Source: Wohlfahrtiimonas chitiniclastica DSM 18708
Lineage (GTDB): Bacteria; Pseudomonadota; Gammaproteobacteria; Cardiobacteriales; Wohlfahrtiimonadaceae
Assembly (NCBI RefSeq): GCF_000375345.1
Contig: NZ_AQXD01000003.1
Coordinates: 124,001 to 188,000 of the forward strand
DNA length: 64,000 nt
Direction of reading: 5' to 3'
Below the pieces are notes generated by a model that worked only from the letters and a program-made list of their open reading frames with translations, searched no databases and was not told the origin of the DNA. Below are positions 1 through 64,000 of this stretch, in pieces (position 1 is the stretch's first letter; every line of letters starts with the position of its first letter). A program made the position numbers and the translations under genes.

Positions 1-78
1 TTCGCCGCCCTTGATTTGATCGCCCTTGCTGCTGCACCATTGATTACAGCTTTTGCGTTACGCATCAGTCTTCATTAA
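1..78 (+). CDS. C-terminal end of a membrane protein (partial)
   Basis: The window opens inside a reading frame that ends at TAA 76-78. The 25 visible residues are almost entirely hydrophobic (alanine, leucine, isoleucine) and finish with a short polar tail RISLH, so this is probably the last transmembrane helix of an integral membrane protein. Nothing in the fragment identifies the family. It lies 15 bp upstream of the AAA ATPase gene and on the same strand, so the two may be co-transcribed. Confidence 0.5.
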   Translation, partial: FAALDLIALAAAPLITAFALRISLH

Positions 79-93
79 AATTTCGAGTGTTAC

Positions 94-2190
94 ATGACAA
101 CCAAAAAAACTACCACGCCCGCTTTGGACTATCCACAACAATTGTCGCCAATTGTGCATGCTTGGATTTTGACCACCATTTTAGATTTAGGTGGGCACCG
201 TGAATTCATCCATAAAGATTTTTTCAGTGATGATCAACTCGCCACCGCCATCGGCTTAGATAAATGGCTCAACTGTAAGCCGCCGTTGAATCGTGCGGAC
301 ATCCTCAAAACATTGCGTGATCAACAACAAAAATTATTGAATGATCCGGCAACGTTTGCCACGCCATACAATCTTGATCTGACCCACAACTTAGACAATC
401 TCAAAGCCCTCATTCATTTATCGGATGTGGAATGTGCGCTCTTAGAGTTCACGCTCATCACATACAATGAGCCTTTGCTTAATAATGCGTTAGATCAACT
501 TGGCGCAATCAGCTCAGATCAACTCAATCGCATTTTGGCATTTTTATTGCAAAAAACGCCGCAAGAAATTCAAGCGGCGCTCTCCTCAAATGGTGCCCTT
601 GCCCGCACAGGTTTAATGCGCGTGCATCATGGTCCTTCGCTCTTTTTCCGTGGCAAAATTGATTTGTTGTCCCGCAATTTCATTGAAGCGATGTTCTCCC
701 ATGAAACGACGCCTTATAACATCCTAAAAGATGTGGTGTCGAAAAGTAAGCCTGCGGCTTTATCTTTAAACAACTTTGGTTACTTAAACACTGAACTCAA
801 TATTTTAGTGCCTTATTTACAGCACGCGCTTGATCACAACCAAAAAGGCGTCAATATCCTCATTTATGGTGAGCCCGGCACGGGTAAAACAGAGCTTGCG
901 CGCACGTTGGTGGAACACTTTAAAGTGGCGGCTTATGAAGTGGTGTCTGAATCCATTCATGGCGAAGGCGTGGAAAAAGGCGAGCAACGCTTATATGCTT
1001 ATTTAGCGGCACAAAACTTCTTTTGTAATCAAAAATCGCTCATCATTTTTGATGAAATTGAAGATGTCTTTTTTGATGCAGGCGCAGATGGATTACCAAA
1101 TTTCTCTAAAGCGTGGTTCAACCATATTTTAGAAACCAATCAGATCCCCACCATTTGGATCTGTAATGATACGTACGACATTGATCCTGCCATCATTCGC
1201 CGCTTTGACTTTACTTTCCACTTAGCTTCTCCGCCAAAGTCTGAACGTAAAGCGATGCTTGAATCTGCCTTAAAAGGCAAACTCAGCCCCAATACATTAA
1301 ATACGCTTGCCCTTTCTAAAGCATTGGTGCCTGCCATCATTGATCGCACGGCAAAAGTGCTCAACACCATTTATGATGACGTGGCAGAAAACTTTGATGA
1401 AGCGGCCACCACAATCATCAATGGCACCTTAAAAGCCCAAGGCAATCCTGAAATTCGCGTGGCAAAAATTGGTGGGCTCAGTGATATTTATAATCCTGCC
1501 TTCACCAATACGGATTCAAATTTAGCGCTCCTTGCAGAACGCTTAAAAGTCTTCAACGAAGCGCGCATTTGTTTATATGGTGCTTCCGGCACCGGTAAAT
1601 CTGCATTTGCGCACTATTTAGCGGACTATTTGAATAAGCCATTACTCATCAAAAAAGTGTCTGATTTGATGGATAAATATGTGGGCGAGACGGAAAAACA
1701 AATCGCCGAAGCCTTTTATGAAGCCACCACCACAGGCGCCATTTTATTGATGGATGAAGTGGACAGCTTTTTAAGAGATCGCCGCTCTGCTCAGCAAAAT
1801 TACGAGATCACGATGGTCAATGAGATGCTCACTCAAATGGAAGAGTTCTCTGGCATTTTCATCGCCACCACCAACTTAATGGATCATCTTGATCAAGCAA
1901 TGCTCCGCCGTTTTGATTTTAAAGTGAAGTTTGATTACCTAAAAGCGGATCAAGCTTGGCTCCTCTTTAACGAGCAATGCCGTTATTTAGGTTTTCAATC
2001 TGTGGACATGAATTTAGAGGCTGAGTTTAAGAAAATGACGCGTTTGACGCCGGGGGATTTTGCCATCTCTGCCCGTCAGGCAAAATTGGGCGTGATCACA
2101 ACGCCAGAAGAGATCATCACGCAATTGGTCAAAGAAAATAAACTCAAAGAATCAAAAGGCACCACGATTGGATTTGTGCAAAATAAATAG
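94..2190 (+). CDS. Tandem AAA-family ATPase
   Basis: A 698-residue cytoplasmic protein with two AAA modules. The first has Walker A GEPGTGKT at about residues 259-266 and Walker B IIFDEIED near 318-325. The second has GASGTGKS at about 496-503 and LLMDEVDSF near 551-559. Arginine-finger-type RRFDF follows each module. The first ~240 residues are helical and resemble no domain I know; they may be a substrate or partner adaptor. The double-AAA layout recalls Cdc48/FtsH-like remodelling ATPases, but there is no protease domain, no membrane segment and no obvious partner nearby. The role is unknown; remodelling or unfolding of a protein or complex is an inference from the fold. A strong bidirectional hairpin follows the stop codon. 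Confidence 0.8.
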   Translation: MTTKKTTTPALDYPQQLSPIVHAWILTTILDLGGHREFIHKDFFSDDQLATAIGLDKWLNCKPPLNRADILKTLRDQQQKLLNDPATFATPYNLDLTHNLDNLKALIHLSDVECALLEFTLITYNEPLLNNALDQLGAISSDQLNRILAFLLQKTPQEIQAALSSNGALARTGLMRVHHGPSLFFRGKIDLLSRNFIEAMFSHETTPYNILKDVVSKSKPAALSLNNFGYLNTELNILVPYLQHALDHNQKGVNILIYGEPGTGKTELARTLVEHFKVAAYEVVSESIHGEGVEKGEQRLYAYLAAQNFFCNQKSLIIFDEIEDVFFDAGADGLPNFSKAWFNHILETNQIPTIWICNDTYDIDPAIIRRFDFTFHLASPPKSERKAMLESALKGKLSPNTLNTLALSKALVPAIIDRTAKVLNTIYDDVAENFDEAATTIINGTLKAQGNPEIRVAKIGGLSDIYNPAFTNTDSNLALLAERLKVFNEARICLYGASGTGKSAFAHYLADYLNKPLLIKKVSDLMDKYVGETEKQIAEAFYEATTTGAILLMDEVDSFLRDRRSAQQNYEITMVNEMLTQMEEFSGIFIATTNLMDHLDQAMLRRFDFKVKFDYLKADQAWLLFNEQCRYLGFQSVDMNLEAEFKKMTRLTPGDFAISARQAKLGVITTPEEIITQLVKENKLKESKGTTIGFVQNK

Positions 2191-2201
2191 ATCATACAAT
2201 G

Positions 2202-2232
2202 AAAAATCCCCCGCAATGCGGGGGATTTTTTT
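2202..2232. terminator. Bidirectional terminator between the AAA ATPase and YkvI genes
   Basis: A 9-bp perfect stem (ATCCCCCGC / GCGGGGGAT) with loop AAT, flanked by an A-run on the left and a T-run on the right. It can terminate the AAA ATPase gene on + and the YkvI-like gene on -, which converge here. Confidence 0.9.
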
Positions 2233-2257
2233 AGGCTCATGTCAAATCATTCATGAA

Positions 2258-3376
2258 TTAATTATAAGAAACTTTTGCCAACAAACCTGTGCCTTCCAAT
2301 TTCTTAATTTTAAATGGCCCGTAGAAAATCAACGCGATCAATACAATGCCCACATAACCTGCGATTGGATAGAAGTAACCCATCAACTGAATGAAACCCA
2401 CAAAGCTGATGCCATAACCCATCGTCAATACACCCAATACAATCCAACGTGATTTTGGCGTTTCCATCGGTACATAGCGAGAGATGAACACATAAAACAT
2501 GCTCACCGCTGTGCTATAAATCATCGCAAGGGCAACCAAGGTGAGTAAACCACTTAAATGCGGCACATATGTATTCATGATCTGTAATGATGGCATTTGT
2601 GCCAACGTATCCACCGTGGGCGCAATCGTTTTGATCTGTGCAAAGAGTGCAAAGTGACCCATTGCCAATACGCCGCCAATGATCAAACCACCCAATGCAC
2701 CGCCCCAACGCGCCACTTTTGGATCTTTCTCTTCCCCGCCAATCACCAATGACATGCCAACGCCTGCAACCGTCATCATCGTGACATGGTTAATGGCAGC
2801 CACCCACCAATTTGGCAAAGTATCTGGCAATGTGTCACCCACTGCAATGACGTAATCATTGAGTTCTGCAAAGCTTTCCGTTTGATTTGATAAGCCCTGA
2901 TAAATCACGATGGACAATAAGCCAATCAATATCGGCGTGATCATGCCAATCACCAAAATGATTTTACGTAAACGCAACATCAATGTGCCCACCACTAACA
3001 ATGTCATGATGAGAGAACCTTGCCACAATGGCATATTGTACTGCTGCAGAAAGAGCGAGCCGCTGCCTGAGAGCATGATGATACCCGTGCCAAGCATCAT
3101 GATGATGATCAATGCATCCACAAAACCGCCCACGGCTTTACCGCCCACTAAATAAGCGGCTTCCTTATAGTTTTTTGACTGTAAGCGCTGCCCTAAACCT
3201 GTGACAAAATAGCCCACAATGCCATAAAGCACTGTGGCTAAAATGACGCCAGCGGTGCCTTCAACGCCAAAAGATGTGTAGTAAAAAAATGGCTCCATGC
3301 CTGAGGCATTTCCTGCTCCGACAACGACACTGGCATATGCAAATGCCACGATTAAAACCTCTAAAACCTTCTTCAT
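2258..3376 (-). CDS. YkvI-family membrane protein (paralogue 1)
   Basis: A 372-residue integral membrane protein with about ten hydrophobic helices. The N-terminus carries the glycine-rich motif VGAGNASG after the first helix start and then a YYTSFG segment, as in YkvI-type proteins, distant members of the amino acid/LeuT-like transporter superfamily. The substrate is unknown; an amino acid or amine is a reasonable guess. The start is set by an AGGAGGA ribosome-binding site about 5 bp upstream. A second member at 12309-13403 shares the motif (VGAGFASG) and length. The two bracket the pipecolate gene region, which suggests, without proving, that they move its substrates. Confidence 0.75.
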   Translation of the reverse strand: MKKVLEVLIVAFAYASVVVGAGNASGMEPFFYYTSFGVEGTAGVILATVLYGIVGYFVTGLGQRLQSKNYKEAAYLVGGKAVGGFVDALIIIMMLGTGIIMLSGSGSLFLQQYNMPLWQGSLIMTLLVVGTLMLRLRKIILVIGMITPILIGLLSIVIYQGLSNQTESFAELNDYVIAVGDTLPDTLPNWWVAAINHVTMMTVAGVGMSLVIGGEEKDPKVARWGGALGGLIIGGVLAMGHFALFAQIKTIAPTVDTLAQMPSLQIMNTYVPHLSGLLTLVALAMIYSTAVSMFYVFISRYVPMETPKSRWIVLGVLTMGYGISFVGFIQLMGYFYPIAGYVGIVLIALIFYGPFKIKKLEGTGLLAKVSYN

Positions 3377-3717
3377 TTCAATCCTCCTAAGTGATGTGTC
3401 CCAGATACTTTTTGCAGGATGCCATCAAGCATCTATTTGTTATGAATACAGTTTTTATACAAAACGGTATCAATGGGGTTGCCTTGATAGTCGCTTTTAT
3501 GACCAACAAGTGTCAAAAGATATGAATTCAGAAGGTAATGAATTTTTTTCCATTTTCTTCGTGCACTAAAACTATTCCTTAAAGGAATGAAGCTGTGCAT
3601 TTAGTTCGTTTGTCAGCCCGATGGGCTTCCATGTAGCATCGATTCATGCCTTGATTTGGCAAATCACAATAACGAATCACTCACGTCATAACCATTGAAT
3701 TGAAAAGGATGATTACC
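3377..3717. other. 341-bp divergent intergenic region upstream of the pipecolate operon
   Basis: The region lies between the divergent YkvI-like gene and amaB and must hold both promoters. It contains a long imperfect palindrome at 3562-3599 and a small hairpin AGCCC-GAT-GGGCT at 3615-3627. I see no convincing ORF, tRNA or riboswitch. No sigma-70 promoter can be assigned with confidence. Confidence 0.5.
3562..3599. promoter_or_regulatory. Two-tier inverted repeat, possible operator of amaB
   Basis: Inner arms ATTCCTT (3574-3580) and AAGGAAT (3582-3588) form a near-continuous palindrome around one base. Outer arms TGCAC (3562-3566) and GTGCA (3595-3599) sit 7 and 6 bp further out, so the element is symmetrical at two levels. 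It lies 119 bp upstream of the amaB start. Regulator binding, for example by the LysR protein encoded at 9470-10384, is an inference. Confidence 0.4.
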
Positions 3718-5211
3718 ATGAATATTTCTGTACTCAACCAATTAGGTCTGTCTAACGAATTATTAAATGGCGGCGATCACGCCATTCGTAGCCCGATTGA
3801 TGGCTCAACATTGGCAAAACTTGCCTTCATTGATGCCACACAAACAAATGCCATCATTGATGAAGCGCACGATGCATTTTTACAATGGCGCACAGTGCCT
3901 GCCCCAATCCGCGGTGAATTGGTGCGCGTGTTAGGTGAATTACTTCGCGAACACAAAGAAGCGTTGGCCACTGTCATTACATTAGAAGCCGGTAAAATTC
4001 AGTCTGAAGCGTTAGGCGAAGTCCAAGAGATGATCGACATCTGTGACTTTGCGGTGGGTTTATCGCGTCAGCTTTATGGTTTGACGATTGCCTCAGAACG
4101 CCCGGGTCACCACATGCGTGAAACATGGCATCCACTCGGTGTTGTGGGTGTGATCACTGCATTTAACTTCCCGATGGCGGTTTGGTCTTGGAATACTGCG
4201 CTTGCCCTCATTTGTGGTAATGCGGTGGTGTGGAAACCTTCAGAAAAAACACCATTGACGGCTTTAGCCTGCCAAGCAGTGTTTGAAAAAGCTTTAGCAT
4301 GCTTTGGCAAAGCGCCGAAAAACATCGCCCGTTTAGTGGTCGGTGCCCGTGATGCAGGCAATGCCATGGTGGAAAATCACAAAGTTGCTTTAGTCAGCGC
4401 CACAGGCAGCACGCGCATGGGTCGTGAAGTGGGGCCAAAAGTCGCCGCGCGTTTTGGCCGCTCCATTTTAGAATTAGGTGGCAACAATGCCATGATTTTG
4501 ACAGAATCAGCGGATCTTGATTTGGCGGTTCGTGCCATTGTCTTCAGTGCTGTAGGTACAGCAGGACAGCGCTGCACCACGCTTCGCCGCCTCATCATCC
4601 ATAAATCTGTCAAAGCTCAAGTGCTCGAACGCCTCAAAGCATCATACAGCACCATTCCTGTGGGTTCGCCATTAGACACACAAAATCTTGTGGGGCCACT
4701 CATGGATGAGGATTCCTTCAACGCCATGCAAAAAGCATTGAGCGATGCAAAAGCCACAGGTGGCGTTGTGCATGGTGGCGAGCGCGTCTTAGCGGATCAA
4801 ATGCCGAATGCTTACTACGTCAAACCTGCCATTGTGGAAATGCCCACACAAAATGAAGTGGTGGCAACAGAAACATTTGCCCCAATCCTTTATGTGATGG
4901 AATATGAAAACTTCAGCGATGCCATGGCGATGAACAACGATGTGCCACAAGGCTTGTCCTCTTGCATCTTCACAAACGATGTGCGCGAAGCTGAATTCTT
5001 CCAAAGCGCAGCCGGCAGCGATTGCGGCATTGCCAACGTTAATATTGGCACAAGTGGCGCTGAAATTGGCGGTGCATTTGGTGGTGAAAAAGAGACGGGC
5101 GGCGGTCGTGAATCTGGTTCTGACTCTTGGAAAGGCTACATGCGCCGTCAAACGAACACCATCAACTATTCACGTGAATTACCACTCGCACAAGGCGTGA
5201 AATTCGATTAA
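3718..5211 (+). CDS. amaB: ALDH7-type aldehyde dehydrogenase, probable 2-aminoadipate semialdehyde dehydrogenase
   Basis: A 497-residue NAD(P)-dependent aldehyde dehydrogenase of the antiquitin (ALDH7) type. In Pseudomonas AmaB this enzyme oxidises 2-aminoadipate 6-semialdehyde (in equilibrium with piperideine-6-carboxylate) to 2-aminoadipate. Visible landmarks are the cofactor region AFNFPMAVW and KPSEKTP, the general base Glu252 in LELGGNN, the nucleophile Cys286 in GQRCTT, and the C-terminal GAEIGGAFGGEKETGGGRESG typical of ALDH7. I chose ATG 3718 because AAGGA ends 9 bp before it; ATG 3700 and 3709 are in frame but poorly placed. It is first gene of a three-gene cluster, and the two partners match the preceding pathway steps. 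Confidence 0.75.
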   Translation: MNISVLNQLGLSNELLNGGDHAIRSPIDGSTLAKLAFIDATQTNAIIDEAHDAFLQWRTVPAPIRGELVRVLGELLREHKEALATVITLEAGKIQSEALGEVQEMIDICDFAVGLSRQLYGLTIASERPGHHMRETWHPLGVVGVITAFNFPMAVWSWNTALALICGNAVVWKPSEKTPLTALACQAVFEKALACFGKAPKNIARLVVGARDAGNAMVENHKVALVSATGSTRMGREVGPKVAARFGRSILELGGNNAMILTESADLDLAVRAIVFSAVGTAGQRCTTLRRLIIHKSVKAQVLERLKASYSTIPVGSPLDTQNLVGPLMDEDSFNAMQKALSDAKATGGVVHGGERVLADQMPNAYYVKPAIVEMPTQNEVVATETFAPILYVMEYENFSDAMAMNNDVPQGLSSCIFTNDVREAEFFQSAAGSDCGIANVNIGTSGAEIGGAFGGEKETGGGRESGSDSWKGYMRRQTNTINYSRELPLAQGVKFD

Positions 5212-5229
5212 TCTCAAATTGTGACACCG

Positions 5230-5250
5230 AGAGATGGCTTTGCCATCTCT
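5230..5250 (+). other. Intercistronic hairpin between amaB and the reductase gene
   Basis: A perfect 9-bp stem (AGAGATGGC / GCCATCTCT) with loop TTT in the 108-bp gap. There is no T-run after it, so it is not a standard terminator. A smaller GCCC-TCT-GGGC hairpin follows at 5254-5264. It may protect the upstream message or mark a processing site. Confidence 0.45.
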
Positions 5251-5319
5251 TGTGCCCTCTGGGCTTATTAAAAAGAGCTTCAACAAAGCCAAAGCATACT
5301 AATCACCAAGGAGGAGAGC

Positions 5320-6354
5320 ATGAAAATCTCTATTGATCAATTGCAAACATTGGTGCATGAGATCTTAGACAGTCGAGGATTCTCACGCGCGCACCGCGAT
5401 GCCATCACAGATAATCTGATGGCGGCACAAATTGCTGAATGCCATTCTCATGGGGTGTGGCGTTTGATCGCGCTGATGGATAATTTAGATAAAGGCATGT
5501 TAAACACAGAAGCTGTGCCCATTGTGACTCACAATAAAGGGGCGATCATTCGCATCGATTGCCAAATGGCAGCGGCGCAATATGGTCATCATGTGGGCAT
5601 GCCCTTGTTAATTGAGCGCGCTCAAGAATTTGGCATTGCGCTTCTTGCCATCAATCATTCCATCCATTTTTCTGCCTTATGGGTTGAGCTTGAGATGCTG
5701 GCCAAAGCCAATCTTGTGGGCTTATGCATGACCACAAGCCATGCTTGGGTTGCCCCTTGTGGGGGTAAAACGCCGCTCCTTGGTACCAATCCCTTTGCCT
5801 TTGCTTGGCCGCGTGCGGATCAAAATCGCCCATATATTTTTGACTTTGCCACCAGCGCCACAGCGCGCGGTGAAATTCAGCTCTTAGCTAAACACAATCA
5901 ACCGTTGCCAGATCACTGCGCCATTGATGCAGATGGCAATCCCACCAATGATCCTCATGCTGCCCTTAAAGGCGCCATGCGCACCTTTGGCGAACACAAA
6001 GGCACAGCCCTTGCCACCATGATTGAATTGATGGCGGGTCCTTTAATTAATGATTTAACGAGCCAAGGCTCAGAGCAATCAGCAAATGGCGCCGCATTGC
6101 CTTATGGCGGTGAGCTCATCATTGCGATTGATCCGACCCTTTTACTTGGGGATGAATACAGTGAAGCAAGCGCGCGCGCTGAAGATTACCTCAACCAATT
6201 TACCCACCACGGCGTGCGATTGCCCTCCGAACGACGATTCACTGCCCGCGATGAAAACTTACAAACAGGCGAGCTCACCCTCGATGATGATCTCATTGAA
6301 GAACTCAAAGCCCTCATCCATCCTCGCACTGAATCTTTTAAGGAGGCGATATGA
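5320..6354 (+). CDS. dpkA: Ldh-family oxidoreductase, probable piperideine-2-carboxylate reductase
   Basis: A 344-residue member of the malate/L-lactate dehydrogenase-2 family. Signatures recalled from Pseudomonas DpkA are visible: SHSHGVWR, HFSALWVE, GTNPFAFAWPR and GEHKGTAL. DpkA reduces delta1-piperideine-2-carboxylate to L-pipecolate with NADPH, a step of D-lysine degradation; relatives reduce pyrroline-2-carboxylate. A strong AAGGAGGAG ribosome-binding site precedes the ATG. The stop overlaps the start of the next gene (ATGA), so translation is probably coupled. The family assignment is firm. The exact substrate rests on the neighbours AmaB and AmaA. Confidence 0.7.
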   Translation: MKISIDQLQTLVHEILDSRGFSRAHRDAITDNLMAAQIAECHSHGVWRLIALMDNLDKGMLNTEAVPIVTHNKGAIIRIDCQMAAAQYGHHVGMPLLIERAQEFGIALLAINHSIHFSALWVELEMLAKANLVGLCMTTSHAWVAPCGGKTPLLGTNPFAFAWPRADQNRPYIFDFATSATARGEIQLLAKHNQPLPDHCAIDADGNPTNDPHAALKGAMRTFGEHKGTALATMIELMAGPLINDLTSQGSEQSANGAALPYGGELIIAIDPTLLLGDEYSEASARAEDYLNQFTHHGVRLPSERRFTARDENLQTGELTLDDDLIEELKALIHPRTESFKEAI

Positions 6355-7649
6355 CCCTCAAACATGAAAATCTTTGGCACACATTGGTGTCAGATCAAGT
6401 CAATTTCCCAGCCCTCAATCAAGATGACACCGCAGATGTGTGCATTGTGGGTGCAGGCTTTACCGGTTTATCCGCAGCCATTCATTTGGCGGAAAAAGGC
6501 AAAAAAGTCGTAGTGCTCGATGCCCATCATGTGGCATATGGCGGCAGCGGTCGCAACGTCGGCTTAGTGAATGCAGGCACATGGAATAAACCTGATTTCA
6601 TGGTGCAAATTCTCGGTAAAGAGATGGGCGAAAGCCTCATTTCTGCGCTCGGTGATGCGCCAAAGCTTGTGTTCTCCCTCATCCATAAATATGGCATCGA
6701 TGCCCAACAGCAAGAAGTTGGCACGCTGCACATGGCACACAGCAATCAAGGCATTGCAGAGATTGAAGATCGCTATGAGCAACTCACCCGCCGCGGCGTG
6801 AATGTGGAATTACTCAAAGGTGAACGCATTGCAGAATATTCTGGCAGCCAAAAAATTCCGGCAGCACTGTTAGATCATCGTGCGGGCACGGTCAATCCTT
6901 ATGCGTATGCCACAGGTTTAGCAAAAGCCGCCGCATCCCTTGGCGTGAAGATTTATGAGAATTCCCCTGTCTCTGCCGTCAATTGCACAACGCCCGGACA
7001 ATGGAGCGTCACTGCGCTCAATCACACCATCAAGGCTGAAAAAGTGATCATTGCCACAAATGCTTATGCCGAAGGGGATTTGGCCACGTATCGACAATCC
7101 ATTTACAGCGGCTATTACTATCAAGTGGCGTCTGAGCCTTTAACGGGCGATGCGGGCAAAACTGTTTTGCCATACAAGCAAGGCTCTTGGGATACACGTT
7201 TGGTGCTCAGCAGCATTCGCCTGGATAAAGACGGACGCCTCATTTTAGGCAGCATGGGCAAAGCCATCAATAAACCAGCTTGGTATTTGAAAACTTGGGC
7301 AGATCGCATTCAGCAGCACTATTTTCCACAACTTGGCAAACACATGACGTGGGAATACAGCTGGTGTGGGCGCATTGGCTTTACGGATAACCATACGCCA
7401 AAAATCTTTGAACCGGCCAAAGGGCTGATTGCAGCGATTGGCTACAATGGCCGCGGCATCACAACGGGCACATTGATGGGTAAACTCTTTGCAGAGCATT
7501 TAACAGATACTGAGGCTGCGCCCATTCCTGTGCCATTTTATTCAGCTGTGGATCAATCAAAGTGCAACTATGCACAAGCAAAATCCCTCTTCATTGAGTC
7601 AGGCTTTACCTTGTATCACTTAGGTCAGTGCTTAAAAGTCATTCGCTAA
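6351..7649 (+). CDS. amaA: FAD-dependent amine oxidase (DAO family), probable L-pipecolate oxidase
   Basis: A 432-residue FAD protein with an N-terminal dinucleotide fold, VCIVGAGFTGLSAAIHLAEKG at about residues 27-47, followed by a SGRN segment typical of the glycine/D-amino acid oxidase group. The C-terminus has the second FAD contact GYNGRGITTGT. In Pseudomonas, AmaA oxidises L-pipecolate to piperideine-6-carboxylate, the substrate of AmaB. The gene starts inside the stop of the upstream reductase gene, with AAGGAGG 4 bp before the ATG, so they form an operon. Related enzymes (PuuB, GabB types) use other amines, so the substrate assignment depends on context. Confidence 0.65.
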   Translation: MTLKHENLWHTLVSDQVNFPALNQDDTADVCIVGAGFTGLSAAIHLAEKGKKVVVLDAHHVAYGGSGRNVGLVNAGTWNKPDFMVQILGKEMGESLISALGDAPKLVFSLIHKYGIDAQQQEVGTLHMAHSNQGIAEIEDRYEQLTRRGVNVELLKGERIAEYSGSQKIPAALLDHRAGTVNPYAYATGLAKAAASLGVKIYENSPVSAVNCTTPGQWSVTALNHTIKAEKVIIATNAYAEGDLATYRQSIYSGYYYQVASEPLTGDAGKTVLPYKQGSWDTRLVLSSIRLDKDGRLILGSMGKAINKPAWYLKTWADRIQQHYFPQLGKHMTWEYSWCGRIGFTDNHTPKIFEPAKGLIAAIGYNGRGITTGTLMGKLFAEHLTDTEAAPIPVPFYSAVDQSKCNYAQAKSLFIESGFTLYHLGQCLKVIR

Positions 7650-7675
7650 ATTCATCCAATCCATCGACCCCTTTT

Positions 7676-7701
7676 GCCCAATTTCGATTGGGCCTTTTTT
7701 T
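7676..7701 (+). terminator. Terminator of the pipecolate operon
   Basis: Stem GCCCAAT / ATTGGGC with a four-base loop TTCG, followed by a C and seven T. The classic stable tetraloop and U-tract make this a convincing rho-independent terminator for the + strand operon. Confidence 0.9.
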
Positions 7702-7724
7702 GTACTTATTATCAAGATGATGAA

Positions 7725-7752
7725 CAAAAAAAGCCGAGGCATTCACCTCGGC
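7725..7752 (-). terminator. Terminator of the ThDP-fold gene
   Basis: On the minus strand, stem GCCGAGG / CCTCGGC with a six-base loop, followed by a run of T (A 7726-7732 on +). It ends the transcript coming from 9365-7809. Confidence 0.85.
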
Positions 7753-7808
7753 AACACGTCATCACAACGTCTAAAACAGAGACAATCATAAGCGAAGGGG
7801 AACGCTTA

Positions 7809-9365
7809 TCATTGGGATAATGAGCTCATCACCTCCTTTTGTATTAAGTTGCATCCATCGGTGAGTGTATGCAGCGGCATTCTGGCATCATCTGTGAATA
7901 GACAATGGAGGATCACAGGTGTACCACGCGCTGCCCGTTCAATGGCAGCTGCCGAAGCGGCGAAAAATTCATCCATCGTATGACAAACATATGCCGCATT
8001 CACAGACATCTGCCCACATACAATGATCACAATTCCAAGAGCATGATTTTGAGCACTCAATAATGCTTCTGATGACACTGAGCATTCATGATCATCCATC
8101 AAGCACACAACAGTGCGCGTCGGATGCAATGCTTTAGCTGCCATTGCCGCAGCGATGCCATAACCTGTTGTTTTTAAGGCTGGGGCAACATGTGTGCCCG
8201 GATGTTTAAAATGATAAAAGCGGTGCAATGCAGCCACATACGCACCTTGACCATGAGTGATGATGGCATCATCTGGCAATACTGTATTGAATGCTTGCAT
8301 CCAGCGATCCATGGAAACATCATCATGATCTTCTGTTCGATTGCACTGCCACGCATCATAATCGGCACGATCTTTTTGTAAAATGTCGAGCCAATTGTTG
8401 TATAAACGGATGCCCAGCAATGCCTGTGTGAAGGCTTCTGGCGTTGCATTGATGGCTAAATCTGCATGATACACAGCATTGAGCGCATTGATGTCCGGAT
8501 GAATGTGAATCAAGGTTTGTAAAGGCACCGGCGCATTGAGCCACGCATCATGCAGGGTGCCACCACATATGATCACCAAATCGGCATGATCAATGCGCGC
8601 CATTAAGGCTGGATGATCAAGCCCCACTTCACCAATGAATGCTTCATGCGTGGTGTCAAACAGCACCGAGTGATGCCCTTCCACTGCAGTGGATAGAGCA
8701 TAGCGCGCGGCAAATTGCTCAATACGCGCCACTGCGTTTTCATGCCATTGGCTGCCACATAAAATTAAAATGGGATTGCGAGCAAAATTGAGCATCTGTT
8801 CAAATTGCGCCAAATCATTCATAGAGGGGGCAATTGTTACAGGGGCAATCGGAATGCCATCGGGAATGCAGGCGCATTCAGTGAGTACATTCTCGGGCAA
8901 CATCACCACCACAGGCCCGCAGCGCCCGGAAGATGCTTGATGAAATGCGCGCCCAATGATGGCAGGCATTAACCTAGCTTCATCGATGATGGCAGCCCAT
9001 TTAACGGCAGGATAGACATCGTTCAATACAGTTAAGCCTTGCTCATGGGTGCGTGTTTTGACAAATACAATCATAGGCGTGGCCGCTTGCATCGCGATGT
9101 GAAACCCATTGATGACATCTAACATCCCATCATGACTCATCACAAAGGCAATGCCAGGATGACTGGCGAGTTTCCCATAGGCTTCTGCCATCATTAAGGC
9201 TGCGTCCGTTTGCCAAGCAGTGATGAGCTCAATGGCAGCCTGTAATGGCATCAACAGCGCATCATCATTCTGACTTGGCACATAAAAGCCCTGCTTGATG
9301 CCTTGAATCAGCAGCTGATCCACCAATATTTCACCACCTGTGCGCGGCATTCTCGTTTCATGCAT
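7809..9365 (-). CDS. Thiamin-diphosphate-fold protein with altered catalytic motifs
   Basis: A 518-residue protein with the three-domain architecture of acetolactate synthase/benzoylformate decarboxylase: an N-terminal PYR-like domain (PSQNDDALLMPL, then AEAYGK), a middle domain around residues 185-330 and a C-terminal PP-like domain. Two hallmarks are changed. The conserved Glu that activates ThDP (RHE in acetolactate synthase) aligns with Thr in WQTD. The metal-binding GDG motif reads DDH in CLMDDHECS. The family is therefore clear but normal ThDP catalysis is doubtful. It may use a different mechanism, as glyoxylate carboligase does without this Glu, or be a binding protein or a decaying gene. 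AAGGAA lies about 8 bp before the ATG. It is convergent with the pipecolate operon. Confidence 0.65.
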   Translation of the reverse strand: MHETRMPRTGGEILVDQLLIQGIKQGFYVPSQNDDALLMPLQAAIELITAWQTDAALMMAEAYGKLASHPGIAFVMSHDGMLDVINGFHIAMQAATPMIVFVKTRTHEQGLTVLNDVYPAVKWAAIIDEARLMPAIIGRAFHQASSGRCGPVVVMLPENVLTECACIPDGIPIAPVTIAPSMNDLAQFEQMLNFARNPILILCGSQWHENAVARIEQFAARYALSTAVEGHHSVLFDTTHEAFIGEVGLDHPALMARIDHADLVIICGGTLHDAWLNAPVPLQTLIHIHPDINALNAVYHADLAINATPEAFTQALLGIRLYNNWLDILQKDRADYDAWQCNRTEDHDDVSMDRWMQAFNTVLPDDAIITHGQGAYVAALHRFYHFKHPGTHVAPALKTTGYGIAAAMAAKALHPTRTVVCLMDDHECSVSSEALLSAQNHALGIVIIVCGQMSVNAAYVCHTMDEFFAASAAAIERAARGTPVILHCLFTDDARMPLHTLTDGCNLIQKEVMSSLSQ

Positions 9366-9469
9366 AGGGCTTTTTCCTTATGGGATAGAGCTTTAGTATG
9401 ACGAGCCCTCCCCATAAAGAAAAACGAAATTTAGCAATGAGGTGATGAGTTTTTTTCTTAAAAAAGTCT

Positions 9470-10384
9470 TTAAATTTTAGCCAATTCGCTGGGCTTACCC
9501 AAATAATTGAGCACCCAATCGCGCACCATTTTGACTTTTGGCTCGGCTGAATGGCTCTTTAAATAAGCCATGTAATATGAGCCTAACCCCGTCAAACGGT
9601 GGCTTGAAGCTGCCACTAATGACCCTGCATCTAAATCAGGTTGCACCAAAATTTTGGGCACCAAAGCAATGCCGCATCCTGTTTTTGCCGCGCTGATGCA
9701 TGATGACCAACGTTCAAATAACAGTGATCGATAACCATTGGGATAAATCTGATTAAAGCGCTCAAAGAATTGATCCCACGTATTTAAACGGGAGCGACAC
9801 TCAATGAGGCGTGTTTTAAAATAGATGTCGATCTCCTCTTGTCCTGCATTATTTGCCAATACATCCGGATGACACACAGGCACCATCTCTTCATCAAAAA
9901 GCTCCACCGCTTCCATGCCATGCCAGCCGCCATAGCCATAGACAAATGCCACATCGGCATCCACATCCGAGGGATCATACGGAATCACTTGTTCATAAAA
10001 TGAGAGTTGCACATCACCATAATGGGCTGTAAATCCCTTTAACGCTTTGACAAGCCACGCAGCACACAATGATGGATGCGATGCAATGCGGATCACCTCT
10101 TCAAAAACGCCATAAGAGAGCATCTCTTTTGAGGTTTCCTCAATTTTTCTTAAAATTGAATTCACATGGGATAAATAGGTGCTGCCCGCCGGTGACAACT
10201 CAAGCTTTTGGCGATGACGAACAAATAATTGCACCTGTAAACTACTCTCTAACAGCGCCACTTGCTTACTGATGGCGCTTTGCGTCAGATTCAGCTCCTC
10301 TGCCGCTAGCGTAAAACTCAAATGCTTAGCCGACACCTGAAAACAACGCATGGTATGCGTTGTCGGTAAATATAAACGACTCAT
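9470..10384 (-). CDS. LysR-type transcriptional regulator
   Basis: A 304-residue regulator. Residues ~10-65 form the winged helix-turn-helix (MRCFQVSAKHLSFTLAAEEL, then LTQSAISKQVALLE), followed by an effector-binding domain of the periplasmic-binding-protein fold (about 95-295). The N-terminal style resembles GcvA-type regulators. GGAGGA lies 4 bp upstream of the ATG. Pseudomonas amaAB is also next to a LysR gene, so control of the pipecolate region is a fair inference. A TCGATC-N18-GATCGA inverted repeat just upstream could be its own binding site. Confidence 0.85.
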   Translation of the reverse strand: MSRLYLPTTHTMRCFQVSAKHLSFTLAAEELNLTQSAISKQVALLESSLQVQLFVRHRQKLELSPAGSTYLSHVNSILRKIEETSKEMLSYGVFEEVIRIASHPSLCAAWLVKALKGFTAHYGDVQLSFYEQVIPYDPSDVDADVAFVYGYGGWHGMEAVELFDEEMVPVCHPDVLANNAGQEEIDIYFKTRLIECRSRLNTWDQFFERFNQIYPNGYRSLLFERWSSCISAAKTGCGIALVPKILVQPDLDAGSLVAASSHRLTGLGSYYMAYLKSHSAEPKVKMVRDWVLNYLGKPSELAKI

Positions 10385-10406
10385 GTTTCCTCCATTCCTT
10401 CGGTAC

Positions 10407-10436
10407 TCGATCGGTGTTATTTGTGTGTTTGATCGA
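10407..10436. promoter_or_regulatory. Inverted repeat upstream of the LysR gene
   Basis: Arms TCGATC (10407-10412) and GATCGA (10431-10436) are separated by 18 bp and lie 23-52 bp before the LysR start. Autoregulatory sites of LysR proteins often sit here. The arms are short, so chance is possible. Confidence 0.3.
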
Positions 10437-10514
10437 TTAAATTAACTTACCAAAGTTTTGGGGCTCACATCAAAAAAAGTTACATGCAACACTCAACCCA
10501 CTGTTTTTGAGCAT

Positions 10515-10538
10515 AAAAAAAGCGGCCAAAGCCGCTTT
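10515..10538 (-). terminator. Terminator of the MHS transporter gene
   Basis: On the minus strand, stem AGCGGC / GCCGCT around a four-base loop, followed by at least six T (A 10515-10520 on +). It lies 22 bp beyond the transporter stop codon and separates it from the LysR gene. Confidence 0.85.
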
Positions 10539-10559
10539 CATTATGTTTAGGTTAGGTCA

Positions 10560-11879
10560 TTACTCTTGATAGCCTTTATAGGCCAAGGGTAAAAATGCCA
10601 CCACAATGCCCACGATCGCTACAAAACCAATGTACCAAGCCGCACCTAATGCTGTTTGACCCAATAACCAAATCGTCAAGGCTGGCGTAATAGCACTGAA
10701 AGCTGCATAGGCTAAGTTATAAGAGAAGGATAAACCTGAATAACGGATTTTTGCAGGGAATGCACGCGTTGCAATGATTGGCGTAATGGCAATTGCCCCT
10801 GTGAATAAGCCCATAATCCCCGCACCAATGTAGATCATTTCAATGGTGGGTTGCTCTGATAATAGATTGTAAAACCAAAATGATGAGATCGCCAATCCAC
10901 CCCATGCGATGATGGAAACTGCACGAGTTTTTACCACATCTTCTAGATAACCAAACAAAATACAACCGAATGTCAGCATCAAGGCCATGATGCAACCTGT
11001 AATGCGCGCATCAATCGGTGGCAATTGATACATGCCGCCCAAAATTTTCACAGGTGTCATCAAAATCCCCACCATCACTGTTGTGGACAATGACCAGGTG
11101 AGCAATGCCACAATGATGCACGCCCATTTGTGCTTTTTCATCACGGTGACCACAGGAATCTCTTTAGATAACTCTTTGCGCTCTGCCATCTCTTGGAAAA
11201 TCGGCGTTTCAGATAAATAACGGCGTAAATAGACAGACAACACACCAAATAAGCCACCCACGATGAATGGAATGCGCCATGCGTAATCTAAAATTTCTTC
11301 ACGCGTGTAGACAACATCGATCAAAATGGACATTAAAAAGCCGAGTAAAATCCCGCCTGTGATGCCACTTGTCAATACGCCAATGCCCAAACCATAACGG
11401 TTTTTCGGCGTGTGTTCTGCAATGAAAACCCAAGCACCCGGCATTTCACCACCGATTGCCGCGCCTTGGAACATGCGCATTAAAATCAAAATCACAGGTG
11501 CCAACAAACCAATGTTTTCATACGTTGGCATCACACCGATGACAAATGTTGGCAATGCCATCATTGCAACGCTTAACGTAAACATTTTCTTACGACCCAA
11601 AATGTCCCCAAAATGCGCCATGATGATCCCGCCAATCGGACGCGCGATGTAACCGGCGGCAAAACCGCCCCACGCATATACATCTCCCCAAACGGTGCCC
11701 AGCAGATCAGCCGGCAGGAACAGCTTTTTGACCACGGTTTCAATATAGAGCGCATAGATGACGAAATCATAGAATTCCAGAGTTCCGCCAAGAGATGCTA
11801 AGCTCAATGTTTTATAATCTTCTTTATTTAACGGACGCGCTGAGGGGGCGCCCATGGTCGTTTCGCTGCTTGCTGACAT
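10560..11879 (-). CDS. MFS transporter of the metabolite:H+ symporter (MHS) type
   Basis: A 439-residue inner-membrane protein with 12 predicted helices. The signature RPIGGIIMAHFGDILGRKKMF between helices 2 and 3, together with LEFYDF in helix 1 and RMFQGAAIGGE in helix 4, places it with ProP/ShiA/KgtP-like proton symporters for organic acids and zwitterions. The substrate cannot be read from sequence. Its position beside the pipecolate operon and LysR gene makes a cyclic amino acid, betaine or dicarboxylate plausible. TTAGGAAAA precedes the ATG. Confidence 0.8.
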   Translation of the reverse strand: MSASSETTMGAPSARPLNKEDYKTLSLASLGGTLEFYDFVIYALYIETVVKKLFLPADLLGTVWGDVYAWGGFAAGYIARPIGGIIMAHFGDILGRKKMFTLSVAMMALPTFVIGVMPTYENIGLLAPVILILMRMFQGAAIGGEMPGAWVFIAEHTPKNRYGLGIGVLTSGITGGILLGFLMSILIDVVYTREEILDYAWRIPFIVGGLFGVLSVYLRRYLSETPIFQEMAERKELSKEIPVVTVMKKHKWACIIVALLTWSLSTTVMVGILMTPVKILGGMYQLPPIDARITGCIMALMLTFGCILFGYLEDVVKTRAVSIIAWGGLAISSFWFYNLLSEQPTIEMIYIGAGIMGLFTGAIAITPIIATRAFPAKIRYSGLSFSYNLAYAAFSAITPALTIWLLGQTALGAAWYIGFVAIVGIVVAFLPLAYKGYQE

Positions 11880-12308
11880 ACTGTATTTTTCCTAATCGTA
11901 ATTCATTAATTATTAACTCGATCTCAAATCGATCCTCATTATTCCTATAAATTTTTACAAAATTCAAGGCTTGCTTGAGAATATTTTGCCTTTTGTACTT
12001 TTTTATCTGGCACTGTGAATTTTTCCATCAAAATCAAAATGTTTTAGCGTTATTCACTGCATAAACAGCGCTAAATACATTGATCTATTTATCAATATTG
12101 ATCTACAAAAAGATTACAAAATTATCGTTTCAGCCCTAGATTAATTCAAAAATCCATTGTATTGTATGTTGCATACTGGTTATTTATGGTGCATTGATGC
12201 TTGAAAAGCTCAGCAAATTTGTGATGAACAAAAAAATGTGCTTTAAATATCTACAAAATAACTACCAAAATAATAAATGGTTGTATCATTCGACTGGAGG
12301 AGAGTTTC
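11880..12308. other. 429-bp AT-rich divergent intergenic region
   Basis: It separates the MHS transporter (-) from the second YkvI gene (+). I found no ORF or RNA gene. Repeats include TTAGCG (12051-12056) with CGCTAA about 19 bp later, and the direct repeat ATTGATCTA twice near 12080-12106. AT-richness is marked compared with the genes. It probably contains two promoters and regulator sites. Confidence 0.4.
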
Positions 12309-13403
12309 ATGTTTAAGATTATACAAATGGCGTTCGCCTTTGTGGGCGTGATCGTCGGTGCGGGCTTCGCATCTGGCCAAGAGATCTTGCAATATTTTAC
12401 AAGCTTTGGCACCTGGGGCACATTTGGTGCCGCCGTCTCTACAGGTTTATTTGCCTATTTGGGCATGATGCTCATGAAAATGGGCAGCCGCTTACAAACA
12501 GCCTCGCATGATGAAGCCATCTACAAATTAAGCGGCAAATTCTTAGGTACAGCAGTGGATTACATCATCATCTTCACACTCTTTGGTGTGGGCGTTGTGA
12601 TGGTCGCTGGTGCAGGCAGCATGCTCAATCAACAATATGACGTGCCAGCATGGTTAGGCAGCTTATTGATGACCATCATGGTGGTTTCAACGGTTCTATT
12701 GCCAATCAACCGCGTGATTGCATTGATTGGTGCGATCACACCATTTTTAATCATCGCGCTTGCCATCATCTGCGTGTATAGCTTATTTACACATCACGCC
12801 ACCATTGAAGAGTTAGAGCCTGTGGCAACCTCCGTGAAAAGTTCATTGCCAAACTGGTTCATCGCTGCCATTAACTACGTTTCCTTTAACGTGGCGGTGG
12901 GTGCGGGTATGGCACTTGTGATGGGTGGCAGTGAAAAGAACGAAAAAATTGCCACATGGGGCGGTTTAATCGGTGGCTTATTGATCGGTGCATTGATTGT
13001 GGTGGCTCATTACGCCATCTTCTTAAACATCCATGATGTCAAAGATGTGGGCTTACCATTATTGAAAATCATCCAAGATTTATCCCCAACGTTGGGCATC
13101 ATGATGACGATTGTGTTATTCGGCATGATCTACAACACAGGCGTTGCCATGTACTATGCATTTGTGGCGCGCTTTACCACCATGCAAACGAAGCGCTCTT
13201 ACATGTTTGCAGGGGCTACAGGTTTGGTGGGCTTTGTGGCAAGCTTCGCGGGCTTTACAGGTTTAGTGGCGTACTTCTACCCATTGATCGGTTACTTAGG
13301 TTTATTGTTGATCGCCATCTTAGTGATCGCACCATTTAAAATCAAAAAAGAAAAAGCCACTGAGTATCCTCATTGCAATGTTGCGGATGCGCCGATTGCA
13401 TAA
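12309..13403 (+). CDS. YkvI-family membrane protein (paralogue 2)
   Basis: A 364-residue multi-helix membrane protein of the same family as 2258-3376. The shared start is a hydrophobic stretch followed by VGAGFASG and a YFTSFG segment. Other common points are LNQQYDVPAW in mid-protein, NWFIAAINYV, and a helical C-terminus ending in IAPFKIKK. It is probably a secondary transporter of an amino acid-like solute. CTGGAGGAG sits 8 bp upstream of the ATG. It is transcribed alone and ended by the hairpin at 13428. Confidence 0.75.
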   Translation: MFKIIQMAFAFVGVIVGAGFASGQEILQYFTSFGTWGTFGAAVSTGLFAYLGMMLMKMGSRLQTASHDEAIYKLSGKFLGTAVDYIIIFTLFGVGVVMVAGAGSMLNQQYDVPAWLGSLLMTIMVVSTVLLPINRVIALIGAITPFLIIALAIICVYSLFTHHATIEELEPVATSVKSSLPNWFIAAINYVSFNVAVGAGMALVMGGSEKNEKIATWGGLIGGLLIGALIVVAHYAIFLNIHDVKDVGLPLLKIIQDLSPTLGIMMTIVLFGMIYNTGVAMYYAFVARFTTMQTKRSYMFAGATGLVGFVASFAGFTGLVAYFYPLIGYLGLLLIAILVIAPFKIKKEKATEYPHCNVADAPIA

Positions 13404-13427
13404 GTTCCTCAGTGACTGATGTTTTAG

Positions 13428-13457
13428 AAAGCTTTTGAGTTACTCAAAAGCTTTTTT
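13428..13457 (+). terminator. Terminator of YkvI paralogue 2, overlapping the EamA stop
   Basis: Stem AAAGCTTTTGAG / CTCAAAAGCTTT with loop TTA, followed by more T. The loop is part of the stop codon of the convergent EamA gene (13440-13442), so the terminator is embedded in coding sequence of the opposite strand. Confidence 0.85.
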
Positions 13458-14366
13458 ATTTGCGCGCTTACGCAGTGTTTCTAAGCTCACCACTTTATTG
13501 ACGCGCTGGGCAATGATCACACCGATCAAACAGATCGCCCCGCCAATGATGTGATAAGGTTCAAGGTTTTCATGCAAAAACAGAATCGAAATGATCGCTG
13601 TAAAGAGCGGCGATAAGTTCATAAAGAGCGATGTTTTGCTCGCACCTAAACGCGCCACACCTTGTAACCATAAAAATGGTGCAATAATCGATGCCGGAAT
13701 GCCTGCAAATAAAATCAAATTCACATTCTCACGCGTGATGGCAACATTGTCCGTCATCGCAAACAACGGCACTAAAATCAACACACCAAAAATCACCTGC
13801 CAATAGAGAGATTGCCATGTTGAAACTTGCGCTTGAATCTTCCACTTCATGGTCAATACGCCATAGAGCGCATAAGCAGAGGCGGCAATCAGCATCATCA
13901 ATTCACCTTTACCAATGCCGATGTCCAGTAAAATCGCAGGATTGCCCCCGCTGATTAACCATGTAATTCCAAAAAAAGACAACCCACTACCCACCAACAA
14001 TCCGACAGTCAATGGCGTACGTAGGATAAGTAAACTCAAAATGATGGTGAGTAGTGGTGTCAAGGAAAGGAATATCCCAATCATCGTGGCGGAAATGGTG
14101 TACGCCGCGTAATACGCTAAGCACTGATACACCGCCATGCCAAGAAAACCCAGCACCGCGAACTTCCATAGCAATGGCTTTAACTGTTGCCAGTTGCGCC
14201 ATGTGCCCACAATACAAAAAGGTGTCAGAATTAAAAAAGCCAACACCCAACGATAAAAAGAGATGGCCGCAGGTTCAATCACACCCGCAGACAATTTATT
14301 GACGACCGCATTCATCGCCCAGATCATTACCGCAACTAATGGATACAGCATTGCAGCCCAATTCAT
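13440..14366 (-). CDS. EamA/DMT-family transporter
   Basis: A 308-residue protein with ten predicted helices in two EamA repeats (about residues 5-140 and 150-285), the RhaT/YdcZ-like drug/metabolite exporter superfamily. The second repeat includes PLFTAIISILFLHE, a typical helix-9 signature. I prefer ATG 14366 because GGAGGA lies just before it; ATG 14378 overlaps that site. It is divergent from an AraC-type gene, and the 104 bp between contain a perfect 10-bp inverted repeat. Export of an amino acid or metabolite under AraC control is an inference. Confidence 0.8.
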   Translation of the reverse strand: MNWAAMLYPLVAVMIWAMNAVVNKLSAGVIEPAAISFYRWVLAFLILTPFCIVGTWRNWQQLKPLLWKFAVLGFLGMAVYQCLAYYAAYTISATMIGIFLSLTPLLTIILSLLILRTPLTVGLLVGSGLSFFGITWLISGGNPAILLDIGIGKGELMMLIAASAYALYGVLTMKWKIQAQVSTWQSLYWQVIFGVLILVPLFAMTDNVAITRENVNLILFAGIPASIIAPFLWLQGVARLGASKTSLFMNLSPLFTAIISILFLHENLEPYHIIGGAICLIGVIIAQRVNKVVSLETLRKRANKKAFE

Positions 14367-14400
14367 AGTTTCCTCCATTCATTCGGGGTCTGAGAGTATA

Positions 14401-14461
14401 GATTGTCAGATATAAAGTATATAATGGTAATCAGACATCTTGATCCACTTTTCTGACAATC
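14401..14461. promoter_or_regulatory. Perfect inverted repeat between the EamA and AraC genes
   Basis: GATTGTCAGA (14401-14410) and TCTGACAATC (14452-14461) are exact reverse complements. Between them lies a partial copy, TCAGACAT at 14431-14438, in the same orientation as TCAGATAT at 14406-14413. Three half-sites in a divergent promoter region are typical of AraC-family operators. The right arm ends 9 bp before the AraC ATG. Confidence 0.55.
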
Positions 14462-14470
14462 CATTAAAAT

Positions 14471-15274
14471 ATGAAACAACTTTGCATGCGTCCCACCGAA
14501 TTTCACACCGATCAACTCATCGCCCTTGCAGATGAAGAGATCAATGAAGCGAGTGAATATCTCCCCCATGAGCACAATTGGGGGCAGATCATTTTTGTTA
14601 AATGTGGCGTCATCACCTTAGAAGTTGAGGGTGAGCGTTTCATTGCACCGCCTGGCTTTGCCATTTGGATTCCGCCGGCCTGTACGCACGCATGCCACAG
14701 CCATCAACCCACGCGCTTTCGCGCCATCAATCTTTCCATGCATGCCTCGGCTTTTTTAACCGATCACCCTTCCCTATTAAAATTCAGCGACATTGCGCTT
14801 GGCATTGTCGATCACTATTTTGATGCCAAAATACAGATGCCCATCACACCGCAAGATCAGCGCAAAGCCCAAGTTTTGATTGATGAATTGCAAGGTGCAA
14901 TGATTGGGCACACTTATTTACCCACCTCAGAGCACCGCCTCTTAAAGCCCATTTTAACGACTTTAGAGCAAGCGCCCGACAATCGTTTGACCTTAAAAGA
15001 GTGGGCGCACAAAGTCTTTAGCACCGAGCGCACGCTCGCGCGCCACTTTCAAAAGGAGCTTGGCATGAGTTTTAATGAATGGTGCCAAAGGCTGCGCTTT
15101 ATTCATGGCACCGCCTTGCTTGAACAAGGCGAAACCATTGAAGAGATCGCCTTTAAAGTGGGCTATCGTTCAGCGTCGAGTTTCATCGCAATGTTTCAGG
15201 CACTCTCTGGCACAACACCAGATCGCTATCGCCAATTGCACACGCATCCATCGACTTCACAATGTCAAAATTGA
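14471..15274 (+). CDS. AraC-family transcriptional regulator with cupin domain
   Basis: A 267-residue regulator. Residues ~10-100 form a cupin-type sensory domain (LPHEHNWGQIIFV and APPGFAIWIPP). Residues ~165-255 form the double helix-turn-helix, with STERTLARHFQKELGMSF in the first and GYRSASSFIAMFQALSGTTP in the second. No strong ribosome-binding site is seen; ATG 14486 is an alternative start. Regulators of this NimR/YidF-like layout commonly control an adjacent divergent exporter, which fits the EamA gene. The last 92 bp overlap the convergent transglycosylase gene. Confidence 0.85.
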   Translation: MKQLCMRPTEFHTDQLIALADEEINEASEYLPHEHNWGQIIFVKCGVITLEVEGERFIAPPGFAIWIPPACTHACHSHQPTRFRAINLSMHASAFLTDHPSLLKFSDIALGIVDHYFDAKIQMPITPQDQRKAQVLIDELQGAMIGHTYLPTSEHRLLKPILTTLEQAPDNRLTLKEWAHKVFSTERTLARHFQKELGMSFNEWCQRLRFIHGTALLEQGETIEEIAFKVGYRSASSFIAMFQALSGTTPDRYRQLHTHPSTSQCQN

Positions 15275-16046
15275 GAAATAAACGCACATTCTCTAAATAA
15301 GTGCGTTTTTTAAGAGCGACATACTTATCAAATACACGATTTGAATATTTAAAGGTGGCATCATCTTTGCTGCCATTGTAACGATGGAGTGCCGCCCGAA
15401 TGTTGCCCTCTTTTTTAAGGTATTCCACCAAAATCGCCGTGCCGATCTCAATGTTTGTTGGAATGTCATACAACACATCCACATCGCCATATTGGCTGAT
15501 TTTATCTAAATGCCACTTTGGCGTCACTTGCATGAGCCCAATGGCGCCTTTATTGCTTTTCGCAGCGGGATTATAGGTGGATTCTACAAAAATGATGGCG
15601 AGCAAAAACTCTAAGTCAAGCTGATTTGCCCATGCAGCTTTTTGCGCACTGCGCACTAAAATGCGCGCATTTTTCTCATCAATGCCATAATTATTGACCA
15701 AATATCGCGTCATGATTTGGCGCTTTGTGCGGCGCAATGAGTGGCGATATTGGATATTATCTAAAGTGTTGTGAGCAATCTCTAAATCATGCCCATGCAG
15801 CATGCGAAGCGCGCCCGTTAAACCAAAAAATCGGCTCATGTCCACTTGCATTAAAGCGCGCGGACGCTCCTGAATTACATCAACCCGCGCACTTTTTGGC
15901 AGGTTAATGGTCAATAGATACGGCAAACCGTACCCAAAAATAATCATCGGCAGCATCACCATTGTCATCACAATGCGCGAATGCTGCTGAATCATGCGCC
16001 AAATGGGCGCAATTTGCGTACAAAAAGTAGAAGTGTGATGATCCAT
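15183..16046 (-). CDS. Membrane-anchored lytic transglycosylase (SLT domain)
   Basis: A 287-residue protein with a hydrophobic helix at about residues 24-48 and a family-1 SLT domain at ~140-245. The catalytic acid is Glu155 in FVESTYNP, followed by GAIGLMQVTP and RYNGS, all standard SLT signatures. It should cleave peptidoglycan glycan strands with anhydro-muropeptide formation at the periplasmic face. The C-terminal ~30 residues overlap the AraC gene on the opposite strand, so this tail is less certain. It lies 43 bp downstream of the lysozyme-like gene and may be in its operon. Confidence 0.8.
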   Translation of the reverse strand: MDHHTSTFCTQIAPIWRMIQQHSRIVMTMVMLPMIIFGYGLPYLLTINLPKSARVDVIQERPRALMQVDMSRFFGLTGALRMLHGHDLEIAHNTLDNIQYRHSLRRTKRQIMTRYLVNNYGIDEKNARILVRSAQKAAWANQLDLEFLLAIIFVESTYNPAAKSNKGAIGLMQVTPKWHLDKISQYGDVDVLYDIPTNIEIGTAILVEYLKKEGNIRAALHRYNGSKDDATFKYSNRVFDKYVALKKRTYLENVRLFLNFDIVKSMDACAIGDSDLVLCQRVPETLR

Positions 16047-16089
16047 GCAAAATCGTTATACTGAATAATTCAGAAATTATACAGTAGAA

Positions 16090-16860
16090 TCATTGATATG
16101 TATCAATTCGATTGTGCCAACCGGCCAACCATCTTTCTTCATTGCGCTCTTTTGGGGCATTTTTCACGCGGTTACTCATGACCGTTTTCGCCGCCGTTCT
16201 AAAGCTCTGCATCAAATCTTTTTGGGCAACGTTAGGGTCCATGGTTTCCAACACTTGCAACAATCCCCAGCCTTGCCCTTGATAACGCTCATTTTGATTG
16301 ATGCCTTCACCTTTAAAATTGATGTAATCAATGAGCGCATATAAGCCGCTTGGCGTATTCAATAGGCGATTAAAATTCTCTTTAACCCGTTTTTTTTGCG
16401 AAGTTGCCGCTAAAATTTTGGGCAATGATGCATTAAGACGCTCCGCAATGAACTCAATTTGTACCGCTTGCGTGTTGTACAAAAAGTTTTCTAAATCTTT
16501 AAAAGCAGGATCATTGTGTTTGGCACTTAAAAACTCGGCTTGCGTTTTCCACGGCGCATAACGATACATGCGCAACAGCCACGGCAACTCGATGTTTTTA
16601 GTTTTATAAAACGTCACAAGCGCAGGAAAACTCTCTTCAAAGCGCTCAGGTTCATTGTATTTGTACCAAATGAAATGCCCAATGCCAAGGGATGGAAAAT
16701 TCTCTCCATTGTTCCAAACCACTAAATTTTCGCGCTTGCCACCTGTTTCGTTGCGATAGATTTTACCTGCGATCTCATTGAGTGCAGCGGGCGGAATGTT
16801 AATGTCCGCCGCCGCAATGCTCACACTGCATAATGCAATGCATAACCACTGTTTAATCAT
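16090..16860 (-). CDS. Secreted protein of unknown function, possibly lysozyme-like
   Basis: A 256-residue protein with a signal peptide (MIKQWLCIALCSVSIAAA). The mature part begins with a segment rich in conserved-looking residues, RNETGGKRENLVVWNNGE, then SLGIGHFIWY. The layout (acidic residue near a GG, then GIGHF) recalls phage-type lysozymes, but I cannot place it in a named family and no complete active site is confirmed. I choose ATG 16860 over 16878 because it gives a proper signal peptide and follows GAAGGA. The start overlaps the end of the upstream hydrolase gene by 8 bp, implying co-translation. Confidence 0.6.
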   Translation of the reverse strand: MIKQWLCIALCSVSIAAADINIPPAALNEIAGKIYRNETGGKRENLVVWNNGENFPSLGIGHFIWYKYNEPERFEESFPALVTFYKTKNIELPWLLRMYRYAPWKTQAEFLSAKHNDPAFKDLENFLYNTQAVQIEFIAERLNASLPKILAATSQKKRVKENFNRLLNTPSGLYALIDYINFKGEGINQNERYQGQGWGLLQVLETMDPNVAQKDLMQSFRTAAKTVMSNRVKNAPKERNEERWLAGWHNRIDTYQ

Positions 16861-17932
16861 GCTGCTTGAGTCCTTCATTGATGCCTAAAAATTTGAAAAG
16901 TTTAGCATCTTTAAACTCGCCCGTGGCATCGCCTGAGAAGATGTTCATTTGATTTTTTCCTAAATCCAACTTTTTGACTTTCCCGGTTGCTTCACTGAAA
17001 TCCACTTGCTTTAAATCCACCCAAAATGTGTTTGGCGTTAAGGCTGATTCAAAGAAATACACCAATGATTTTTGATCCACCACAGAGCGCCAACGGGTCG
17101 ATGAGATGTTCGGCTCATTTTCTGTATTCAAGCCATAAGGCACAGAGACATTGCGGATCACGCTAAAGACGCTCGCAACCGATGTGCGCATGTCTTGATC
17201 TTTGGGAATGGCATTGATGTAAAACGATGCACGCGCAAAGCGATCCGCCGCACGATTGGTGCCCGGCAACATCACTGTACCGCCAATTTGCTGCCAATAA
17301 GTGTTGAGCGCCAATTGTTTCTCAAAAGTTGGAGAGTTGGTCATCACTTGATAATCACGATTGTGATGAATCACTTGTTTGCCCTCAATGTATTCAATGA
17401 TGGCGCTGTCGCCCGTAGCATCTGAAATGGAGAGATGCAAAGTGGCTTTACGATCTTCACCGGGCACATTGTCCGTCACCACAATGAATTCCTCTTTTGC
17501 CAATGCATTGACGGCTTCTTCAACTGTGGCAAAGTTATCGAGCACATATTGTGCCCAAGCGGAAATGGAGAGCAATTTTTTATCGTCTGTGGGCGTTGGA
17601 TATTCAGACTCCACAAGCCACAACATATTGGCCACCAAACCCTTTTCATTGACGCCATCCGTGGTGGCAATGTCAAAACCTGAGGCAATCACGCTGCCAT
17701 ATTTCGATGTCCACTCAATCGAGTTCGGGCCTGCGCCCCCGTGTTGATGAATGCCTTTGGGCAAAATCCATAAATTGGTGCCCACATCCACTTTCCAATC
17801 CATGGATCGACCGGTGATGACGCGATCATTGTCACCTAAAAACACTGCGCGCGTACAAGCATGGGAAAAAGTTGCCGTTAAACTCGCCGCTAAAAGTGCG
17901 GTGGCCACTAAACGATGGGAAAATTTTTTCAT
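16853..17932 (-). CDS. Secreted linear-amide C-N hydrolase (choloylglycine hydrolase/penicillin V acylase family)
   Basis: A 359-residue Ntn-hydrolase. After a 25-residue signal peptide ending SHA, the mature protein would begin with Cys26, the catalytic nucleophile exposed by cleavage. It is followed by TRAVFLGDN and GRSMDWK, which hold the family's active-site Arg and Asp. DGVNEKGL and TNSPTFEKQ are further family landmarks. Members hydrolyse bile-salt conjugates, penicillin V or N-acyl-homoserine lactones; the substrate here is not predictable. The frame extends upstream to 18046, but ATG 17932 has AAGGTGA and the signal peptide. The following lysozyme-like gene overlaps it. Confidence 0.8.
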   Translation of the reverse strand: MKKFSHRLVATALLAASLTATFSHACTRAVFLGDNDRVITGRSMDWKVDVGTNLWILPKGIHQHGGAGPNSIEWTSKYGSVIASGFDIATTDGVNEKGLVANMLWLVESEYPTPTDDKKLLSISAWAQYVLDNFATVEEAVNALAKEEFIVVTDNVPGEDRKATLHLSISDATGDSAIIEYIEGKQVIHHNRDYQVMTNSPTFEKQLALNTYWQQIGGTVMLPGTNRAADRFARASFYINAIPKDQDMRTSVASVFSVIRNVSVPYGLNTENEPNISSTRWRSVVDQKSLVYFFESALTPNTFWVDLKQVDFSEATGKVKKLDLGKNQMNIFSGDATGEFKDAKLFKFLGINEGLKQHD

Positions 17933-18005
17933 ACAATCACCTTTGATAAAGTCAATGCCAATGCTTTGAGTATAGCACCTTAAAACATCCTCTTGATGCA
18001 CAGAC

Positions 18006-18038
18006 AAAAACACCTTCATCAATGACTGATGAAGGTGT
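18006..18038 (-). terminator. Terminator of the HdeA-like gene
   Basis: A perfect 12-bp stem (ACACCTTCATCA / TGATGAAGGTGT) with a five-base loop, followed on the minus strand by TTTTT. It separates the HdeA-like gene from the hydrolase operon, which therefore probably has its own promoter (TATACT around 17973-17978 on minus). Confidence 0.85.
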
Positions 18039-18064
18039 GGCATCATGCATTTAAGAATGATCCA

Positions 18065-18430
18065 TTATTTTGCAGGGGCTTGCGCTGCTTCTTTTGCTTG
18101 ACGCTCTGCCATGATTGCTTGGGAATCTGCAATCTCTTTTAAGGTCAAAGCAAAAGGCACATCCGGATCGCTCTCGCACACTGTACGCACTTGTGAAGAG
18201 ATGTTTTCAATGCCTTCTAAATCTAAAATGGCATCTTCAATTTTGCCCTGTTTATTGAGCATGTCCACAACAGCAACCGCCACAGGGCGATAATCGGTTT
18301 TCACTTCTAAAAAGTCAGCACACGTCCATTCAAACAACGGTTTATTCGGTTTCACTTTAGCGGTTTCAGCATTGGCCATGCCTAAACCCACAACAGAAAG
18401 TACAGCGGTCAATAAAACTAATTTTTTCAT
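18065..18430 (-). CDS. HdeA-like periplasmic acid-stress chaperone
   Basis: A 121-residue protein with a signal peptide ending at ANA|E (about residue 21). The mature core KPLFEWTCADFLEVKTDYRP and VRTVCESDPDVPF has the two cysteines and spacing of HdeA/HdeB, which form a disulfide and act as acid-activated periplasmic holdases. A charged alanine-rich tail (about 20 residues) follows the core. The gene is single, with GAGCTC upstream and its own terminator. Its place beside envelope enzymes suggests a role in surviving acid or host conditions, which is an inference. Confidence 0.75.
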   Translation of the reverse strand: MKKLVLLTAVLSVVGLGMANAETAKVKPNKPLFEWTCADFLEVKTDYRPVAVAVVDMLNKQGKIEDAILDLEGIENISSQVRTVCESDPDVPFALTLKEIADSQAIMAERQAKEAAQAPAK

Positions 18431-18595
18431 GCGAGCTCCTTATTATTATCGGATTGTTCGATATCAATCTATACTTACAAGAAAACAGTTAAAATATAAT
18501 ATTATGTATTTTATTAAATAAAACAGTAATATTATATGTATTCACTATAGCATATTCATTTCAATATTGTATTGACTGAGCCATCAGGAGTTGCC

Positions 18596-18991
18596 ATGAA
18601 AAAACAGTTGTTGATCACCCTTTGCTTATCGAGCCTCTTTACCCACGCCATTGCAGAGGACATTGCTTATCAAGACAAAAACCTTGCACCCATTGCAGTG
18701 AGCTATGCACCGACACCACTGTTGGCAGTATTCAGTCTCGATCCGATTCATGAGAAAGCTGAGCTTTCTAGCCTAAATCTGACTCAAAGCATCAATGCCG
18801 TGGAAAACCCCACCGAAGCCATCATCACCCTAACAGAAAGCAATCTGCCAGATGATGCGATTGAAGCCACGCAAAACACCTACTTTGTCAATAAAAGCGA
18901 ACAAGGTTGGGCGGTGATGGGCGTTGAGCATGCTTATAAATGCCGCCGAGGTGAGCATACAATGGAATTCATCAACACAAAGTGCCCATAA
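18596..18991 (+). CDS. Small secreted protein of unknown function
   Basis: A 131-residue protein starting MKKQLLITLCLSSLFTHAIA, a clear signal peptide, preceded by CAGGAG at 6 bp. The mature region has no motif I recognise. Its last 25 residues carry a Cys pair (YKCRRGEH and NTKCP) that could form a disulfide. It is transcribed away from the HdeA-like gene and ended by a strong terminator. A periplasmic or extracellular role is likely. Confidence 0.6.
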   Translation: MKKQLLITLCLSSLFTHAIAEDIAYQDKNLAPIAVSYAPTPLLAVFSLDPIHEKAELSSLNLTQSINAVENPTEAIITLTESNLPDDAIEATQNTYFVNKSEQGWAVMGVEHAYKCRRGEHTMEFINTKCP

Positions 18992-19003
18992 ATCATTTAA
19001 TTA

Positions 19004-19029
19004 GAGCAACTCAGTTGCTCTTTTTTTTT
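19004..19029 (+). terminator. Terminator after the small secreted protein
   Basis: Stem GAGCAAC / GTTGCTC with loop TCA, followed by nine T. A textbook rho-independent terminator. Confidence 0.92.
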
Positions 19030-19113
19030 GTGGATTTTGCATAAAAAGATTTCTCATCCCCAAAAAATAACATAAAATGTGCGCCCGATATTTCATGCAA
19101 TGTGAGGTGATGA

Positions 19114-20505
19114 ATGAACACTTCGACACAACGCACTTTAAAAGCGTTATGCACGCCAATTTTAGCGGCTTTAATTGTGGCAGGCTGTGCCTCTAACGAT
19201 GCCGAAGCCCTCTTTAAACAACGCAATTATATTGGCTCAATTGAGGCCATCACAAAAGATCTCAATCAGCGCCAATCTTATCCTTCTGCAAGCACAAAAC
19301 AGCGCTGGGTGACACTTGTTAATCAATCCATCGAGCAGATTGAGGCAATGCCACAAATCTCCTTTGAGCAGCAAACGCGCCGTTTAGAGCTGTTGCTCAA
19401 AGCACGCACGCTCCTTGAGCAAGGTTTTTATCGCACAGAATTTGCAAGCTTTACTGAACGCTACCAGACAAATGAGCTTAAAAACCAATTGGCTAAACTC
19501 TATTATGATTGGGGTCAATCCATCACCGGGAATGATCAAGCGGCGGATCAAAAACGTGCCCAAGTGTACGGGCGCGGCGCGGCATTGGCGAACTATAAAA
19601 ACATGCAAAAGCTCGCTGAAAAATATCAATTGTCTTATGATCAATCCGTGGCAAAAAGCGCCTACGAACGCGGTGTGATGCTTGAGCGCGAGCAAAATCA
19701 TCAAGCGGCAAGCGAAGCTTTTAAAGAGGCGCTTAACGCTTATCAAGCCCATGGCAATTATAAGGATGCATCGCAGCGATTTCGCACCAATGACCAAAAA
19801 TGGCGCAAAGCCCGTGCAGATCAAGCCATCATGCAAGCAAAATCCATCGAGCAATCGAGCTATGGCAAAAAAGCCGGTTACCGCCAAATGGCCAAAGCCT
19901 ATCAAGAAGCTGCCGACATCTATCAACCTTATGGCGACTATCAAGGCAGCCAAGGCTTAGCCAATCAATATCGTAATTTAGGCACTGTGCGTTACAATTA
20001 CCGCATCAATGCTTATTCTGGCAATGCACAATGTGGTTTTTATGGCAATCGCGTCTCGGATCAATTGGGGCAGATGATTCAAAACACCGTCAAAGGCGAA
20101 GGTTTTACGTATGGCGCGAATCCCGATTGGATGATCACCATTAATTACACGATGGATTATCAAGATCAGCAAAATAACCAAGACAATCAGATCGAAAGCT
20201 ATGTGGATCAAGCTGGCAAAGAGTGGCGTTACAACCGCACCACCACAAGCCGCGCACAAGCCTTTACCATTCGTGCCACCATTGAAAGCCGCGGGCTCGT
20301 CAATGATCAACAAACAGTGGGCACGACGCTGCGCAATCAGCAAACCCGCGTACAATACAGTGGCAATGTGCCAGCGCACATCAAAGGTTACACCAATGGC
20401 CAATTCATGAGCCAAGAAGCTTTGTGTGAAGCGGCAGAACGCGACATTCGCCAAAAGATCAATTACGTGATCGAGCGCCTTGCAAACGAGGCAAAACAGC
20501 GTTGA
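19114..20505 (+). CDS. Lipoprotein with helical repeats, unknown function
   Basis: A 463-residue protein with a lipoprotein signal (LIVAGC, Cys25) and therefore probably anchored to a membrane. Residues ~30-290 are helical and resemble TPR-like repeats, with recurring KSAYERGVMLEREQ- and EAFKEALNAYQAHGNYKDA-type segments. The C-terminal ~170 residues are beta-rich (NYRINAYSGNAQCGFYGNRV, then WMITINYTMDY). I do not recognise the family. GAGGTGATGA precedes the ATG. It stands alone between two terminators. Confidence 0.65.
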   Translation: MNTSTQRTLKALCTPILAALIVAGCASNDAEALFKQRNYIGSIEAITKDLNQRQSYPSASTKQRWVTLVNQSIEQIEAMPQISFEQQTRRLELLLKARTLLEQGFYRTEFASFTERYQTNELKNQLAKLYYDWGQSITGNDQAADQKRAQVYGRGAALANYKNMQKLAEKYQLSYDQSVAKSAYERGVMLEREQNHQAASEAFKEALNAYQAHGNYKDASQRFRTNDQKWRKARADQAIMQAKSIEQSSYGKKAGYRQMAKAYQEAADIYQPYGDYQGSQGLANQYRNLGTVRYNYRINAYSGNAQCGFYGNRVSDQLGQMIQNTVKGEGFTYGANPDWMITINYTMDYQDQQNNQDNQIESYVDQAGKEWRYNRTTTSRAQAFTIRATIESRGLVNDQQTVGTTLRNQQTRVQYSGNVPAHIKGYTNGQFMSQEALCEAAERDIRQKINYVIERLANEAKQR

Positions 20506-20512
20506 TGGCAAC

Positions 20513-20541
20513 AAAAAAGCGCCCATTTCGGGCGCTTTTTT
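20513..20541. terminator. Bidirectional terminator between the lipoprotein and thiC
   Basis: Stem AGCGCCC / GGGCGCT with a five-base loop, an A-run before and a T-run after. It serves both convergent genes. Confidence 0.9.
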
Positions 20542-20552
20542 ATGATCAATCT

Positions 20553-22343
<1,791 letters not shown>

Positions 22344-22413
22344 CTAATTGTCAAAACAAAAATGACGAGAGTCTGGCAACGTAATGAAATATGAACGATG
22401 ATTTTTAGACAAT

Positions 22414-22445
22414 AAAAAAGCCCCGCTTCCCAGTGGAAACAAGGC
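22414..22445 (-). terminator. Riboswitch-controlled terminator of thiC
   Basis: On the minus strand, GCCTTGTTTCC and GGAAGCGGGGC pair over 11 bp with several G-U pairs around loop ACTG, followed by six T. The position directly after the aptamer makes it the expression platform: with TPP bound, transcription should stop here. Confidence 0.85.
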
Positions 22446-22465
22446 TCATCGAGTCGTTCGGATAT

Positions 22466-22556
22466 ACTTCCCTACGCTGGTATGAGCCAGATCAGGTCCA
22501 AAGGGTTTAAAAGCACATTTGCCTTAATCTCAGCCCACAGCGTGGACACCCCCAGT
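22466..22556 (-). promoter_or_regulatory. TPP riboswitch (THI element) of thiC
   Basis: Minus-strand sequence contains the conserved core: GGGGGTGTCC and CACGCTGTGGGCTGAGATTA in the first half, ACCCTTTGGACCTGATCTGG in the second, then ACCAGCGTAGGGAAGT closing the structure. CTGAGA and ACCTGA are the classic pyrimidine-sensor and pyrophosphate-sensor signatures. It senses thiamin diphosphate and represses thiC in cis. Confidence 0.97.
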
Positions 22557-22569
22557 GAAATCTGCCTCA

Positions 22570-22598
22570 TTTATAGCGTTTATTGTGGACAATTGCAA
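22570..22598 (-). promoter_or_regulatory. Predicted sigma-70 promoter of thiC
   Basis: On the minus strand, TTGCAA (22593-22598) and TATAAA (22570-22575) are 17 bp apart. It fits in the short gap between the panD stop and the riboswitch, putting the transcript start just before the aptamer. Confidence 0.6.
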
Positions 22599-22599
22599 C

Positions 22600-22989
22600 T
22601 TATACCGGATGCGTCTGCCCGTGGATTTCTTGATGGGCAACATCATCAATGCGATTGTCATGATCCACAAACACCACTTGTTGCTGCAATGTTTTCGCTT
22701 CCTCAGGCGTCACAAGGGCATAAGCAATGATGATCACCACATCATCGACTTGTGCATAACGCGCCGCCGGGCCATTTAAACAGATGACGCCAGATCCCGC
22801 TTCTCCGCGAATGGTATACGTTTCTAAACGGGCACCATTATTGACATTGACCACCTGAACTTTCTCACCTTCTAAAATATTCGCCGCATCGAGCAATTGA
22901 CCATCGATGGTAATGCTGCCCACATAATTAAGATTCGCTTCTGTGACGGTGGCGCGGTGAATTTTTGATTTCATCATTGATAACAACAT
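22600..22989 (-). CDS. panD: Aspartate 1-decarboxylase
   Basis: A 129-residue pyruvoyl enzyme that makes beta-alanine for pantothenate and CoA synthesis. The self-processing site is Gly24-Ser25 in NYVGSITI, where Ser25 becomes the pyruvoyl group. [12 protein letters not shown] before it and [17 protein letters not shown] later are conserved family segments. Numbering matches the E. coli enzyme from the first ATG, supporting this start. No panB or panC is adjacent. Confidence 0.95.
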
Positions 22990-23020
22990 GTTTCACTCTT
23001 TCCTTACATCATTAAAAACA

Positions 23021-24217
23021 TCAAACATATCCTGCGGCCGCATGCGCTGAAGCCCATGCCCATTGGAAATTAAAGCCGCCTAAGTGCCCAGTGACATCGA
23101 GCACTTCGCCAATAAAATAGAGCCCTTTTTGATGATTGCTCTCCATGGTTTTTGAAGAGACTTCTGTCGTATCCACGCCGCCTAACGTCACTTCTGCCGT
23201 GCGATAGCCTTCTGTGCCTGCAGGTCTCACCTCAAAAGCTTGCAATTGCTGCCCAAGTCTTCTTAAGCGCTCATCACTCCATTGCCCTAAAGGCTCATCA
23301 CGCGCCGTTGCCCAGATGAGCGCTTGCAACTCAAGCACTACACTTTTTGGTAAATGTTCCGTCAATTGCGTTCTCAAGACAGATTTAGGGTGCGTGCGTT
23401 TAATGGACAATAGCCAATCAACCGCATCAATGCTTGGCAATAGATCAATCGTGAAGGGTTCACCATCTTGCCAATAGTTTGAGAGTTGCAAGGCCGCAGG
23501 CCCACTCAATCCACGATGCGTGAACAGTAATGCCTCTGCAAAGCTTGCCCGCTGATTGCTGAGCACCACATCCACCGCTGTACCACTTAAACGGCTGGTC
23601 AATGCTTTAAAGCCATCAGAAAATGTAAAGGGTACCAAGCCTGCACGGCGCGGCAATACCGTGTGCCCAAATTGCTTGGCAATCTCATAGCCAATGCCAG
23701 AGCCGCCGAGCGTTGGGATCGATAAACCGCCTGAAGCCACCACCAAAGATTCTGCCTGCACATTGCCAATGCTTGATTGCACCACAAAGCCACCGTTTTG
23801 ATGCGTGACGTTTGTCACCTCGGCATGGGTTTCAATGGTGACATTACGCGTTTTTTCGCACTCTCTTAGGAGCATCGCTAAAATCTGTTTAGCGCCCTCT
23901 AACGTGAATAACTGCCCATGTTTGCGCTCTTCATAGGCAATGCCATGATCATTGATCAAACCCAAAAAATCCCACTGCGTATAGCGCGCCAATGCCGAAA
24001 CGGCAAAGTGCGGATTGTGTGAGAGATAGTTCTCTGGCGTCACATACAAATTGGTGAAGTTACATTTTCCACCGCCAGACATCAGAATCTTTTTGCCCAC
24101 TTTATTCGCTTTCTCAAGCACCAACACAGAGCGCCCACGCTGCGCCGCCATAAACGCTGTCATCAGGCCAGAAGCGCCTGCACCGATGATCACCACATCA
24201 TATTGTTTCAAAATCAT
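23021..24217 (-). CDS. yhiN: YhiN/HI0933-family flavoprotein
   Basis: A 398-residue FAD protein with an N-terminal dinucleotide fold (VVIIGAGASGLMTAFMAAQRG), the family signature KVGKKILMSGGGKCNFTN, and a C-terminal GEVLDVTGHLGGFNFQWA that contacts FAD. Relatives include BaiN-type NAD(P)/FAD oxidoreductases. The reaction in most bacteria is unknown. It is 31 bp from panD on the same strand, possibly co-transcribed. Confidence 0.85.
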   Translation of the reverse strand: MILKQYDVVIIGAGASGLMTAFMAAQRGRSVLVLEKANKVGKKILMSGGGKCNFTNLYVTPENYLSHNPHFAVSALARYTQWDFLGLINDHGIAYEERKHGQLFTLEGAKQILAMLLRECEKTRNVTIETHAEVTNVTHQNGGFVVQSSIGNVQAESLVVASGGLSIPTLGGSGIGYEIAKQFGHTVLPRRAGLVPFTFSDGFKALTSRLSGTAVDVVLSNQRASFAEALLFTHRGLSGPAALQLSNYWQDGEPFTIDLLPSIDAVDWLLSIKRTHPKSVLRTQLTEHLPKSVVLELQALIWATARDEPLGQWSDERLRRLGQQLQAFEVRPAGTEGYRTAEVTLGGVDTTEVSSKTMESNHQKGLYFIGEVLDVTGHLGGFNFQWAWASAHAAAGYV

Positions 24218-24331
24218 TTAACCCACATAACCGATTGCAGCGTCCATTATAAGAAATGCCCAAAGAAAAACTCTAATTTCTTCATGATTTAAATTGTTTA
24301 TTTTGATCAATTGCGTTAGGATTGCGAAACC

Positions 24332-24360
24332 TTGACCTATATCAAATTTTAATCATTAAT
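24332..24360 (+). promoter_or_regulatory. Possible promoter with an FNR-like site
   Basis: TTGACC (24332-24337) and ATTAAT (24355-24360) are 17 bp apart. The same stretch holds TTGAC-CTAT-ATCAA (24332-24345), which differs from the FNR/Anr consensus TTGAT-N4-ATCAA at one base. A site over the -35 box would suggest repression. Confidence 0.35.
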
Positions 24361-24375
24361 CAATTAGGGACAACG

Positions 24376-24903
24376 ATGGAAAATACGCTCATCACACTGG
24401 CAGAAATTCATTACGATCTCGGCCTGATTGGCCATGATGAATACAGTGAACGCTTAAGCATTGCCTTGTGGCTCTCCGGCAAATACGATGACAATGACCC
24501 AAGACAATCGCCCACTGAAAAACCACAAAACCAAGAATTTATCTCGCTACTTGGCGAGAGCCGAATGCTCAGAGCCATCGATACACAGCAATCGTTCCTC
24601 TGTATGGGGTTATGGCTCTTTACCCGTGATGAAGCGAATTCTTACCCATCTGTGCCCTTTGGTTATTATAAAAATCCTAAGCAGCCGTGGCCAAAGCTCG
24701 ATCCCTACACCGGCCGCGTGTACGTTTCAAAGTATCAAGAGAGTGCTAAGCACCGTTTATCCAAAGCAGATTTAAAAAAATTATGGCAAGATGAGAAAAT
24801 CAAAAGCTTTTGCCGCGAAATGACCATTTGGTACCAAGAACAATTTCGCTCCCTCTCCTTTCCCGTCCGTAACCATATGCGCGCCCATAAATATCGCATG
24901 TAA
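24376..24903 (+). CDS. Conserved-looking protein of unknown function
   Basis: A 175-residue soluble protein with no signal peptide or membrane helix. It has an acidic N-terminal half beginning METL-like helical (ITLAEIHYDLGLIGHDEYSERL) and a basic C-terminus ending in RNHMRAHKYRM. No motif is familiar. The start at ATG 24376 follows TAGGGA; the frame extends upstream only from a TTG codon at 24322. It is a single gene convergent with the cysteine ABC operon. No function is proposed. Confidence 0.55.
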   Translation: MENTLITLAEIHYDLGLIGHDEYSERLSIALWLSGKYDDNDPRQSPTEKPQNQEFISLLGESRMLRAIDTQQSFLCMGLWLFTRDEANSYPSVPFGYYKNPKQPWPKLDPYTGRVYVSKYQESAKHRLSKADLKKLWQDEKIKSFCREMTIWYQEQFRSLSFPVRNHMRAHKYRM

Positions 24904-24930
24904 AAAAAAGCCCAATCACGACAATTGGGC
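24902..24930 (-). terminator. Terminator of the cysteine ABC operon
   Basis: On the minus strand, stem GCCCAAT / ATTGGGC around a seven-base loop, followed by eight T. It lies 38 bp beyond the stop codon of the binding-protein gene. Confidence 0.88.
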
Positions 24931-24967
24931 AAACTAGGGATTTGTATCGAATGGTTCAAGCAAAAAA

Positions 24968-25798
24968 TTATTGGTTGCTCGCATCAATGACGATGTTGTC
25001 AGGGTTGATGTTATCGCCATAAAAAGGCTTCATGGTTTTGTCATATGCTTGATGGAAAAATTCTTGGCTCTGTAGGGTTTTGATCTCATCGTTGATCCAA
25101 TTTAACAATGCTGTGTTGCCCTTTTTCACCGCAGGTGCAATCACATCTTCATTGCCAATCACTTGGATGGAGACATCAAATTCAGGGTTGTTTTTCGCCC
25201 ATGCATACAGCAAAGTATTATCATGCGCCAATGCTTTTGCGCGGCCATCTTTAAGGGCAGCAAAGGCCTCTGAGTTGTGATCATACTTTTGCAATGTCAC
25301 TTTTGGGTGATGCTGGGTGAAATAACTTTCTGATGTGGTGCCCTTATTCACGATGAGTACATTGCCATCTAATGCCGCAACATCCGTCACTGGCGAATTT
25401 TTAGGGGACACAATGCCAATGGCTGTTTTCATATAAGGATGACCAAAATCCACTTGCGTGCTGCGTTCAGGTGTCACCGTAAAGTTCGCAAGCGTCACAT
25501 CCACTTTGTTGGCATCTAGCACATTGATGCGGCTTTGTGCCTCTGTGAGCACAAATGTCACTTTACCATCGGTGCCAAAGAGTGCCTTGCCCAATGCTTT
25601 AGCGAGCTCAATGTCATAACCTTGGGATTGCCCTTCGCGATCCACATAACCAAAGGGCGGTTTATCACTGAATACTGCCACGCGAAGCTCTCCGCGATCT
25701 TTAACAGCTTGTAAACTGTTGTCTTCTGCCACAGCATAATTGGATAAAAAGGCAGCGCCTGCCAATAACAATGCAGCTTTATGGTGACGATGTTTCAT
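24968..25798 (-). CDS. Cysteine-type ABC transporter substrate-binding protein (CjaA-like)
   Basis: A 276-residue periplasmic binding protein of the polar amino acid family with a signal peptide ending NYAVA|E near residue 25. The sequence follows the Campylobacter cysteine receptor CjaA closely in remembered segments: DKPPFGYVD, GYDIELAKALGKALFG, LANFTVTPER, VDFGHPYMK, VNKGTTSESYFTQ, AHDNTLLYAW and DVIAPAVKKG. It lacks a lipobox, so it should be soluble in the periplasm. GAGGAGAACACC precedes the ATG. It is last in an operon of two permeases and an ATPase, next to cysK, which supports cysteine or cystine as ligand. Confidence 0.75.
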   Translation of the reverse strand: MKHRHHKAALLLAGAAFLSNYAVAEDNSLQAVKDRGELRVAVFSDKPPFGYVDREGQSQGYDIELAKALGKALFGTDGKVTFVLTEAQSRINVLDANKVDVTLANFTVTPERSTQVDFGHPYMKTAIGIVSPKNSPVTDVAALDGNVLIVNKGTTSESYFTQHHPKVTLQKYDHNSEAFAALKDGRAKALAHDNTLLYAWAKNNPEFDVSIQVIGNEDVIAPAVKKGNTALLNWINDEIKTLQSQEFFHQAYDKTMKPFYGDNINPDNIVIDASNQ

Positions 25799-25821
25799 GG
25801 TGTTCTCCTCATAAATTATAT

Positions 25822-26550
25822 TTAAAAATCAAAGACGTTTAAAAATTGACGGGCGCGATCACTTTTGGGTGATGAGAAAAACTTCTCAGGCGCAGCCGTT
25901 TCTACAATGTTGCCTTGATCCATAAACACAATGCGATCGGCAACTTTACGGGCAAAATTGAGCTCATGGGTGACGATCAACATCGTCATGCCATCGGTGG
26001 CTAAATTTTGCATCACTTCCAACACTTCCCTCACCATTTCAGGATCAAGGGAGGCGGTCACTTCATCAAACAACATCAATTCTGGGCGCATCGCTAAAGC
26101 ACGTACAATGGCAATGCGCTGCTTTTGCCCGCCAGATAATTGACGCGGATAGGCACCTTTGCGATCAATGAGCCCCACTTTGGTCAGCAATTGATCCACT
26201 TCTGCCATCACTTCTGCGCGATTGCGCTTTTGCACCTTCAAAGGCCCAAGGAGAATGTTCTCTAAAACTGTCATGTTCGGAAACAGATCATAACTTTGAA
26301 ACACCATGCCAATGGCTTGGCGCACTTTTGTCCAATCAGTTTTTGCATCGAGCCGCTGATCTTTAAAGATGATCTCACCTGAATCAATCGCTTCTAATCC
26401 ATTAATGCAACGCAATAATGTAGATTTGCCGCAGCCCGATGGCCCTAAAATCACCACCACTTCGCCTTGCGTCACGCTTAAATCCACACCTTTTAAAATG
26501 GCGCGATCCCCAAAGGTTTTATGCAAATTATGTATCGAGAGCTGAGTCAT
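25822..26550 (-). CDS. Amino acid ABC transporter ATPase
   Basis: A 242-residue ATPase of the polar amino acid uptake group. Walker A is GPSGCGKST at residues 36-44, the signature is LSGGQKQR, Walker B is LMLFDEVTASLDPE, and the switch His is in VTHEL. The start at 26550 lies one base beyond the permease stop with AAGGA in the end of that gene, so it is coupled. It powers uptake with the two flanking permeases. Confidence 0.92.
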   Translation of the reverse strand: MTQLSIHNLHKTFGDRAILKGVDLSVTQGEVVVILGPSGCGKSTLLRCINGLEAIDSGEIIFKDQRLDAKTDWTKVRQAIGMVFQSYDLFPNMTVLENILLGPLKVQKRNRAEVMAEVDQLLTKVGLIDRKGAYPRQLSGGQKQRIAIVRALAMRPELMLFDEVTASLDPEMVREVLEVMQNLATDGMTMLIVTHELNFARKVADRIVFMDQGNIVETAAPEKFFSSPKSDRARQFLNVFDF

Positions 26551-26551
26551 A

Positions 26552-27232
26552 TCATCCTTCATGCGTTGTGCGGGCTAAACGAGCAGCTAAACGTGACAAC
26601 GGATAGCAGATCAAGAAAAAAGTGAGCAAAATGACGCCATAAATCCAAAAAGGCGCCATGGGATTATTCATCATGGTGGCGTATTCGATGATCTCTTTAC
26701 CCACTTTCGTGATGTCTTGCACGCCGATGAGCACCAACAATGATGTGGTCATGATGATGCGCGCCGCTAAATTCAAAGCAGCCGGCAATGCGCGCACCAG
26801 CGCTTGGGGCAGCAATACATACCAAAAGAGTTCGCGCTGATTTAAGCCCAATGCCAAACCTGAATCACGCTGATGTTTTGGAATGGAGATGAGGCTACTG
26901 CGAATGATGTCGCTCATTTCAGCAGCGCCCCAAAAAGTGAAGGCAATGATGCCCACCACGCGCCCATTGATGTCCACATGCAATACGCTTGGCAAAATGT
27001 AATAGAGCACATACAAAATCACCAACGTGGGTAGAATGCGCACAATCTCTAAATAGCCTTTAAATACCCAATTCAATGGGCAATTGTTTAAAGTCCTGAG
27101 CCAGCCAAAGACAATGCCCAAAACCACGCTTAAAACAATCGCGATCACAGCCACTTCTAGCGTGTAATAAAGCCCCACCGCTAAGCGCTTAAAGGTGATC
27201 CAATCTAAAACATCAAGCCCCAAATTCTGCAT
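26552..27232 (-). CDS. Amino acid ABC transporter permease (second)
   Basis: A 226-residue His/Glu/Gln/Arg-type permease with about five helices and the EAA loop SLISIPKHQRDSGLALGLNQ. ATG 27232 is favoured by GAGGG 7 bp upstream and a normal N-terminus; a TTG at 27250 is the only earlier option. It overlaps the preceding permease by 20 bp. The two permeases should form a heterodimer. Confidence 0.88.
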   Translation of the reverse strand: MQNLGLDVLDWITFKRLAVGLYYTLEVAVIAIVLSVVLGIVFGWLRTLNNCPLNWVFKGYLEIVRILPTLVILYVLYYILPSVLHVDINGRVVGIIAFTFWGAAEMSDIIRSSLISIPKHQRDSGLALGLNQRELFWYVLLPQALVRALPAALNLAARIIMTTSLLVLIGVQDITKVGKEIIEYATMMNNPMAPFWIYGVILLTFFLICYPLSRLAARLARTTHEG

Positions 27233-27875
27233 GGCGCACCCTCTTTTCAATGATATGGAGGAGCATTGCCATCGGAATGATCACCACCATATAAGACAAC
27301 ACAAGCAGCGTTAAATTAAGATCCGTATGCCCAACACTGCTGATTTGATTGATGAGCACCGTGGTGATGTCTGTCCCTGCAATTGCGGTGAATACGGAGG
27401 TTTCTTTAAACAAAAAGATGGCATTCGCGCCAAGCGCTGGCACAGAATAGGATAAAGCTTGCGGCACCAATACATAGCGCACCAATTGCCAGCGATTCAA
27501 TCCCAAGGCTTTTGCCGCATCTAACTGAATCGGTGCAATGGCGGATAAACCACTTTTAAAAGCTTCTGCCATATAAGCGCCGCCTAATAGGGATAAGCCC
27601 AATAATGCAGTGGTTTCAAAACTCAATAAAATGCCAAAGGCGCGCGGCAAACCAAAATAGAGAAAAAATAGATGCAGCAACAGCGGCGTATTGCGGAAAA
27701 AGGCCACATAACCATTGCCAAGCGCATGCAAGATTGGCACACGCAAAAAGATCACAAGGCTCACCACTAAGCCCAATGCCAAGGCAATCACAATGCCCAA
27801 GGCTGAGATTTTTAAAGTCACCCATAATGCACTGAGCACTAAAGGTAAAACATGTTGCAAGGCATCCATCATCAT
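27213..27875 (-). CDS. Amino acid ABC transporter permease (first)
   Basis: A 220-residue permease of the same family, with the EAA loop AFKSGLSAIAPIQLDAAKAL and RNTPLLLHLFFLYFG, a segment typical of HisM/GlnP proteins. It is the first gene of the four-gene transporter operon. Several ATG codons are stacked at the start (27875, 27872) without a good ribosome-binding site. A 23-bp element also found before cysK lies 7 bp upstream. Confidence 0.88.
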   Translation of the reverse strand: MMMDALQHVLPLVLSALWVTLKISALGIVIALALGLVVSLVIFLRVPILHALGNGYVAFFRNTPLLLHLFFLYFGLPRAFGILLSFETTALLGLSLLGGAYMAEAFKSGLSAIAPIQLDAAKALGLNRWQLVRYVLVPQALSYSVPALGANAIFLFKETSVFTAIAGTDITTVLINQISSVGHTDLNLTLLVLSYMVVIIPMAMLLHIIEKRVRHAEFGA

Positions 27876-27881
27876 TTTATT

Positions 27882-27904
27882 ACATACTTTATATATATGT
27901 TTAG
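27882..27904 (-). promoter_or_regulatory. Shared 23-bp element upstream of the ABC operon
   Basis: On +, the sequence begins ACATACTTTATATATATG and ends TTTAG. It matches 19 of 23 positions of the element at 28994-29016 upstream of cysK, in the same orientation relative to the gene. ACATA and TATGT form inverted arms. It overlaps a likely -10 region close to the start codon, so a repressor would block transcription. Confidence 0.55.
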
Positions 27905-27970
27905 TTAAGATCTAATAAAGTAACAGAAGATTTGCCCCCTTGTCAATCACCCTCCATAAATGATTGCCAT

Positions 27971-27997
27971 AAAAAAAGCCCGAAGATGATCGGGCTT
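27971..27997 (-). terminator. Terminator of cysK
   Basis: On the minus strand, stem AGCCCGA / TCGGGCT with a six-base loop, followed by seven T. It separates cysK from the ABC operon, which therefore needs its own promoter. Confidence 0.88.
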
Positions 27998-28016
27998 TCA
28001 TGCTAAATACAATCGC

Positions 28017-28952
28017 TTATTTGCGTTCAAAAAGCGGCGTTGAGAGATATTTCTCTCCGCTGTCTGGCAAAATCACCACAATGTTTTTATGCTCATTGCC
28101 GGGGCGTTTGGCAATCTCAACGGCGGCTTTGACGGCGGCACTGGCTGAAATGCCAATCAATAAACCTTCATTCGCGGCCACTAAAGGCGCCATCACAAAA
28201 GCATCGCTGTCAGAAACCGTAACCACTTCATCATAAATTTTTGTGTCCAATGTTTCTGGCACAAATCCCGCGCCAATGCCTTGGATTTTATGTGGGCCTG
28301 CGCTGCCTTTTGACAACATTGGTGAGGATTCCGGTTCCATCGCGATGATCTCAATGGCTGGATTTTTCGCTTTCAAATAACGACCAATCCCAGAGATGGT
28401 GCCGCCTGTGCCAACGCCTGCCACCACAATGTCCACTTTGCCTTCGGTGTCTTCCCAAATCTCTGGGCCTGTGGTGTCCACATGCGCTTGAGGGTTCGCA
28501 GGATTGACAAATTGCCCGAGAATCACGCCATTTTCAATGGTTTGTGCCAATTCATCGGCTTTCGCAATCGCCCCTTTCATCCCTTTGCTGCCTTCAGTGA
28601 GGATCAACTCTGCACCATAAGCTTGCAATAGATTGCGGCGCTCAATGCTCATGGTTTCCGGCATCGTTAAAATGATGCGATACCCTTTTGCAGAGGCCAC
28701 AGAAGCTAAACCAATGCCTGTATTGCCGCTTGTCGGCTCAATGATGACAGAACCTTCTTTTAAAATGCCCGCAGCTTCTGCCGTTTCGATCATCGCGCGC
28801 GCCACGCGATCTTTAATGCTGCCGGCCGGATTTAAATATTCTAATTTTGCTAAAATGGGAGTCGCGAGCCCTTGCGCCTTAGAAAAACGATTCAATTTCA
28901 ATAAAGGGGTATGACCAATCAACTCCGTTACACTGTCATAAATTCTTGCCAT
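28017..28952 (-). CDS. cysK: Cysteine synthase (O-acetylserine sulfhydrylase)
   Basis: A 311-residue PLP enzyme that joins O-acetylserine and sulfide to give cysteine. The PLP lysine lies in NPAGSIKDRVA. TSGNTGIGLA is the substrate loop and GVGTGGTISGIGRYLK binds the PLP phosphate. Length and the C-terminal LPDSGEKYLST match CysK rather than CysM. ATG 28952 is preferred (GAGG 9 bp upstream); the frame runs upstream to 28997 without homologous sequence. It is divergent from a damaged Rrf2 gene. Confidence 0.95.
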   Translation of the reverse strand: MARIYDSVTELIGHTPLLKLNRFSKAQGLATPILAKLEYLNPAGSIKDRVARAMIETAEAAGILKEGSVIIEPTSGNTGIGLASVASAKGYRIILTMPETMSIERRNLLQAYGAELILTEGSKGMKGAIAKADELAQTIENGVILGQFVNPANPQAHVDTTGPEIWEDTEGKVDIVVAGVGTGGTISGIGRYLKAKNPAIEIIAMEPESSPMLSKGSAGPHKIQGIGAGFVPETLDTKIYDEVVTVSDSDAFVMAPLVAANEGLLIGISASAAVKAAVEIAKRPGNEHKNIVVILPDSGEKYLSTPLFERK

Positions 28953-28993
28953 CACTATTGCCTCGCTATAAAATTTTACTTGCATCTGATCAA

Positions 28994-29021
28994 ACATACT
29001 TTTAATATATGCTTTGTATGT
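28994..29021 (-). promoter_or_regulatory. Shared element and inverted repeat upstream of cysK
   Basis: On +, ACATAC (28994-28999) and GTATGT (29016-29021) form an inverted repeat 16 bp apart. The first 23 bases match the element before the ABC operon at 19 positions. The element lies 42 bp upstream of the cysK start and includes TATATT-like -10 sequence on the minus strand. An Rrf2/CymR-type operator is inferred. Confidence 0.5.
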
Positions 29022-29045
29022 ATACTAATTTACCAAATCATCAGC

Positions 29046-29060
29046 TCGATTGTCAATCGA
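29046..29060. promoter_or_regulatory. Palindrome upstream of the Rrf2 gene
   Basis: TCGATTG-T-CAATCGA is a perfect 7-bp inverted repeat around one base, 19 bp before the original Rrf2 ATG. Its position in the cysK-Rrf2 divergent gap suggests a regulator site. Confidence 0.4.
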
Positions 29061-29079
29061 ATAATCTTTAGGGGATCTT

Positions 29080-29525
29080 ATGAAACTGTCTGCAAAATAA
29101 AATCACGTTATGCGTTAGCCTCCGTCATCAAAATGGCCACATTATATGACTCAAAAGCCACCATGACGGTGTTAGAAATTGCAACGGAACTTAACATCTC
29201 AAAAATCTATTTAGAGCGCGTCTTCTCTCAACTCAAGCAAGGCAACGTTGTCTCTGCCATTAAGGGCTCACAAGGCGGTTACTTTTTAACTGATGTGCCA
29301 AGCGCCTTAACATTGTACGACGTTTTAAGCTGCGTTGAACCTGCATTATTTGCCAAAAATGATGCCACTGTCGAAGAGATCGCCCCCACCATTGAAAATA
29401 CGCTTGAAGAACTCATTTATGCGCCCCTTGATCAAGCCATTGTGAGCACATTACAAGGCATTACTTTAGAGATGCTCGCGCAAAATGCCCAAAAAAGCAA
29501 TGCTGATTATATGTATTATTTGTAG
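29080..29525 (+). pseudogene. Rrf2-family regulator with a frameshift at codon 7
   Basis: The natural start is ATG 29080, preceded by AGGGG. It reads MKLSAK and then stops at TAA. The rest of an Rrf2 protein continues in another frame: SRYALASVIKMA, then a winged helix (VLEIATELNISKIYLERVF and IKGSQGGYFLT), to a stop at 29523-29525. Rrf2 proteins begin MKLS-KxRYAL, so the two parts belong together. The break coincides with a perfect tandem AAAAT AAAAT (29094-29103); with one copy the frame is restored. The iron-sulfur cysteine cluster of IscR is absent, so it resembles CymR, the cysteine regulator. It may be a recent mutation, slippage-prone gene or sequencing error. A long upstream frame from 28911 exists but has no Rrf2 N-terminus. 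Confidence 0.75.
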
Positions 29526-29633
29526 TGGTTTTGCAACTTCGCATTTTTTCCAGATGACAATAAAATTAAAGGGCTTACAATAATGAGCGCTGAAATTTTA
29601 TCCACACAAATCATCCATCATAAAGGGGAAGAC

Positions 29634-31040
29634 ATGCGTACAGAAGTCGATCTATTAGGCAGCAAAGAAATATCAGATGAGTGCTACTACGGCGTGCATA
29701 CACAACGGGCGATGGAGAACTTTAACATCTCCAATCAAACCATCAGCGATATGCCAGAAATCGTGCGTGGCTTAGCGCTCACGAAAAAAGCGGTGGCGCT
29801 CGCGAACAAAACATTGCGCGTCATTGAGCCACACAAAGCCGATGCGATTGTCACTGCATGTGATTTAATCTTAAATGAAGGGCGCTGTTTAGATCAGTTC
29901 CCCATTGATGTGTTTCAAGGGGGCGCGGGCACCTCATCAAACATGAATGCGAACGAAGTGATCGCCAATCTTGCCCTTGAAGTGTTAGGGGAAGCGAAAG
30001 GTCGCTATGACATCATCAATCCAAACAATGATGTCAACCTCTCCCAATCCACCAATGATGCTTATCCTTCTGCCCTGCGCCTTGGCTTTTATGAAAAAAT
30101 GCAGAGCTTACTCACTGCCCTTGCTTATTTAAGAGATGGCTTAGCGATTAAAGCCGCAGAGCATCAAGATGTATTAAAAATGGGTCGCACACAATTGCAA
30201 GATGCTGTACCAATGAGCGTTGGCCAAGAGTTCAATGCCTTTGCGGCGATGCTCAACGCAGAAATCAAAGCCCTATCCATCGCCGCCGATGATTTATTGA
30301 CCTTTAACCTAGGGGCAACCGCCATTGGCTCAGGCATCAATACACCTGCAAATTACCCAGAAACAGTGGTCAAACACTTATCTGAATTGGTGGGTAAACC
30401 TTGCCGCAGCGCAGAAGATCTATTTTCCGCCACATACGATTGCTCAGACTTGGTCACCTTGCATGCAGGACTCAAGCGCTGCGCCATCCGTTTAGGCAAA
30501 ATCTGTAACGATTTACGCTTACTGACGTCAGGCCCACGCACGGCACTCAAAGAGATCAACCTTCCTGAATTGCAAGCTGGCAGCTCCATCATGCCTGCAA
30601 AAGTCAATCCTGTCTTGCCAGAAGTGATCAATCAGTTATGCTTTAAAGTGATGGGCAATGATGTCACCGTTTCCCTCGCCGCTGATGCTGCACAATTACA
30701 GCTCAATGTGATGGAACCTGTGATCGTGCAAGCCATGTATGAATCCATGAGTTTATTGCACAATGGCTGCCACAACTTGCGTGATCGTTGCATTGATGGC
30801 ATCACCGTCAATACCGATCGCTGCCGTGATTTTGTGCTCAACTCCATCGGCATCATCACCTATTTGAATCCTGTCATTGGTCATGCTGAAGGTGACATTG
30901 TGGGTAAAATCTGTGCCCAGACCGGTAAAAGCATCAAAGAAGTGGTGCTTGAACGCGGTTTAATGACTGAAGCTGAACTCGATGAATTGTTATCTGAAGA
31001 GAATTTATTACATCCGCATCACGTTGCGCCTAAATTCTAA
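29634..31040 (+). CDS. aspA: Aspartate ammonia-lyase
   Basis: A 468-residue fumarase/aspartase superfamily enzyme that converts aspartate to fumarate and ammonia. The signature [12 protein letters not shown] is present, along with [26 protein letters not shown] and [12 protein letters not shown], which agree with E. coli AspA rather than fumarase. ATG 29634 follows GGGGAA and gives the usual N-terminus [15 protein letters not shown] 29583 upstream would add 17 unmatched residues. It feeds aspartate into the TCA cycle and fumarate respiration. Confidence 0.95.
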
Positions 31041-31062
31041 GATCATCCACTGAATCAATCTC

Positions 31063-31093
31063 AATCCCAAAGTTGCGGCTTTGGGATTTTTTT
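31063..31093 (+). terminator. Terminator of aspA
   Basis: Stem AATCCCAAAG / CTTTGGGATT with loop TTGCGG, followed by further T. It begins about 22 bp after the stop codon. Confidence 0.9.
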
Positions 31094-31192
31094 GTGCATT
31101 TTTCATTAAAACACCTTTTTTCAGTAGGTTATCTCAATAAAATCTGCTAATTTCAAGAATAATATCCCATAAAATACCTAAGGAGGACCCCC

Positions 31193-32365
31193 ATGATTTT
31201 GGAACAGTTAAAAGCATGGCAACCTGATGCCATCAAAATCCGACGAACGATTCATATGCACCCTGAAATTGGCTTTGAAGAGTTCAAGACCCAGCGCCTC
31301 ATTGTCTCGGAGCTCATGCGTTATGGCATCACAGAGATCAACACAAGCTTTGCCAAAACAGGGGTCGTGGCTGTGATCAACGGCAATCGCCCAGGGCCAT
31401 CGATTGGCTTAAGGGCGGATATGGATGCCTTACCAACGACTGAACGCAATACCTTTGCCCACGCCTCCACCATCGACCATTGCATGCATGGCTGCGGGCA
31501 CGATGGTCACACCACAATGTTATTAATGGCGGCGCGTTATCTAGCCACGTTCAATGATTTTAGCGGGCGCGTGGTGCTCTTTTTTCAACCGGGCGAAGAA
31601 GGCCATGGCGGCGCGGAAACCATGGTGGTCAAAGAGCGCGTGTTTGATCACTATCCTGTGGATGAAGTCTACGCTTTGCACAATTGGCCGGGTTTACCTG
31701 TTGGCACATTTGCCTTTAAAACCCACAACATCATGGCCAGTTCTGATCGCTTGTTCATCACGGTTCGCGGTAAAAGTGGCCATGCGGGCTTGCCTCATAA
31801 AGCGCAAGACCCTCTATTGGTGGCCACACACATTTACCAAGGCATTCAAGGTTTAGTGAGCCGCATGTTTGATCCTTTAGAGCCGCTTGTGGTTTCCATC
31901 ACGCAGATTCATGCCGGGCAAACCAATAATGTCATCAGTGATGAAGCAAAGCTCTCTGGTACCTTTCGCACTCACTCAAAAGCGGTGCGCGAATCTTTAA
32001 TTGAAAAACTCACCACATTGGTCACACACATGGCAGAAGCCTTTGGCATGACTGCCACCCTTGAATTGGGTCCCATTCATCATCCCGTCACTTATAACAG
32101 TGATGCAGAGACAGAGCGCGCGATTGAGGCTGCTGCAAGCATTGTGGGGTCAGAAAATGTCCTCACAGAGATCACGCCAATGATGACAGCAGAGGATTTT
32201 GCCCATTTTTTAGATCATCGACCGGGCTGCTATGGCTTTATTGGCAATGGCATAGAAAAGCCCCACAGCGTTGATCTTCACAATGCCCATTACGATTTTA
32301 ATGATGACATCATTCCCTTTGGCGCTGCCTATTTTGTGGCGCTCATTTTTGCACACTCCCAATAG
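31193..32365 (+). CDS. M20-family amidohydrolase
   Basis: A 390-residue metallo-aminoacylase/carboxypeptidase of the M20D type. Metal-site segments are visible: RADMDALP, MHGCGHDGHTTMLL, FFQPGEEGHGGAETMV and, late, AEDFAHF. Relatives hydrolyse hippurate, N-acetyl amino acids, indole-acetyl amino acids or aminobenzoyl-glutamate (AbgA/AbgB). AGGAGGA precedes the ATG. It is followed after 18 bp by an AbgT-type transporter, so uptake and cleavage of an N-acyl amino acid or peptide-like substrate is a good inference. Confidence 0.85.
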   Translation: MILEQLKAWQPDAIKIRRTIHMHPEIGFEEFKTQRLIVSELMRYGITEINTSFAKTGVVAVINGNRPGPSIGLRADMDALPTTERNTFAHASTIDHCMHGCGHDGHTTMLLMAARYLATFNDFSGRVVLFFQPGEEGHGGAETMVVKERVFDHYPVDEVYALHNWPGLPVGTFAFKTHNIMASSDRLFITVRGKSGHAGLPHKAQDPLLVATHIYQGIQGLVSRMFDPLEPLVVSITQIHAGQTNNVISDEAKLSGTFRTHSKAVRESLIEKLTTLVTHMAEAFGMTATLELGPIHHPVTYNSDAETERAIEAAASIVGSENVLTEITPMMTAEDFAHFLDHRPGCYGFIGNGIEKPHSVDLHNAHYDFNDDIIPFGAAYFVALIFAHSQ

Positions 32366-32383
32366 ATTGTTAAAGGAGCCTTT

Positions 32384-33886
32384 ATGACTCAACTTTCCAC
32401 CAACAGCTGGTTTGATCGCCTTGAAACCCTTGGCAATAAAATCCCGCACCCTCTGTATCTGTTTGTGGGCTTATGCGCCCTCATTGCCATCACATCATGG
32501 GTGATGAGCCTCTTTAACCCCACTTTAATTAACCCCGTCAATGATCAAGTGGTGCCCATTCGCACCATTTTAAGCCATGAAGGCTTAGTGTATGTGCTGC
32601 AATCAACGGTCAATAACTTTGTGAACTTCAAGCCTTTAGGCTTGGTGCTCTCGATGATGATCGCCGTTGGCATCATGCAGGAAGTGGGCTTAGCGGATGC
32701 CACCATTAAAACATTGCTCCTCAATGCACCGAGGCGATTCATTACCATGATGGTCTTTTTTGTGGGCATCGTGGGCAATCTTGCCTCGGATGCGGCCTTT
32801 GTCTTAGTACCACCTTTAGCCGGCATCATTTTTGCGGCCACAAAACGCAATCCGATTGTGGGAATTTGTGCAGGCTTTGTGGCGGTCGCCGCAGGCTTTA
32901 CCGCCAATATTTTCATTGCAGGCACAGATGTGCTCCTGTCGAGTGTGACCAATGAAGTGCTTGTCACTGTTTCCACCGAAGAGATCACGCCAGCTGCGAA
33001 CTGGTATTTCATGCTACTTTCTGTGCCATTTTTAATGATCACAGGCACTTGGATCACTGAAAAAATCATCGAGCCGCGTTTTTCTGCCAAAGATGACATT
33101 GATGCTGCCCATCTTCAACAAGCCACTGATCACTATCAAGTGACGCCCATTGAAAAACGTGCCGTCAAATTCACTGGTATTTATGCGTTGCTGTTCATTG
33201 TGGGTTTAATCGTAGCCATTTTACCTTCAGATTCACCGTTTCGTAATGGTAATGGTGGATTGGTGCCCTCGCCTTTTTTAAGTGGCATGATTCCCATCAT
33301 TATGGCGTTTTTCATCAGCTGCTCGATTGTCTATGGCATCCTTGCGAAAAAGATCACGCGGTTAGATGATGTGCCCATTTTAATGACACAATCCCTAAAA
33401 AACGTGGGCGGCTACATCATTTTGGTATTCTTTGTGGCGCAATTCATCGCTTGGTTCAATTGGACGAATCTCTCCCTATATTTAGCCATTGGCGGCGCAA
33501 ATATCCTCTCAGCCATTGCAGTGCCCAATGTCTTTATGCTCGCGCTTTTAATGGTGCTCGCAGGCTTCATTAACCTCATTATTTTCAGTGGCTCTGCTCA
33601 ATGGTCGTTGATGGCACCTGTGTTCATTCCGCTCTTTGTGCTCCTTGGCATTGAACCTGCCGCCATTCAAATGGCCTACAGAATTGGCGACTCCACCACC
33701 AATGTCATTTCTCCCACCAATCCCTATTTGCCAATGGTATTGGCCGTGATTGCGCAATACAACCCGAAATTCAAGTTCGGCACCTTTTTATCCATCATGA
33801 TGCCGTATGCCACCATTTTACTCATCACTTGGGGCATTTTATTTTTGATCTATTACAGCTTAGGTTTACCGCTTGGCCCTGCTTAA
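32384..33886 (+). CDS. AbgT-family transporter (paralogue 1)
   Basis: A 500-residue inner-membrane protein with about 11-13 helices. AbgT landmarks are the N-terminal GNKIPHPLYLF, SDAAFVLVPPLAG, and the C-terminal hairpin region YRIGDSTTNVISPTNPYLPM. Characterised members import p-aminobenzoyl-glutamate (AbgT) or export sulfonamides (MtrF, YdaH). Here the linked M20 hydrolase favours import. AAAGGAG precedes the ATG. A weak hairpin (33904-33924) follows the stop. Confidence 0.85.
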   Translation: MTQLSTNSWFDRLETLGNKIPHPLYLFVGLCALIAITSWVMSLFNPTLINPVNDQVVPIRTILSHEGLVYVLQSTVNNFVNFKPLGLVLSMMIAVGIMQEVGLADATIKTLLLNAPRRFITMMVFFVGIVGNLASDAAFVLVPPLAGIIFAATKRNPIVGICAGFVAVAAGFTANIFIAGTDVLLSSVTNEVLVTVSTEEITPAANWYFMLLSVPFLMITGTWITEKIIEPRFSAKDDIDAAHLQQATDHYQVTPIEKRAVKFTGIYALLFIVGLIVAILPSDSPFRNGNGGLVPSPFLSGMIPIIMAFFISCSIVYGILAKKITRLDDVPILMTQSLKNVGGYIILVFFVAQFIAWFNWTNLSLYLAIGGANILSAIAVPNVFMLALLMVLAGFINLIIFSGSAQWSLMAPVFIPLFVLLGIEPAAIQMAYRIGDSTTNVISPTNPYLPMVLAVIAQYNPKFKFGTFLSIMMPYATILLITWGILFLIYYSLGLPLGPA

Positions 33887-33903
33887 GCCCATCGTTTGAG
33901 TGA

Positions 33904-33924
33904 TCCACAGCCTTGAGCTGTGGA
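33904..33924 (+). terminator. Hairpin after the AbgT gene, weak terminator candidate
   Basis: A perfect 8-bp stem (TCCACAGC / GCTGTGGA) with loop CTTGA, followed only by TAACTTT. The U-tract is poor, so termination may be partial or rho-dependent. Confidence 0.4.
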
Positions 33925-33995
33925 TAACTTTGTGAGTAAGTTTGTAAGCATTTTGATACAATGGGCGCCTTCATTTACCCTTGGATAAAAGCATT

Positions 33996-35234
33996 ATGAG
34001 CAATCAAATCGATGCCGTTTTGGTGGTTTATCAAAATCGCCAACATGCGCAAACCATCGCCCAAATGGTCAGATCCCTCAATTTTTACTGTGAATTGATG
34101 CCAGCCATCAAAGCGGATCAAGCCGCCATTGATCAAGCCCCAGCCATCATCAATTTAAGTGATGCCAGCCATTTACCGAACGAAAAAACATTCGCAGTGA
34201 CAGAAGATGCTTTAAACAGCATCCACTTAAAAACAGAGATCGCGGACTTTTTAAAAACCACATGTGCATTGACGCCTAATTGGACAGTTGAAGCCTTTGC
34301 AGAACTTGAAACTGCACGTTTAAAAGAGATCGTAGGTACAGATGAAGTGATCCTTGCCCTTTCTGGCGGCGTGGATTCTTCTGTGGTGGCAGCACTCTTA
34401 CACAAAGCGATTGGCAAACAATTGACCTGTATTTTTGTGGACACAGGTTTAATGCGCTTAAACGAAGGCGATCAAGTGATGCAAGTGTTCCATGAGAACA
34501 TGGGCGTGAATGTGATTCGTGTGAATGCAGAAGATCGTTATTTAGCGGCATTAGCCGGTGAAAATGATCCTGAGCGTAAGCGCAAAATCATCGGTGAACT
34601 TTTCATCAAAATCTTTGAAGAAGAGGCACAAAAACTCTCTCACGCCAAATGGCTCGCACAAGGCACCATCTATCCTGACATTTTAGAATCGGGCGATCAT
34701 CACGGCGCAAGCAATGTGATCAAATCACATCACAATGTGGGCGGCTTGCCAGAAGACATGAAATTTGAGCTCATCGAACCGCTTAAATATCTCTTTAAAA
34801 ATGAAGTGCGTGAACTCGGTGTCTCTTTAGGTTTGCCGGCTGAAATGCTCTATCGTCATCCATTCCCAGGTCCTGGCCTTGGGGTGCGTATTTTGGGCGA
34901 AATCAAAAAAGAGTATGCAGACATTTTACGTGTGGCCGATGACATCTTTGTTCAAGGTTTACGCGCACATGGCTTGTATGACAAAACCTCCCAAGCATTT
35001 GCGGTGTTTTTACCTGTGAAATCTGTGGGCATTAAAGATCACAAACGCACGTATGAATACACCATTGCCCTACGCGCCATTGAAACGATTGACTTCATGA
35101 CGGCACGCGCAGCTCGCTTACCGTATGAATTCATTGAAGAGATTTCTACAAAAATCATGTTAGAGATCCCAAAAGTGACACGCGTTGTCTACGATGTGTC
35201 TAATAAACCACCAGCAACAATTGAGTGGGAATAA
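33996..35234 (+). CDS. guaA: GMP synthase with a shortened, glutaminase-dead N-terminal domain
   Basis: A 412-residue protein against about 525 in ordinary GuaA. The C-terminal two thirds are a normal ATP-pyrophosphatase and dimerisation unit: PP-loop SGGVDSS at residues 123-129, [34 protein letters not shown] and the terminal KPPATIEWE. The N-terminal 120 residues align with both ends of the class I glutamine amidotransferase domain (VLVVYQNRQ, then [13 protein letters not shown], and later IADFL-TTCAL) but lack the middle. The nucleophile-elbow CYG and the HPE motif are absent. The frame is open throughout, with no stop. It should make GMP from XMP with free ammonia, or need a separate glutaminase. 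ATG 33996 is chosen as it begins homologous sequence; the ribosome-binding site is weak. Confidence 0.85.
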
Positions 35235-35297
35235 AAAAATAGTGTAATATGAATAATATGTATGAACTACATATCAATATGAAATTAGGAGAATAAC

Positions 35298-35840
35298 ATG
35301 CGTATCGTATTATTAGGCGCGCCAGGATCAGGTAAAGGTACTCAAGCCACCAATTTAGTCGAAAAATATGGCATCACTCATCTTTCCACTGGAGATATGT
35401 TGCGTGCAGAAGTCAGTGCAGGCACCGCGCTTGGCGTTGAAGCGAAAAAAATCATGGATGCAGGTCAATTGGTATCCGATGACATCGTATTAGGCATGAT
35501 CAAAAACAACATCGAATCCATCGAAGGTGGTTTCTTGTTAGATGGTTTTCCACGCAACTTAAATCAAGCAGAAGCGTTAGACGAATTGCTTGCACAAATC
35601 GGTGAGCCGATTGATAAAGTGATCTTCTTTGATGTGCCATTTGACATCATCAAAGAGCGTTTGATGTCTCGTGGTCGTTCAGATGATACTGAAGAAACCA
35701 TCGAAAAACGCCGCAAAGTCTATGAGTCAGAAACTGCACCACTCATCAATTACTACACCAAACAAGGTAAACTTGTAACGGTTGAAGGCGTTGGCGAAGT
35801 GAACGAAATCAGTCAGCGCATTTTTAAAGCGTTGAGCTAA
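35298..35840 (+). CDS. adk: Adenylate kinase, short-LID form
   Basis: A 180-residue kinase that interconverts ATP, ADP and AMP. P-loop GAPGSGKGTQ (residues 7-16), the AMP-site segments STGDMLRAEV and GFLLDGFPRNLNQAEAL, and RGRSDDTEETIEKR are visible. The ~30-residue LID insertion of E. coli Adk (214 residues) is replaced by a short loop between RLMSRG and RSDDT, as in other short bacterial enzymes. GAGGAGA-like TTAGGAGA precedes the ATG. It lies 63 bp after guaA; both act in purine nucleotide metabolism. Confidence 0.95.
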   Translation: MRIVLLGAPGSGKGTQATNLVEKYGITHLSTGDMLRAEVSAGTALGVEAKKIMDAGQLVSDDIVLGMIKNNIESIEGGFLLDGFPRNLNQAEALDELLAQIGEPIDKVIFFDVPFDIIKERLMSRGRSDDTEETIEKRRKVYESETAPLINYYTKQGKLVTVEGVGEVNEISQRIFKALS

Positions 35841-35859
35841 TCACCTCTAAAGAAACAAG

Positions 35860-35882
35860 TGGCAGCGCAAGCTGCCATTTTT
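35860..35882 (+). terminator. Terminator of adk
   Basis: Stem TGGCAGC / GCTGCCA with loop GCAA, followed by five T and A. It directly abuts the ATG codons of the next gene (35883, 35889), leaving no room for a normal ribosome-binding site there. Confidence 0.8.
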
Positions 35883-35888
35883 ATGATT

Positions 35889-36575
35889 ATGAAGAAAGAA
35901 ACATTATTTACCTTTGCTTGTATTATTTTTGTGGCTGCTTTTGCCTACTTTGGTTTGCCCATGTTCACCCCGCGCATTGCGAACCCGAGCCATGAACCTT
36001 TTTGGTCCACCTCTTTGTCAGAACAGCAGGATTTACAAGTCTTTGACCTCACCTTGAATTCATCGACATTGCAAGATGCCATCGACCGTTTTGGCAATCG
36101 CATCACCTTAACGCTCTATGAAACGGATCAAGGCGATCAAGTGGAAGGCTACTTCAGAGAGACACAAGTCGGTCCATTTGTGGGCAGAATGGCGTTTACG
36201 CTCAATGCTGATCCCATCCATATGGATGAAGTTAAAGAAAAAGCCGAAGCTGAGAAGGCACCGATGAGCCGACATAATAGCTACAAAGTTCCGCCGGAAT
36301 TGGCGAATTTGTTCAAAACCGATACACTCTTTAGCTTAGCCTTCATTCCCACGCATGTGGTCTTAACGCCAGAGGATGTCAAAGGTCGCTTTGGGGAACC
36401 TGCTTTAATCATCGAGGAGACTTTTGAGGGGAAAAATACAGGCACTCAGCACTTTCTCTACCCAGAGAAAGGTGTTGATGTCTCTTTAGATCAGGAAAAG
36501 CGTTCAATTATTCAGTATATCTCACCGCGCTTTTTTGCGGATAAGATTATTGCACCGATTCAAGGCAAAAATTGA
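35889..36575 (+). CDS. Membrane-anchored protein of unknown function
   Basis: A 228-residue protein with one N-terminal hydrophobic segment (ETLFTFACIIFVAAFAYFGL) and a periplasmic or cytoplasmic soluble part of mixed alpha/beta composition. No known domain is recognised. ATG 35889 or 35883 are possible starts, and a GTG at 35859 lies in the adk terminator stem. No ribosome-binding site is visible because the adk terminator occupies that position, so translation may depend on readthrough transcripts with unfolded structure or be leaderless. The stop is close to the sRNA-like promoter at 36593. Confidence 0.6.
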   Translation: MKKETLFTFACIIFVAAFAYFGLPMFTPRIANPSHEPFWSTSLSEQQDLQVFDLTLNSSTLQDAIDRFGNRITLTLYETDQGDQVEGYFRETQVGPFVGRMAFTLNADPIHMDEVKEKAEAEKAPMSRHNSYKVPPELANLFKTDTLFSLAFIPTHVVLTPEDVKGRFGEPALIIEETFEGKNTGTQHFLYPEKGVDVSLDQEKRSIIQYISPRFFADKIIAPIQGKN

Positions 36576-36592
36576 TACCGATCAAAAAAAGT

Positions 36593-36625
36593 TTGACAAG
36601 TGCCACAGAAGTGGTAATTTATATG
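36593..36625 (+). promoter_or_regulatory. Promoter-like sequence of an orphan transcript
   Basis: TTGACA (36593-36598) is a perfect -35 box. The -10 is in the AT-rich TAATTTATATG (36615-36625) but its register is uncertain. Between them lies CCAC-AGAA-GTGG, a small inverted repeat that could bind a regulator. No protein gene follows on this strand for more than 4 kb. Confidence 0.5.
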
Positions 36626-36626
36626 T

Positions 36627-36735
36627 AGCTCCTGAACAAAGAGATCCTAAATAAAAGCTCTTTCAGGATCTTAAGCAAAATAACTACATAGAGGATATGA
36701 CAAAACCCGCGATAGATTACTATCGCGGGTTTTTA
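36627..36735 (+). ncRNA. Candidate small regulatory RNA
   Basis: About 110 nt between a promoter-like TTGACA and a strong terminator. A stem forms from TCCTG (36630-36634) with CAGGA (36664-36668) and AAAGAG (36638-36643) with CTCTTT (36658-36663), with a 3-nt bulge and 14-nt loop. GTAG (36626-36629) and CTAC could close it. An unpaired A-rich stretch follows, then the terminator (ACCCGCGATAG / CTATCGCGGGT). That order (stem, single-stranded A-rich part, terminator) is common in Hfq-type sRNAs. No known RNA family is recognised. Confidence 0.45.
36702..36734. terminator. Strong bidirectional terminator
   Basis: A perfect 11-bp stem (36705-36715 with 36720-36730), loop ATTA, an A-run before and five T after. 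It ends argD transcription on minus and the candidate small RNA on plus. Confidence 0.92.
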
Positions 36736-36750
36736 TCATGCCTCATACAA

Positions 36751-37923
36751 TTAAGCTTGTGGCACCAAAGTTTCGAGCACTTGCTCTAAACGGCTGACCA
36801 TCACATCAATGTGATCAAGCGTGACGTTTAAAGGTGGGAAGAAGCGCACCACATTATCGCCTGCCCCAACGAGCAATAAACGGTTCTCAAACGCAGCTTT
36901 CACCACATCTGAAGATTTGACCACCGATTCATCAAATTTAATGCCAAGCAACAAACCTGTGCCACGAATCTCTTGAATGAATGGATAACGCACGCGCAAT
37001 AAATTGAGTTTCTTTTGTGTATATGAGCCGCGCTCTTTGACTGCTGCCACAACGCCATGATCCACCAATTCTGTCAAAACGGCATTGGCAATCGCGCATA
37101 CAAAGGGATTGCCGCCATATGTGGAACCATGATCACCCGGTACAATCACATCATTCGCTTTGTCTTTCGTTAAACAAGCAGCTATCGGCACGCCGCCGCC
37201 AAGGGCTTTCGCTAGCGTCACCACATCTGGCACCACATCAAGCTGCTGATACGCAAACAGTGTGCCCATTCTGCCCATGCCACATTGAATCTCATCGAAC
37301 ACCAATAAAGCATCGTGTTGATCCGCTAAATCACGCAATGTTTGTAAAAATTCTGGTGTGGCTGCACGAATGCCGCTTTCTCCTTGCACGGGCTCAATGA
37401 AAATGCCACAAAAGTCATCATTGACCAAAGCTTTGGCCATCTCGACATTATTGAATTCACACTCAACCACCTCGCCCATCAACGGACGAAATGGCTCTTG
37501 ATATTTCTCTTGCCCAGTAATGGCTAAAGCACCTGTACTGCGGCCATGAAAGGAATCCTTCATGTAAAGGATTTTGCTCTTTGTTGGCGCAGTTTTATGG
37601 CCATATTTACGGGCAATCTTCACCGCCAATTCATTCGCTTCTGTGCCTGAATTACAGAAAAACACTTGCTGATGAAAACTATTGCGAATCAATTTTTGCG
37701 CCAATGCCGTTTGTGCATCATTGTGATACAAATTTGAGATGTGAAAGAGCTTCTCACTTTGCTCTTTTGCCGCTGCAACCATCACAGGATGCGCATGCCC
37801 TAAACAATTAACCGCAATCCCTGAAACACAATCGATGTATTCCACATTTTGATCACTGTATAAAAATGGACCTTTCCCGCGCACAAATGTCACAGGAAAG
37901 CGTTGGTATGCATTCATTAACAT
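36751..37923 (-). CDS. argD: Acetylornithine aminotransferase
   Basis: A 390-residue PLP class-III aminotransferase of arginine synthesis, converting N-acetylglutamate semialdehyde to N-acetylornithine. The sequence has FCNSGTEANELAVKIAR, SFHGRSTGALAITGQ, FDEIQCGMGR and the PLP-lysine segment TLAKALGGGVPIAA. The start at 37923 has AGGA 9 bp upstream and overlaps the end of argB by 7 bp. It is the last gene of argCJBD. Confidence 0.95.
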   Translation of the reverse strand: MLMNAYQRFPVTFVRGKGPFLYSDQNVEYIDCVSGIAVNCLGHAHPVMVAAAKEQSEKLFHISNLYHNDAQTALAQKLIRNSFHQQVFFCNSGTEANELAVKIARKYGHKTAPTKSKILYMKDSFHGRSTGALAITGQEKYQEPFRPLMGEVVECEFNNVEMAKALVNDDFCGIFIEPVQGESGIRAATPEFLQTLRDLADQHDALLVFDEIQCGMGRMGTLFAYQQLDVVPDVVTLAKALGGGVPIAACLTKDKANDVIVPGDHGSTYGGNPFVCAIANAVLTELVDHGVVAAVKERGSYTQKKLNLLRVRYPFIQEIRGTGLLLGIKFDESVVKSSDVVKAAFENRLLLVGAGDNVVRFFPPLNVTLDHIDVMVSRLEQVLETLVPQA

Positions 37924-38813
37924 GTTGTCGCTTCCTTTTTAGCTTCTTTAATCAAAGTGCCCGCCCCTTCTGCGGTGAACACCTCTAACAATATGGCGTG
38001 CAATGTTTTGCCATTTAAGATGATGACGTTTTTCACGCCGCGATCAATGGCATCTAAACATGTGCGCACCTTTGGCAACATTCCGCCTGAAATGATGCCA
38101 TCATCAATGAGTTTTTCCACTTCATCGTAAGTCACTTCTTGCAATAATGTGGAGGGATCTGTGTGATCCATCATAATGCCATCCACATCCGTCAAGAAAA
38201 AGAGACGAAAGGCATTGAGCTCCGCGGCAATTGCCCCTGCCACATAATCGGCATTGATGTTATAGGTATTGCCCTCTTCATCCATGCCAATCGATGAAAT
38301 GACAGGAATATAGTTTTCACGCGCCATTGTGGTGATCACATCCGGATTGATGGATTCAATTTCCCCCACAAATCCAATGTCAATTTGTTCACCCGCTTTG
38401 TGGGCAAACTTTTTACGCGCCGTGATCAAGCGACCATCTTTCCCACTTAAACCAATGGCTTTGCCGCCTTGGCGCTGAATGTCTGCCGCAATGCCTTTGT
38501 TGATCTTTGCGGACAACACCATCTCTGCAAGTTCCACCGTCTCTTTGTCGCTGATGCGCAGCCCTTCGATGAATTCTGTAGACTTATTGACGCGCTCAAG
38601 CATCTGATTGATCTCAGGCCCACCGCCATGGACAATCACCGGGTGGATGCCCACATATTTCATCAAAACAACATCTTTGATGAACTCTTGGCGAATCTTT
38701 TCATCCACCATTGCGCTGCCACCATATTTGATGACCACTGTTTTGCCGTGATAACGACGAATAAAAGGCAGTGCTTCCACCAAAACGGCTGCCTTTTCTG
38801 TATTGCTAACCAT
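37917..38813 (-). CDS. argB: Acetylglutamate kinase
   Basis: A 298-residue amino acid kinase that phosphorylates N-acetylglutamate. It shows VIKYGGSAM near residues 27-35, VHGGGPEINQ, and the later NYNADYVAGAIAAEL-like segment NINADYVAGAIAAELNA. Its length and N-terminal helix resemble the hexameric, arginine-inhibited type. AAGGA lies 6 bp before ATG. It is 9 bp downstream of argJ. Confidence 0.95.
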   Translation of the reverse strand: MVSNTEKAAVLVEALPFIRRYHGKTVVIKYGGSAMVDEKIRQEFIKDVVLMKYVGIHPVIVHGGGPEINQMLERVNKSTEFIEGLRISDKETVELAEMVLSAKINKGIAADIQRQGGKAIGLSGKDGRLITARKKFAHKAGEQIDIGFVGEIESINPDVITTMARENYIPVISSIGMDEEGNTYNINADYVAGAIAAELNAFRLFFLTDVDGIMMDHTDPSTLLQEVTYDEVEKLIDDGIISGGMLPKVRTCLDAIDRGVKNVIILNGKTLHAILLEVFTAEGAGTLIKEAKKEATTC

Positions 38814-38822
38814 GATCCATCC

Positions 38823-40040
38823 TTAAGTTCTATAATCTGCGTTAATTTTAATGTAGTCGTAGGAAAGGTCGCAGCCCCAAGCCACGGCATGTTGATCTCC
38901 GTTGTGTAGATGAATTTCGATCTCAACTTTCTTTTCGCTAAAGATCGTTGCCAAAAGGGATTCATCAAACGCAATGCCCGCACCTTGTGCCACGATTTGC
39001 ACGCTCGCATCGCCGCCTTTGACAAAAATTTCGATTTGATCCACCAATAAATCTGCCGCAGAATAACCCACTGCACACAAAATGCGTCCCCAGTTGGCAT
39101 CGCCGCCAAAAATGGCTGTTTTCACTAAGCTTGAGCCAATCACTGATTTAGCCACTTTACGGGCATCATTTAATGTTTTGGCATTGTAAACACGCGTTTC
39201 GATGAGTTTTGTGGCGCCTTCTCCATCTTCAGCAATCTTCATGGCAAGGGTTTGATTCACAAAACGCAAGGCCGCACGGAAAGTTTCAAAATCCGCATCT
39301 TGCTCAGACACAAGCGGCGCATTGCCTGCTAAACCATTGGCTAAAATGATGGCAGAGTCATTTGTGCTCGTATCGCCATCGACAGAGACCATGTTATAGC
39401 TCTCATCGACACTTTCTAAAAAGGTTTTTTGCAATAAAAATGGATCAATCGCCACATCGGTTGTGATGAAACCCAGCATCGTGCCCATATTCGGATGAAT
39501 CATGCCCGAACCTTTAGCAATACCGCCAATGGTGACAATGCGACCTTTGATCATGACTTCCACAGCGATGTGCTTTTGCGTCAAATCTGTCGTCATGATG
39601 GCTTGCGTGGCATTGTCGCCATCACGCGAGAGTTGATCAAGTGCCGCCGTTGCTCCTGCAATGATTTTATCCATCGGCAATGGAACACCAATGATGCCTG
39701 TTGAAGCCACCGCCACTTCATCGGTGGCTAAATCTAAACCATTGGCCACCACTTCACACATGGTGCGTGCATTATGAATACCCGCTTCCCCTGTACATGC
39801 ATTGGCATTGCCGCTATTGATGACAACCGCGCGCACTTTACAATCTTTCAAATGCGCTTCAGACACTTGTACCGGCGCTGCACGCACTGCGTTGCGCGTA
39901 AATGCGCCAGCAGCCACTGCGGGCGCTTCTGAATAGATCACAGCCATGTCAAGCTTACCGCTTGCCTTAATGCCTGCCTTCACACCTGCGGCCACATAGC
40001 CGAGTGCAGATGTGACGCCCCCCTCTTGAATGATTTTCAT
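38823..40040 (-). CDS. argJ: Ornithine acetyltransferase/N-acetylglutamate synthase
   Basis: A 405-residue self-processing enzyme that transfers acetyl from N-acetylornithine to glutamate. The cleavage site is in HPNMGTMLGFITTD, where the Thr after Gly becomes the nucleophile of the beta chain; most ArgJ have Ala at the preceding position. SGNANACTGEAG and the GANWGRIL-like GDANWGRILCAVGYS are family signatures. Its presence implies the recycling form of the pathway, so argE and a classical argA are less needed. Confidence 0.95.
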   Translation of the reverse strand: MKIIQEGGVTSALGYVAAGVKAGIKASGKLDMAVIYSEAPAVAAGAFTRNAVRAAPVQVSEAHLKDCKVRAVVINSGNANACTGEAGIHNARTMCEVVANGLDLATDEVAVASTGIIGVPLPMDKIIAGATAALDQLSRDGDNATQAIMTTDLTQKHIAVEVMIKGRIVTIGGIAKGSGMIHPNMGTMLGFITTDVAIDPFLLQKTFLESVDESYNMVSVDGDTSTNDSAIILANGLAGNAPLVSEQDADFETFRAALRFVNQTLAMKIAEDGEGATKLIETRVYNAKTLNDARKVAKSVIGSSLVKTAIFGGDANWGRILCAVGYSAADLLVDQIEIFVKGGDASVQIVAQGAGIAFDESLLATIFSEKKVEIEIHLHNGDQHAVAWGCDLSYDYIKINADYRT

Positions 40041-40061
40041 AATTGTTATTCCATTGTTATG

Positions 40062-41108
40062 TTAGATGTACATCGATAGTTGATGAATACCGGTGGTTTC
40101 TTTAATGCCAAACATCAAATTCATGCATTGCACCGCTTGCCCACTCGCCCCTTTAATGAGGTTATCAATCGCGGACACCACAATCACTTTTTGGCGTGCT
40201 TCATCGACGCGTAAACCGACTTCACACAGATTACTGTTTTTCACATGAGAAATTTGTGGCAACTGATTCACAACGCGCACAAATGGCTCATCTTTATACA
40301 TCGCGATGTACTGCTGATACACCTCGGCTTCTGTCATGGGCTCTGTGATGTCTAGATAGATCGTCGATAAAATCCCACGGTTAATGGGCAACAAATGTGG
40401 CGTAAAAGTGACATCCATGGGTGCATGCAAAAGTTTGCTCATCTCTTGGGCAATCTCTGGCGTATGACGATGAGAAAATAAACCGTAAGCTTTAAAATTT
40501 TCATTGAGCTCTGCAAAGATCAATTCTAATTTCTCGCTGCGCCCTGCACCGCTGACGCCAGATTTTGCATCAACAATCACAGAAGGTTTCACTGCTCCTG
40601 TCTTTAAGAGCGGCGCAACGCCTAAAATGGCAGAAGTTGGATAACAACCCGGGCATGCCACTAAATTGGCATCGGTGATCTCATCGCGATACAATTCGGG
40701 CAAGCCATACACCGCTTGACGATTGATGGCAGGATCATCATGCTCTGTGTTGTACCATTTCTCGAAGATTTTCTCGTCATCAAAACGGAAATCTGCGCCT
40801 AAATCAATCACCTTAATGCCAGCTTCTAAAGCTTTTTTTGTCAAAGGTTCTGATAAACCATGAGGCAACGCTAAAAAAAGTAAATCGATGGATCGCAGTC
40901 GTGGCTCGACCTCTTCTAAATTGATGAGTCGTTTATCAAAAAATGATTCATAGTTTCGGTACACTTCCGAAAACTGTTTTGCACTGTGGCTGTGCGATGC
41001 GACAAAGTTAATCACCACGTTAGGATGTTGATGCAAGAGCCAAACCAATTGCTGGCCTGCATATCCCGTGGCACCGATGATACCGACCGAAATACTTTTT
41101 TGTGACAT
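40062..41108 (-). CDS. argC: N-acetyl-gamma-glutamyl-phosphate reductase
   Basis: A 348-residue NADPH enzyme of arginine synthesis. The N-terminal dinucleotide fold is VGIIGATGYAGQQLV, and the catalytic Cys lies in VACPGCYPTSAILG. ATG 41108 is preferred because AAGGAGG lies just upstream; the ATG at 41129 would put that site inside the gene. It is the first gene of argCJBD and is divergent from the DUF3108 gene. Confidence 0.95.
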   Translation of the reverse strand: MSQKSISVGIIGATGYAGQQLVWLLHQHPNVVINFVASHSHSAKQFSEVYRNYESFFDKRLINLEEVEPRLRSIDLLFLALPHGLSEPLTKKALEAGIKVIDLGADFRFDDEKIFEKWYNTEHDDPAINRQAVYGLPELYRDEITDANLVACPGCYPTSAILGVAPLLKTGAVKPSVIVDAKSGVSGAGRSEKLELIFAELNENFKAYGLFSHRHTPEIAQEMSKLLHAPMDVTFTPHLLPINRGILSTIYLDITEPMTEAEVYQQYIAMYKDEPFVRVVNQLPQISHVKNSNLCEVGLRVDEARQKVIVVSAIDNLIKGASGQAVQCMNLMFGIKETTGIHQLSMYI

Positions 41109-41266
41109 ATTTTCCTCCTTGAACATCATAATGTAGCAAGGAATCTTCGGTTAAAGAATAGGCAATTCCATTTTTTTGATGATTTGAAAAATAAAAGATG
41201 ACTTTCCCCTTTTTCATCAAATCGCTACCATACTCTAATGAGTCATTGAACAATGTAAGGAGATTC

Positions 41267-41920
41267 ATGAAATATTTCTATCGCACCCTCTTATCCCTCG
41301 CAGTGTTGACGCAATTGAGCATCGCCCTTGAGTTGCCTAAAGAGATGACGCTTGAATACAGCGGCCCTTATGGCATTCCGGCCACCTTAAAATTTCAACA
41401 CGATGATAAAAATTACACCATCATCACCAACATCAACATTCCATTTAAAAACATGCGATTTGTCACCAAAGGCATCATTAAAAATGATCAATTGATGCCG
41501 ACGCAATACAGCGTCTATCGCAGTAATGATCTCTATTCATCGGCGCAATTTGATTATCAAAAAGGCACCATCACATATGGCAAATTGCCCACGCAAAAAA
41601 GTGAGTCGTTGCCACAATTGACCCAAGATTTATTCTCCATCGCTTGGCAAATGAGCATCAACCAAAATGCCCCTAAAGCTGGCACCCATGCCACCAATGG
41701 TAAAAAACTCTATGCCCTGCAAGCCCTTGAGAAAAAAGCCGACAAGCAACACTATGTGAACAATAAAAAAGAGGTGTCTGCCTATTATGTCGGCGGTGAA
41801 GGCGATAAAAAGATTGAAGTGGGTTTGGCAAAAAATCTCTACTTTGTGCCCTCCTTCATCGTCTACTACGATAAAGGCAAGCGCTATGAGTTAGAGCTTC
41901 GCCGCCTAACCACTCAATAA
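41267..41920 (+). CDS. Secreted DUF3108-type protein
   Basis: A 217-residue protein with a signal peptide (MKYFYRTLLSLAVLTQLSIA). The mature part is beta-rich, with repeated amphipathic strands (LEYSGPYGIPATLKFQ, TNINIPFKNMRFVTKG, and YVGGEGDKKIEVGLA near the end), consistent with DUF3108 proteins found in proteobacterial periplasms. AAGGAGATTC precedes the ATG; the frame extends to 41198 without a signal peptide. Function is unknown. Confidence 0.65.
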   Translation: MKYFYRTLLSLAVLTQLSIALELPKEMTLEYSGPYGIPATLKFQHDDKNYTIITNINIPFKNMRFVTKGIIKNDQLMPTQYSVYRSNDLYSSAQFDYQKGTITYGKLPTQKSESLPQLTQDLFSIAWQMSINQNAPKAGTHATNGKKLYALQALEKKADKQHYVNNKKEVSAYYVGGEGDKKIEVGLAKNLYFVPSFIVYYDKGKRYELELRRLTTQ

Positions 41921-41928
41921 ATGCCCAT

Positions 41929-41954
41929 AAAAAAAGCCCTGCAATGCAGGGCTT
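41929..41954 (-). terminator. Terminator of the second AbgT gene
   Basis: On the minus strand, stem AAGCCCTGC / GCAGGGCTT with a three-base loop, followed by seven T. On + it has the hairpin but a poor U-tract, so it mainly serves the minus-strand gene. Confidence 0.85.
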
Positions 41955-41968
41955 CATTCATTTTAGAA

Positions 41969-43534
41969 TCAGCTCGCTGGCGTATATAAATATGCACCTT
42001 CAATGCCAAGTGGTAAACCTAAGCCCCACCACACCAACAAAAAAACAATCCATGTCACTAAGAATGCCAATGTGTATGGAATCATAGTGGAGATCAATGT
42101 CCCAACGCCTGTTGATTTCACATAACGCTGACAATACACCACCACTAAGGCAAAGTATGTCATCAATGGTGAAATGATATTCGTTGTGGAGTCACCGACG
42201 CGATAGGCCGCTTGTGTCAATTCTGGCGCGATGCCTAAATGCATCATCATTGGCACCAAAATTGGGGACAACAATACCCATTTTGCTGAAGCCGAACCAA
42301 TGAATAGGTTAATGAATGCGATGAATAAAATCGCCAATACAACGGTGGTATAAGCCCCCACACGTAAACCTTGAAGGCCTTCAGCGCCTGCCAATGCAAT
42401 GATGCGTCCTAAACCTGATTGCGTGAATGCTTCGATGAAAAACGCACAAAAGAACATCATCACAAGGAAGCTGCTCATGTCTTTCATATTTTCCATGAGC
42501 GATGCGATCACATCATCCGCTTTTTTGTAATAGCCCACCAAATAGCCGTACACAATGCCCGGAATGATGAAGCCAATGAAGATGATGGCCACAATCGAAC
42601 GCATCAAAGGTGCGCGCGCACTTGTTAAAGAGCCTTCTGTACGCAGTAATGAATCTGCCGGAATCGCCCAAATGGTGAAAACCGCTAAAATTGCAATCAT
42701 CACGAAAGAGGCAATCCAGAATGCACGGTTCTCTTTTGGCGTCACATCACGGCGCTCTTCAGCTTGTGTGTCGCCGTCGATTTTAACGCCTGCTAAGCGA
42801 GGTTCGACGATTTTATCCGTCACAAACCAGCCCACAATCACCAAGAAAAAGACCGATGCACTGCCAAATGCCCAGTTAGAGAGCACGTTTACTGTATATT
42901 CAGGATCAATGATGCGCGCGGCTTGTTCTGTAATGCCTTGCAATAAAATGTCGTTTGTTGAAGGGATCAAGTTTGCAGAGAAACCCGCAGACACACCGGC
43001 AAATGCTGCGGCAATCCCCGCCACAGGATGACGACCTGCTGCATAGAATAAAATCCCGCCAATTGGAATCACGACGATGTAGCCGGCATCTGCCGCAAAG
43101 TGGCTGAGCATCGCCACAAAAAGCACCATCGGTGTTAACAATTTGTTTGGCGTAATGTTGAGTAATTTTTTCAATGCCACATCAATGTAGCCGGTGCGTT
43201 CTGCCACGCCAATGCCGAGCATTCCCACAACCACAACGCCAAGCGGTGCAAAACCAATGAAGATTTTGACAAAATTTTCTAAGAAGTAGACAATTTTCTC
43301 GCCAGACAATAAATTATGTACATGCTCCACAGAAGTATTGATTTCACCGGAAGCATTGGCAATCGAAAACGAGAAATTCACGTAGGACAATGGCCACGAT
43401 GCCACCATGATCAACAACATCGAATAAAAGAATAACAATGAGGGTGAGGGCAATTTATTCCCCACCCACTCAATGCCATTGAGAAATTTATTGACCAATC
43501 CCACGGATCGATCTTTAACTTTAGGCTCCGCCAT
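41969..43534 (-). CDS. AbgT-family transporter (paralogue 2)
   Basis: A 521-residue inner-membrane protein with the same landmarks as 32384-33886: GNKLPSPSLLF near the N-terminus, FAADAGYIVVIPIGG, and the C-terminal YRVGDSTTNIISPLMTYF. The N-terminal extension and RTEGSLTSARAP loop resemble the long MtrF/AbgT forms. It stands alone, with no hydrolase nearby. AAGGAG precedes the ATG. It may be an importer of an N-acyl amino acid or an antimetabolite exporter; sequence does not tell. Confidence 0.85.
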   Translation of the reverse strand: MAEPKVKDRSVGLVNKFLNGIEWVGNKLPSPSLLFFYSMLLIMVASWPLSYVNFSFSIANASGEINTSVEHVHNLLSGEKIVYFLENFVKIFIGFAPLGVVVVGMLGIGVAERTGYIDVALKKLLNITPNKLLTPMVLFVAMLSHFAADAGYIVVIPIGGILFYAAGRHPVAGIAAAFAGVSAGFSANLIPSTNDILLQGITEQAARIIDPEYTVNVLSNWAFGSASVFFLVIVGWFVTDKIVEPRLAGVKIDGDTQAEERRDVTPKENRAFWIASFVMIAILAVFTIWAIPADSLLRTEGSLTSARAPLMRSIVAIIFIGFIIPGIVYGYLVGYYKKADDVIASLMENMKDMSSFLVMMFFCAFFIEAFTQSGLGRIIALAGAEGLQGLRVGAYTTVVLAILFIAFINLFIGSASAKWVLLSPILVPMMMHLGIAPELTQAAYRVGDSTTNIISPLMTYFALVVVYCQRYVKSTGVGTLISTMIPYTLAFLVTWIVFLLVWWGLGLPLGIEGAYLYTPAS

Positions 43535-43768
43535 CAGTTGCTCCTTAGCTTTTTTGAATACAATAAACGCCCAATATTACTAAAAAGCTACATTTTTATC
43601 TTGAGTTTTGTCCAAATAAAATAATTTTTTTCATTTATTTTAAAAAAATTTCCAAATAATTTATTTATATTTTACTTTACACCGTTCATTGGGCAGTCAT
43701 TGGTAGTTTTTTTGTTTCCCAATAGAAAATTTTTAATGACAATTTTTCGTCAGACGTTTAAAAAAGTG

Positions 43769-43796
43769 TTGACATTCATCACACAATGGCTATAAT
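43769..43796 (+). promoter_or_regulatory. Consensus sigma-70 promoter of tRNA-Asn (copy 1)
   Basis: TTGACA (43769-43774) and TATAAT (43791-43796) are both perfect, with 16-bp spacing, 13 bp before the mature tRNA. The preceding gap (43535-43768) is very AT-rich and shows nothing else that I can support. Confidence 0.88.
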
Positions 43797-43809
43797 GCGA
43801 ATCCTTAAT

Positions 43810-43886
43810 TCCTCGATAGCTCAGTTGGTAGTAGCACTTGACTGTTAATCAAGGGGTCCCTGGTTCGAGCCCAGGTCGAGGAGCCA
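43810..43886 (+). tRNA. tRNA-Asn (GTT), copy 1
   Basis: A 77-nt gene with encoded CCA. Acceptor TCCTCGA pairs with TCGAGGA. The anticodon stem CTTGA / TCAAG encloses CTGTTAA with anticodon GTT. The T arm is CCTGG-TTCGAGC-CCAGG. The sequence is identical to copy 2 at 53879-53955 on the other strand. Confidence 0.97.
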
Positions 43887-43892
43887 AATTAA

Positions 43893-43920
43893 AAAACCTA
43901 GCCTAGCTAGGTTTTTTTTT
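43893..43920 (+). terminator. Terminator of tRNA-Asn copy 1
   Basis: Stem AACCTAGC / GCTAGGTT with loop CTA, followed by at least seven T. Copy 2 has the same arms with a different loop. Confidence 0.88.
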
Positions 43921-43978
43921 GCGCCAAATTTGCCATCGTGCTAAATTTGATGTTTCGAGTTGTCTGAGGTTGATAATC

Positions 43979-44953
43979 ATGATGAAAAAAATTCGCTCGA
44001 TTGCTGCACTGTGCACCCTCATCTTTGCGCCAATACATGCCGATGAGCTTCGAAACATTACAGTGGGCTACAGCGATACATTAGACATCACCAAAGAAGC
44101 CACAAACCTTGTTTGCTTTGGCTTTGAAGCCGATCACCCGAATAATCACTGCGCCACACAATTTGTGGATTCTGAAGTGATGTGGGATCGACTCATGAAC
44201 AACGACATTCAAATTGCTTTGATGCCTGAAGAGGTGCTCATTGCCAATCAAAAACAAAAGCGCCAACCCATCATCATTACCCCGCTCTATCAGCAATATC
44301 TTCTGTTGGTGGGCAGCCATGATGTGACGCTCGAATCTGTGGCAAGCTTTCGCGATCGCACCATTGGCGTCACCGATTGGGCCACAAAAGAACACCGTGG
44401 CAAACCGTTGGCCAAATCTTTAGGATTGACGGAAAAAGATGTCTATTTTCCCATCAGCAATGGTTTATCCCAGCTCTCTGATCTGTTTTGCAGCTTTTCC
44501 ATTGATGGCGTGATGATCATGTCCAATCCATCGAGTGCATTGGTGCGCGAGCTCACCACCAGTTGCGATGGACAAATTCTCTCGTTTACCGATGATCAAA
44601 TCCAAAAGATCATCAAAAGCAGCCTTGGGCTGTACCCTGGCACCATTCCAAAAGGCATGTATTGGCGCATGCCAAAAGACATCAATACACTACGTTCACG
44701 CACATTTTTGGTGGTCAATCCAACGCCAGATGTGACCGATGCCGTGTTAGAGAGCCTTGAGCACATTGAGGATGAGATCAATTTAACCACGGTGCGCACC
44801 AACATCACGCCGAAAACCATTGTGGATACTTACGACATCAATCCGATTAAACTCCATCCGTTAGGGCAATCAATGATCGAGCAGATGCGAGAAAATCTCG
44901 CACCTAAATTGCCGCCCGTTACGGAAGAAGCGCCGCCTCAATCCGCTGAATGA
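43979..44953 (+). CDS. TAXI-like periplasmic solute receptor, orphan
   Basis: A 324-residue protein with a signal peptide (MKKIRSIAALCTLIFAPIHA after a second Met). The mature fold resembles TRAP-associated extracytoplasmic immunogenic (TAXI) receptors: a phosphate-like-binding N-terminal lobe, IGVTDWATKEHRGKPLAKSLG, and LYPGTIPKGMYW late, close to the IPAGTY motif of the family. The usual early glycine-rich GGVYY motif is not visible. No TRAP membrane subunits are nearby. GAGG lies 9 bp before the start. The last 35 bp overlap the convergent miaA gene. Confidence 0.6.
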   Translation: MMKKIRSIAALCTLIFAPIHADELRNITVGYSDTLDITKEATNLVCFGFEADHPNNHCATQFVDSEVMWDRLMNNDIQIALMPEEVLIANQKQKRQPIIITPLYQQYLLLVGSHDVTLESVASFRDRTIGVTDWATKEHRGKPLAKSLGLTEKDVYFPISNGLSQLSDLFCSFSIDGVMIMSNPSSALVRELTTSCDGQILSFTDDQIQKIIKSSLGLYPGTIPKGMYWRMPKDINTLRSRTFLVVNPTPDVTDAVLESLEHIEDEINLTTVRTNITPKTIVDTYDINPIKLHPLGQSMIEQMRENLAPKLPPVTEEAPPQSAE

Positions 44954-45857
44954 TGGTTTGATGGAAATTTAAGGTTTCCACATTCACCGGCAACAGCTCC
45001 GTTTCACTTCTAAGCCACGTGCGCTGGCGTTTTGCGTATTGGCGCGTGGCGATGATGGCGCGCTCAATGGCATCTTCTTTCGTCATTAAACCCTCTAAAT
45101 AATCCCAAATTTGACGATAACCCACCGCACGCTGCGATGGATAATCTCCATTGAGTTCAGGATATTTCTCACGTAAATGCACCACTTCATCCACAAAGCC
45201 TAACGCCATCATTTGCTCAAAACGCAGTGCCATGCGCGCATTTGCCCGCGCAATGTCTTGATAAGTTAAAGCAAATTTAAGGTATGGATATGGTAATGCT
45301 TCTTTCGGTGGCAATTGCCAGAAATGATTCAAGGTTTGCCCTGTACTCAACACCACTTCTAAAGCGCGGAGAATGCGCTGCGTATCGGCAGGTGCTAAAC
45401 GCGCGGCACTTTCAGGATCTAACAATGATAATTGAGCATACAAAGGCTCAATACCTTCTGTTTGATGACGCTGTAACAACTCCGCACGCACATCATCTTT
45501 AACGGGCGGAATCGGCGAAATGCCTTCAATCAACGCCTTCATGTATAAAAATGTGCCGCCCACAATCACCGGCATTTTGCCTGCCGCACGGGCAAGCTCA
45601 ATTTCAGCACGGGCATCTTGCCTAAATTGCTCCGCAGAATAGCGCGCCATTGGGGATAAAATGTCCACCAATGCATGAGGATAACGTTCAAGGGTTGCGC
45701 GATCTGGCTTTGCAGTGCCAATGTCCATATCACGATAAATGAGCGCAGAGTCGCAGGAGATTAAATGGCAAGGAAAATGGTCAGCTAAGGCGAGTGCGGT
45801 GTCGGTTTTACCGGAAGCCGTCGGCCCCATCAAGAAAATAACTGGAAAATTCGGCAT
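44919..45857 (-). CDS. miaA: tRNA dimethylallyltransferase
   Basis: A 312-residue enzyme that adds the dimethylallyl group to A37 of tRNAs reading UNN codons. P-loop GPTASGKT is at residues 11-18. DSALIYRDMDIGTAKP and GGTFLYMKALIEGI are classic MiaA segments, followed by QRILRALEV and RQYAKRQRTWLR. No hfq gene is adjacent, unlike in enterics. The 3' end overlaps the TAXI gene by 35 bp. Confidence 0.95.
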   Translation of the reverse strand: MPNFPVIFLMGPTASGKTDTALALADHFPCHLISCDSALIYRDMDIGTAKPDRATLERYPHALVDILSPMARYSAEQFRQDARAEIELARAAGKMPVIVGGTFLYMKALIEGISPIPPVKDDVRAELLQRHQTEGIEPLYAQLSLLDPESAARLAPADTQRILRALEVVLSTGQTLNHFWQLPPKEALPYPYLKFALTYQDIARANARMALRFEQMMALGFVDEVVHLREKYPELNGDYPSQRAVGYRQIWDYLEGLMTKEDAIERAIIATRQYAKRQRTWLRSETELLPVNVETLNFHQTIIQRIEAALLP

Positions 45858-45935
45858 AATATCGGTTTAGACTATACAGTTGCGAAAATGGACTGTATCA
45901 TTTTTTCCTTTCACAATAAACCTCATCAGACGATT

Positions 45936-46889
45936 ATGGCTCGATACTGGACAACCCTCAAAGATTTACAGCAAGCAAACATGATTGACAACCCTGCGGA
46001 TCTTTCAGGCGTTGCCGAACACTTTCAAATTCGCATCTCTCCTGCAATGCAAGCATTGATGGATGGCGATGCCAAAAATCCCATTCATCAGCAATTCATC
46101 CCCTCAAGCAAAGAAGGGATCATTTTAGAAGATGAAGTCAGTGATCCAATTGGGGACATTCCTTATACGCCAGTCACCGGCATTGTGCACCGTTATCAAG
46201 ATCGTGCTTTATTGAAAGTGACGCAGCTGTGCGCTGTTTACTGCCGCTTTTGCTTTCGTAAAGAGATGATTGGTCAATATGGGGAATCTTTAAGCCGCGA
46301 TGAATTAGAGGATGCCTTTACCTACATTGAATCCCATCCTGAGCTTTGGGAGATCATTTTAACCGGTGGCGATCCGCTCATTTTGTCCGTCAATCGTTTG
46401 ACGCACATTTTAACGCGCTTAGCTCGCGTGCCCCATCTACAAAACATACGCATTCATACGCGCATTCCTGTGGTTGCCCCAGAGATGATCACCGATGAAT
46501 TACTCTCACTCTTTTCAGAGATTCAAGCGATGGGCAAAACGCTGACCATCGTGATTCACGCCAATCATGCCGATGAACTGACGGACACCGTTGCCGCAAC
46601 CATGAAGCGCTTACAACAAAATGGCATCATGCTCATTTCTCAATCAGTGATGCTGCACGGCATCAATGATGATTTTGAGACGCTTGCCGCCCTCATGCGC
46701 CGCTTCATTGCCGTACACATTAAGCCCTATTATCTACACCAACTCGACTTTGCCCGCGGCACCAGCCACTTTCGCGTGCCCGAAGAAAAAGCCGTGGCCC
46801 TCATTCGAGAACTACGGCTGAAACTGTCTGGCATTTGTGTACCAGTTTTAATCCAAGAGATTCCACATGGCAAAAAACCGCTCTTTTGA
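45936..46889 (+). CDS. KamA-like radical SAM protein (lysine 2,3-aminomutase family)
   Basis: A 317-residue protein with the radical SAM motif CX3CX2C (Cys codons at 46230, 46242, 46251), then FRKEMIG, TGGDPLILS, RIHTRIPVV and a C-terminal PYYLHQLD segment. The family makes beta-lysine; EpmB in enterics does so for elongation factor P. This sequence looks closer to the short KamA-like proteins of alphaproteobacteria than to EpmB. No epmA or efp gene is nearby. ATG 45936 starts the homologous part; ATG 45888 is possible and lies near the divergent miaA start. Confidence 0.75.
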   Translation: MARYWTTLKDLQQANMIDNPADLSGVAEHFQIRISPAMQALMDGDAKNPIHQQFIPSSKEGIILEDEVSDPIGDIPYTPVTGIVHRYQDRALLKVTQLCAVYCRFCFRKEMIGQYGESLSRDELEDAFTYIESHPELWEIILTGGDPLILSVNRLTHILTRLARVPHLQNIRIHTRIPVVAPEMITDELLSLFSEIQAMGKTLTIVIHANHADELTDTVAATMKRLQQNGIMLISQSVMLHGINDDFETLAALMRRFIAVHIKPYYLHQLDFARGTSHFRVPEEKAVALIRELRLKLSGICVPVLIQEIPHGKKPLF

Positions 46890-47504
46890 TTATTGTGTGA
46901 TCTCTACTAAAATCTGACGTGCCTCATTGGCCACTTTGTGATACCCAAAGAGGCGTTTAAAAGTCGTGCCGCCATATTGATGCCATAAAATGCCCGAACG
47001 AACGCCAGACAATAACAGCGTGCGGATCATCGCGGCATTGCGCTCACTCATGAGAAAAGATTGATCTGAGCCTTTAACATAAATGCGCGGATTGAGTTTA
47101 CTGACGGTTTGAGAATACAAATCCGCCAGTGCCATTTGAATGTTTTCATGCATCATCGGAAAATGCACCAAGCGCCCTTTGATGTTTTCAATGCCGCTGC
47201 TCATGATGTTGAGCAATGCTTCATTTTGACGCAAACGCTTTTGCAACACGAGCACAGCATTAAAGTACGTCATCACCTCGCGGGATAACTTCTCTTGGCT
47301 CGCTAAAGCATGCAGCCCCATGGCAATGTTGGCATAGTTGCCATACACAGCTTCTAAGCCATCAGGATCGGTCTCAAAAATGCTGTGAATCAAGCCTGTG
47401 GCGTATTCGGTTAAATATTCGTGATCTTTTGCAAAGCGATCCACTAAAATCGCGCTTTGCATCGCACCGGCAAGGCCGATGGTTTGTCCTCTTAAATCAT
47501 TCAT
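46890..47504 (-). CDS. hflD: HflD homologue
   Basis: A 204-residue helical protein with the HflD pattern: GLAGAMQSAILVDRFAK near the start, IFETDP, YGNYANIAMGLHAL, and SGVRSGILWHQYGG near the C-terminus. In E. coli it binds lambda CII and sits next to mnmA and purB. Here it is convergent with the KamA-like gene, with no gap between stops. The cellular function is not settled. Confidence 0.85.
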   Translation of the reverse strand: MNDLRGQTIGLAGAMQSAILVDRFAKDHEYLTEYATGLIHSIFETDPDGLEAVYGNYANIAMGLHALASQEKLSREVMTYFNAVLVLQKRLRQNEALLNIMSSGIENIKGRLVHFPMMHENIQMALADLYSQTVSKLNPRIYVKGSDQSFLMSERNAAMIRTLLLSGVRSGILWHQYGGTTFKRLFGYHKVANEARQILVEITQ

Positions 47505-47527
47505 GATCCATTACCTTTGTTGATGAT

Positions 47528-48259
47528 TCACCCTACGTTATCGGATGCGCCCACAAATGGCAATCGATGCGTGATGGAAATGCCACTTTCATCCATCGTG
47601 GTGCCATACACCAAGGGCTTAACGCCTTCGCGCACCGCTTCATTAAACGCGCTTGCATAAGCGGCATCAATTTCTGATGCCACACGCACGCCTTCAATGC
47701 CCGATAAATTCACACAATAGAGAATGTAAGCCTCCGTTGTGTCTGACTGAATGTTCATGAGTTCACGCAAATGCTTAGCGCCACGTGTTGTCACCGCATC
47801 CGGAAAGGCAGCAATGTTGCCATCTTCAAAACCGAGCGTCACGCTTTTGACTTCAAGATACACGGTGCGCCCATCTGCATATTCGAGATAAAAATCGATT
47901 TTAGAATTTTCCGCGCCATACTTCACTTCGCGTTTTAATCGCGTAAAGCCCGTAAGTTCCGTGATGATGCCATTATTAAGCGCCTCTTCCACCAACGCAT
48001 TCGCTAAGTGTGTGTTAATGCACGCTGTGCGCCCTTGAGGCGTTGTTGACAATGTCCAACTGCCCTTCGTTTTGCGGCTCGGATCTTGAGAAGGCTCATA
48101 CCAAATCTCACCGTTTGGCACAAAGCAATTGAGCATCGAGCCAGTATTTGCACAGTGAATGGTGATGGTTTCATCGCTATTTTCCGGCACCACATCAGCT
48201 AAAAAGCGCTTATAGCGCTTTAATAGTGTGGCTTTTTGTAAAGGAACTTTAAAGTCCAT
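47528..48259 (-). CDS. sfsA: SfsA family protein (sugar fermentation stimulation)
   Basis: A 243-residue protein with an OB-like N-terminal DNA-binding part and a nuclease-like C-terminal part. Visible are HCANTGSMLNCFVPN, EVKYGAENSKIDFYLEY and YLEVKSVTLGFEDG, then FPDAVTTRGAKHLREL. The ATG overlaps the rph stop by one base (TAATG), so translation is coupled and the longer frame to 48271 is unlikely. Confidence 0.92.
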   Translation of the reverse strand: MDFKVPLQKATLLKRYKRFLADVVPENSDETITIHCANTGSMLNCFVPNGEIWYEPSQDPSRKTKGSWTLSTTPQGRTACINTHLANALVEEALNNGIITELTGFTRLKREVKYGAENSKIDFYLEYADGRTVYLEVKSVTLGFEDGNIAAFPDAVTTRGAKHLRELMNIQSDTTEAYILYCVNLSGIEGVRVASEIDAAYASAFNEAVREGVKPLVYGTTMDESGISITHRLPFVGASDNVG

Positions 48260-48972
48260 TATGCAAAACACGCCTGTTGTTTTTCGATGATCTGGGCAAT
48301 GCTTGCTCTGGCAAAGGCAATCATTTTTGCCAATTCCTCATCGGTGAAGGCTGCTTCTTCTGCTGTTGCTTGTAGCTCAATGAAGCGGCCTTCGCCATTC
48401 ATCACCACATTCATGTCTGTTTGAGCGGCTGAATCTTCAATGTACTCTAAATCAGAGATCACATTGCCTTCATAGATGCCCACAGAGATTGCGGCAACAT
48501 TTGAGATGATGGGATTTTCTGTGATCAAACCTTGCTTAAGCATTGAATCAATCGCCATTTTGAGTGCCACAAAACCACCAGAAATCGCTGTGGTGCGTGT
48601 GCCGCCATCGGCTTGTAGAACATCACAATCGATTGTAATGGTAAATTCGCCAAGGGTTTCTAAATTCACCGCAGCACGCAACGAGCGACCAATCAAGCGC
48701 TGAATCTCTTGCGTACGCCCCGATTGCTTACCTTTTGCCGCTTCACGCGCCATTCTTGAGTGAGTTGAACGTGGCAACATGCCATATTCAGCCGTAATCC
48801 AACCACGACCTTCACCACGCATGAAAGAGGGGACTTTGTGCTCGATCGATGCTGTGCACAATACTTTTGTATCGCCAAAGCATGCCAACACAGAGCCTTC
48901 TGCATGTTTTGTATAGTCAGTAATGAATTCTACGGAGCGCATTTCATCGAATGCTCTATTAGACGGACGCAT
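48259..48972 (-). CDS. rph: Ribonuclease PH
   Basis: A 237-residue phosphorolytic exoribonuclease that trims tRNA 3' ends. Its signatures include [49 protein letters not shown] and [13 protein letters not shown]. It appears intact and full length, unlike the frameshifted rph of E. coli K-12. It is followed by sfsA in an operon. Confidence 0.95.
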
Positions 48973-49002
48973 GAGAAACCCTTATATTTTTTTGAAGATG
49001 AG

Positions 49003-49066
49003 AAAAGATTAGCCATTTATGATAATTATTATGGCAGAACACAGAGTGAGTGAAAGCTAATCTTTT
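49003..49066. other. Long-armed inverted repeat between rph and infA
   Basis: AAAAGATTAGC (49003-49013) and GCTAATCTTTT (49056-49066) are exact reverse complements, 42 bp apart. The T-rich ends could act as an infA terminator on minus, but the loop is long. It lies upstream of rph, within its leader or promoter. Confidence 0.4.
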
Positions 49067-49088
49067 TAAAGAACTTTGAAGCTTGATA

Positions 49089-49307
49089 TTAACGACCGCG
49101 GAATACGATGCGCGCTTTGCTTAAATCGTAAGGTGTTAATTCTACGCGTACTTTATCGCCGGTTAAGATACGAATGAAGTTTTTGCGCATTTTTCCAGAT
49201 AAATGAGCCGTCACAACGTGGCCATTTTCTAACTCTACTTTAAATGTTGTATAAGGAAGCGTTTCAATTACAACGCCTTCCATTTCGATATGATCTTCTT
49301 TAGACAT
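49089..49307 (-). CDS. infA: Translation initiation factor IF-1
   Basis: A 72-residue OB-fold protein, exactly the usual length. It has [39 protein letters not shown] and [12 protein letters not shown], near-identical to other gammaproteobacterial IF-1. TATAGGAAATT precedes the ATG. It blocks the ribosomal A site during initiation. Confidence 0.97.
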
Positions 49308-49337
49308 AATTTCCTATAAGGCAAAATGTTGACAATT

Positions 49338-49365
49338 AAAAAAGCCTTAAGATGATCTTAAGGCT
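49338..49365 (-). terminator. Terminator of tRNA-Pro
   Basis: On the minus strand, AGCCTTAAGAT and ATCTTAAGGCT pair almost end to end (a near-perfect palindrome), followed by six T. It lies just downstream of tRNA-Pro. Confidence 0.85.
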
Positions 49366-49370
49366 AGATT

Positions 49371-49447
49371 TGGTCGGGATAGCAGGATTTGAACCTACGA
49401 CCCCTTGCACCCCATGCAAGTGCGCTACCAGACTGCGCCATACCCCG
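49371..49447 (-). tRNA. tRNA-Pro (GGG)
   Basis: A 77-nt gene with encoded CCA on the minus strand. Acceptor CGGGGTA pairs with TATCCCG with one G-U. The anticodon stem CTTGC / GCAAG encloses ATGGGGT with anticodon GGG. The T loop GTTCGAATC is normal. It lies 45 bp from the efflux gene stop. Confidence 0.96.
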
Positions 49448-49457
49448 TTATGTGCGT

Positions 49458-49485
49458 ATTATACAGTGTCTGTTTAATTTTGCAA
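49458..49485 (-). promoter_or_regulatory. Promoter of tRNA-Pro
   Basis: On the minus strand, TTGCAA (49480-49485) and a perfect TATAAT (49458-49463) with 16-bp spacing, about 10 bp upstream of the tRNA. Confidence 0.8.
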
Positions 49486-49492
49486 TCAGGAG

Positions 49493-50929
49493 CTACTTTA
49501 CTTCTTCAAACATGGGCTCAGTATTTGAGACCGTATCCTCGTACAAGCCGCCGCCAAGCGCCACATACAACGAGATGCCATTTAAAATTTGTTCTTGATA
49601 GGTACTCAATAAACCATTACGCGCTTGGAAGTGTGAGCGCTGTGCATCTAATACGTTCAAATAGCTTGCAATCCCGTTATCATATAACAATTGAGCTAAA
49701 CGCAAGCTCTCTTTGGTGGTGGCCACTAATTTCACTTGTGCCGCTAACTGACGTTGCAACGGTTTTTGGGACTGCAAACCATTGGCCACATTCGTAAAGG
49801 CGGTTTGGATCGCTTTTTCATAGGTGGCAATGCCCACATCTTTACGCACTAAAGATAAGTCGTAATTCGATTTAATTTTGCCCCAGTTGAAAATCGGGAT
49901 GGAAATTTGTGGCACAAAGCTCCATGTTTCACCGGGTGATTTAAAGAGGTCAGAGAATTTTTCTGACATTGAACCAATCGTCGTCGTCAATGAAATGCTC
50001 GGGAAGAAGGCCGCACGCGCTGCGCCAATGTTGGCATTCGATGCCATCAATTGATATTCTGCTGCCATCACATCAGGATGGGATAACAACACTTCTGACG
50101 GTAAACCTGCTGGCAATTTACCCAAGATTTTCTGGCTGCCAATGGCATAACCACGTGCATGCGGTGCAATGGTTTTACCCACCACTAAATTTAACGCATT
50201 ATTTAATTGCAATACCGCGCGCTCAGCACTCGCGACCGCAACTTTAGATGAATACAATTGTGCTTCAGACTGTGCTAAGTCAAGATCATTGGCAATCCCT
50301 GCCTCCACTTGTTGTTTCACCAATTGATACGATGCGTTATAAGTGCGAGATGTTTCACGCGCAAGATTGAGCTGCTCTTCTGCCGTTTTCAATTGAATGT
50401 AGCTGCGTGCCACTTGTGCCACCAATGCAATGTGCGCCGCTTTTTGCCCTTCAACAGAGGCTAAATATTGGTTTTGTGCCGCATCACTTAAGGATGCAAA
50501 CTTACCAAAGAAGTCCAATTCAAAGGCAGAAATACCGCCGCCAATTTTGTAGCCATCTGTAATATTTGATCGACCCGTTAATGGATTATCCCCATTTTTA
50601 GCGCGTGAATAGCCACCTTGTGCATTGATGCCCGGTAAACGATCACTGATGGTGATGCCATACGCAATGCGAGCTTGTTCTACATTGAGCATCGCAATTC
50701 TTAAGTCGCGGTTATTTGCCAATGCCGCACTGATGTATTCTTGTAAACGAGGATCTTTAAAGTATTGTTTCCAACCAATTTCGGCAGCCTTCACTTTAAT
50801 CTCATTGGCTTTCGCAGGCTCACCCGGGAAACTATTGGCCACAGGCAATGGCGGACGCTGATAATCTGGCGCAAGTGAACAGGCACTGAGCACCGCTGTT
50901 AACATAAGATAAAGAGGTAACTTTTTCAT
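49493..50929 (-). CDS. Outer-membrane efflux lipoprotein (NodT/OprM type)
   Basis: A 478-residue outer-membrane factor of tripartite efflux systems. It has a lipoprotein signal (LSAC, Cys17), then SLAPDYQRPPLPV, and two OEP repeats of coiled-coil barrel helices, each with the family pattern (for example RDLRIAMLNVEQARIAYG and ESLRLAQLLYDNGIASYLNVLDAQ). Usual length. No RND or MFP partner is adjacent, so it must pair with a pump encoded elsewhere. Confidence 0.9.
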   Translation of the reverse strand: MKKLPLYLMLTAVLSACSLAPDYQRPPLPVANSFPGEPAKANEIKVKAAEIGWKQYFKDPRLQEYISAALANNRDLRIAMLNVEQARIAYGITISDRLPGINAQGGYSRAKNGDNPLTGRSNITDGYKIGGGISAFELDFFGKFASLSDAAQNQYLASVEGQKAAHIALVAQVARSYIQLKTAEEQLNLARETSRTYNASYQLVKQQVEAGIANDLDLAQSEAQLYSSKVAVASAERAVLQLNNALNLVVGKTIAPHARGYAIGSQKILGKLPAGLPSEVLLSHPDVMAAEYQLMASNANIGAARAAFFPSISLTTTIGSMSEKFSDLFKSPGETWSFVPQISIPIFNWGKIKSNYDLSLVRKDVGIATYEKAIQTAFTNVANGLQSQKPLQRQLAAQVKLVATTKESLRLAQLLYDNGIASYLNVLDAQRSHFQARNGLLSTYQEQILNGISLYVALGGGLYEDTVSNTEPMFEEVK

Positions 50930-51067
50930 AAAGCTATGGGCTCCAAAATTTAAAATTCATCATTTATAGTCTTATCGCTCAAAATTATAGCAATCCACCG
51001 ATAAGAAAACAGTAATTTTACAACAATTCGACAACCTTGTTGTCAAAAATTTTTTAAATCACGTTTC

Positions 51068-52195
51068 CTAGAAAAACTCTTTCGGATCAAATGTCACCTC
51101 AATGCCCTCTTTCACAAGCTTATTGATGGCATGTTGATTGTCTGGCATGCGGATTTTGCCGGTGCGTAAAATCGCCGCTTTGACAGAATCATCAAAGGCA
51201 GTATTGCCGCTATATTTTGATTTTCTATCATCAATTTTTGTGATGTTGCCTTGGGCATCCACATAAAATACGATCGTTGCGGTTAAACCACTTGAACCTG
51301 TCGGCACACGCCAATGGCTATAAAGTGCACTTTGAATCGCGCCTAAAAATCCGCCGCTCATCAAATAAGCAGTGGCAATGCGATCATTTTCCGCAGCCGC
51401 GGCTGCATCGGCTTTTGCCTTACGTTCTGCCGCAGCTTTATCCGCTGCTGCTTTATCGGCCTTGGCCTTTTCATCGGCAATGCGTTTTTTCTCAGCGGCG
51501 GCTTTGTCGGCAGCTGCCTTATCGGCTTTTGCTTTCTCATCTGCCAGGCGTTTCTTTTCAGCGGCTGCTTTGTCTGCCGCGGCTTTATCAGCTTTGGCCT
51601 TTTCATCCGCTAAACGTTTTTTCTCAGCCGCCACTTTTGCCGCTTTTTCTTCAGCTGCTTTTTGATCTGCCAATTGCTTTTGACGCTCAGCTTCTTCTTT
51701 TTTCTTCTGCTCTTCGGCTTGCTTTTTCTTTAAGGCAATCTCCTCTAGGCGTTTCTTTTCAGCAGCGATGGCTTTTTGTTTCGCCTCTTCCTCTGCTTTT
51801 TTCTTTGCGGCAATTTCAGCTAAACGCTTTTTCTCAGCCTCTGCGGCTTTGCGCTTTTCTTCAGCAATTCTTTTACGCTCTAACTCTTCTAGGCGCTTTT
51901 TCTCTTCTAATTTATCCCTAAAAGCAAACTTTTTGAAATAATCATCGGTTTGATATTGATCCGGCTGATTCATTGCAGTCTGATGTTGAGCCACTGTATT
52001 TAACTCAGCTGTTAATGCGGGTGCTAATAACTCAGGTAAATCTGGCGCTTCATTATGAGATGAAGCATCAGACATAAAAAACATCAGCTCCTTTTTCTGC
52101 ATATAATAAATCACGCACACAGTCACAATGACTAAAGCACTCGTCATTACGGTACTGACAATATTTGCAAAAACTGTTCTTTTAGGATTACTCAT
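51068..52195 (-). CDS. tolA: TolA, cell envelope protein
   Basis: A 375-residue inner-membrane protein linking TolQR to the outer membrane through the periplasm. One N-terminal helix (TSALVIVTVCVIYYM), a long alanine/lysine/glutamate-rich coiled-coil domain (about residues 95-275), and a C-terminal domain with IQSALYSHWRVPTG and SSGLTATIVFYVDAQGNI. The coiled coil includes three near-identical 22-residue repeats. It is third in ybgC-tolQ-tolR-tolA; tolB, pal and cpoB do not follow. Confidence 0.92.
   Translation of the reverse strand: MSNPKRTVFANIVSTVMTSALVIVTVCVIYYMQKKELMFFMSDASSHNEAPDLPELLAPALTAELNTVAQHQTAMNQPDQYQTDDYFKKFAFRDKLEEKKRLEELERKRIAEEKRKAAEAEKKRLAEIAAKKKAEEEAKQKAIAAEKKRLEEIALKKKQAEEQKKKEEAERQKQLADQKAAEEKAAKVAAEKKRLADEKAKADKAAADKAAAEKKRLADEKAKADKAAADKAAAEKKRIADEKAKADKAAADKAAAERKAKADAAAAAENDRIATAYLMSGGFLGAIQSALYSHWRVPTGSSGLTATIVFYVDAQGNITKIDDRKSKYSGNTAFDDSVKAAILRTGKIRMPDNQHAINKLVKEGIEVTFDPKEFF
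51425..51622 (-). repeat. Three 66-bp tandem repeats in tolA
   Basis: The 22-residue unit KKRLADEKAKADKAAADKAAAE occurs three times in a row, at 51557-51622, 51491-51556 and 51425-51490, with one Leu-to-Ile change in the third. The protein repeats are near-exact while codons differ at many positions, so the array is not very recent or has drifted at silent sites. Unequal crossing-over could change the domain length. Confidence 0.85.
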
Positions 52196-52201
52196 AGCGA
52201 T

Positions 52202-52633
52202 TTATTTCACTGGCGTTGTCAATTGAACATTTTTTCCTGTTGCCTGACCTAAGCGACTCATGGCATCAATCAAGCTACCATAAGGCGCATCTTTGTCAGA
52301 CTGCAAGAAAATTCGTGCATTCGGCTTTTGCTGCATAAAGGACTGAACTTCAGCTGTAAGCTGCTCAAGACTCAAAGCTTGATCAGGCTCTTCTAGCTCG
52401 CTGAAATAATATTGTCCAGATTTATCAATACTCACCATCAAGTAATCATCCACAACTTCCTCATAATCAGAATCCGATTCCATTTCTGGGGCATCAATAT
52501 CTACACCTAATGGAATCGTCGTTGCGGTGACCATAAAAATGGTGAGTAACACGAACATCACATCCACATAGGGGACAATGTTCATCTCTGCCTGTAGGCC
52601 TTTGCCATTACCCTTTCTACGTGATCGACGCAT
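52202..52633 (-). CDS. tolR: TolR
   Basis: A 143-residue ExbD/TolR protein with one N-terminal membrane helix (YVDVMFVLLTIFMVTATT) that carries the proton-pathway Asp, and a periplasmic domain. Four bases separate its ATG-containing end from TolQ; it actually shares one base with the tolQ stop. Together with TolQ it uses the proton gradient to energise TolA during cell division. Confidence 0.93.
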   Translation of the reverse strand: MRRSRRKGNGKGLQAEMNIVPYVDVMFVLLTIFMVTATTIPLGVDIDAPEMESDSDYEEVVDDYLMVSIDKSGQYYFSELEEPDQALSLEQLTAEVQSFMQQKPNARIFLQSDKDAPYGSLIDAMSRLGQATGKNVQLTTPVK

Positions 52634-53340
52634 TATTGCGCTCCATTTTGACGGTTGATCTGCATTTGACCATATTGTCTTGCCAAAATATTGGCAAACT
52701 CTTCAATGAAGACATCATAAGCATCGGAGATTTTGCCAATCGCATTGACAAAGGAGTTGTAAATCATCACCGATGGAATCGCCACCAATAAGCCAAGCGC
52801 CGTTGCAATCAATGCTTCCGCAATGCCGGGCGCCACTTGGCTTAATGTCACTTGTTTAACCGCGCCAAGCGCCACAAATGAGTTCATCACACCGATCACC
52901 GTACCGAATAAACCAAAATAAGGGGCAACCGAACCTGTGGTTGCTAACCATGATAAAGATTTATGAAGACTATTCTCTTCTCTTTGGGCGCTCGCTTCCA
53001 TTGCGCGGCGCACATTGTCCACCACAAATTCAGGTGAATAAATGGGCGTGGTGCGTAAACGATTAAACTCATGAAAGCCTGAAACAAAAATGTACTCTAA
53101 ACCTTCGGTGTATTTTTTTTGGCTCGCATTGTGATAGAGCTCTTGAATGTCCGCCCCTGACCAGAATTTATTTTCAAATTTTTTCGCATCACGCAGCGCT
53201 AATTTTAACAAAATCCACTTGCGCCAAGCGATGAAGATCACGGAAATCAACATCATAACCAGCAACAACATCACGATTTGTACGATGATGTTCGCCTCGA
53301 CCACAAGGGTCCATAGATTTAACTGTGAATGTGCGTTCAT
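52633..53340 (-). CDS. tolQ: TolQ
   Basis: A 235-residue MotA/TolQ/ExbB channel protein with three membrane helices (about residues 18-38, 135-160 and 175-195). The GLFGTVIGVMNSFVALG and PGIAEALIATALGLLVAIPSV segments are the family core. It starts 8 bp after ybgC ends. Confidence 0.95.
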   Translation of the reverse strand: MNAHSQLNLWTLVVEANIIVQIVMLLLVMMLISVIFIAWRKWILLKLALRDAKKFENKFWSGADIQELYHNASQKKYTEGLEYIFVSGFHEFNRLRTTPIYSPEFVVDNVRRAMEASAQREENSLHKSLSWLATTGSVAPYFGLFGTVIGVMNSFVALGAVKQVTLSQVAPGIAEALIATALGLLVAIPSVMIYNSFVNAIGKISDAYDVFIEEFANILARQYGQMQINRQNGAQ

Positions 53341-53348
53341 GTGTATCC

Positions 53349-53756
53349 TTATGAAAAAATGGGTGGCAATGGAATTGGGCGGCGTGAATCGGTGTCTAAA
53401 CAGACCAATTGTACGCGCGCAGATGTCAAAAGCATCTCACCCCTGAAGATTTGTTGTTTGAAATATACCCGTGTTGCGGTGAGCTTTTCAATCGAACTTT
53501 CCACCACTAAATCATCACATAAATGCGCGGGCTGTTTATAGTCCACCTCAATGGATTTGACCACAAACATCTTATGTTCAGTGGCAGCATACGTGTTTAA
53601 GTTAATGTTTCGGGCAAGCATCCACTCGGTGCGGGCACGCTCCATAAAATTTAAATACGTTGAGTGATAAACTACACCACCGGCATCGGTGTCTTCATAG
53701 TAGACACGAATCGGTAAGCGAAACACGGAGGCTTTTTGTTCTGTCATTGTCGTCAT
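53349..53756 (-). CDS. ybgC: YbgC-type acyl-CoA thioesterase
   Basis: A 135-residue hot-dog-fold thioesterase with the active-site segment YYEDTDAGGVVYHSTYLNFMERART, where Asp is catalytic. It acts on short acyl-CoA esters and is the conserved first gene of tol-pal clusters. ATG 53747 is an alternative start three residues in. Confidence 0.92.
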   Translation of the reverse strand: MTTMTEQKASVFRLPIRVYYEDTDAGGVVYHSTYLNFMERARTEWMLARNINLNTYAATEHKMFVVKSIEVDYKQPAHLCDDLVVESSIEKLTATRVYFKQQIFRGEMLLTSARVQLVCLDTDSRRPIPLPPIFS

Positions 53757-53845
53757 GTTCCATAATGATTGACTCTCTGCCGATTATAGCAGTGGATTTG
53801 TAAATCATTGTAGCAGAGCGGTGTTATTTTTTTCTGACAGGCAAT

Positions 53846-53870
53846 AAAAAAACCTAGCAAAGCTAGGTTT
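53846..53870 (-). terminator. Terminator of tRNA-Asn copy 2
   Basis: On the minus strand, stem AAACCTAGC / GCTAGGTTT with loop TTT, followed by T. It is homologous to the terminator of copy 1, so the duplicated unit includes it. Confidence 0.85.
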
Positions 53871-53878
53871 CTTTAATT

Positions 53879-53955
53879 TGGCTCCTCGACCTGGGCTCGA
53901 ACCAGGGACCCCTTGATTAACAGTCAAGTGCTACTACCAACTGAGCTATCGAGGA
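53879..53955 (-). tRNA. tRNA-Asn (GTT), copy 2
   Basis: A 77-nt gene on the minus strand, base-for-base the same as copy 1 at 43810-43886, with anticodon GTT and encoded CCA. The 5' flank (ATCCTTcATT next to the gene) and the 3' flank are also similar to copy 1. Confidence 0.97.
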
Positions 53956-53968
53956 ATGAAGGATTGCA

Positions 53969-53996
53969 ATTATATCTATTTTTCAAAGGTTGTCAA
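53969..53996 (-). promoter_or_regulatory. Consensus sigma-70 promoter of tRNA-Asn (copy 2)
   Basis: On the minus strand, TTGACA (53991-53996) and TATAAT (53969-53974) with 16-bp spacing, the same layout as copy 1. The spacer sequences differ, so the boxes are conserved under selection or conversion. Confidence 0.88.
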
Positions 53997-54025
53997 ATTT
54001 TCAATTGATTATTTTTTATACAACA

Positions 54026-54871
54026 CTAAGAATCATTGTTTGATTGCTTATTCGGTTCCACTTCTAACTTATCCAGCATCTTGCCATCATACGGTAAGAC
54101 TTTGAATTTTAATTCATCAATCACCACTTCTGAATGGGCATTCGGTAAAAAGCCCACTTGTGTCATCACAAGCCCGCTGATGGTTTCCACTTCATCTTTC
54201 ACAAAGTGCGTGCCAAAGCGCTCATTGAACTCTTCAAGGGACATTTTTGCATCCACGATGTAATGATTTTCATCCACTTGCTCCACTTCAATCTCTTCAT
54301 CGGCGGGAATGAAATCGTGCTCATCATCAATTTCCCCGACAATCTGTTCAATGATGTCTTCAATGGTGACTAAACCTGACACCGCGCCATATTCATCCAC
54401 CACCAATGCCATGTGTGAATGTTTCGCTCTAAACTCATTGAGCTGGGCAATCACATATTTACCTTCTGGCACATATTCCACAGGACGCAATAATGTGGCC
54501 ACATCAATGCTTGGATCACGCATTTTATGCAACAAATCTTTGGTCAATAAAATGCCCTGAACCTCTTCATGATCTTCCGCTAACACAGGGATGCGAGAAT
54601 GCCCAGATTGAATGATTTTTTGTAATGACTCATCAAAGTCATCATCAATCGCCACAGAGATCATGTGGGCACGCGGCACCATAATGTCACGCACAGTGAG
54701 GGTTTGCGAGGACAAAACAGAGCGGATCATGCTCACCGCTTCTGAATCAATCTTCCCTTCCTTTTGCAGCAAGGTCAGCTCTGTATTCCAATTATTTAAT
54801 GTAACATTCTTACGTTCTAATCCTAATCGAGATAACCAACTCTTTCGGCTCGGCGAAGGATCGTCTGACAT
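54026..54871 (-). CDS. corC: CorC/HlyC-type CBS-domain protein
   Basis: A 281-residue soluble protein with two CBS domains (about 67-190; TVRDIMVPRAHMISV and VVDEYGAVSGLVTIEDIIEQ) and a C-terminal CorC/HlyC transporter-associated domain (ETISGLVMTQVGFLPN). It lacks the membrane DUF21 part. In enterics CorC (YbeX) is linked to magnesium/cobalt efflux and to ribosome function. No ybeY, ybeZ or lnt gene is nearby. Confidence 0.88.
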   Translation of the reverse strand: MSDDPSPSRKSWLSRLGLERKNVTLNNWNTELTLLQKEGKIDSEAVSMIRSVLSSQTLTVRDIMVPRAHMISVAIDDDFDESLQKIIQSGHSRIPVLAEDHEEVQGILLTKDLLHKMRDPSIDVATLLRPVEYVPEGKYVIAQLNEFRAKHSHMALVVDEYGAVSGLVTIEDIIEQIVGEIDDEHDFIPADEEIEVEQVDENHYIVDAKMSLEEFNERFGTHFVKDEVETISGLVMTQVGFLPNAHSEVVIDELKFKVLPYDGKMLDKLEVEPNKQSNNDS

Positions 54872-55029
54872 AATTTTTATTTTTTCCTCAAAATGATAAA
54901 ATTACACTATTTTATTTGAATAGCGATTTAAGGCATGAAAGATTAAATTTCCCTTTCACCTTAAACTTCGTCTAGTATAGCAAGCAATTATTCACAGCAA
55001 AACTCCTTAAACTACTTCATACTTTTATC

Positions 55030-57408
55030 ATGAAATTAACGCTCAAGAAAAGAACAGTTGGATCAAGGATCAACGCAGCCCTGCGTTATTTCTTGCGCCT
55101 TGTCATTTATATGATCGTGGGTGGTGCATTTTTAATGGTCCCCATTTTCTTTTATTATCTCATCAAAACCAATCAAGAATTGGGCACACAATTTGAGGAT
55201 CGCAGTTGGTCGATTCCTGCGCGTGTTTATGCGCGTCCTTTAGAGTTGTATGTGGGTAAACCCATTAAAAAAGCGGATCTATTGCTTGAGCTTGAAATGC
55301 TCCATTACAAAAAGACCGCCCAGCTCAATCAACCGGGCACATATAACGATAAAGATGGCACCATTAATATCTACTTACGTGAATTCACTTACAGCGATCA
55401 ACACGATCCTGCACAAAAAATTCAAGTGACCATTGCAGGCAATACGGTTAAAGATTTAAAGAGCAACCAAGAAGATCAAGCCAAGAAAATTGACTTGATT
55501 CGCGTGGAACCTTTACACATTGCCTCCATTTATCCTGCCCACAATGAAGATCGTATTTTATTAAAGCGCGAAGAAATCCCTCAATTATTGGTGGATACGT
55601 TACTTGCGATGGAAGATCGCCAGTTTTACGATCACATGGGCGTCAATCCTAAAGCCATCATTCGTGCGATGGTTGCGAACATGAAGGCGGGACGCAAAGA
55701 ACAAGGCGGCTCAACATTAACCCAACAGCTCATCAAAAACTATTTCTTAACGCCCGCACAAACGTATGAGCGTAAGATTCAAGAGATGTTTTATGCCCTC
55801 ATCATCGACTGGCGCTATCCGAAAGATGATGTGCTTGAAGCGTATATGAACGAGATCTATTTAGGTCAAGATGGTGCACGCGCCATTCATGGCTTTGGGC
55901 TTGCGAGCGAATTTTTCTTTGGTAAACCCGTCACAGAACTCAGCATTAACAACATTGCCACATTAGTGGGCGTGATTCCAAGTCCTTCGGCGTATAATCC
56001 ACGCAAGAACCCTAAACTTGCCCTGAAACGCCGCAACTTAGTGTTAGATGTGATGGCCAAACAAAATCTTCTCTCAGAAGCAGAAGTGGAAGCCTTAAAG
56101 CAAGAGCCGCTTGATGTGTTAGAACAAGCGCCCTCTTCTGGCATCACAAAATATCCAGCCTTTGTGGATTTAGTGACCCGCCAGCTCAAAGAGTTATATG
56201 CCAGTGAAGATTTAACCACTGAAGGCTTAAAAGTCTTCACCACGCTTGATCCGATTGTGCAAACCTATGCAGAAAAAGCAGTGATTGACACATTGCCCGT
56301 GATTGAAAAAACACGCGGCGTGAAAAATATTCAAGCCGCCATCATCATCGCGCAAAACAATACCGGTGAAGTGGAAGCTTTAGTGGGCGATCGTCAAGTG
56401 CGTCAAGCGGGCTTTAACCGTGCATTGAGCGCTAAACGTCAAATTGGTTCACTCATTAAACCCTTCATTTATCTGCGTGCGTTAGAAGAGCCGCAGCGCT
56501 TCTCTTTGGCCACATTGTTAGACGATGAAACGCCTTTTGAGATGAACTCAGGCGGCAAAAAATGGTCACCGAAAAACTATGATCGCCGTTTGCATGGTTG
56601 GATTCCACTCATCACAGCTTTGGCAAAATCATACAACATCCCCACCATTCGTTTAGGGTTAGATGTGGGCGTTGACAGCGTGATTGATACGTTATATCGC
56701 TTAGGTTTAAATCCGACTGAATACAACTTCCCTGCGGTGCCATCAACCTTGCTTGGCGCCATTGACATCACGGTGTTTGATGTGACGCAAATGTACTCAA
56801 CGATTGCCAATGATGGTTATTACATTCCATTAAAAGCGATCCGTGAAGTGACACAAACAGATGGCACGGTGCTGGCACAAAACTTAGTGGCACCGAAACA
56901 AGCGATTTTCCCAGGACCGAACTACCTCATCACACGCGCAATGCAAAATGTTGTGGATGCAGGCACAGGCGGTGGTTTACGCCGCGCTGGCATCAAAGCA
57001 CGCGTGGCAGGTAAAACAGGGACGACAAACAACTACCGCGATGCATGGTTTGCAGGTTTCTCGGGTGATCGTACAGCCGTTGCGTGGGTTGGGAAAGATG
57101 ACAACACACCTGTTGGCCGCGTTGGTGGCGCCACAGGTGGCTTGCCTGTTTGGGCTGCTGCCATGAAAAACCTCATTTTAGAGGACATTTCAAACACGCC
57201 ACCTAAAGACATTGTCAATGTGCGCATCAACACGGCAACGGGCTTACCACCACCAAATTATGCTTGCCCTGATATGAAAACCATGACATTACCTTTCATT
57301 CGTGGCTATCAACCTACGTATCCTGGGGATTGTGATTTTTATCCACCGGACACTGATTTTAACTTCGATGATGCATTTGGCGAATTCAACTTTGATGATT
57401 TTCAATAG
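55030..57408 (+). CDS. mrcB: Penicillin-binding protein 1B (bifunctional)
   Basis: A 792-residue class A PBP. A cytoplasmic basic tail and one membrane helix (about 18-47) are followed by a UB2H-like region, then the GT51 glycosyltransferase with MEDRQFYDHMGV and QGGSTLTQQLIKNYFL. The transpeptidase has the nucleophile Ser in QIGSLIKPFIYL (SxxK), then SYN and KTGTT. It polymerises and cross-links peptidoglycan. The C-terminus ends in an acidic, phenylalanine-rich tail (FNFDDAFGEFNFDDF). The LpoP-like lipoprotein gene follows after 110 bp. Confidence 0.95.
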   Translation: MKLTLKKRTVGSRINAALRYFLRLVIYMIVGGAFLMVPIFFYYLIKTNQELGTQFEDRSWSIPARVYARPLELYVGKPIKKADLLLELEMLHYKKTAQLNQPGTYNDKDGTINIYLREFTYSDQHDPAQKIQVTIAGNTVKDLKSNQEDQAKKIDLIRVEPLHIASIYPAHNEDRILLKREEIPQLLVDTLLAMEDRQFYDHMGVNPKAIIRAMVANMKAGRKEQGGSTLTQQLIKNYFLTPAQTYERKIQEMFYALIIDWRYPKDDVLEAYMNEIYLGQDGARAIHGFGLASEFFFGKPVTELSINNIATLVGVIPSPSAYNPRKNPKLALKRRNLVLDVMAKQNLLSEAEVEALKQEPLDVLEQAPSSGITKYPAFVDLVTRQLKELYASEDLTTEGLKVFTTLDPIVQTYAEKAVIDTLPVIEKTRGVKNIQAAIIIAQNNTGEVEALVGDRQVRQAGFNRALSAKRQIGSLIKPFIYLRALEEPQRFSLATLLDDETPFEMNSGGKKWSPKNYDRRLHGWIPLITALAKSYNIPTIRLGLDVGVDSVIDTLYRLGLNPTEYNFPAVPSTLLGAIDITVFDVTQMYSTIANDGYYIPLKAIREVTQTDGTVLAQNLVAPKQAIFPGPNYLITRAMQNVVDAGTGGGLRRAGIKARVAGKTGTTNNYRDAWFAGFSGDRTAVAWVGKDDNTPVGRVGGATGGLPVWAAAMKNLILEDISNTPPKDIVNVRINTATGLPPPNYACPDMKTMTLPFIRGYQPTYPGDCDFYPPDTDFNFDDAFGEFNFDDFQ

Positions 57409-57518
57409 TGGATATCCGCAATAATGCAGCTACTCGTTTTACTGAATTTGTGATAAATTAGCGGTTCTGATTTTTGAGATCTAACCCAATTTAAAACATC
57501 GTTATATAGGAAAATATA

Positions 57519-58265
57519 GTGAGAACTACCACCTTTCTAATATTAGCGCTTATTGTCATCAGTGGCTGTACCTCTCGCACCGATGGTGGTGCGCGTGTCC
57601 GCCCGTTACCTAACCAACCGGCATCTTCAACGTCTGGCGCCATTCCTAGCGGCATTCCTTTAGATGATGGCAGTGCACCCGCTGCACAAGCCACACCTTA
57701 TGGCGGTACCAATGAAGTGCGCTTCCCATCGTACCCGATGGACCAATCCTCAGGCTTCCCTGTAGAAACCCCTAAAGCGCCGAACGCGCCGCAAGCCCCT
57801 GTCTTTCCAAATACAGCGCAAGCACCCGTTTCTGCACCAAAACCCACAACCACTCAACAGCCAACCTACGCGCCAAATGCGCCGATGATTCCTGGCCAGA
57901 GCACAACCACTGCATCGGCAGATAAAGGAACGTACAAACCGTCACAGAATCAAAACAATGCGGTGCAATCTCTCTTAGATGAGGCAAATTCAGCTGTTAA
58001 AGCCAACCAATTAGAAAGAGCTGCCACTGCATTGAATCGTGCTGTTAGATTAGAACCAAACAACGCAAGTATTTGGTACGATTTAGCACAGATTCGCCTG
58101 CACCAAGGAAAATATGAACAATCTGAACAGTTAGCAAACAAGTCCATCAGCTTTGCTAAAGGTAATCAAGATTTAGTCAATAAGAATTGGCGCGTCATCT
58201 CTTCTGCTCGTCAAGCAAAAGGAGATACCGCAGGTGCTCAAGAAGCGATGAGAAACGCTCAATAA
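57519..58265 (+). CDS. lpoP: LpoP-like TPR lipoprotein, putative PBP1B activator
   Basis: A 248-residue protein starting at GTG with AGGA 8 bp upstream. A lipobox (ISGC, Cys17) is followed by a long disordered Pro/Ala/Gln/Thr-rich linker (about 20-145) and a C-terminal TPR-like domain (LERAATALNRAVRLEPNNAS, then YDLAQIRLHQGKYEQSEQL). This is the architecture of Pseudomonas LpoP, the outer-membrane activator of PBP1B. Its location next to mrcB strengthens the call. Direct interaction is inferred. Confidence 0.6.
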   Translation: MRTTTFLILALIVISGCTSRTDGGARVRPLPNQPASSTSGAIPSGIPLDDGSAPAAQATPYGGTNEVRFPSYPMDQSSGFPVETPKAPNAPQAPVFPNTAQAPVSAPKPTTTQQPTYAPNAPMIPGQSTTTASADKGTYKPSQNQNNAVQSLLDEANSAVKANQLERAATALNRAVRLEPNNASIWYDLAQIRLHQGKYEQSEQLANKSISFAKGNQDLVNKNWRVISSARQAKGDTAGAQEAMRNAQ

Positions 58266-58522
58266 ATCTTTTGAATGATCACTCACAAATTTCACACATC
58301 ATTGCCTATCCATCCTTTGTGATGGATGGGTTGAGCTGTGCTCAAAAAATGGTGTGCATTTTTCAGAATTTAAAAAATTTGGCCACGACAAGAGACATGA
58401 CAGCACTAATATCAATCACTGCGTGCATCACTAACCATATTAATAAATGATGGCGTACATTATATTATTGAGAATTATAGAGTGATCTCTGTGATGCTCA
58501 TTGCAAAGGCCTGGAGAAGAGA
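58266..58522 (+). other. Leader region of rne
   Basis: This 257-bp gap must include the rne promoter and 5' UTR. A CCATCC-N8-GGATGG hairpin (58310-58329) lacks a T-run. ACATTATATTATTGAGAATTATAG near 58452-58475 is AT-rich and may be promoter sequence. Rne autoregulates through its 5' UTR in enterics; no clear matching structure is seen. Confidence 0.35.
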
Positions 58523-61378
58523 ATGAAACGCATGTTAATTAATGCGAGCCAACCCGAAGAGACGCGCGTCGCGTTAGTGGATGGCCAACGCTTATACGAT
58601 TTAGACATTGAAAACGCAACGAACATTCAGAAAAAAGCCAACATTTATAAAGGCGTCATCACCCGCATTGAACCTTCATTAGAAGCGTGTTTTGTGGACT
58701 ATGGTGCAGAGCGTCACGGCTTTTTATCTTTCAAAGAAGTGTCCAAAGAATACTATACAGAAGAGGCAAAAAGTCTCTCTAAGCCTTCCATCAAAGAAGC
58801 CTTAAAAGAAGGCATGGAAGTGATCATCCAAGTGGAAAAAGAAGAGCGCGGCAATAAAGGCGCAGCACTCACCACGTTCATTACATTGGCCGGTCGTTAC
58901 TTAGTCTTAATGCCAAATAACCCTAAAGCGGGCGGTGTTTCCCGTCGCATTGAAGGTCAAGAGCGCGTGGCCATTCGTGAAGCGATGAGCCACTTAACCA
59001 TTCCTGAAGAGATGGGCGTCATTGTGCGCACCGCTGGCCTTGGCCGCACAGCCGAAGAGTTACAATGGGACTTAGATTACCTCTTAACCTTATGGGGTTC
59101 GATTAAAACTGCCTCTGAAGAGAAAGCCCCGTTTTTGATCTATCAAGAGAGCAACATCATCATCCGTGCCCTACGCGATTACTATCGCAATGACATCGGT
59201 GAAATCTTGATCGACAACAAAGAGATTTTTGAAGAAGCGGCACTGTTTGTGAGCAGAACCATGCCACAAATTCGCCCAAAAATTAAACTCTATGAAGATC
59301 AAATTCCATTGTTCACCCGTTATCAGATTGAAAACCAAATTCAATCTGCCTACCAACGTGAAGTGAAATTGCCATCCGGCGGTGCTTTGGTCATCGACTA
59401 TACAGAAGCCTTGATCTCCATTGACATCAACTCAGGCCGTGCAACCCGCGGAGCTGACATTGAAGAGACGGCATTAAACACAAACTTAGAAGCCGCAGAA
59501 GAGATTGCTCGTCAATTGAAATTGCGTGACTTAGGTGGTTTAGTGGTCATCGACTTTATCGACATGCTCGAGTCAGATCATCAACGCCAAGTGGAACGCA
59601 CATTTCATGAAGCCTTATCATTAGACCGCGCACGCATTCAGACCGGGCACATTTCACGCTTTGGTTTATTAGAAATGTCTCGTCAGCGTCTTCGTCCATC
59701 GTTAGATGAAACCACACACATTGTGTGCCCACGCTGTTCGGGTCACGGTACAATTCGCAACATCAAATCATTGGCCTTAGAAGTGCTTCGCCTCATTGAA
59801 GAAGAAGCTTTAAAAGAGCGCACCAGCGAAATCATCGTGCAATTGCCAGTGGATGTATCCATCTTCTTGTTGAATGAAAAACGCGAAGATGTGTCAAGCA
59901 TCGAAAATCGCCTCAATGTACGCATTGTGATGATTCCAAATCAAAACTTAGAAACGCCACATTTTGAAATCTCACGCCATCGTTCAGATCAAGCATTGTT
60001 GAACAACAAAGTGAGCAATGAGCACAGCATCATTGAGCAACCATCGAACGAAGCGCTTGTCAATCAAGCATACAACCCTGCAAAGCCACAAAAGAACATC
60101 CCTGTGGTGAGCAACATGGTGCCAGCAACGCCGCCACCTGTGGTTGAAAAGCCGGTTGAAGCGCAACCCACCCTTTGGCAGATGATTGTGGATTGGTTAA
60201 AATCCTTACTCAGTCATCCTGAAGAAGCGAAAAAAGAGACGGTTAAACGCAGTGAGCAACCTAAACAGCGCCAACGCACTAATCCGCGCCGCAAGAGCAA
60301 TCGCCGTGTGACAACGCGTGCAAATGCCCCTGAGCACAATGAGATTGCCACAGTGACACGCATTACGGAAGATCGCCCTGATTTTTCTGGAAAAAATGGT
60401 GACAAGCCTGCCGATAAAGCTGAGACAAAAGAGAAACGCAACACCAATGAAACGCGTGAGAATCGCGAACCGCGTGAAAACCGTGACAATGGTGAAGCAC
60501 CTAAATCTCGCAATCGCCGCTCACGCAATCGCAACAACCAAAACACAGGTGATGCAAAAACTGACGTAAAAAATGATGCACCTGAAACTTCAGAAAAGCC
60601 TGCAAAACAAGAGCGTGCCCCACGTGCTGAACGCACGGACAGAAACAACAAGCAAGACAAAGGCAATGATGCGGTGAAACAAGAACGCACGCCACGTCCT
60701 GAATTTGTAGAAGTTGAAGTCAATGGCGAAACTCGTAAGCGCCGTGTGCGTAAGGGTCGTCCTCGTGTTGAAGAGGCTGCACCTGAAACCATGACGCCAG
60801 CAGATACAGCGCCAGCACCAAAAGCAGAAACAGCCCCAAAAGCTGCAAAGCCTGAAGTGATTGTGGTGGCCGATGCTGTGGCTGAAACTGTGATTGAAGC
60901 TGTACCCGCTAAAGTTGAAGCTGCGGTTGAAGCGGTGATCGAAGCAGAACCTGTCGCGACCGTAGTTGAAGCCATTCAAACGACTTCTGATCGCGTGACG
61001 GAAGTGGTTGATCAAGTGGAAGCAAAAGTGGACGCTGCGGTAGAAGCTGCCACAGAAGCTGTGGAAGAGATCATCATTGAGCACACGCCAAGCGTTGAAA
61101 CCACCAATGTTACGGCAACGGCTGAAGTTGAGCCGGAAATTGTGATTCAACACACCATTGTGGACACACCAGAAGAAAAAAGTGCGCCTGAAGAAAAAGA
61201 TGTCGCAGACGTGATTGAACCCACAATCGTGGTGGAAGATGAAGTGGTCACAGCACCTGCTGCACCTAAAGCCACCCTCAGCGTTGAAGAAGATTTAACC
61301 GTTGTGATTCCAAAAAGCGAACCTGAAGAGAGCCGCTTTAAGATCATCGTGGAAGATGATGCCCCTGAGAAAAAATAG
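58523..61378 (+). CDS. rne: Ribonuclease E
   Basis: A 951-residue endonuclease that initiates mRNA decay and processes rRNA and tRNA. The N-terminal half has the S1 domain (about 37-120; [20 protein letters not shown]), the catalytic Asp residues in [12 protein letters not shown] and [11 protein letters not shown], and the zinc link CPRCSGHG. From about 550 the protein is disordered: first Arg/Asn/Glu-rich RNA-binding sequence (residues ~575-720), then a long Ala/Val/Glu-rich stretch with little charge balance. Degradosome-binding motifs cannot be recognised. GGAGAAGAG precedes the ATG. Confidence 0.95.
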
Positions 61379-61405
61379 GGTCATCACACGCCATTAATCT
61401 TTGAG

Positions 61406-61430
61406 AAAAAGCACAGTTCCTGTGCTTTTT
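61406..61430 (+). terminator. Terminator of rne
   Basis: Stem AAAAAGCACAG / CTGTGCTTTTT with loop TTC. It is symmetrical and could work in either direction, but only rne points into it. Confidence 0.9.
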
Positions 61431-61483
61431 CTTTGTTTGTACAGGTATAATCAACCCACTATTATCCATTTAAGGAGTGCATC

Positions 61484-62896
61484 ATGAGTCGATTGAAGTC
61501 TGCCCCACTTGCCGCAATGGTTTTATTGTCCACCTCAGCATTCGCTGATTCTTCCGTGATCATCAGTCAAGATCAGCAACGAGAAGCGCTTTCCATCACC
61601 ATTTATAATGATGCACTCGCTTTAATCAATGATACACGCACCGTTCCCATGACAAGCGGCCTCAATCGCCTTGAGATGCAACATGTCTCAGCACACATTC
61701 GCCCAGAAACTGCACACTTAACCTCACTGTCTGACATGCCTTTTAACGTGATCGAACAAAACTTTGATTACGATCTGCTCTCCCCACAAACTTTATTAGA
61801 CAAAAGCGTTGGGCAAACCATTGAAGTGATCACCCGCGACCCTCAAACGGGGAAAACCACGCGTGAACAAGCAACCCTTTTATCCAACAATGGCCAACCG
61901 ATCGTACAATTTGCCGATCGCATCGAAGTGGGCAATTTAGACAATTTTGCCTTCTCGTCCCTGCCCACAAATTTGCGCAGCCACCCCACCTTATCCATGG
62001 TGCTCAACAGTGAACGCGCCGGCAACAACACAGTGCAGCTCACCTATTTAAGTGGTGGATTCAGTTGGCGTGCGGATTACACAGCAACGCTGTCACCGGA
62101 TGAAACCTTTGTGGATCTCTCAGGACTCATCACATTAAACAATCAAAGCGGCACCAGCTTTAAAAATGCCCATCTACAATTGGTGGCCGGTGACATCCAT
62201 CAAGTGCAACAAAACATGGTGCGCCCAATGTATAAATCTGCCATGCCTGTTGCCATGATGGAGATGGACACGATGCCCGAAAGCGAAGCATTCAGTGATT
62301 ATCATCTCTATAAAATCCCCTTTAAAACGGACTTAAACAACCAGCAAACCAAGCAAGTGGCGCTGTTAAATGCCAGCCACGTGCCCGTACAAAAAACGTA
62401 TCAATTCAATCAATATTTTGATGCCACCACCGCTGAAGGACAAAACTTAAAAGCGAGCATCCTTTACCGCTTTAAAAACAGCCAAGAGAACCATTTAGGC
62501 ATGCCTTTGCCTAAAGGCATCCTCCGCATGTATAAAAATGATCAATCTGGCAATGCATTGTTAGTGGGCGAAGACAGCATTCAGCACACGGCAGAAAATG
62601 AGGTGTTTAAAGTGGCCACGGGACAAGCTTTTGATGTCTCTTTAACGAAAAAACGCACCAAGGTCACCAAGATTAGTAAAGAGACCACGCAATACAGCTA
62701 TGAAGTGGTGTTTAACAATGCCAAAGATGAAGCCGTGACCGTCGATTACAGCGATTTTATTCCCTTTAATACTTGGCAAGTGACAGCATCATCCATCGCC
62801 GTGACAACGCAAGGCAGTGATCAAGCAAATTGGCAGATCATTGTGCCTGCAAAAGCACAACAAGCCCTCACCTATACATTGCAAGTGACGCAATAG
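61484..62896 (+). CDS. Secreted DUF4139-type protein
   Basis: A 470-residue protein with a signal peptide ending at AFA|D (about residue 22). The body is beta-rich with DUF4139 features: SITIYNDALALINDTR early, LTYLSGGFSWRADYTATL in the middle and LPKGILRMYK later. AAGGAG precedes the ATG. The family is common in proteobacteria and its function is unknown. It sits alone between rne and ppk. Confidence 0.75.
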   Translation: MSRLKSAPLAAMVLLSTSAFADSSVIISQDQQREALSITIYNDALALINDTRTVPMTSGLNRLEMQHVSAHIRPETAHLTSLSDMPFNVIEQNFDYDLLSPQTLLDKSVGQTIEVITRDPQTGKTTREQATLLSNNGQPIVQFADRIEVGNLDNFAFSSLPTNLRSHPTLSMVLNSERAGNNTVQLTYLSGGFSWRADYTATLSPDETFVDLSGLITLNNQSGTSFKNAHLQLVAGDIHQVQQNMVRPMYKSAMPVAMMEMDTMPESEAFSDYHLYKIPFKTDLNNQQTKQVALLNASHVPVQKTYQFNQYFDATTAEGQNLKASILYRFKNSQENHLGMPLPKGILRMYKNDQSGNALLVGEDSIQHTAENEVFKVATGQAFDVSLTKKRTKVTKISKETTQYSYEVVFNNAKDEAVTVDYSDFIPFNTWQVTASSIAVTTQGSDQANWQIIVPAKAQQALTYTLQVTQ

Positions 62897-62945
62897 GTCA
62901 GTTATTATAATGCGTTGTTCTTTAACTCATCATAAGTAGGTCGTT

Positions 62946-64000
62946 GTGGATACTTCTCTTAGCATGCTCACACCGCATTCTGTGCCGCTCATCAATCGGG
63001 AGCGCTCGATTCTTGCATTCCAAGAACGCGTGCTTGCACAAGCGAAAAATCCACAACTGCCGCTGTTAGAACGCTTAAAATTCATCGCCATTGTGGCCTC
63101 AAACATTGATGAATTTTTTGAAGTGCGCATGGCAAACATGCAAGAGCAGATTCAATCAGGGCTTGACCGCGTGGAGAATCAATCGGCGCACGAATGGCGC
63201 TTAAGTATTCAGCAATATGCCCTTTACATCACCAAAGAGCAACATCGACTCTTTTTTGATGATTTACTGCCCTTATTGGCGCATGAGCACATTACCTTGC
63301 TTGATGAAAATCAGTGGAGCGATGCACAACATGAATGGCTGTATCATCTATTCATGCAAAACATGCTGCCTGTGTTTACACCCATTGCCTTGGATTTGGC
63401 GCATCCGTTTCCACACATCACCAATAAATCCTTAAATTTCATTGTGGATCTCAAAGGCGTGGATGCTTATGGCCGCAACATTGACACTGCCATTTTGCCC
63501 ATTCCTGAGAATTTACCCCACATCATTGAGCTACCCTCCGAAGATGGCAGCACGCAATTGACCACCATCCAATCTGTGATGGCGGCATTTGTGTCGGACA
63601 TTTTTCCAGGGCTTGAGATCCTTGGGCTCTATCAATTCAGAGCCACCCGCAACAGCCATTTATACATTGATAAAGAAGAGCTGACCAATTTACATCAAGC
63701 GCTGCGTGGTGAGTTGAAACAGCGCGGCTTTGGGCATGCGGTGCGTTTAGAGATTGATGACAGTTGCCCGACTCACTTAAAGCACCTGTTGCTCAAAGAA
63801 TTTGGTTTAGCCCCCGAAGATCTCTATGCACTGCCCCATTATTTTGATTTTTCCCAAATCTATAATGTGCTCGATTACATTGATAAAAAACCACATTTAG
63901 TCTTTGAGCCCATTGAGCGCCACATCCCTGATCGTTGGGAAAAGCGCCGCGATGCTTTTAGCGAAATTGATCGCCAAGACATCTTGCTCCATCATCCTTA
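62946..64000 (+). CDS. ppk: Polyphosphate kinase 1 (5' part, runs off the window)
   Basis: The first 351 codons of Ppk1, which reversibly builds polyphosphate from ATP. The N-terminal domain begins LINRERSILAFQERVLAQA (usually NRELSWLxFNxRVL; here ERSILAFQ) and continues SNIDEFFEVRMA and FTPIALDLAHPFPHI, then IYNVLDYIDKKP near the end. The catalytic histidine domain lies beyond the window. I choose GTG 62946 because AGTAGG precedes it; ATG 62964 is in frame but has no ribosome-binding site. Confidence 0.92.
   Translation, partial: MDTSLSMLTPHSVPLINRERSILAFQERVLAQAKNPQLPLLERLKFIAIVASNIDEFFEVRMANMQEQIQSGLDRVENQSAHEWRLSIQQYALYITKEQHRLFFDDLLPLLAHEHITLLDENQWSDAQHEWLYHLFMQNMLPVFTPIALDLAHPFPHITNKSLNFIVDLKGVDAYGRNIDTAILPIPENLPHIIELPSEDGSTQLTTIQSVMAAFVSDIFPGLEILGLYQFRATRNSHLYIDKEELTNLHQALRGELKQRGFGHAVRLEIDDSCPTHLKHLLLKEFGLAPEDLYALPHYFDFSQIYNVLDYIDKKPHLVFEPIERHIPDRWEKRRDAFSEIDRQDILLHHP

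Follow-up and report, generated by a model that had tools for sequence, protein, structure and literature searches.

Bacterial GMP synthetases (GuaA) are described as two-domain enzymes (PMC9312489, PMC10526850). The ATPPase of GMP synthetases does not need the GATase for its own activity and accepts ammonia from outside (PMC10526850). When the catalytic Cys was absent in a double mutant of the Plasmodium enzyme, glutamine-dependent activity was gone and the Km for NH4Cl was reduced 6.7-fold (PMC9312489), so that loss of the glutaminase alone can leave an ammonia-driven enzyme. In the archaeal two-subunit system, the synthetase chain (subunit B; 6JP9, 2DPL) is without a catalytic glutaminase of its own. 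Human CPS1 is ammonia-dependent, with Ser replacing the Cys of its class I GATase (PMC4655335), ammonia can serve carAB (PMC3017870, whose reference list includes a title on in vivo synthesis from NH3 by the large subunit of E. coli), and the NH3-dependent NAD synthetases belong to a PP-loop synthetase family in which some forms use glutamine and others ammonia (PMC3376133). No natural glutaminase-less bacterial GuaA or CarA was recognised in the literature, which we searched by titles and the beginnings of abstracts.

The gene studied here is a short guaA of Wohlfahrtiimonas chitiniclastica DSM 18708. It lies in a stretch of 64,000 nucleotides of contig NZ_AQXD01000003.1, which was analysed as a whole and is called the window, together with the following features:

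33996-35234, + strand: short guaA, GMP synthase without the glutaminase catalytic core, 412 aa (frame, NCBIfam and Pfam matches, alignment)
33996-34271, + strand: class I GATase remnant, about residues 1-92, with the Cys and the His-Glu segment gone (alignment, AlphaFold2, dN/dS)
34362-34382, + strand: ATP-pyrophosphatase PP-loop SGGVDSS, residues 123-129 (identical in all 29 aligned rows)
34722-34733, + strand: K-S-H-H, residues 243-246 (K243, H245 and H246 invariant in the 29-row alignment)
34959-35228, + strand: GMP_synt_C dimerisation domain, residues 322-411 (PF00958, E 5e-38)
35298-35840, + strand: downstream neighbour of short guaA, which we take to be adk
29583-31040, + strand: aspA, aspartate ammonia-lyase (family search)

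An earlier note on this DNA had claimed a frame of 412 codons without stop or frameshift, a normal ATP-pyrophosphatase half with the PP-loop at residue 123, and the loss of the Cys nucleophile and the His-Glu pair, and all of this was confirmed. The frame 33996-35234 consists of 412 codons plus the stop and has no internal stops; an alternative TTG start 15 bases upstream would give five extra residues. The synthetase half is complete: model positions 180-512 of NCBIfam PRK00074.1 (GuaA, 512 positions) correspond to residues 82-412, the protein scores over the cut-offs of both TIGR00884 and PRK00074.1, and the invariant positions of an alignment of short GuaA with 28 relatives (29 rows) are conserved throughout this half. 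Assigned by position, K243, H245 and H246 would be the catalytic Lys and His-His named for Plasmodium GMP synthetase (PMC10526850). In the same alignment, short GuaA lacks the segment that carries GICYGMQ and QFHPE. The PP-loop of full-length GuaA lies about 100-115 residues later than that of short GuaA. Compared with two-domain GuaA (E. coli 1GPM; A. baumannii 7SBC, which covers residues 82-412 with E 4.5e-146 in phmmer), short GuaA has the same synthetase and dimerisation domains, i.e. an ATP-pyrophosphatase domain with PP-loop and a GMP_synt_C domain, but it lacks an N-terminal class I GATase with the Cys-His-Glu triad, having lost about 100-115 GATase residues, among them the nucleophile and the His-Glu motif. 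Class I GATase families were not detected in the protein at E 0.001 (Pfam, NCBIfam). Scans for promoters and terminators gave nothing usable.

What remains of the glutaminase is a stub, of which residues 1 to about 54 align with the start of the GATase domain and residues about 77-92 with its last helix (29-row alignment), in agreement with the remnants of both ends proposed in the earlier note. Its likeness is weak when taken alone (phmmer, residues 6-36 against 7SBC, -0.1 bits), and it is by alignment and architecture that it is identified as a GATase remnant. In the AlphaFold2 model of short GuaA (mean pLDDT 83) the stub forms an ordered alpha/beta cap (pLDDT block means 87-95 over residues 11-90), and this predicted structure fits the structural cap that had been suggested. 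The model matched E. coli 1GPM (Z 33.8, 385 residues, 3.5 A), the ATPPase subunit of M. jannaschii (6JP9; Z 33.1, 295 residues, 2.0 A) and P. horikoshii 2DPL (Z 31.9). The next structural matches, LarE and NAD synthetases, were far lower; the NAD synthetases (Z about 15-18) also catalyse a different reaction. Since PP-loop folds are versatile, as LarE and the NAD synthetases show, and duplicates often diverge, the short protein might be thought to have kept its fold for a regulatory role or for some other adenylating reaction. We give this idea almost no probability, because GuaA residues are kept throughout, the GuaA cut-offs are exceeded, and a genus described below would be left without any GMP synthase. 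With archaeal subunit B the short GuaA shares a close fold and the lack of its own catalytic glutaminase, whereas it keeps a GATase stub of about 90 residues and is nested in bacterial GuaA in a tree without archaeal rows.

The family was sampled with 18 genomes (G000-G017), comprising Wohlfahrtiimonas (g1), Ignatzschineria (g4), a sister genus (g3) and G006 (g2). Short guaA frames of 418-435 codons without the Cys or the QFHPE motif are present in 16 of the 18 genomes, namely six g1, both g3 (G007, G009) and eight of the nine g4, and two of these 16 are single-contig assemblies; the identical architecture in 16 of 18 genomes rules out an assembly gap or a frameshift as the origin of the short gene. 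The nearest named protein is that of W. sp. G9077 (97% identical). G006 has a GuaA of the native type with an intact Cys, its frame being cut by a contig end, and G017 (Ignatzschineria genus, 93% complete) showed only a complete second copy of GuaA. In a phylogenetic tree of 75 synthetase domains, including four Bacillota rows, the 15 short GuaA branched together as a single clade (100/99) within the gammaproteobacterial GuaA. The short enzyme thus falls in the gammaproteobacterial GuaA lineage, and it is best explained as the family's own inherited GuaA which has lost the middle of its glutaminase domain. In a sample of 140 gammaproteobacterial genomes surveyed for the length of guaA, TIGR00884 matched in 131 (over the cut-off in 125), and no further proven truncation was found. 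Three other short frames over the cut-off turned up, two of which begin at a contig end (G298, G218) and one of which ends at a contig end by coordinate arithmetic (G197).

The synthetase part of short GuaA is under strong purifying selection, and the stub is looser. By the Nei-Gojobori method, with dS saturated in many pairs, dN/dS of the synthetase part was 0.019-0.052 in those 13 of the 15 Wohlfahrtiimonas pairs in which it could be computed (0.022 between the window's gene and W. sp. G9077), and that of the stub was 0.12-0.17 in the 8 of these 15 pairs that gave a value. The C-terminal part of the Ignatzschineria short GuaA gave 0.021-0.050, and its N-terminal part, with some pre-start codons included, up to 0.49.

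The genome of the window contains a second GuaA on another contig (G000:C5), which has 509 residues and an intact GICYGMQ. Second copies are complete in four Wohlfahrtiimonas genomes (G000-G003); that of G005 is truncated by a contig end, and G004 shows a 105-residue fragment near a contig end. All nine Ignatzschineria genomes have one (complete in eight). A second GuaA, complete or partly seen, thus accompanies the short enzyme in 14 of its 16 genomes, and the short enzyme is not the sole route to GMP in these. Thirteen second copies formed one group (100/99) in the tree, adjoining Alkalihalobacillus (99/93) and the other Bacillota, which points to a probable horizontal acquisition common to Wohlfahrtiimonas and Ignatzschineria. 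Shortly downstream of the complete guaA of G000:C5, at L001:3338-3933, an array of 28-base repeats with 60-base spacing is found; it is a CRISPR array, presumably of type I-F as judged by its repeat.

A second full guaA had been named in advance as the finding that would turn the short gene into a relic. The copy is there, but other findings speak against the consequence. A native short copy that has been decaying without a role since the complete GuaA arrived would fit the presence of such a copy, the faster evolving stub, and G017, which showed the complete copy only; yet the synthetase part has a dN/dS of 0.02-0.05 and no stops, the short gene persists in 16 of 18 genomes, and it is the sole copy in g3. 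We accordingly attach very little probability to decay. The C-terminal part of the second GuaA has a similar dN/dS (0.011-0.039, 10 of 10 pairs), and we read these values as suggesting that both the short and the complete copy are kept as working enzymes.

The two g3 genomes (G007 and G009, which are near-identical) are without a second GuaA, and the short enzyme is the only one over the TIGR00884 cut-off. A search for IMP dehydrogenase in 11 genomes gave a match in every one, in 10 of them above the cut-off; the enzyme is whole in G007 and appears as two partial matches on different contigs in G009. With short GuaA as the only GuaA, g3 has to convert IMP to GMP, via XMP, by means of this enzyme or else salvage GMP. 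These genomes, with short GuaA alone next to IMP dehydrogenase, lend support to the ammonia dependence postulated in the earlier note. They also speak against its other suggestion, a class I glutaminase in trans: a PF00117 search of G007 and G009 found one domain each, in a frame of 556 codons which is CTP synthase by motif in G007 and has equal length and the Cys motif in G009, and no class I GATase beyond this PyrG. As the sole PF00117 domain is that of CTP synthase, a class I partner in trans seems unlikely. The number of PF00117 domains in these two genomes is lower than in the other genomes compared.

One might still imagine ammonia being tunnelled to short GuaA from a separate glutaminase, in the archaeal manner, or from the GATase of the second GuaA. 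The resemblance to archaeal subunit B (6JP9, 2DPL) would suit such a two-subunit arrangement, as would the four class I GATase domains in the window's genome (the second GuaA, a CarA frame, a frame that looks to us like TrpG/PabA, and PyrG). However, G007 and G009 carry short GuaA with PF00117 in PyrG alone, and a GATase gene does not adjoin short guaA, its upstream neighbours in the window being aspA, an amidohydrolase and an AbgT transporter; we leave this arrangement a slim chance. Short GuaA lacks the glutaminase of the two-domain enzymes and, in g3, also the class I GATase partner of the archaeal two-subunit system, but it should work as an ammonia-dependent synthetase. Glutamine shortage was rejected as a cause of the loss, since the glutamine synthetase gene glnA was found in 13 of 13 genomes tested. 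CTP synthase, of which the Cys alone was read, has kept this residue in all 8 frames that carry the PyrG motif, and so have two more frames that are likely CTP synthases.

A similar decay was met in Pseudomonadaceae. A scan of named genomes yielded three proteins with a degraded GATase (L052, L053, L055); in the 75-domain tree they branch apart from the short enzymes as a group of their own (fork 100/96). From Pseudomonadaceae, the family indicated by the lineage of L053, 138 genomes were drawn evenly from a larger group; four of them (G057, G058, G065, G105) have internal deletions in guaA, form one group (99/97) and, as read by eye, also have Gly at the Cys position. Among 30 full-length Pseudomonadaceae guaA in which the Cys was read, two have Gly (G059, G168) and 28 have Cys, the latter including ten close relatives. 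In each of the six genomes guaA is immediately preceded by a match to guaB. Other GuaA were absent from G057, G058 and G059 (TIGR00884), and from G065, G105 and G168 among the matches listed by E-value. These six sole-copy genomes belong to one Thiopseudomonas-like clade, and at least three are from metagenomes. The tree suggests that this loss of the glutaminase was independent of that in short GuaA. In the same sample, guaA of G176 (L240) is interrupted in its GATase part, by a frameshift or a sequencing error, so that two frames result, and the GuaA match of G110 is weak.

The glutaminase subunit of carbamoyl phosphate synthetase is affected as well. Of the 18 genomes of the GuaA-loss lineages in which CarA was readable, 13 have a CarA whose glutaminase is dead or deleted (12 of 17 if G017, where short GuaA was not detected, is set aside); this is the case in none of 11 relatives with intact native GuaA (ten Pseudomonadaceae and G006); these counts are not phylogenetically independent. 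The GATase domain is deleted in four genomes of the genus Ignatzschineria (G008, G010, G011, G012; loci L285, from G010, and L315-L318), leaving frames of 183-225 codons with the start of carB about 10 bases past the carA stop. A full-length CarA with Gly at the Cys position occurs in four other Ignatzschineria (G013, G015, G016, G017), in two Wohlfahrtiimonas (G001, G005) and in three Pseudomonadaceae (G058, G065, G105; L288, L289, L290). CarB was over the cut-off in those genomes with dead CarA that were tested (G010, G015, G058, G065, G105). CarA was unreadable in G057 (cut by a contig end); it was not found in G014, G007 and G009, where CarB was also below the cut-off, nor in G168, where carB begins near a contig end so that the assembly may miss carA. 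Five GuaA-loss genomes have an intact CarA (G000, G002, G003, G004, G059), which speaks against a strict link between both losses. Because the other Wohlfahrtiimonas and G059 keep CarA, at least three losses of the CarA glutaminase are counted (the Wohlfahrtiimonas pair, Ignatzschineria and the Pseudomonadaceae clade), assuming that CarA was not regained. G059, with a Cys-to-Gly change in GuaA and an intact CarA, suggests that GuaA decays before CarA.

Together, the losses in GuaA and CarA suggest that glutamine was given up for free ammonia more than once, in a manner similar to vertebrate CPS1. Human CPS1 has likewise lost the Cys of a class I GATase and uses external ammonia (PMC4655335). 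In GuaA the catalytic Cys is replaced or missing and the synthetase conserved, and the CarA with a Cys-to-Gly change are the direct parallel, the Cys being replaced or missing there too; the differences are that GuaA is another enzyme, that Gly and not Ser takes the place of the Cys, that some CarA and GuaA have lost whole segments, and that the present cases are bacterial. The Pseudomonadaceae clade with a Cys-to-Gly change and internal deletions in its only GuaA, and the loss of the CarA glutaminase alongside, are new here.

The position of aspA about 3 kb from short guaA, which had been noted earlier with the remark that it might or might not matter, was verified. The pairing recurs in the nearest relative (L034), but it is absent from the eight other loci whose upstream sequence reaches 7.8 kb or more (L035, L036, L038, L039, L041-L044); three loci are too short upstream for judging it fully (L037, about 1.2 kb; L015, about 1.5 kb; L040, about 6 kb). 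A role of aspA as a dedicated ammonia source was rejected for this lack of conservation, and its proximity is probably incidental. The putative adk lies downstream in all 12 loci of the family that were compared, immediately after short guaA in Wohlfahrtiimonas and g3 and 1-4 kb off in Ignatzschineria.

Short guaA very probably encodes a working GMP synthase that uses XMP, ATP and free ammonia, with the stub serving as a cap, and this reading is well supported because anatomy, selection, the sole-copy genomes and convergence all point to it. XMP would be adenylated in the intact ATP-pyrophosphatase domain, and cytosolic ammonia would then attack the adenylated intermediate to yield GMP. As Wohlfahrtiimonas and Ignatzschineria also carry the complete, Bacillota-like GuaA, we infer a division of labour there, with the short enzyme probably used at high ammonia and the complete one at low ammonia; g3 (two genomes) relies on the short enzyme alone. 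High ambient ammonia may have been the cause of the glutaminase loss.

The sources of these bacteria are carrion insects, fly larvae and manure, and some of the metagenomic ones are probably from digesters; we take these habitats to be ammonia-rich, although an ammonia concentration for these organisms was not found in the literature. Ignatzschineria larvae and W. chitiniclastica occur in the guts of carrion beetles (PMC5436106), one clinical Ignatzschineria was urease-positive, a trait that was called not compatible with Wohlfahrtiimonas (PMC5330230), and Thiopseudomonas is listed with genera of manure, compost and soil (PMC8759634).

For annotation, these genes are a warning, as the family models give the short protein the name 'glutamine-hydrolyzing GMP synthase'. 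Glutamine channelling is usually regarded as the point of amidotransferases, and natural GuaA and CarA without glutaminase offer a way to study under which conditions an amidotransferase can do without channelling, how it turns ammonia-specific, and what the stub must still do. On balance, we favour the view that gammaproteobacterial lineages have independently rewired nucleotide and arginine biosynthesis to ammonia, with GuaA stripped first, then CarA, and CTP synthase spared; Cys mutation, partial deletion and clean deletion might then be coexisting stages of this process, which would be a repeated bacterial counterpart of CPS1.
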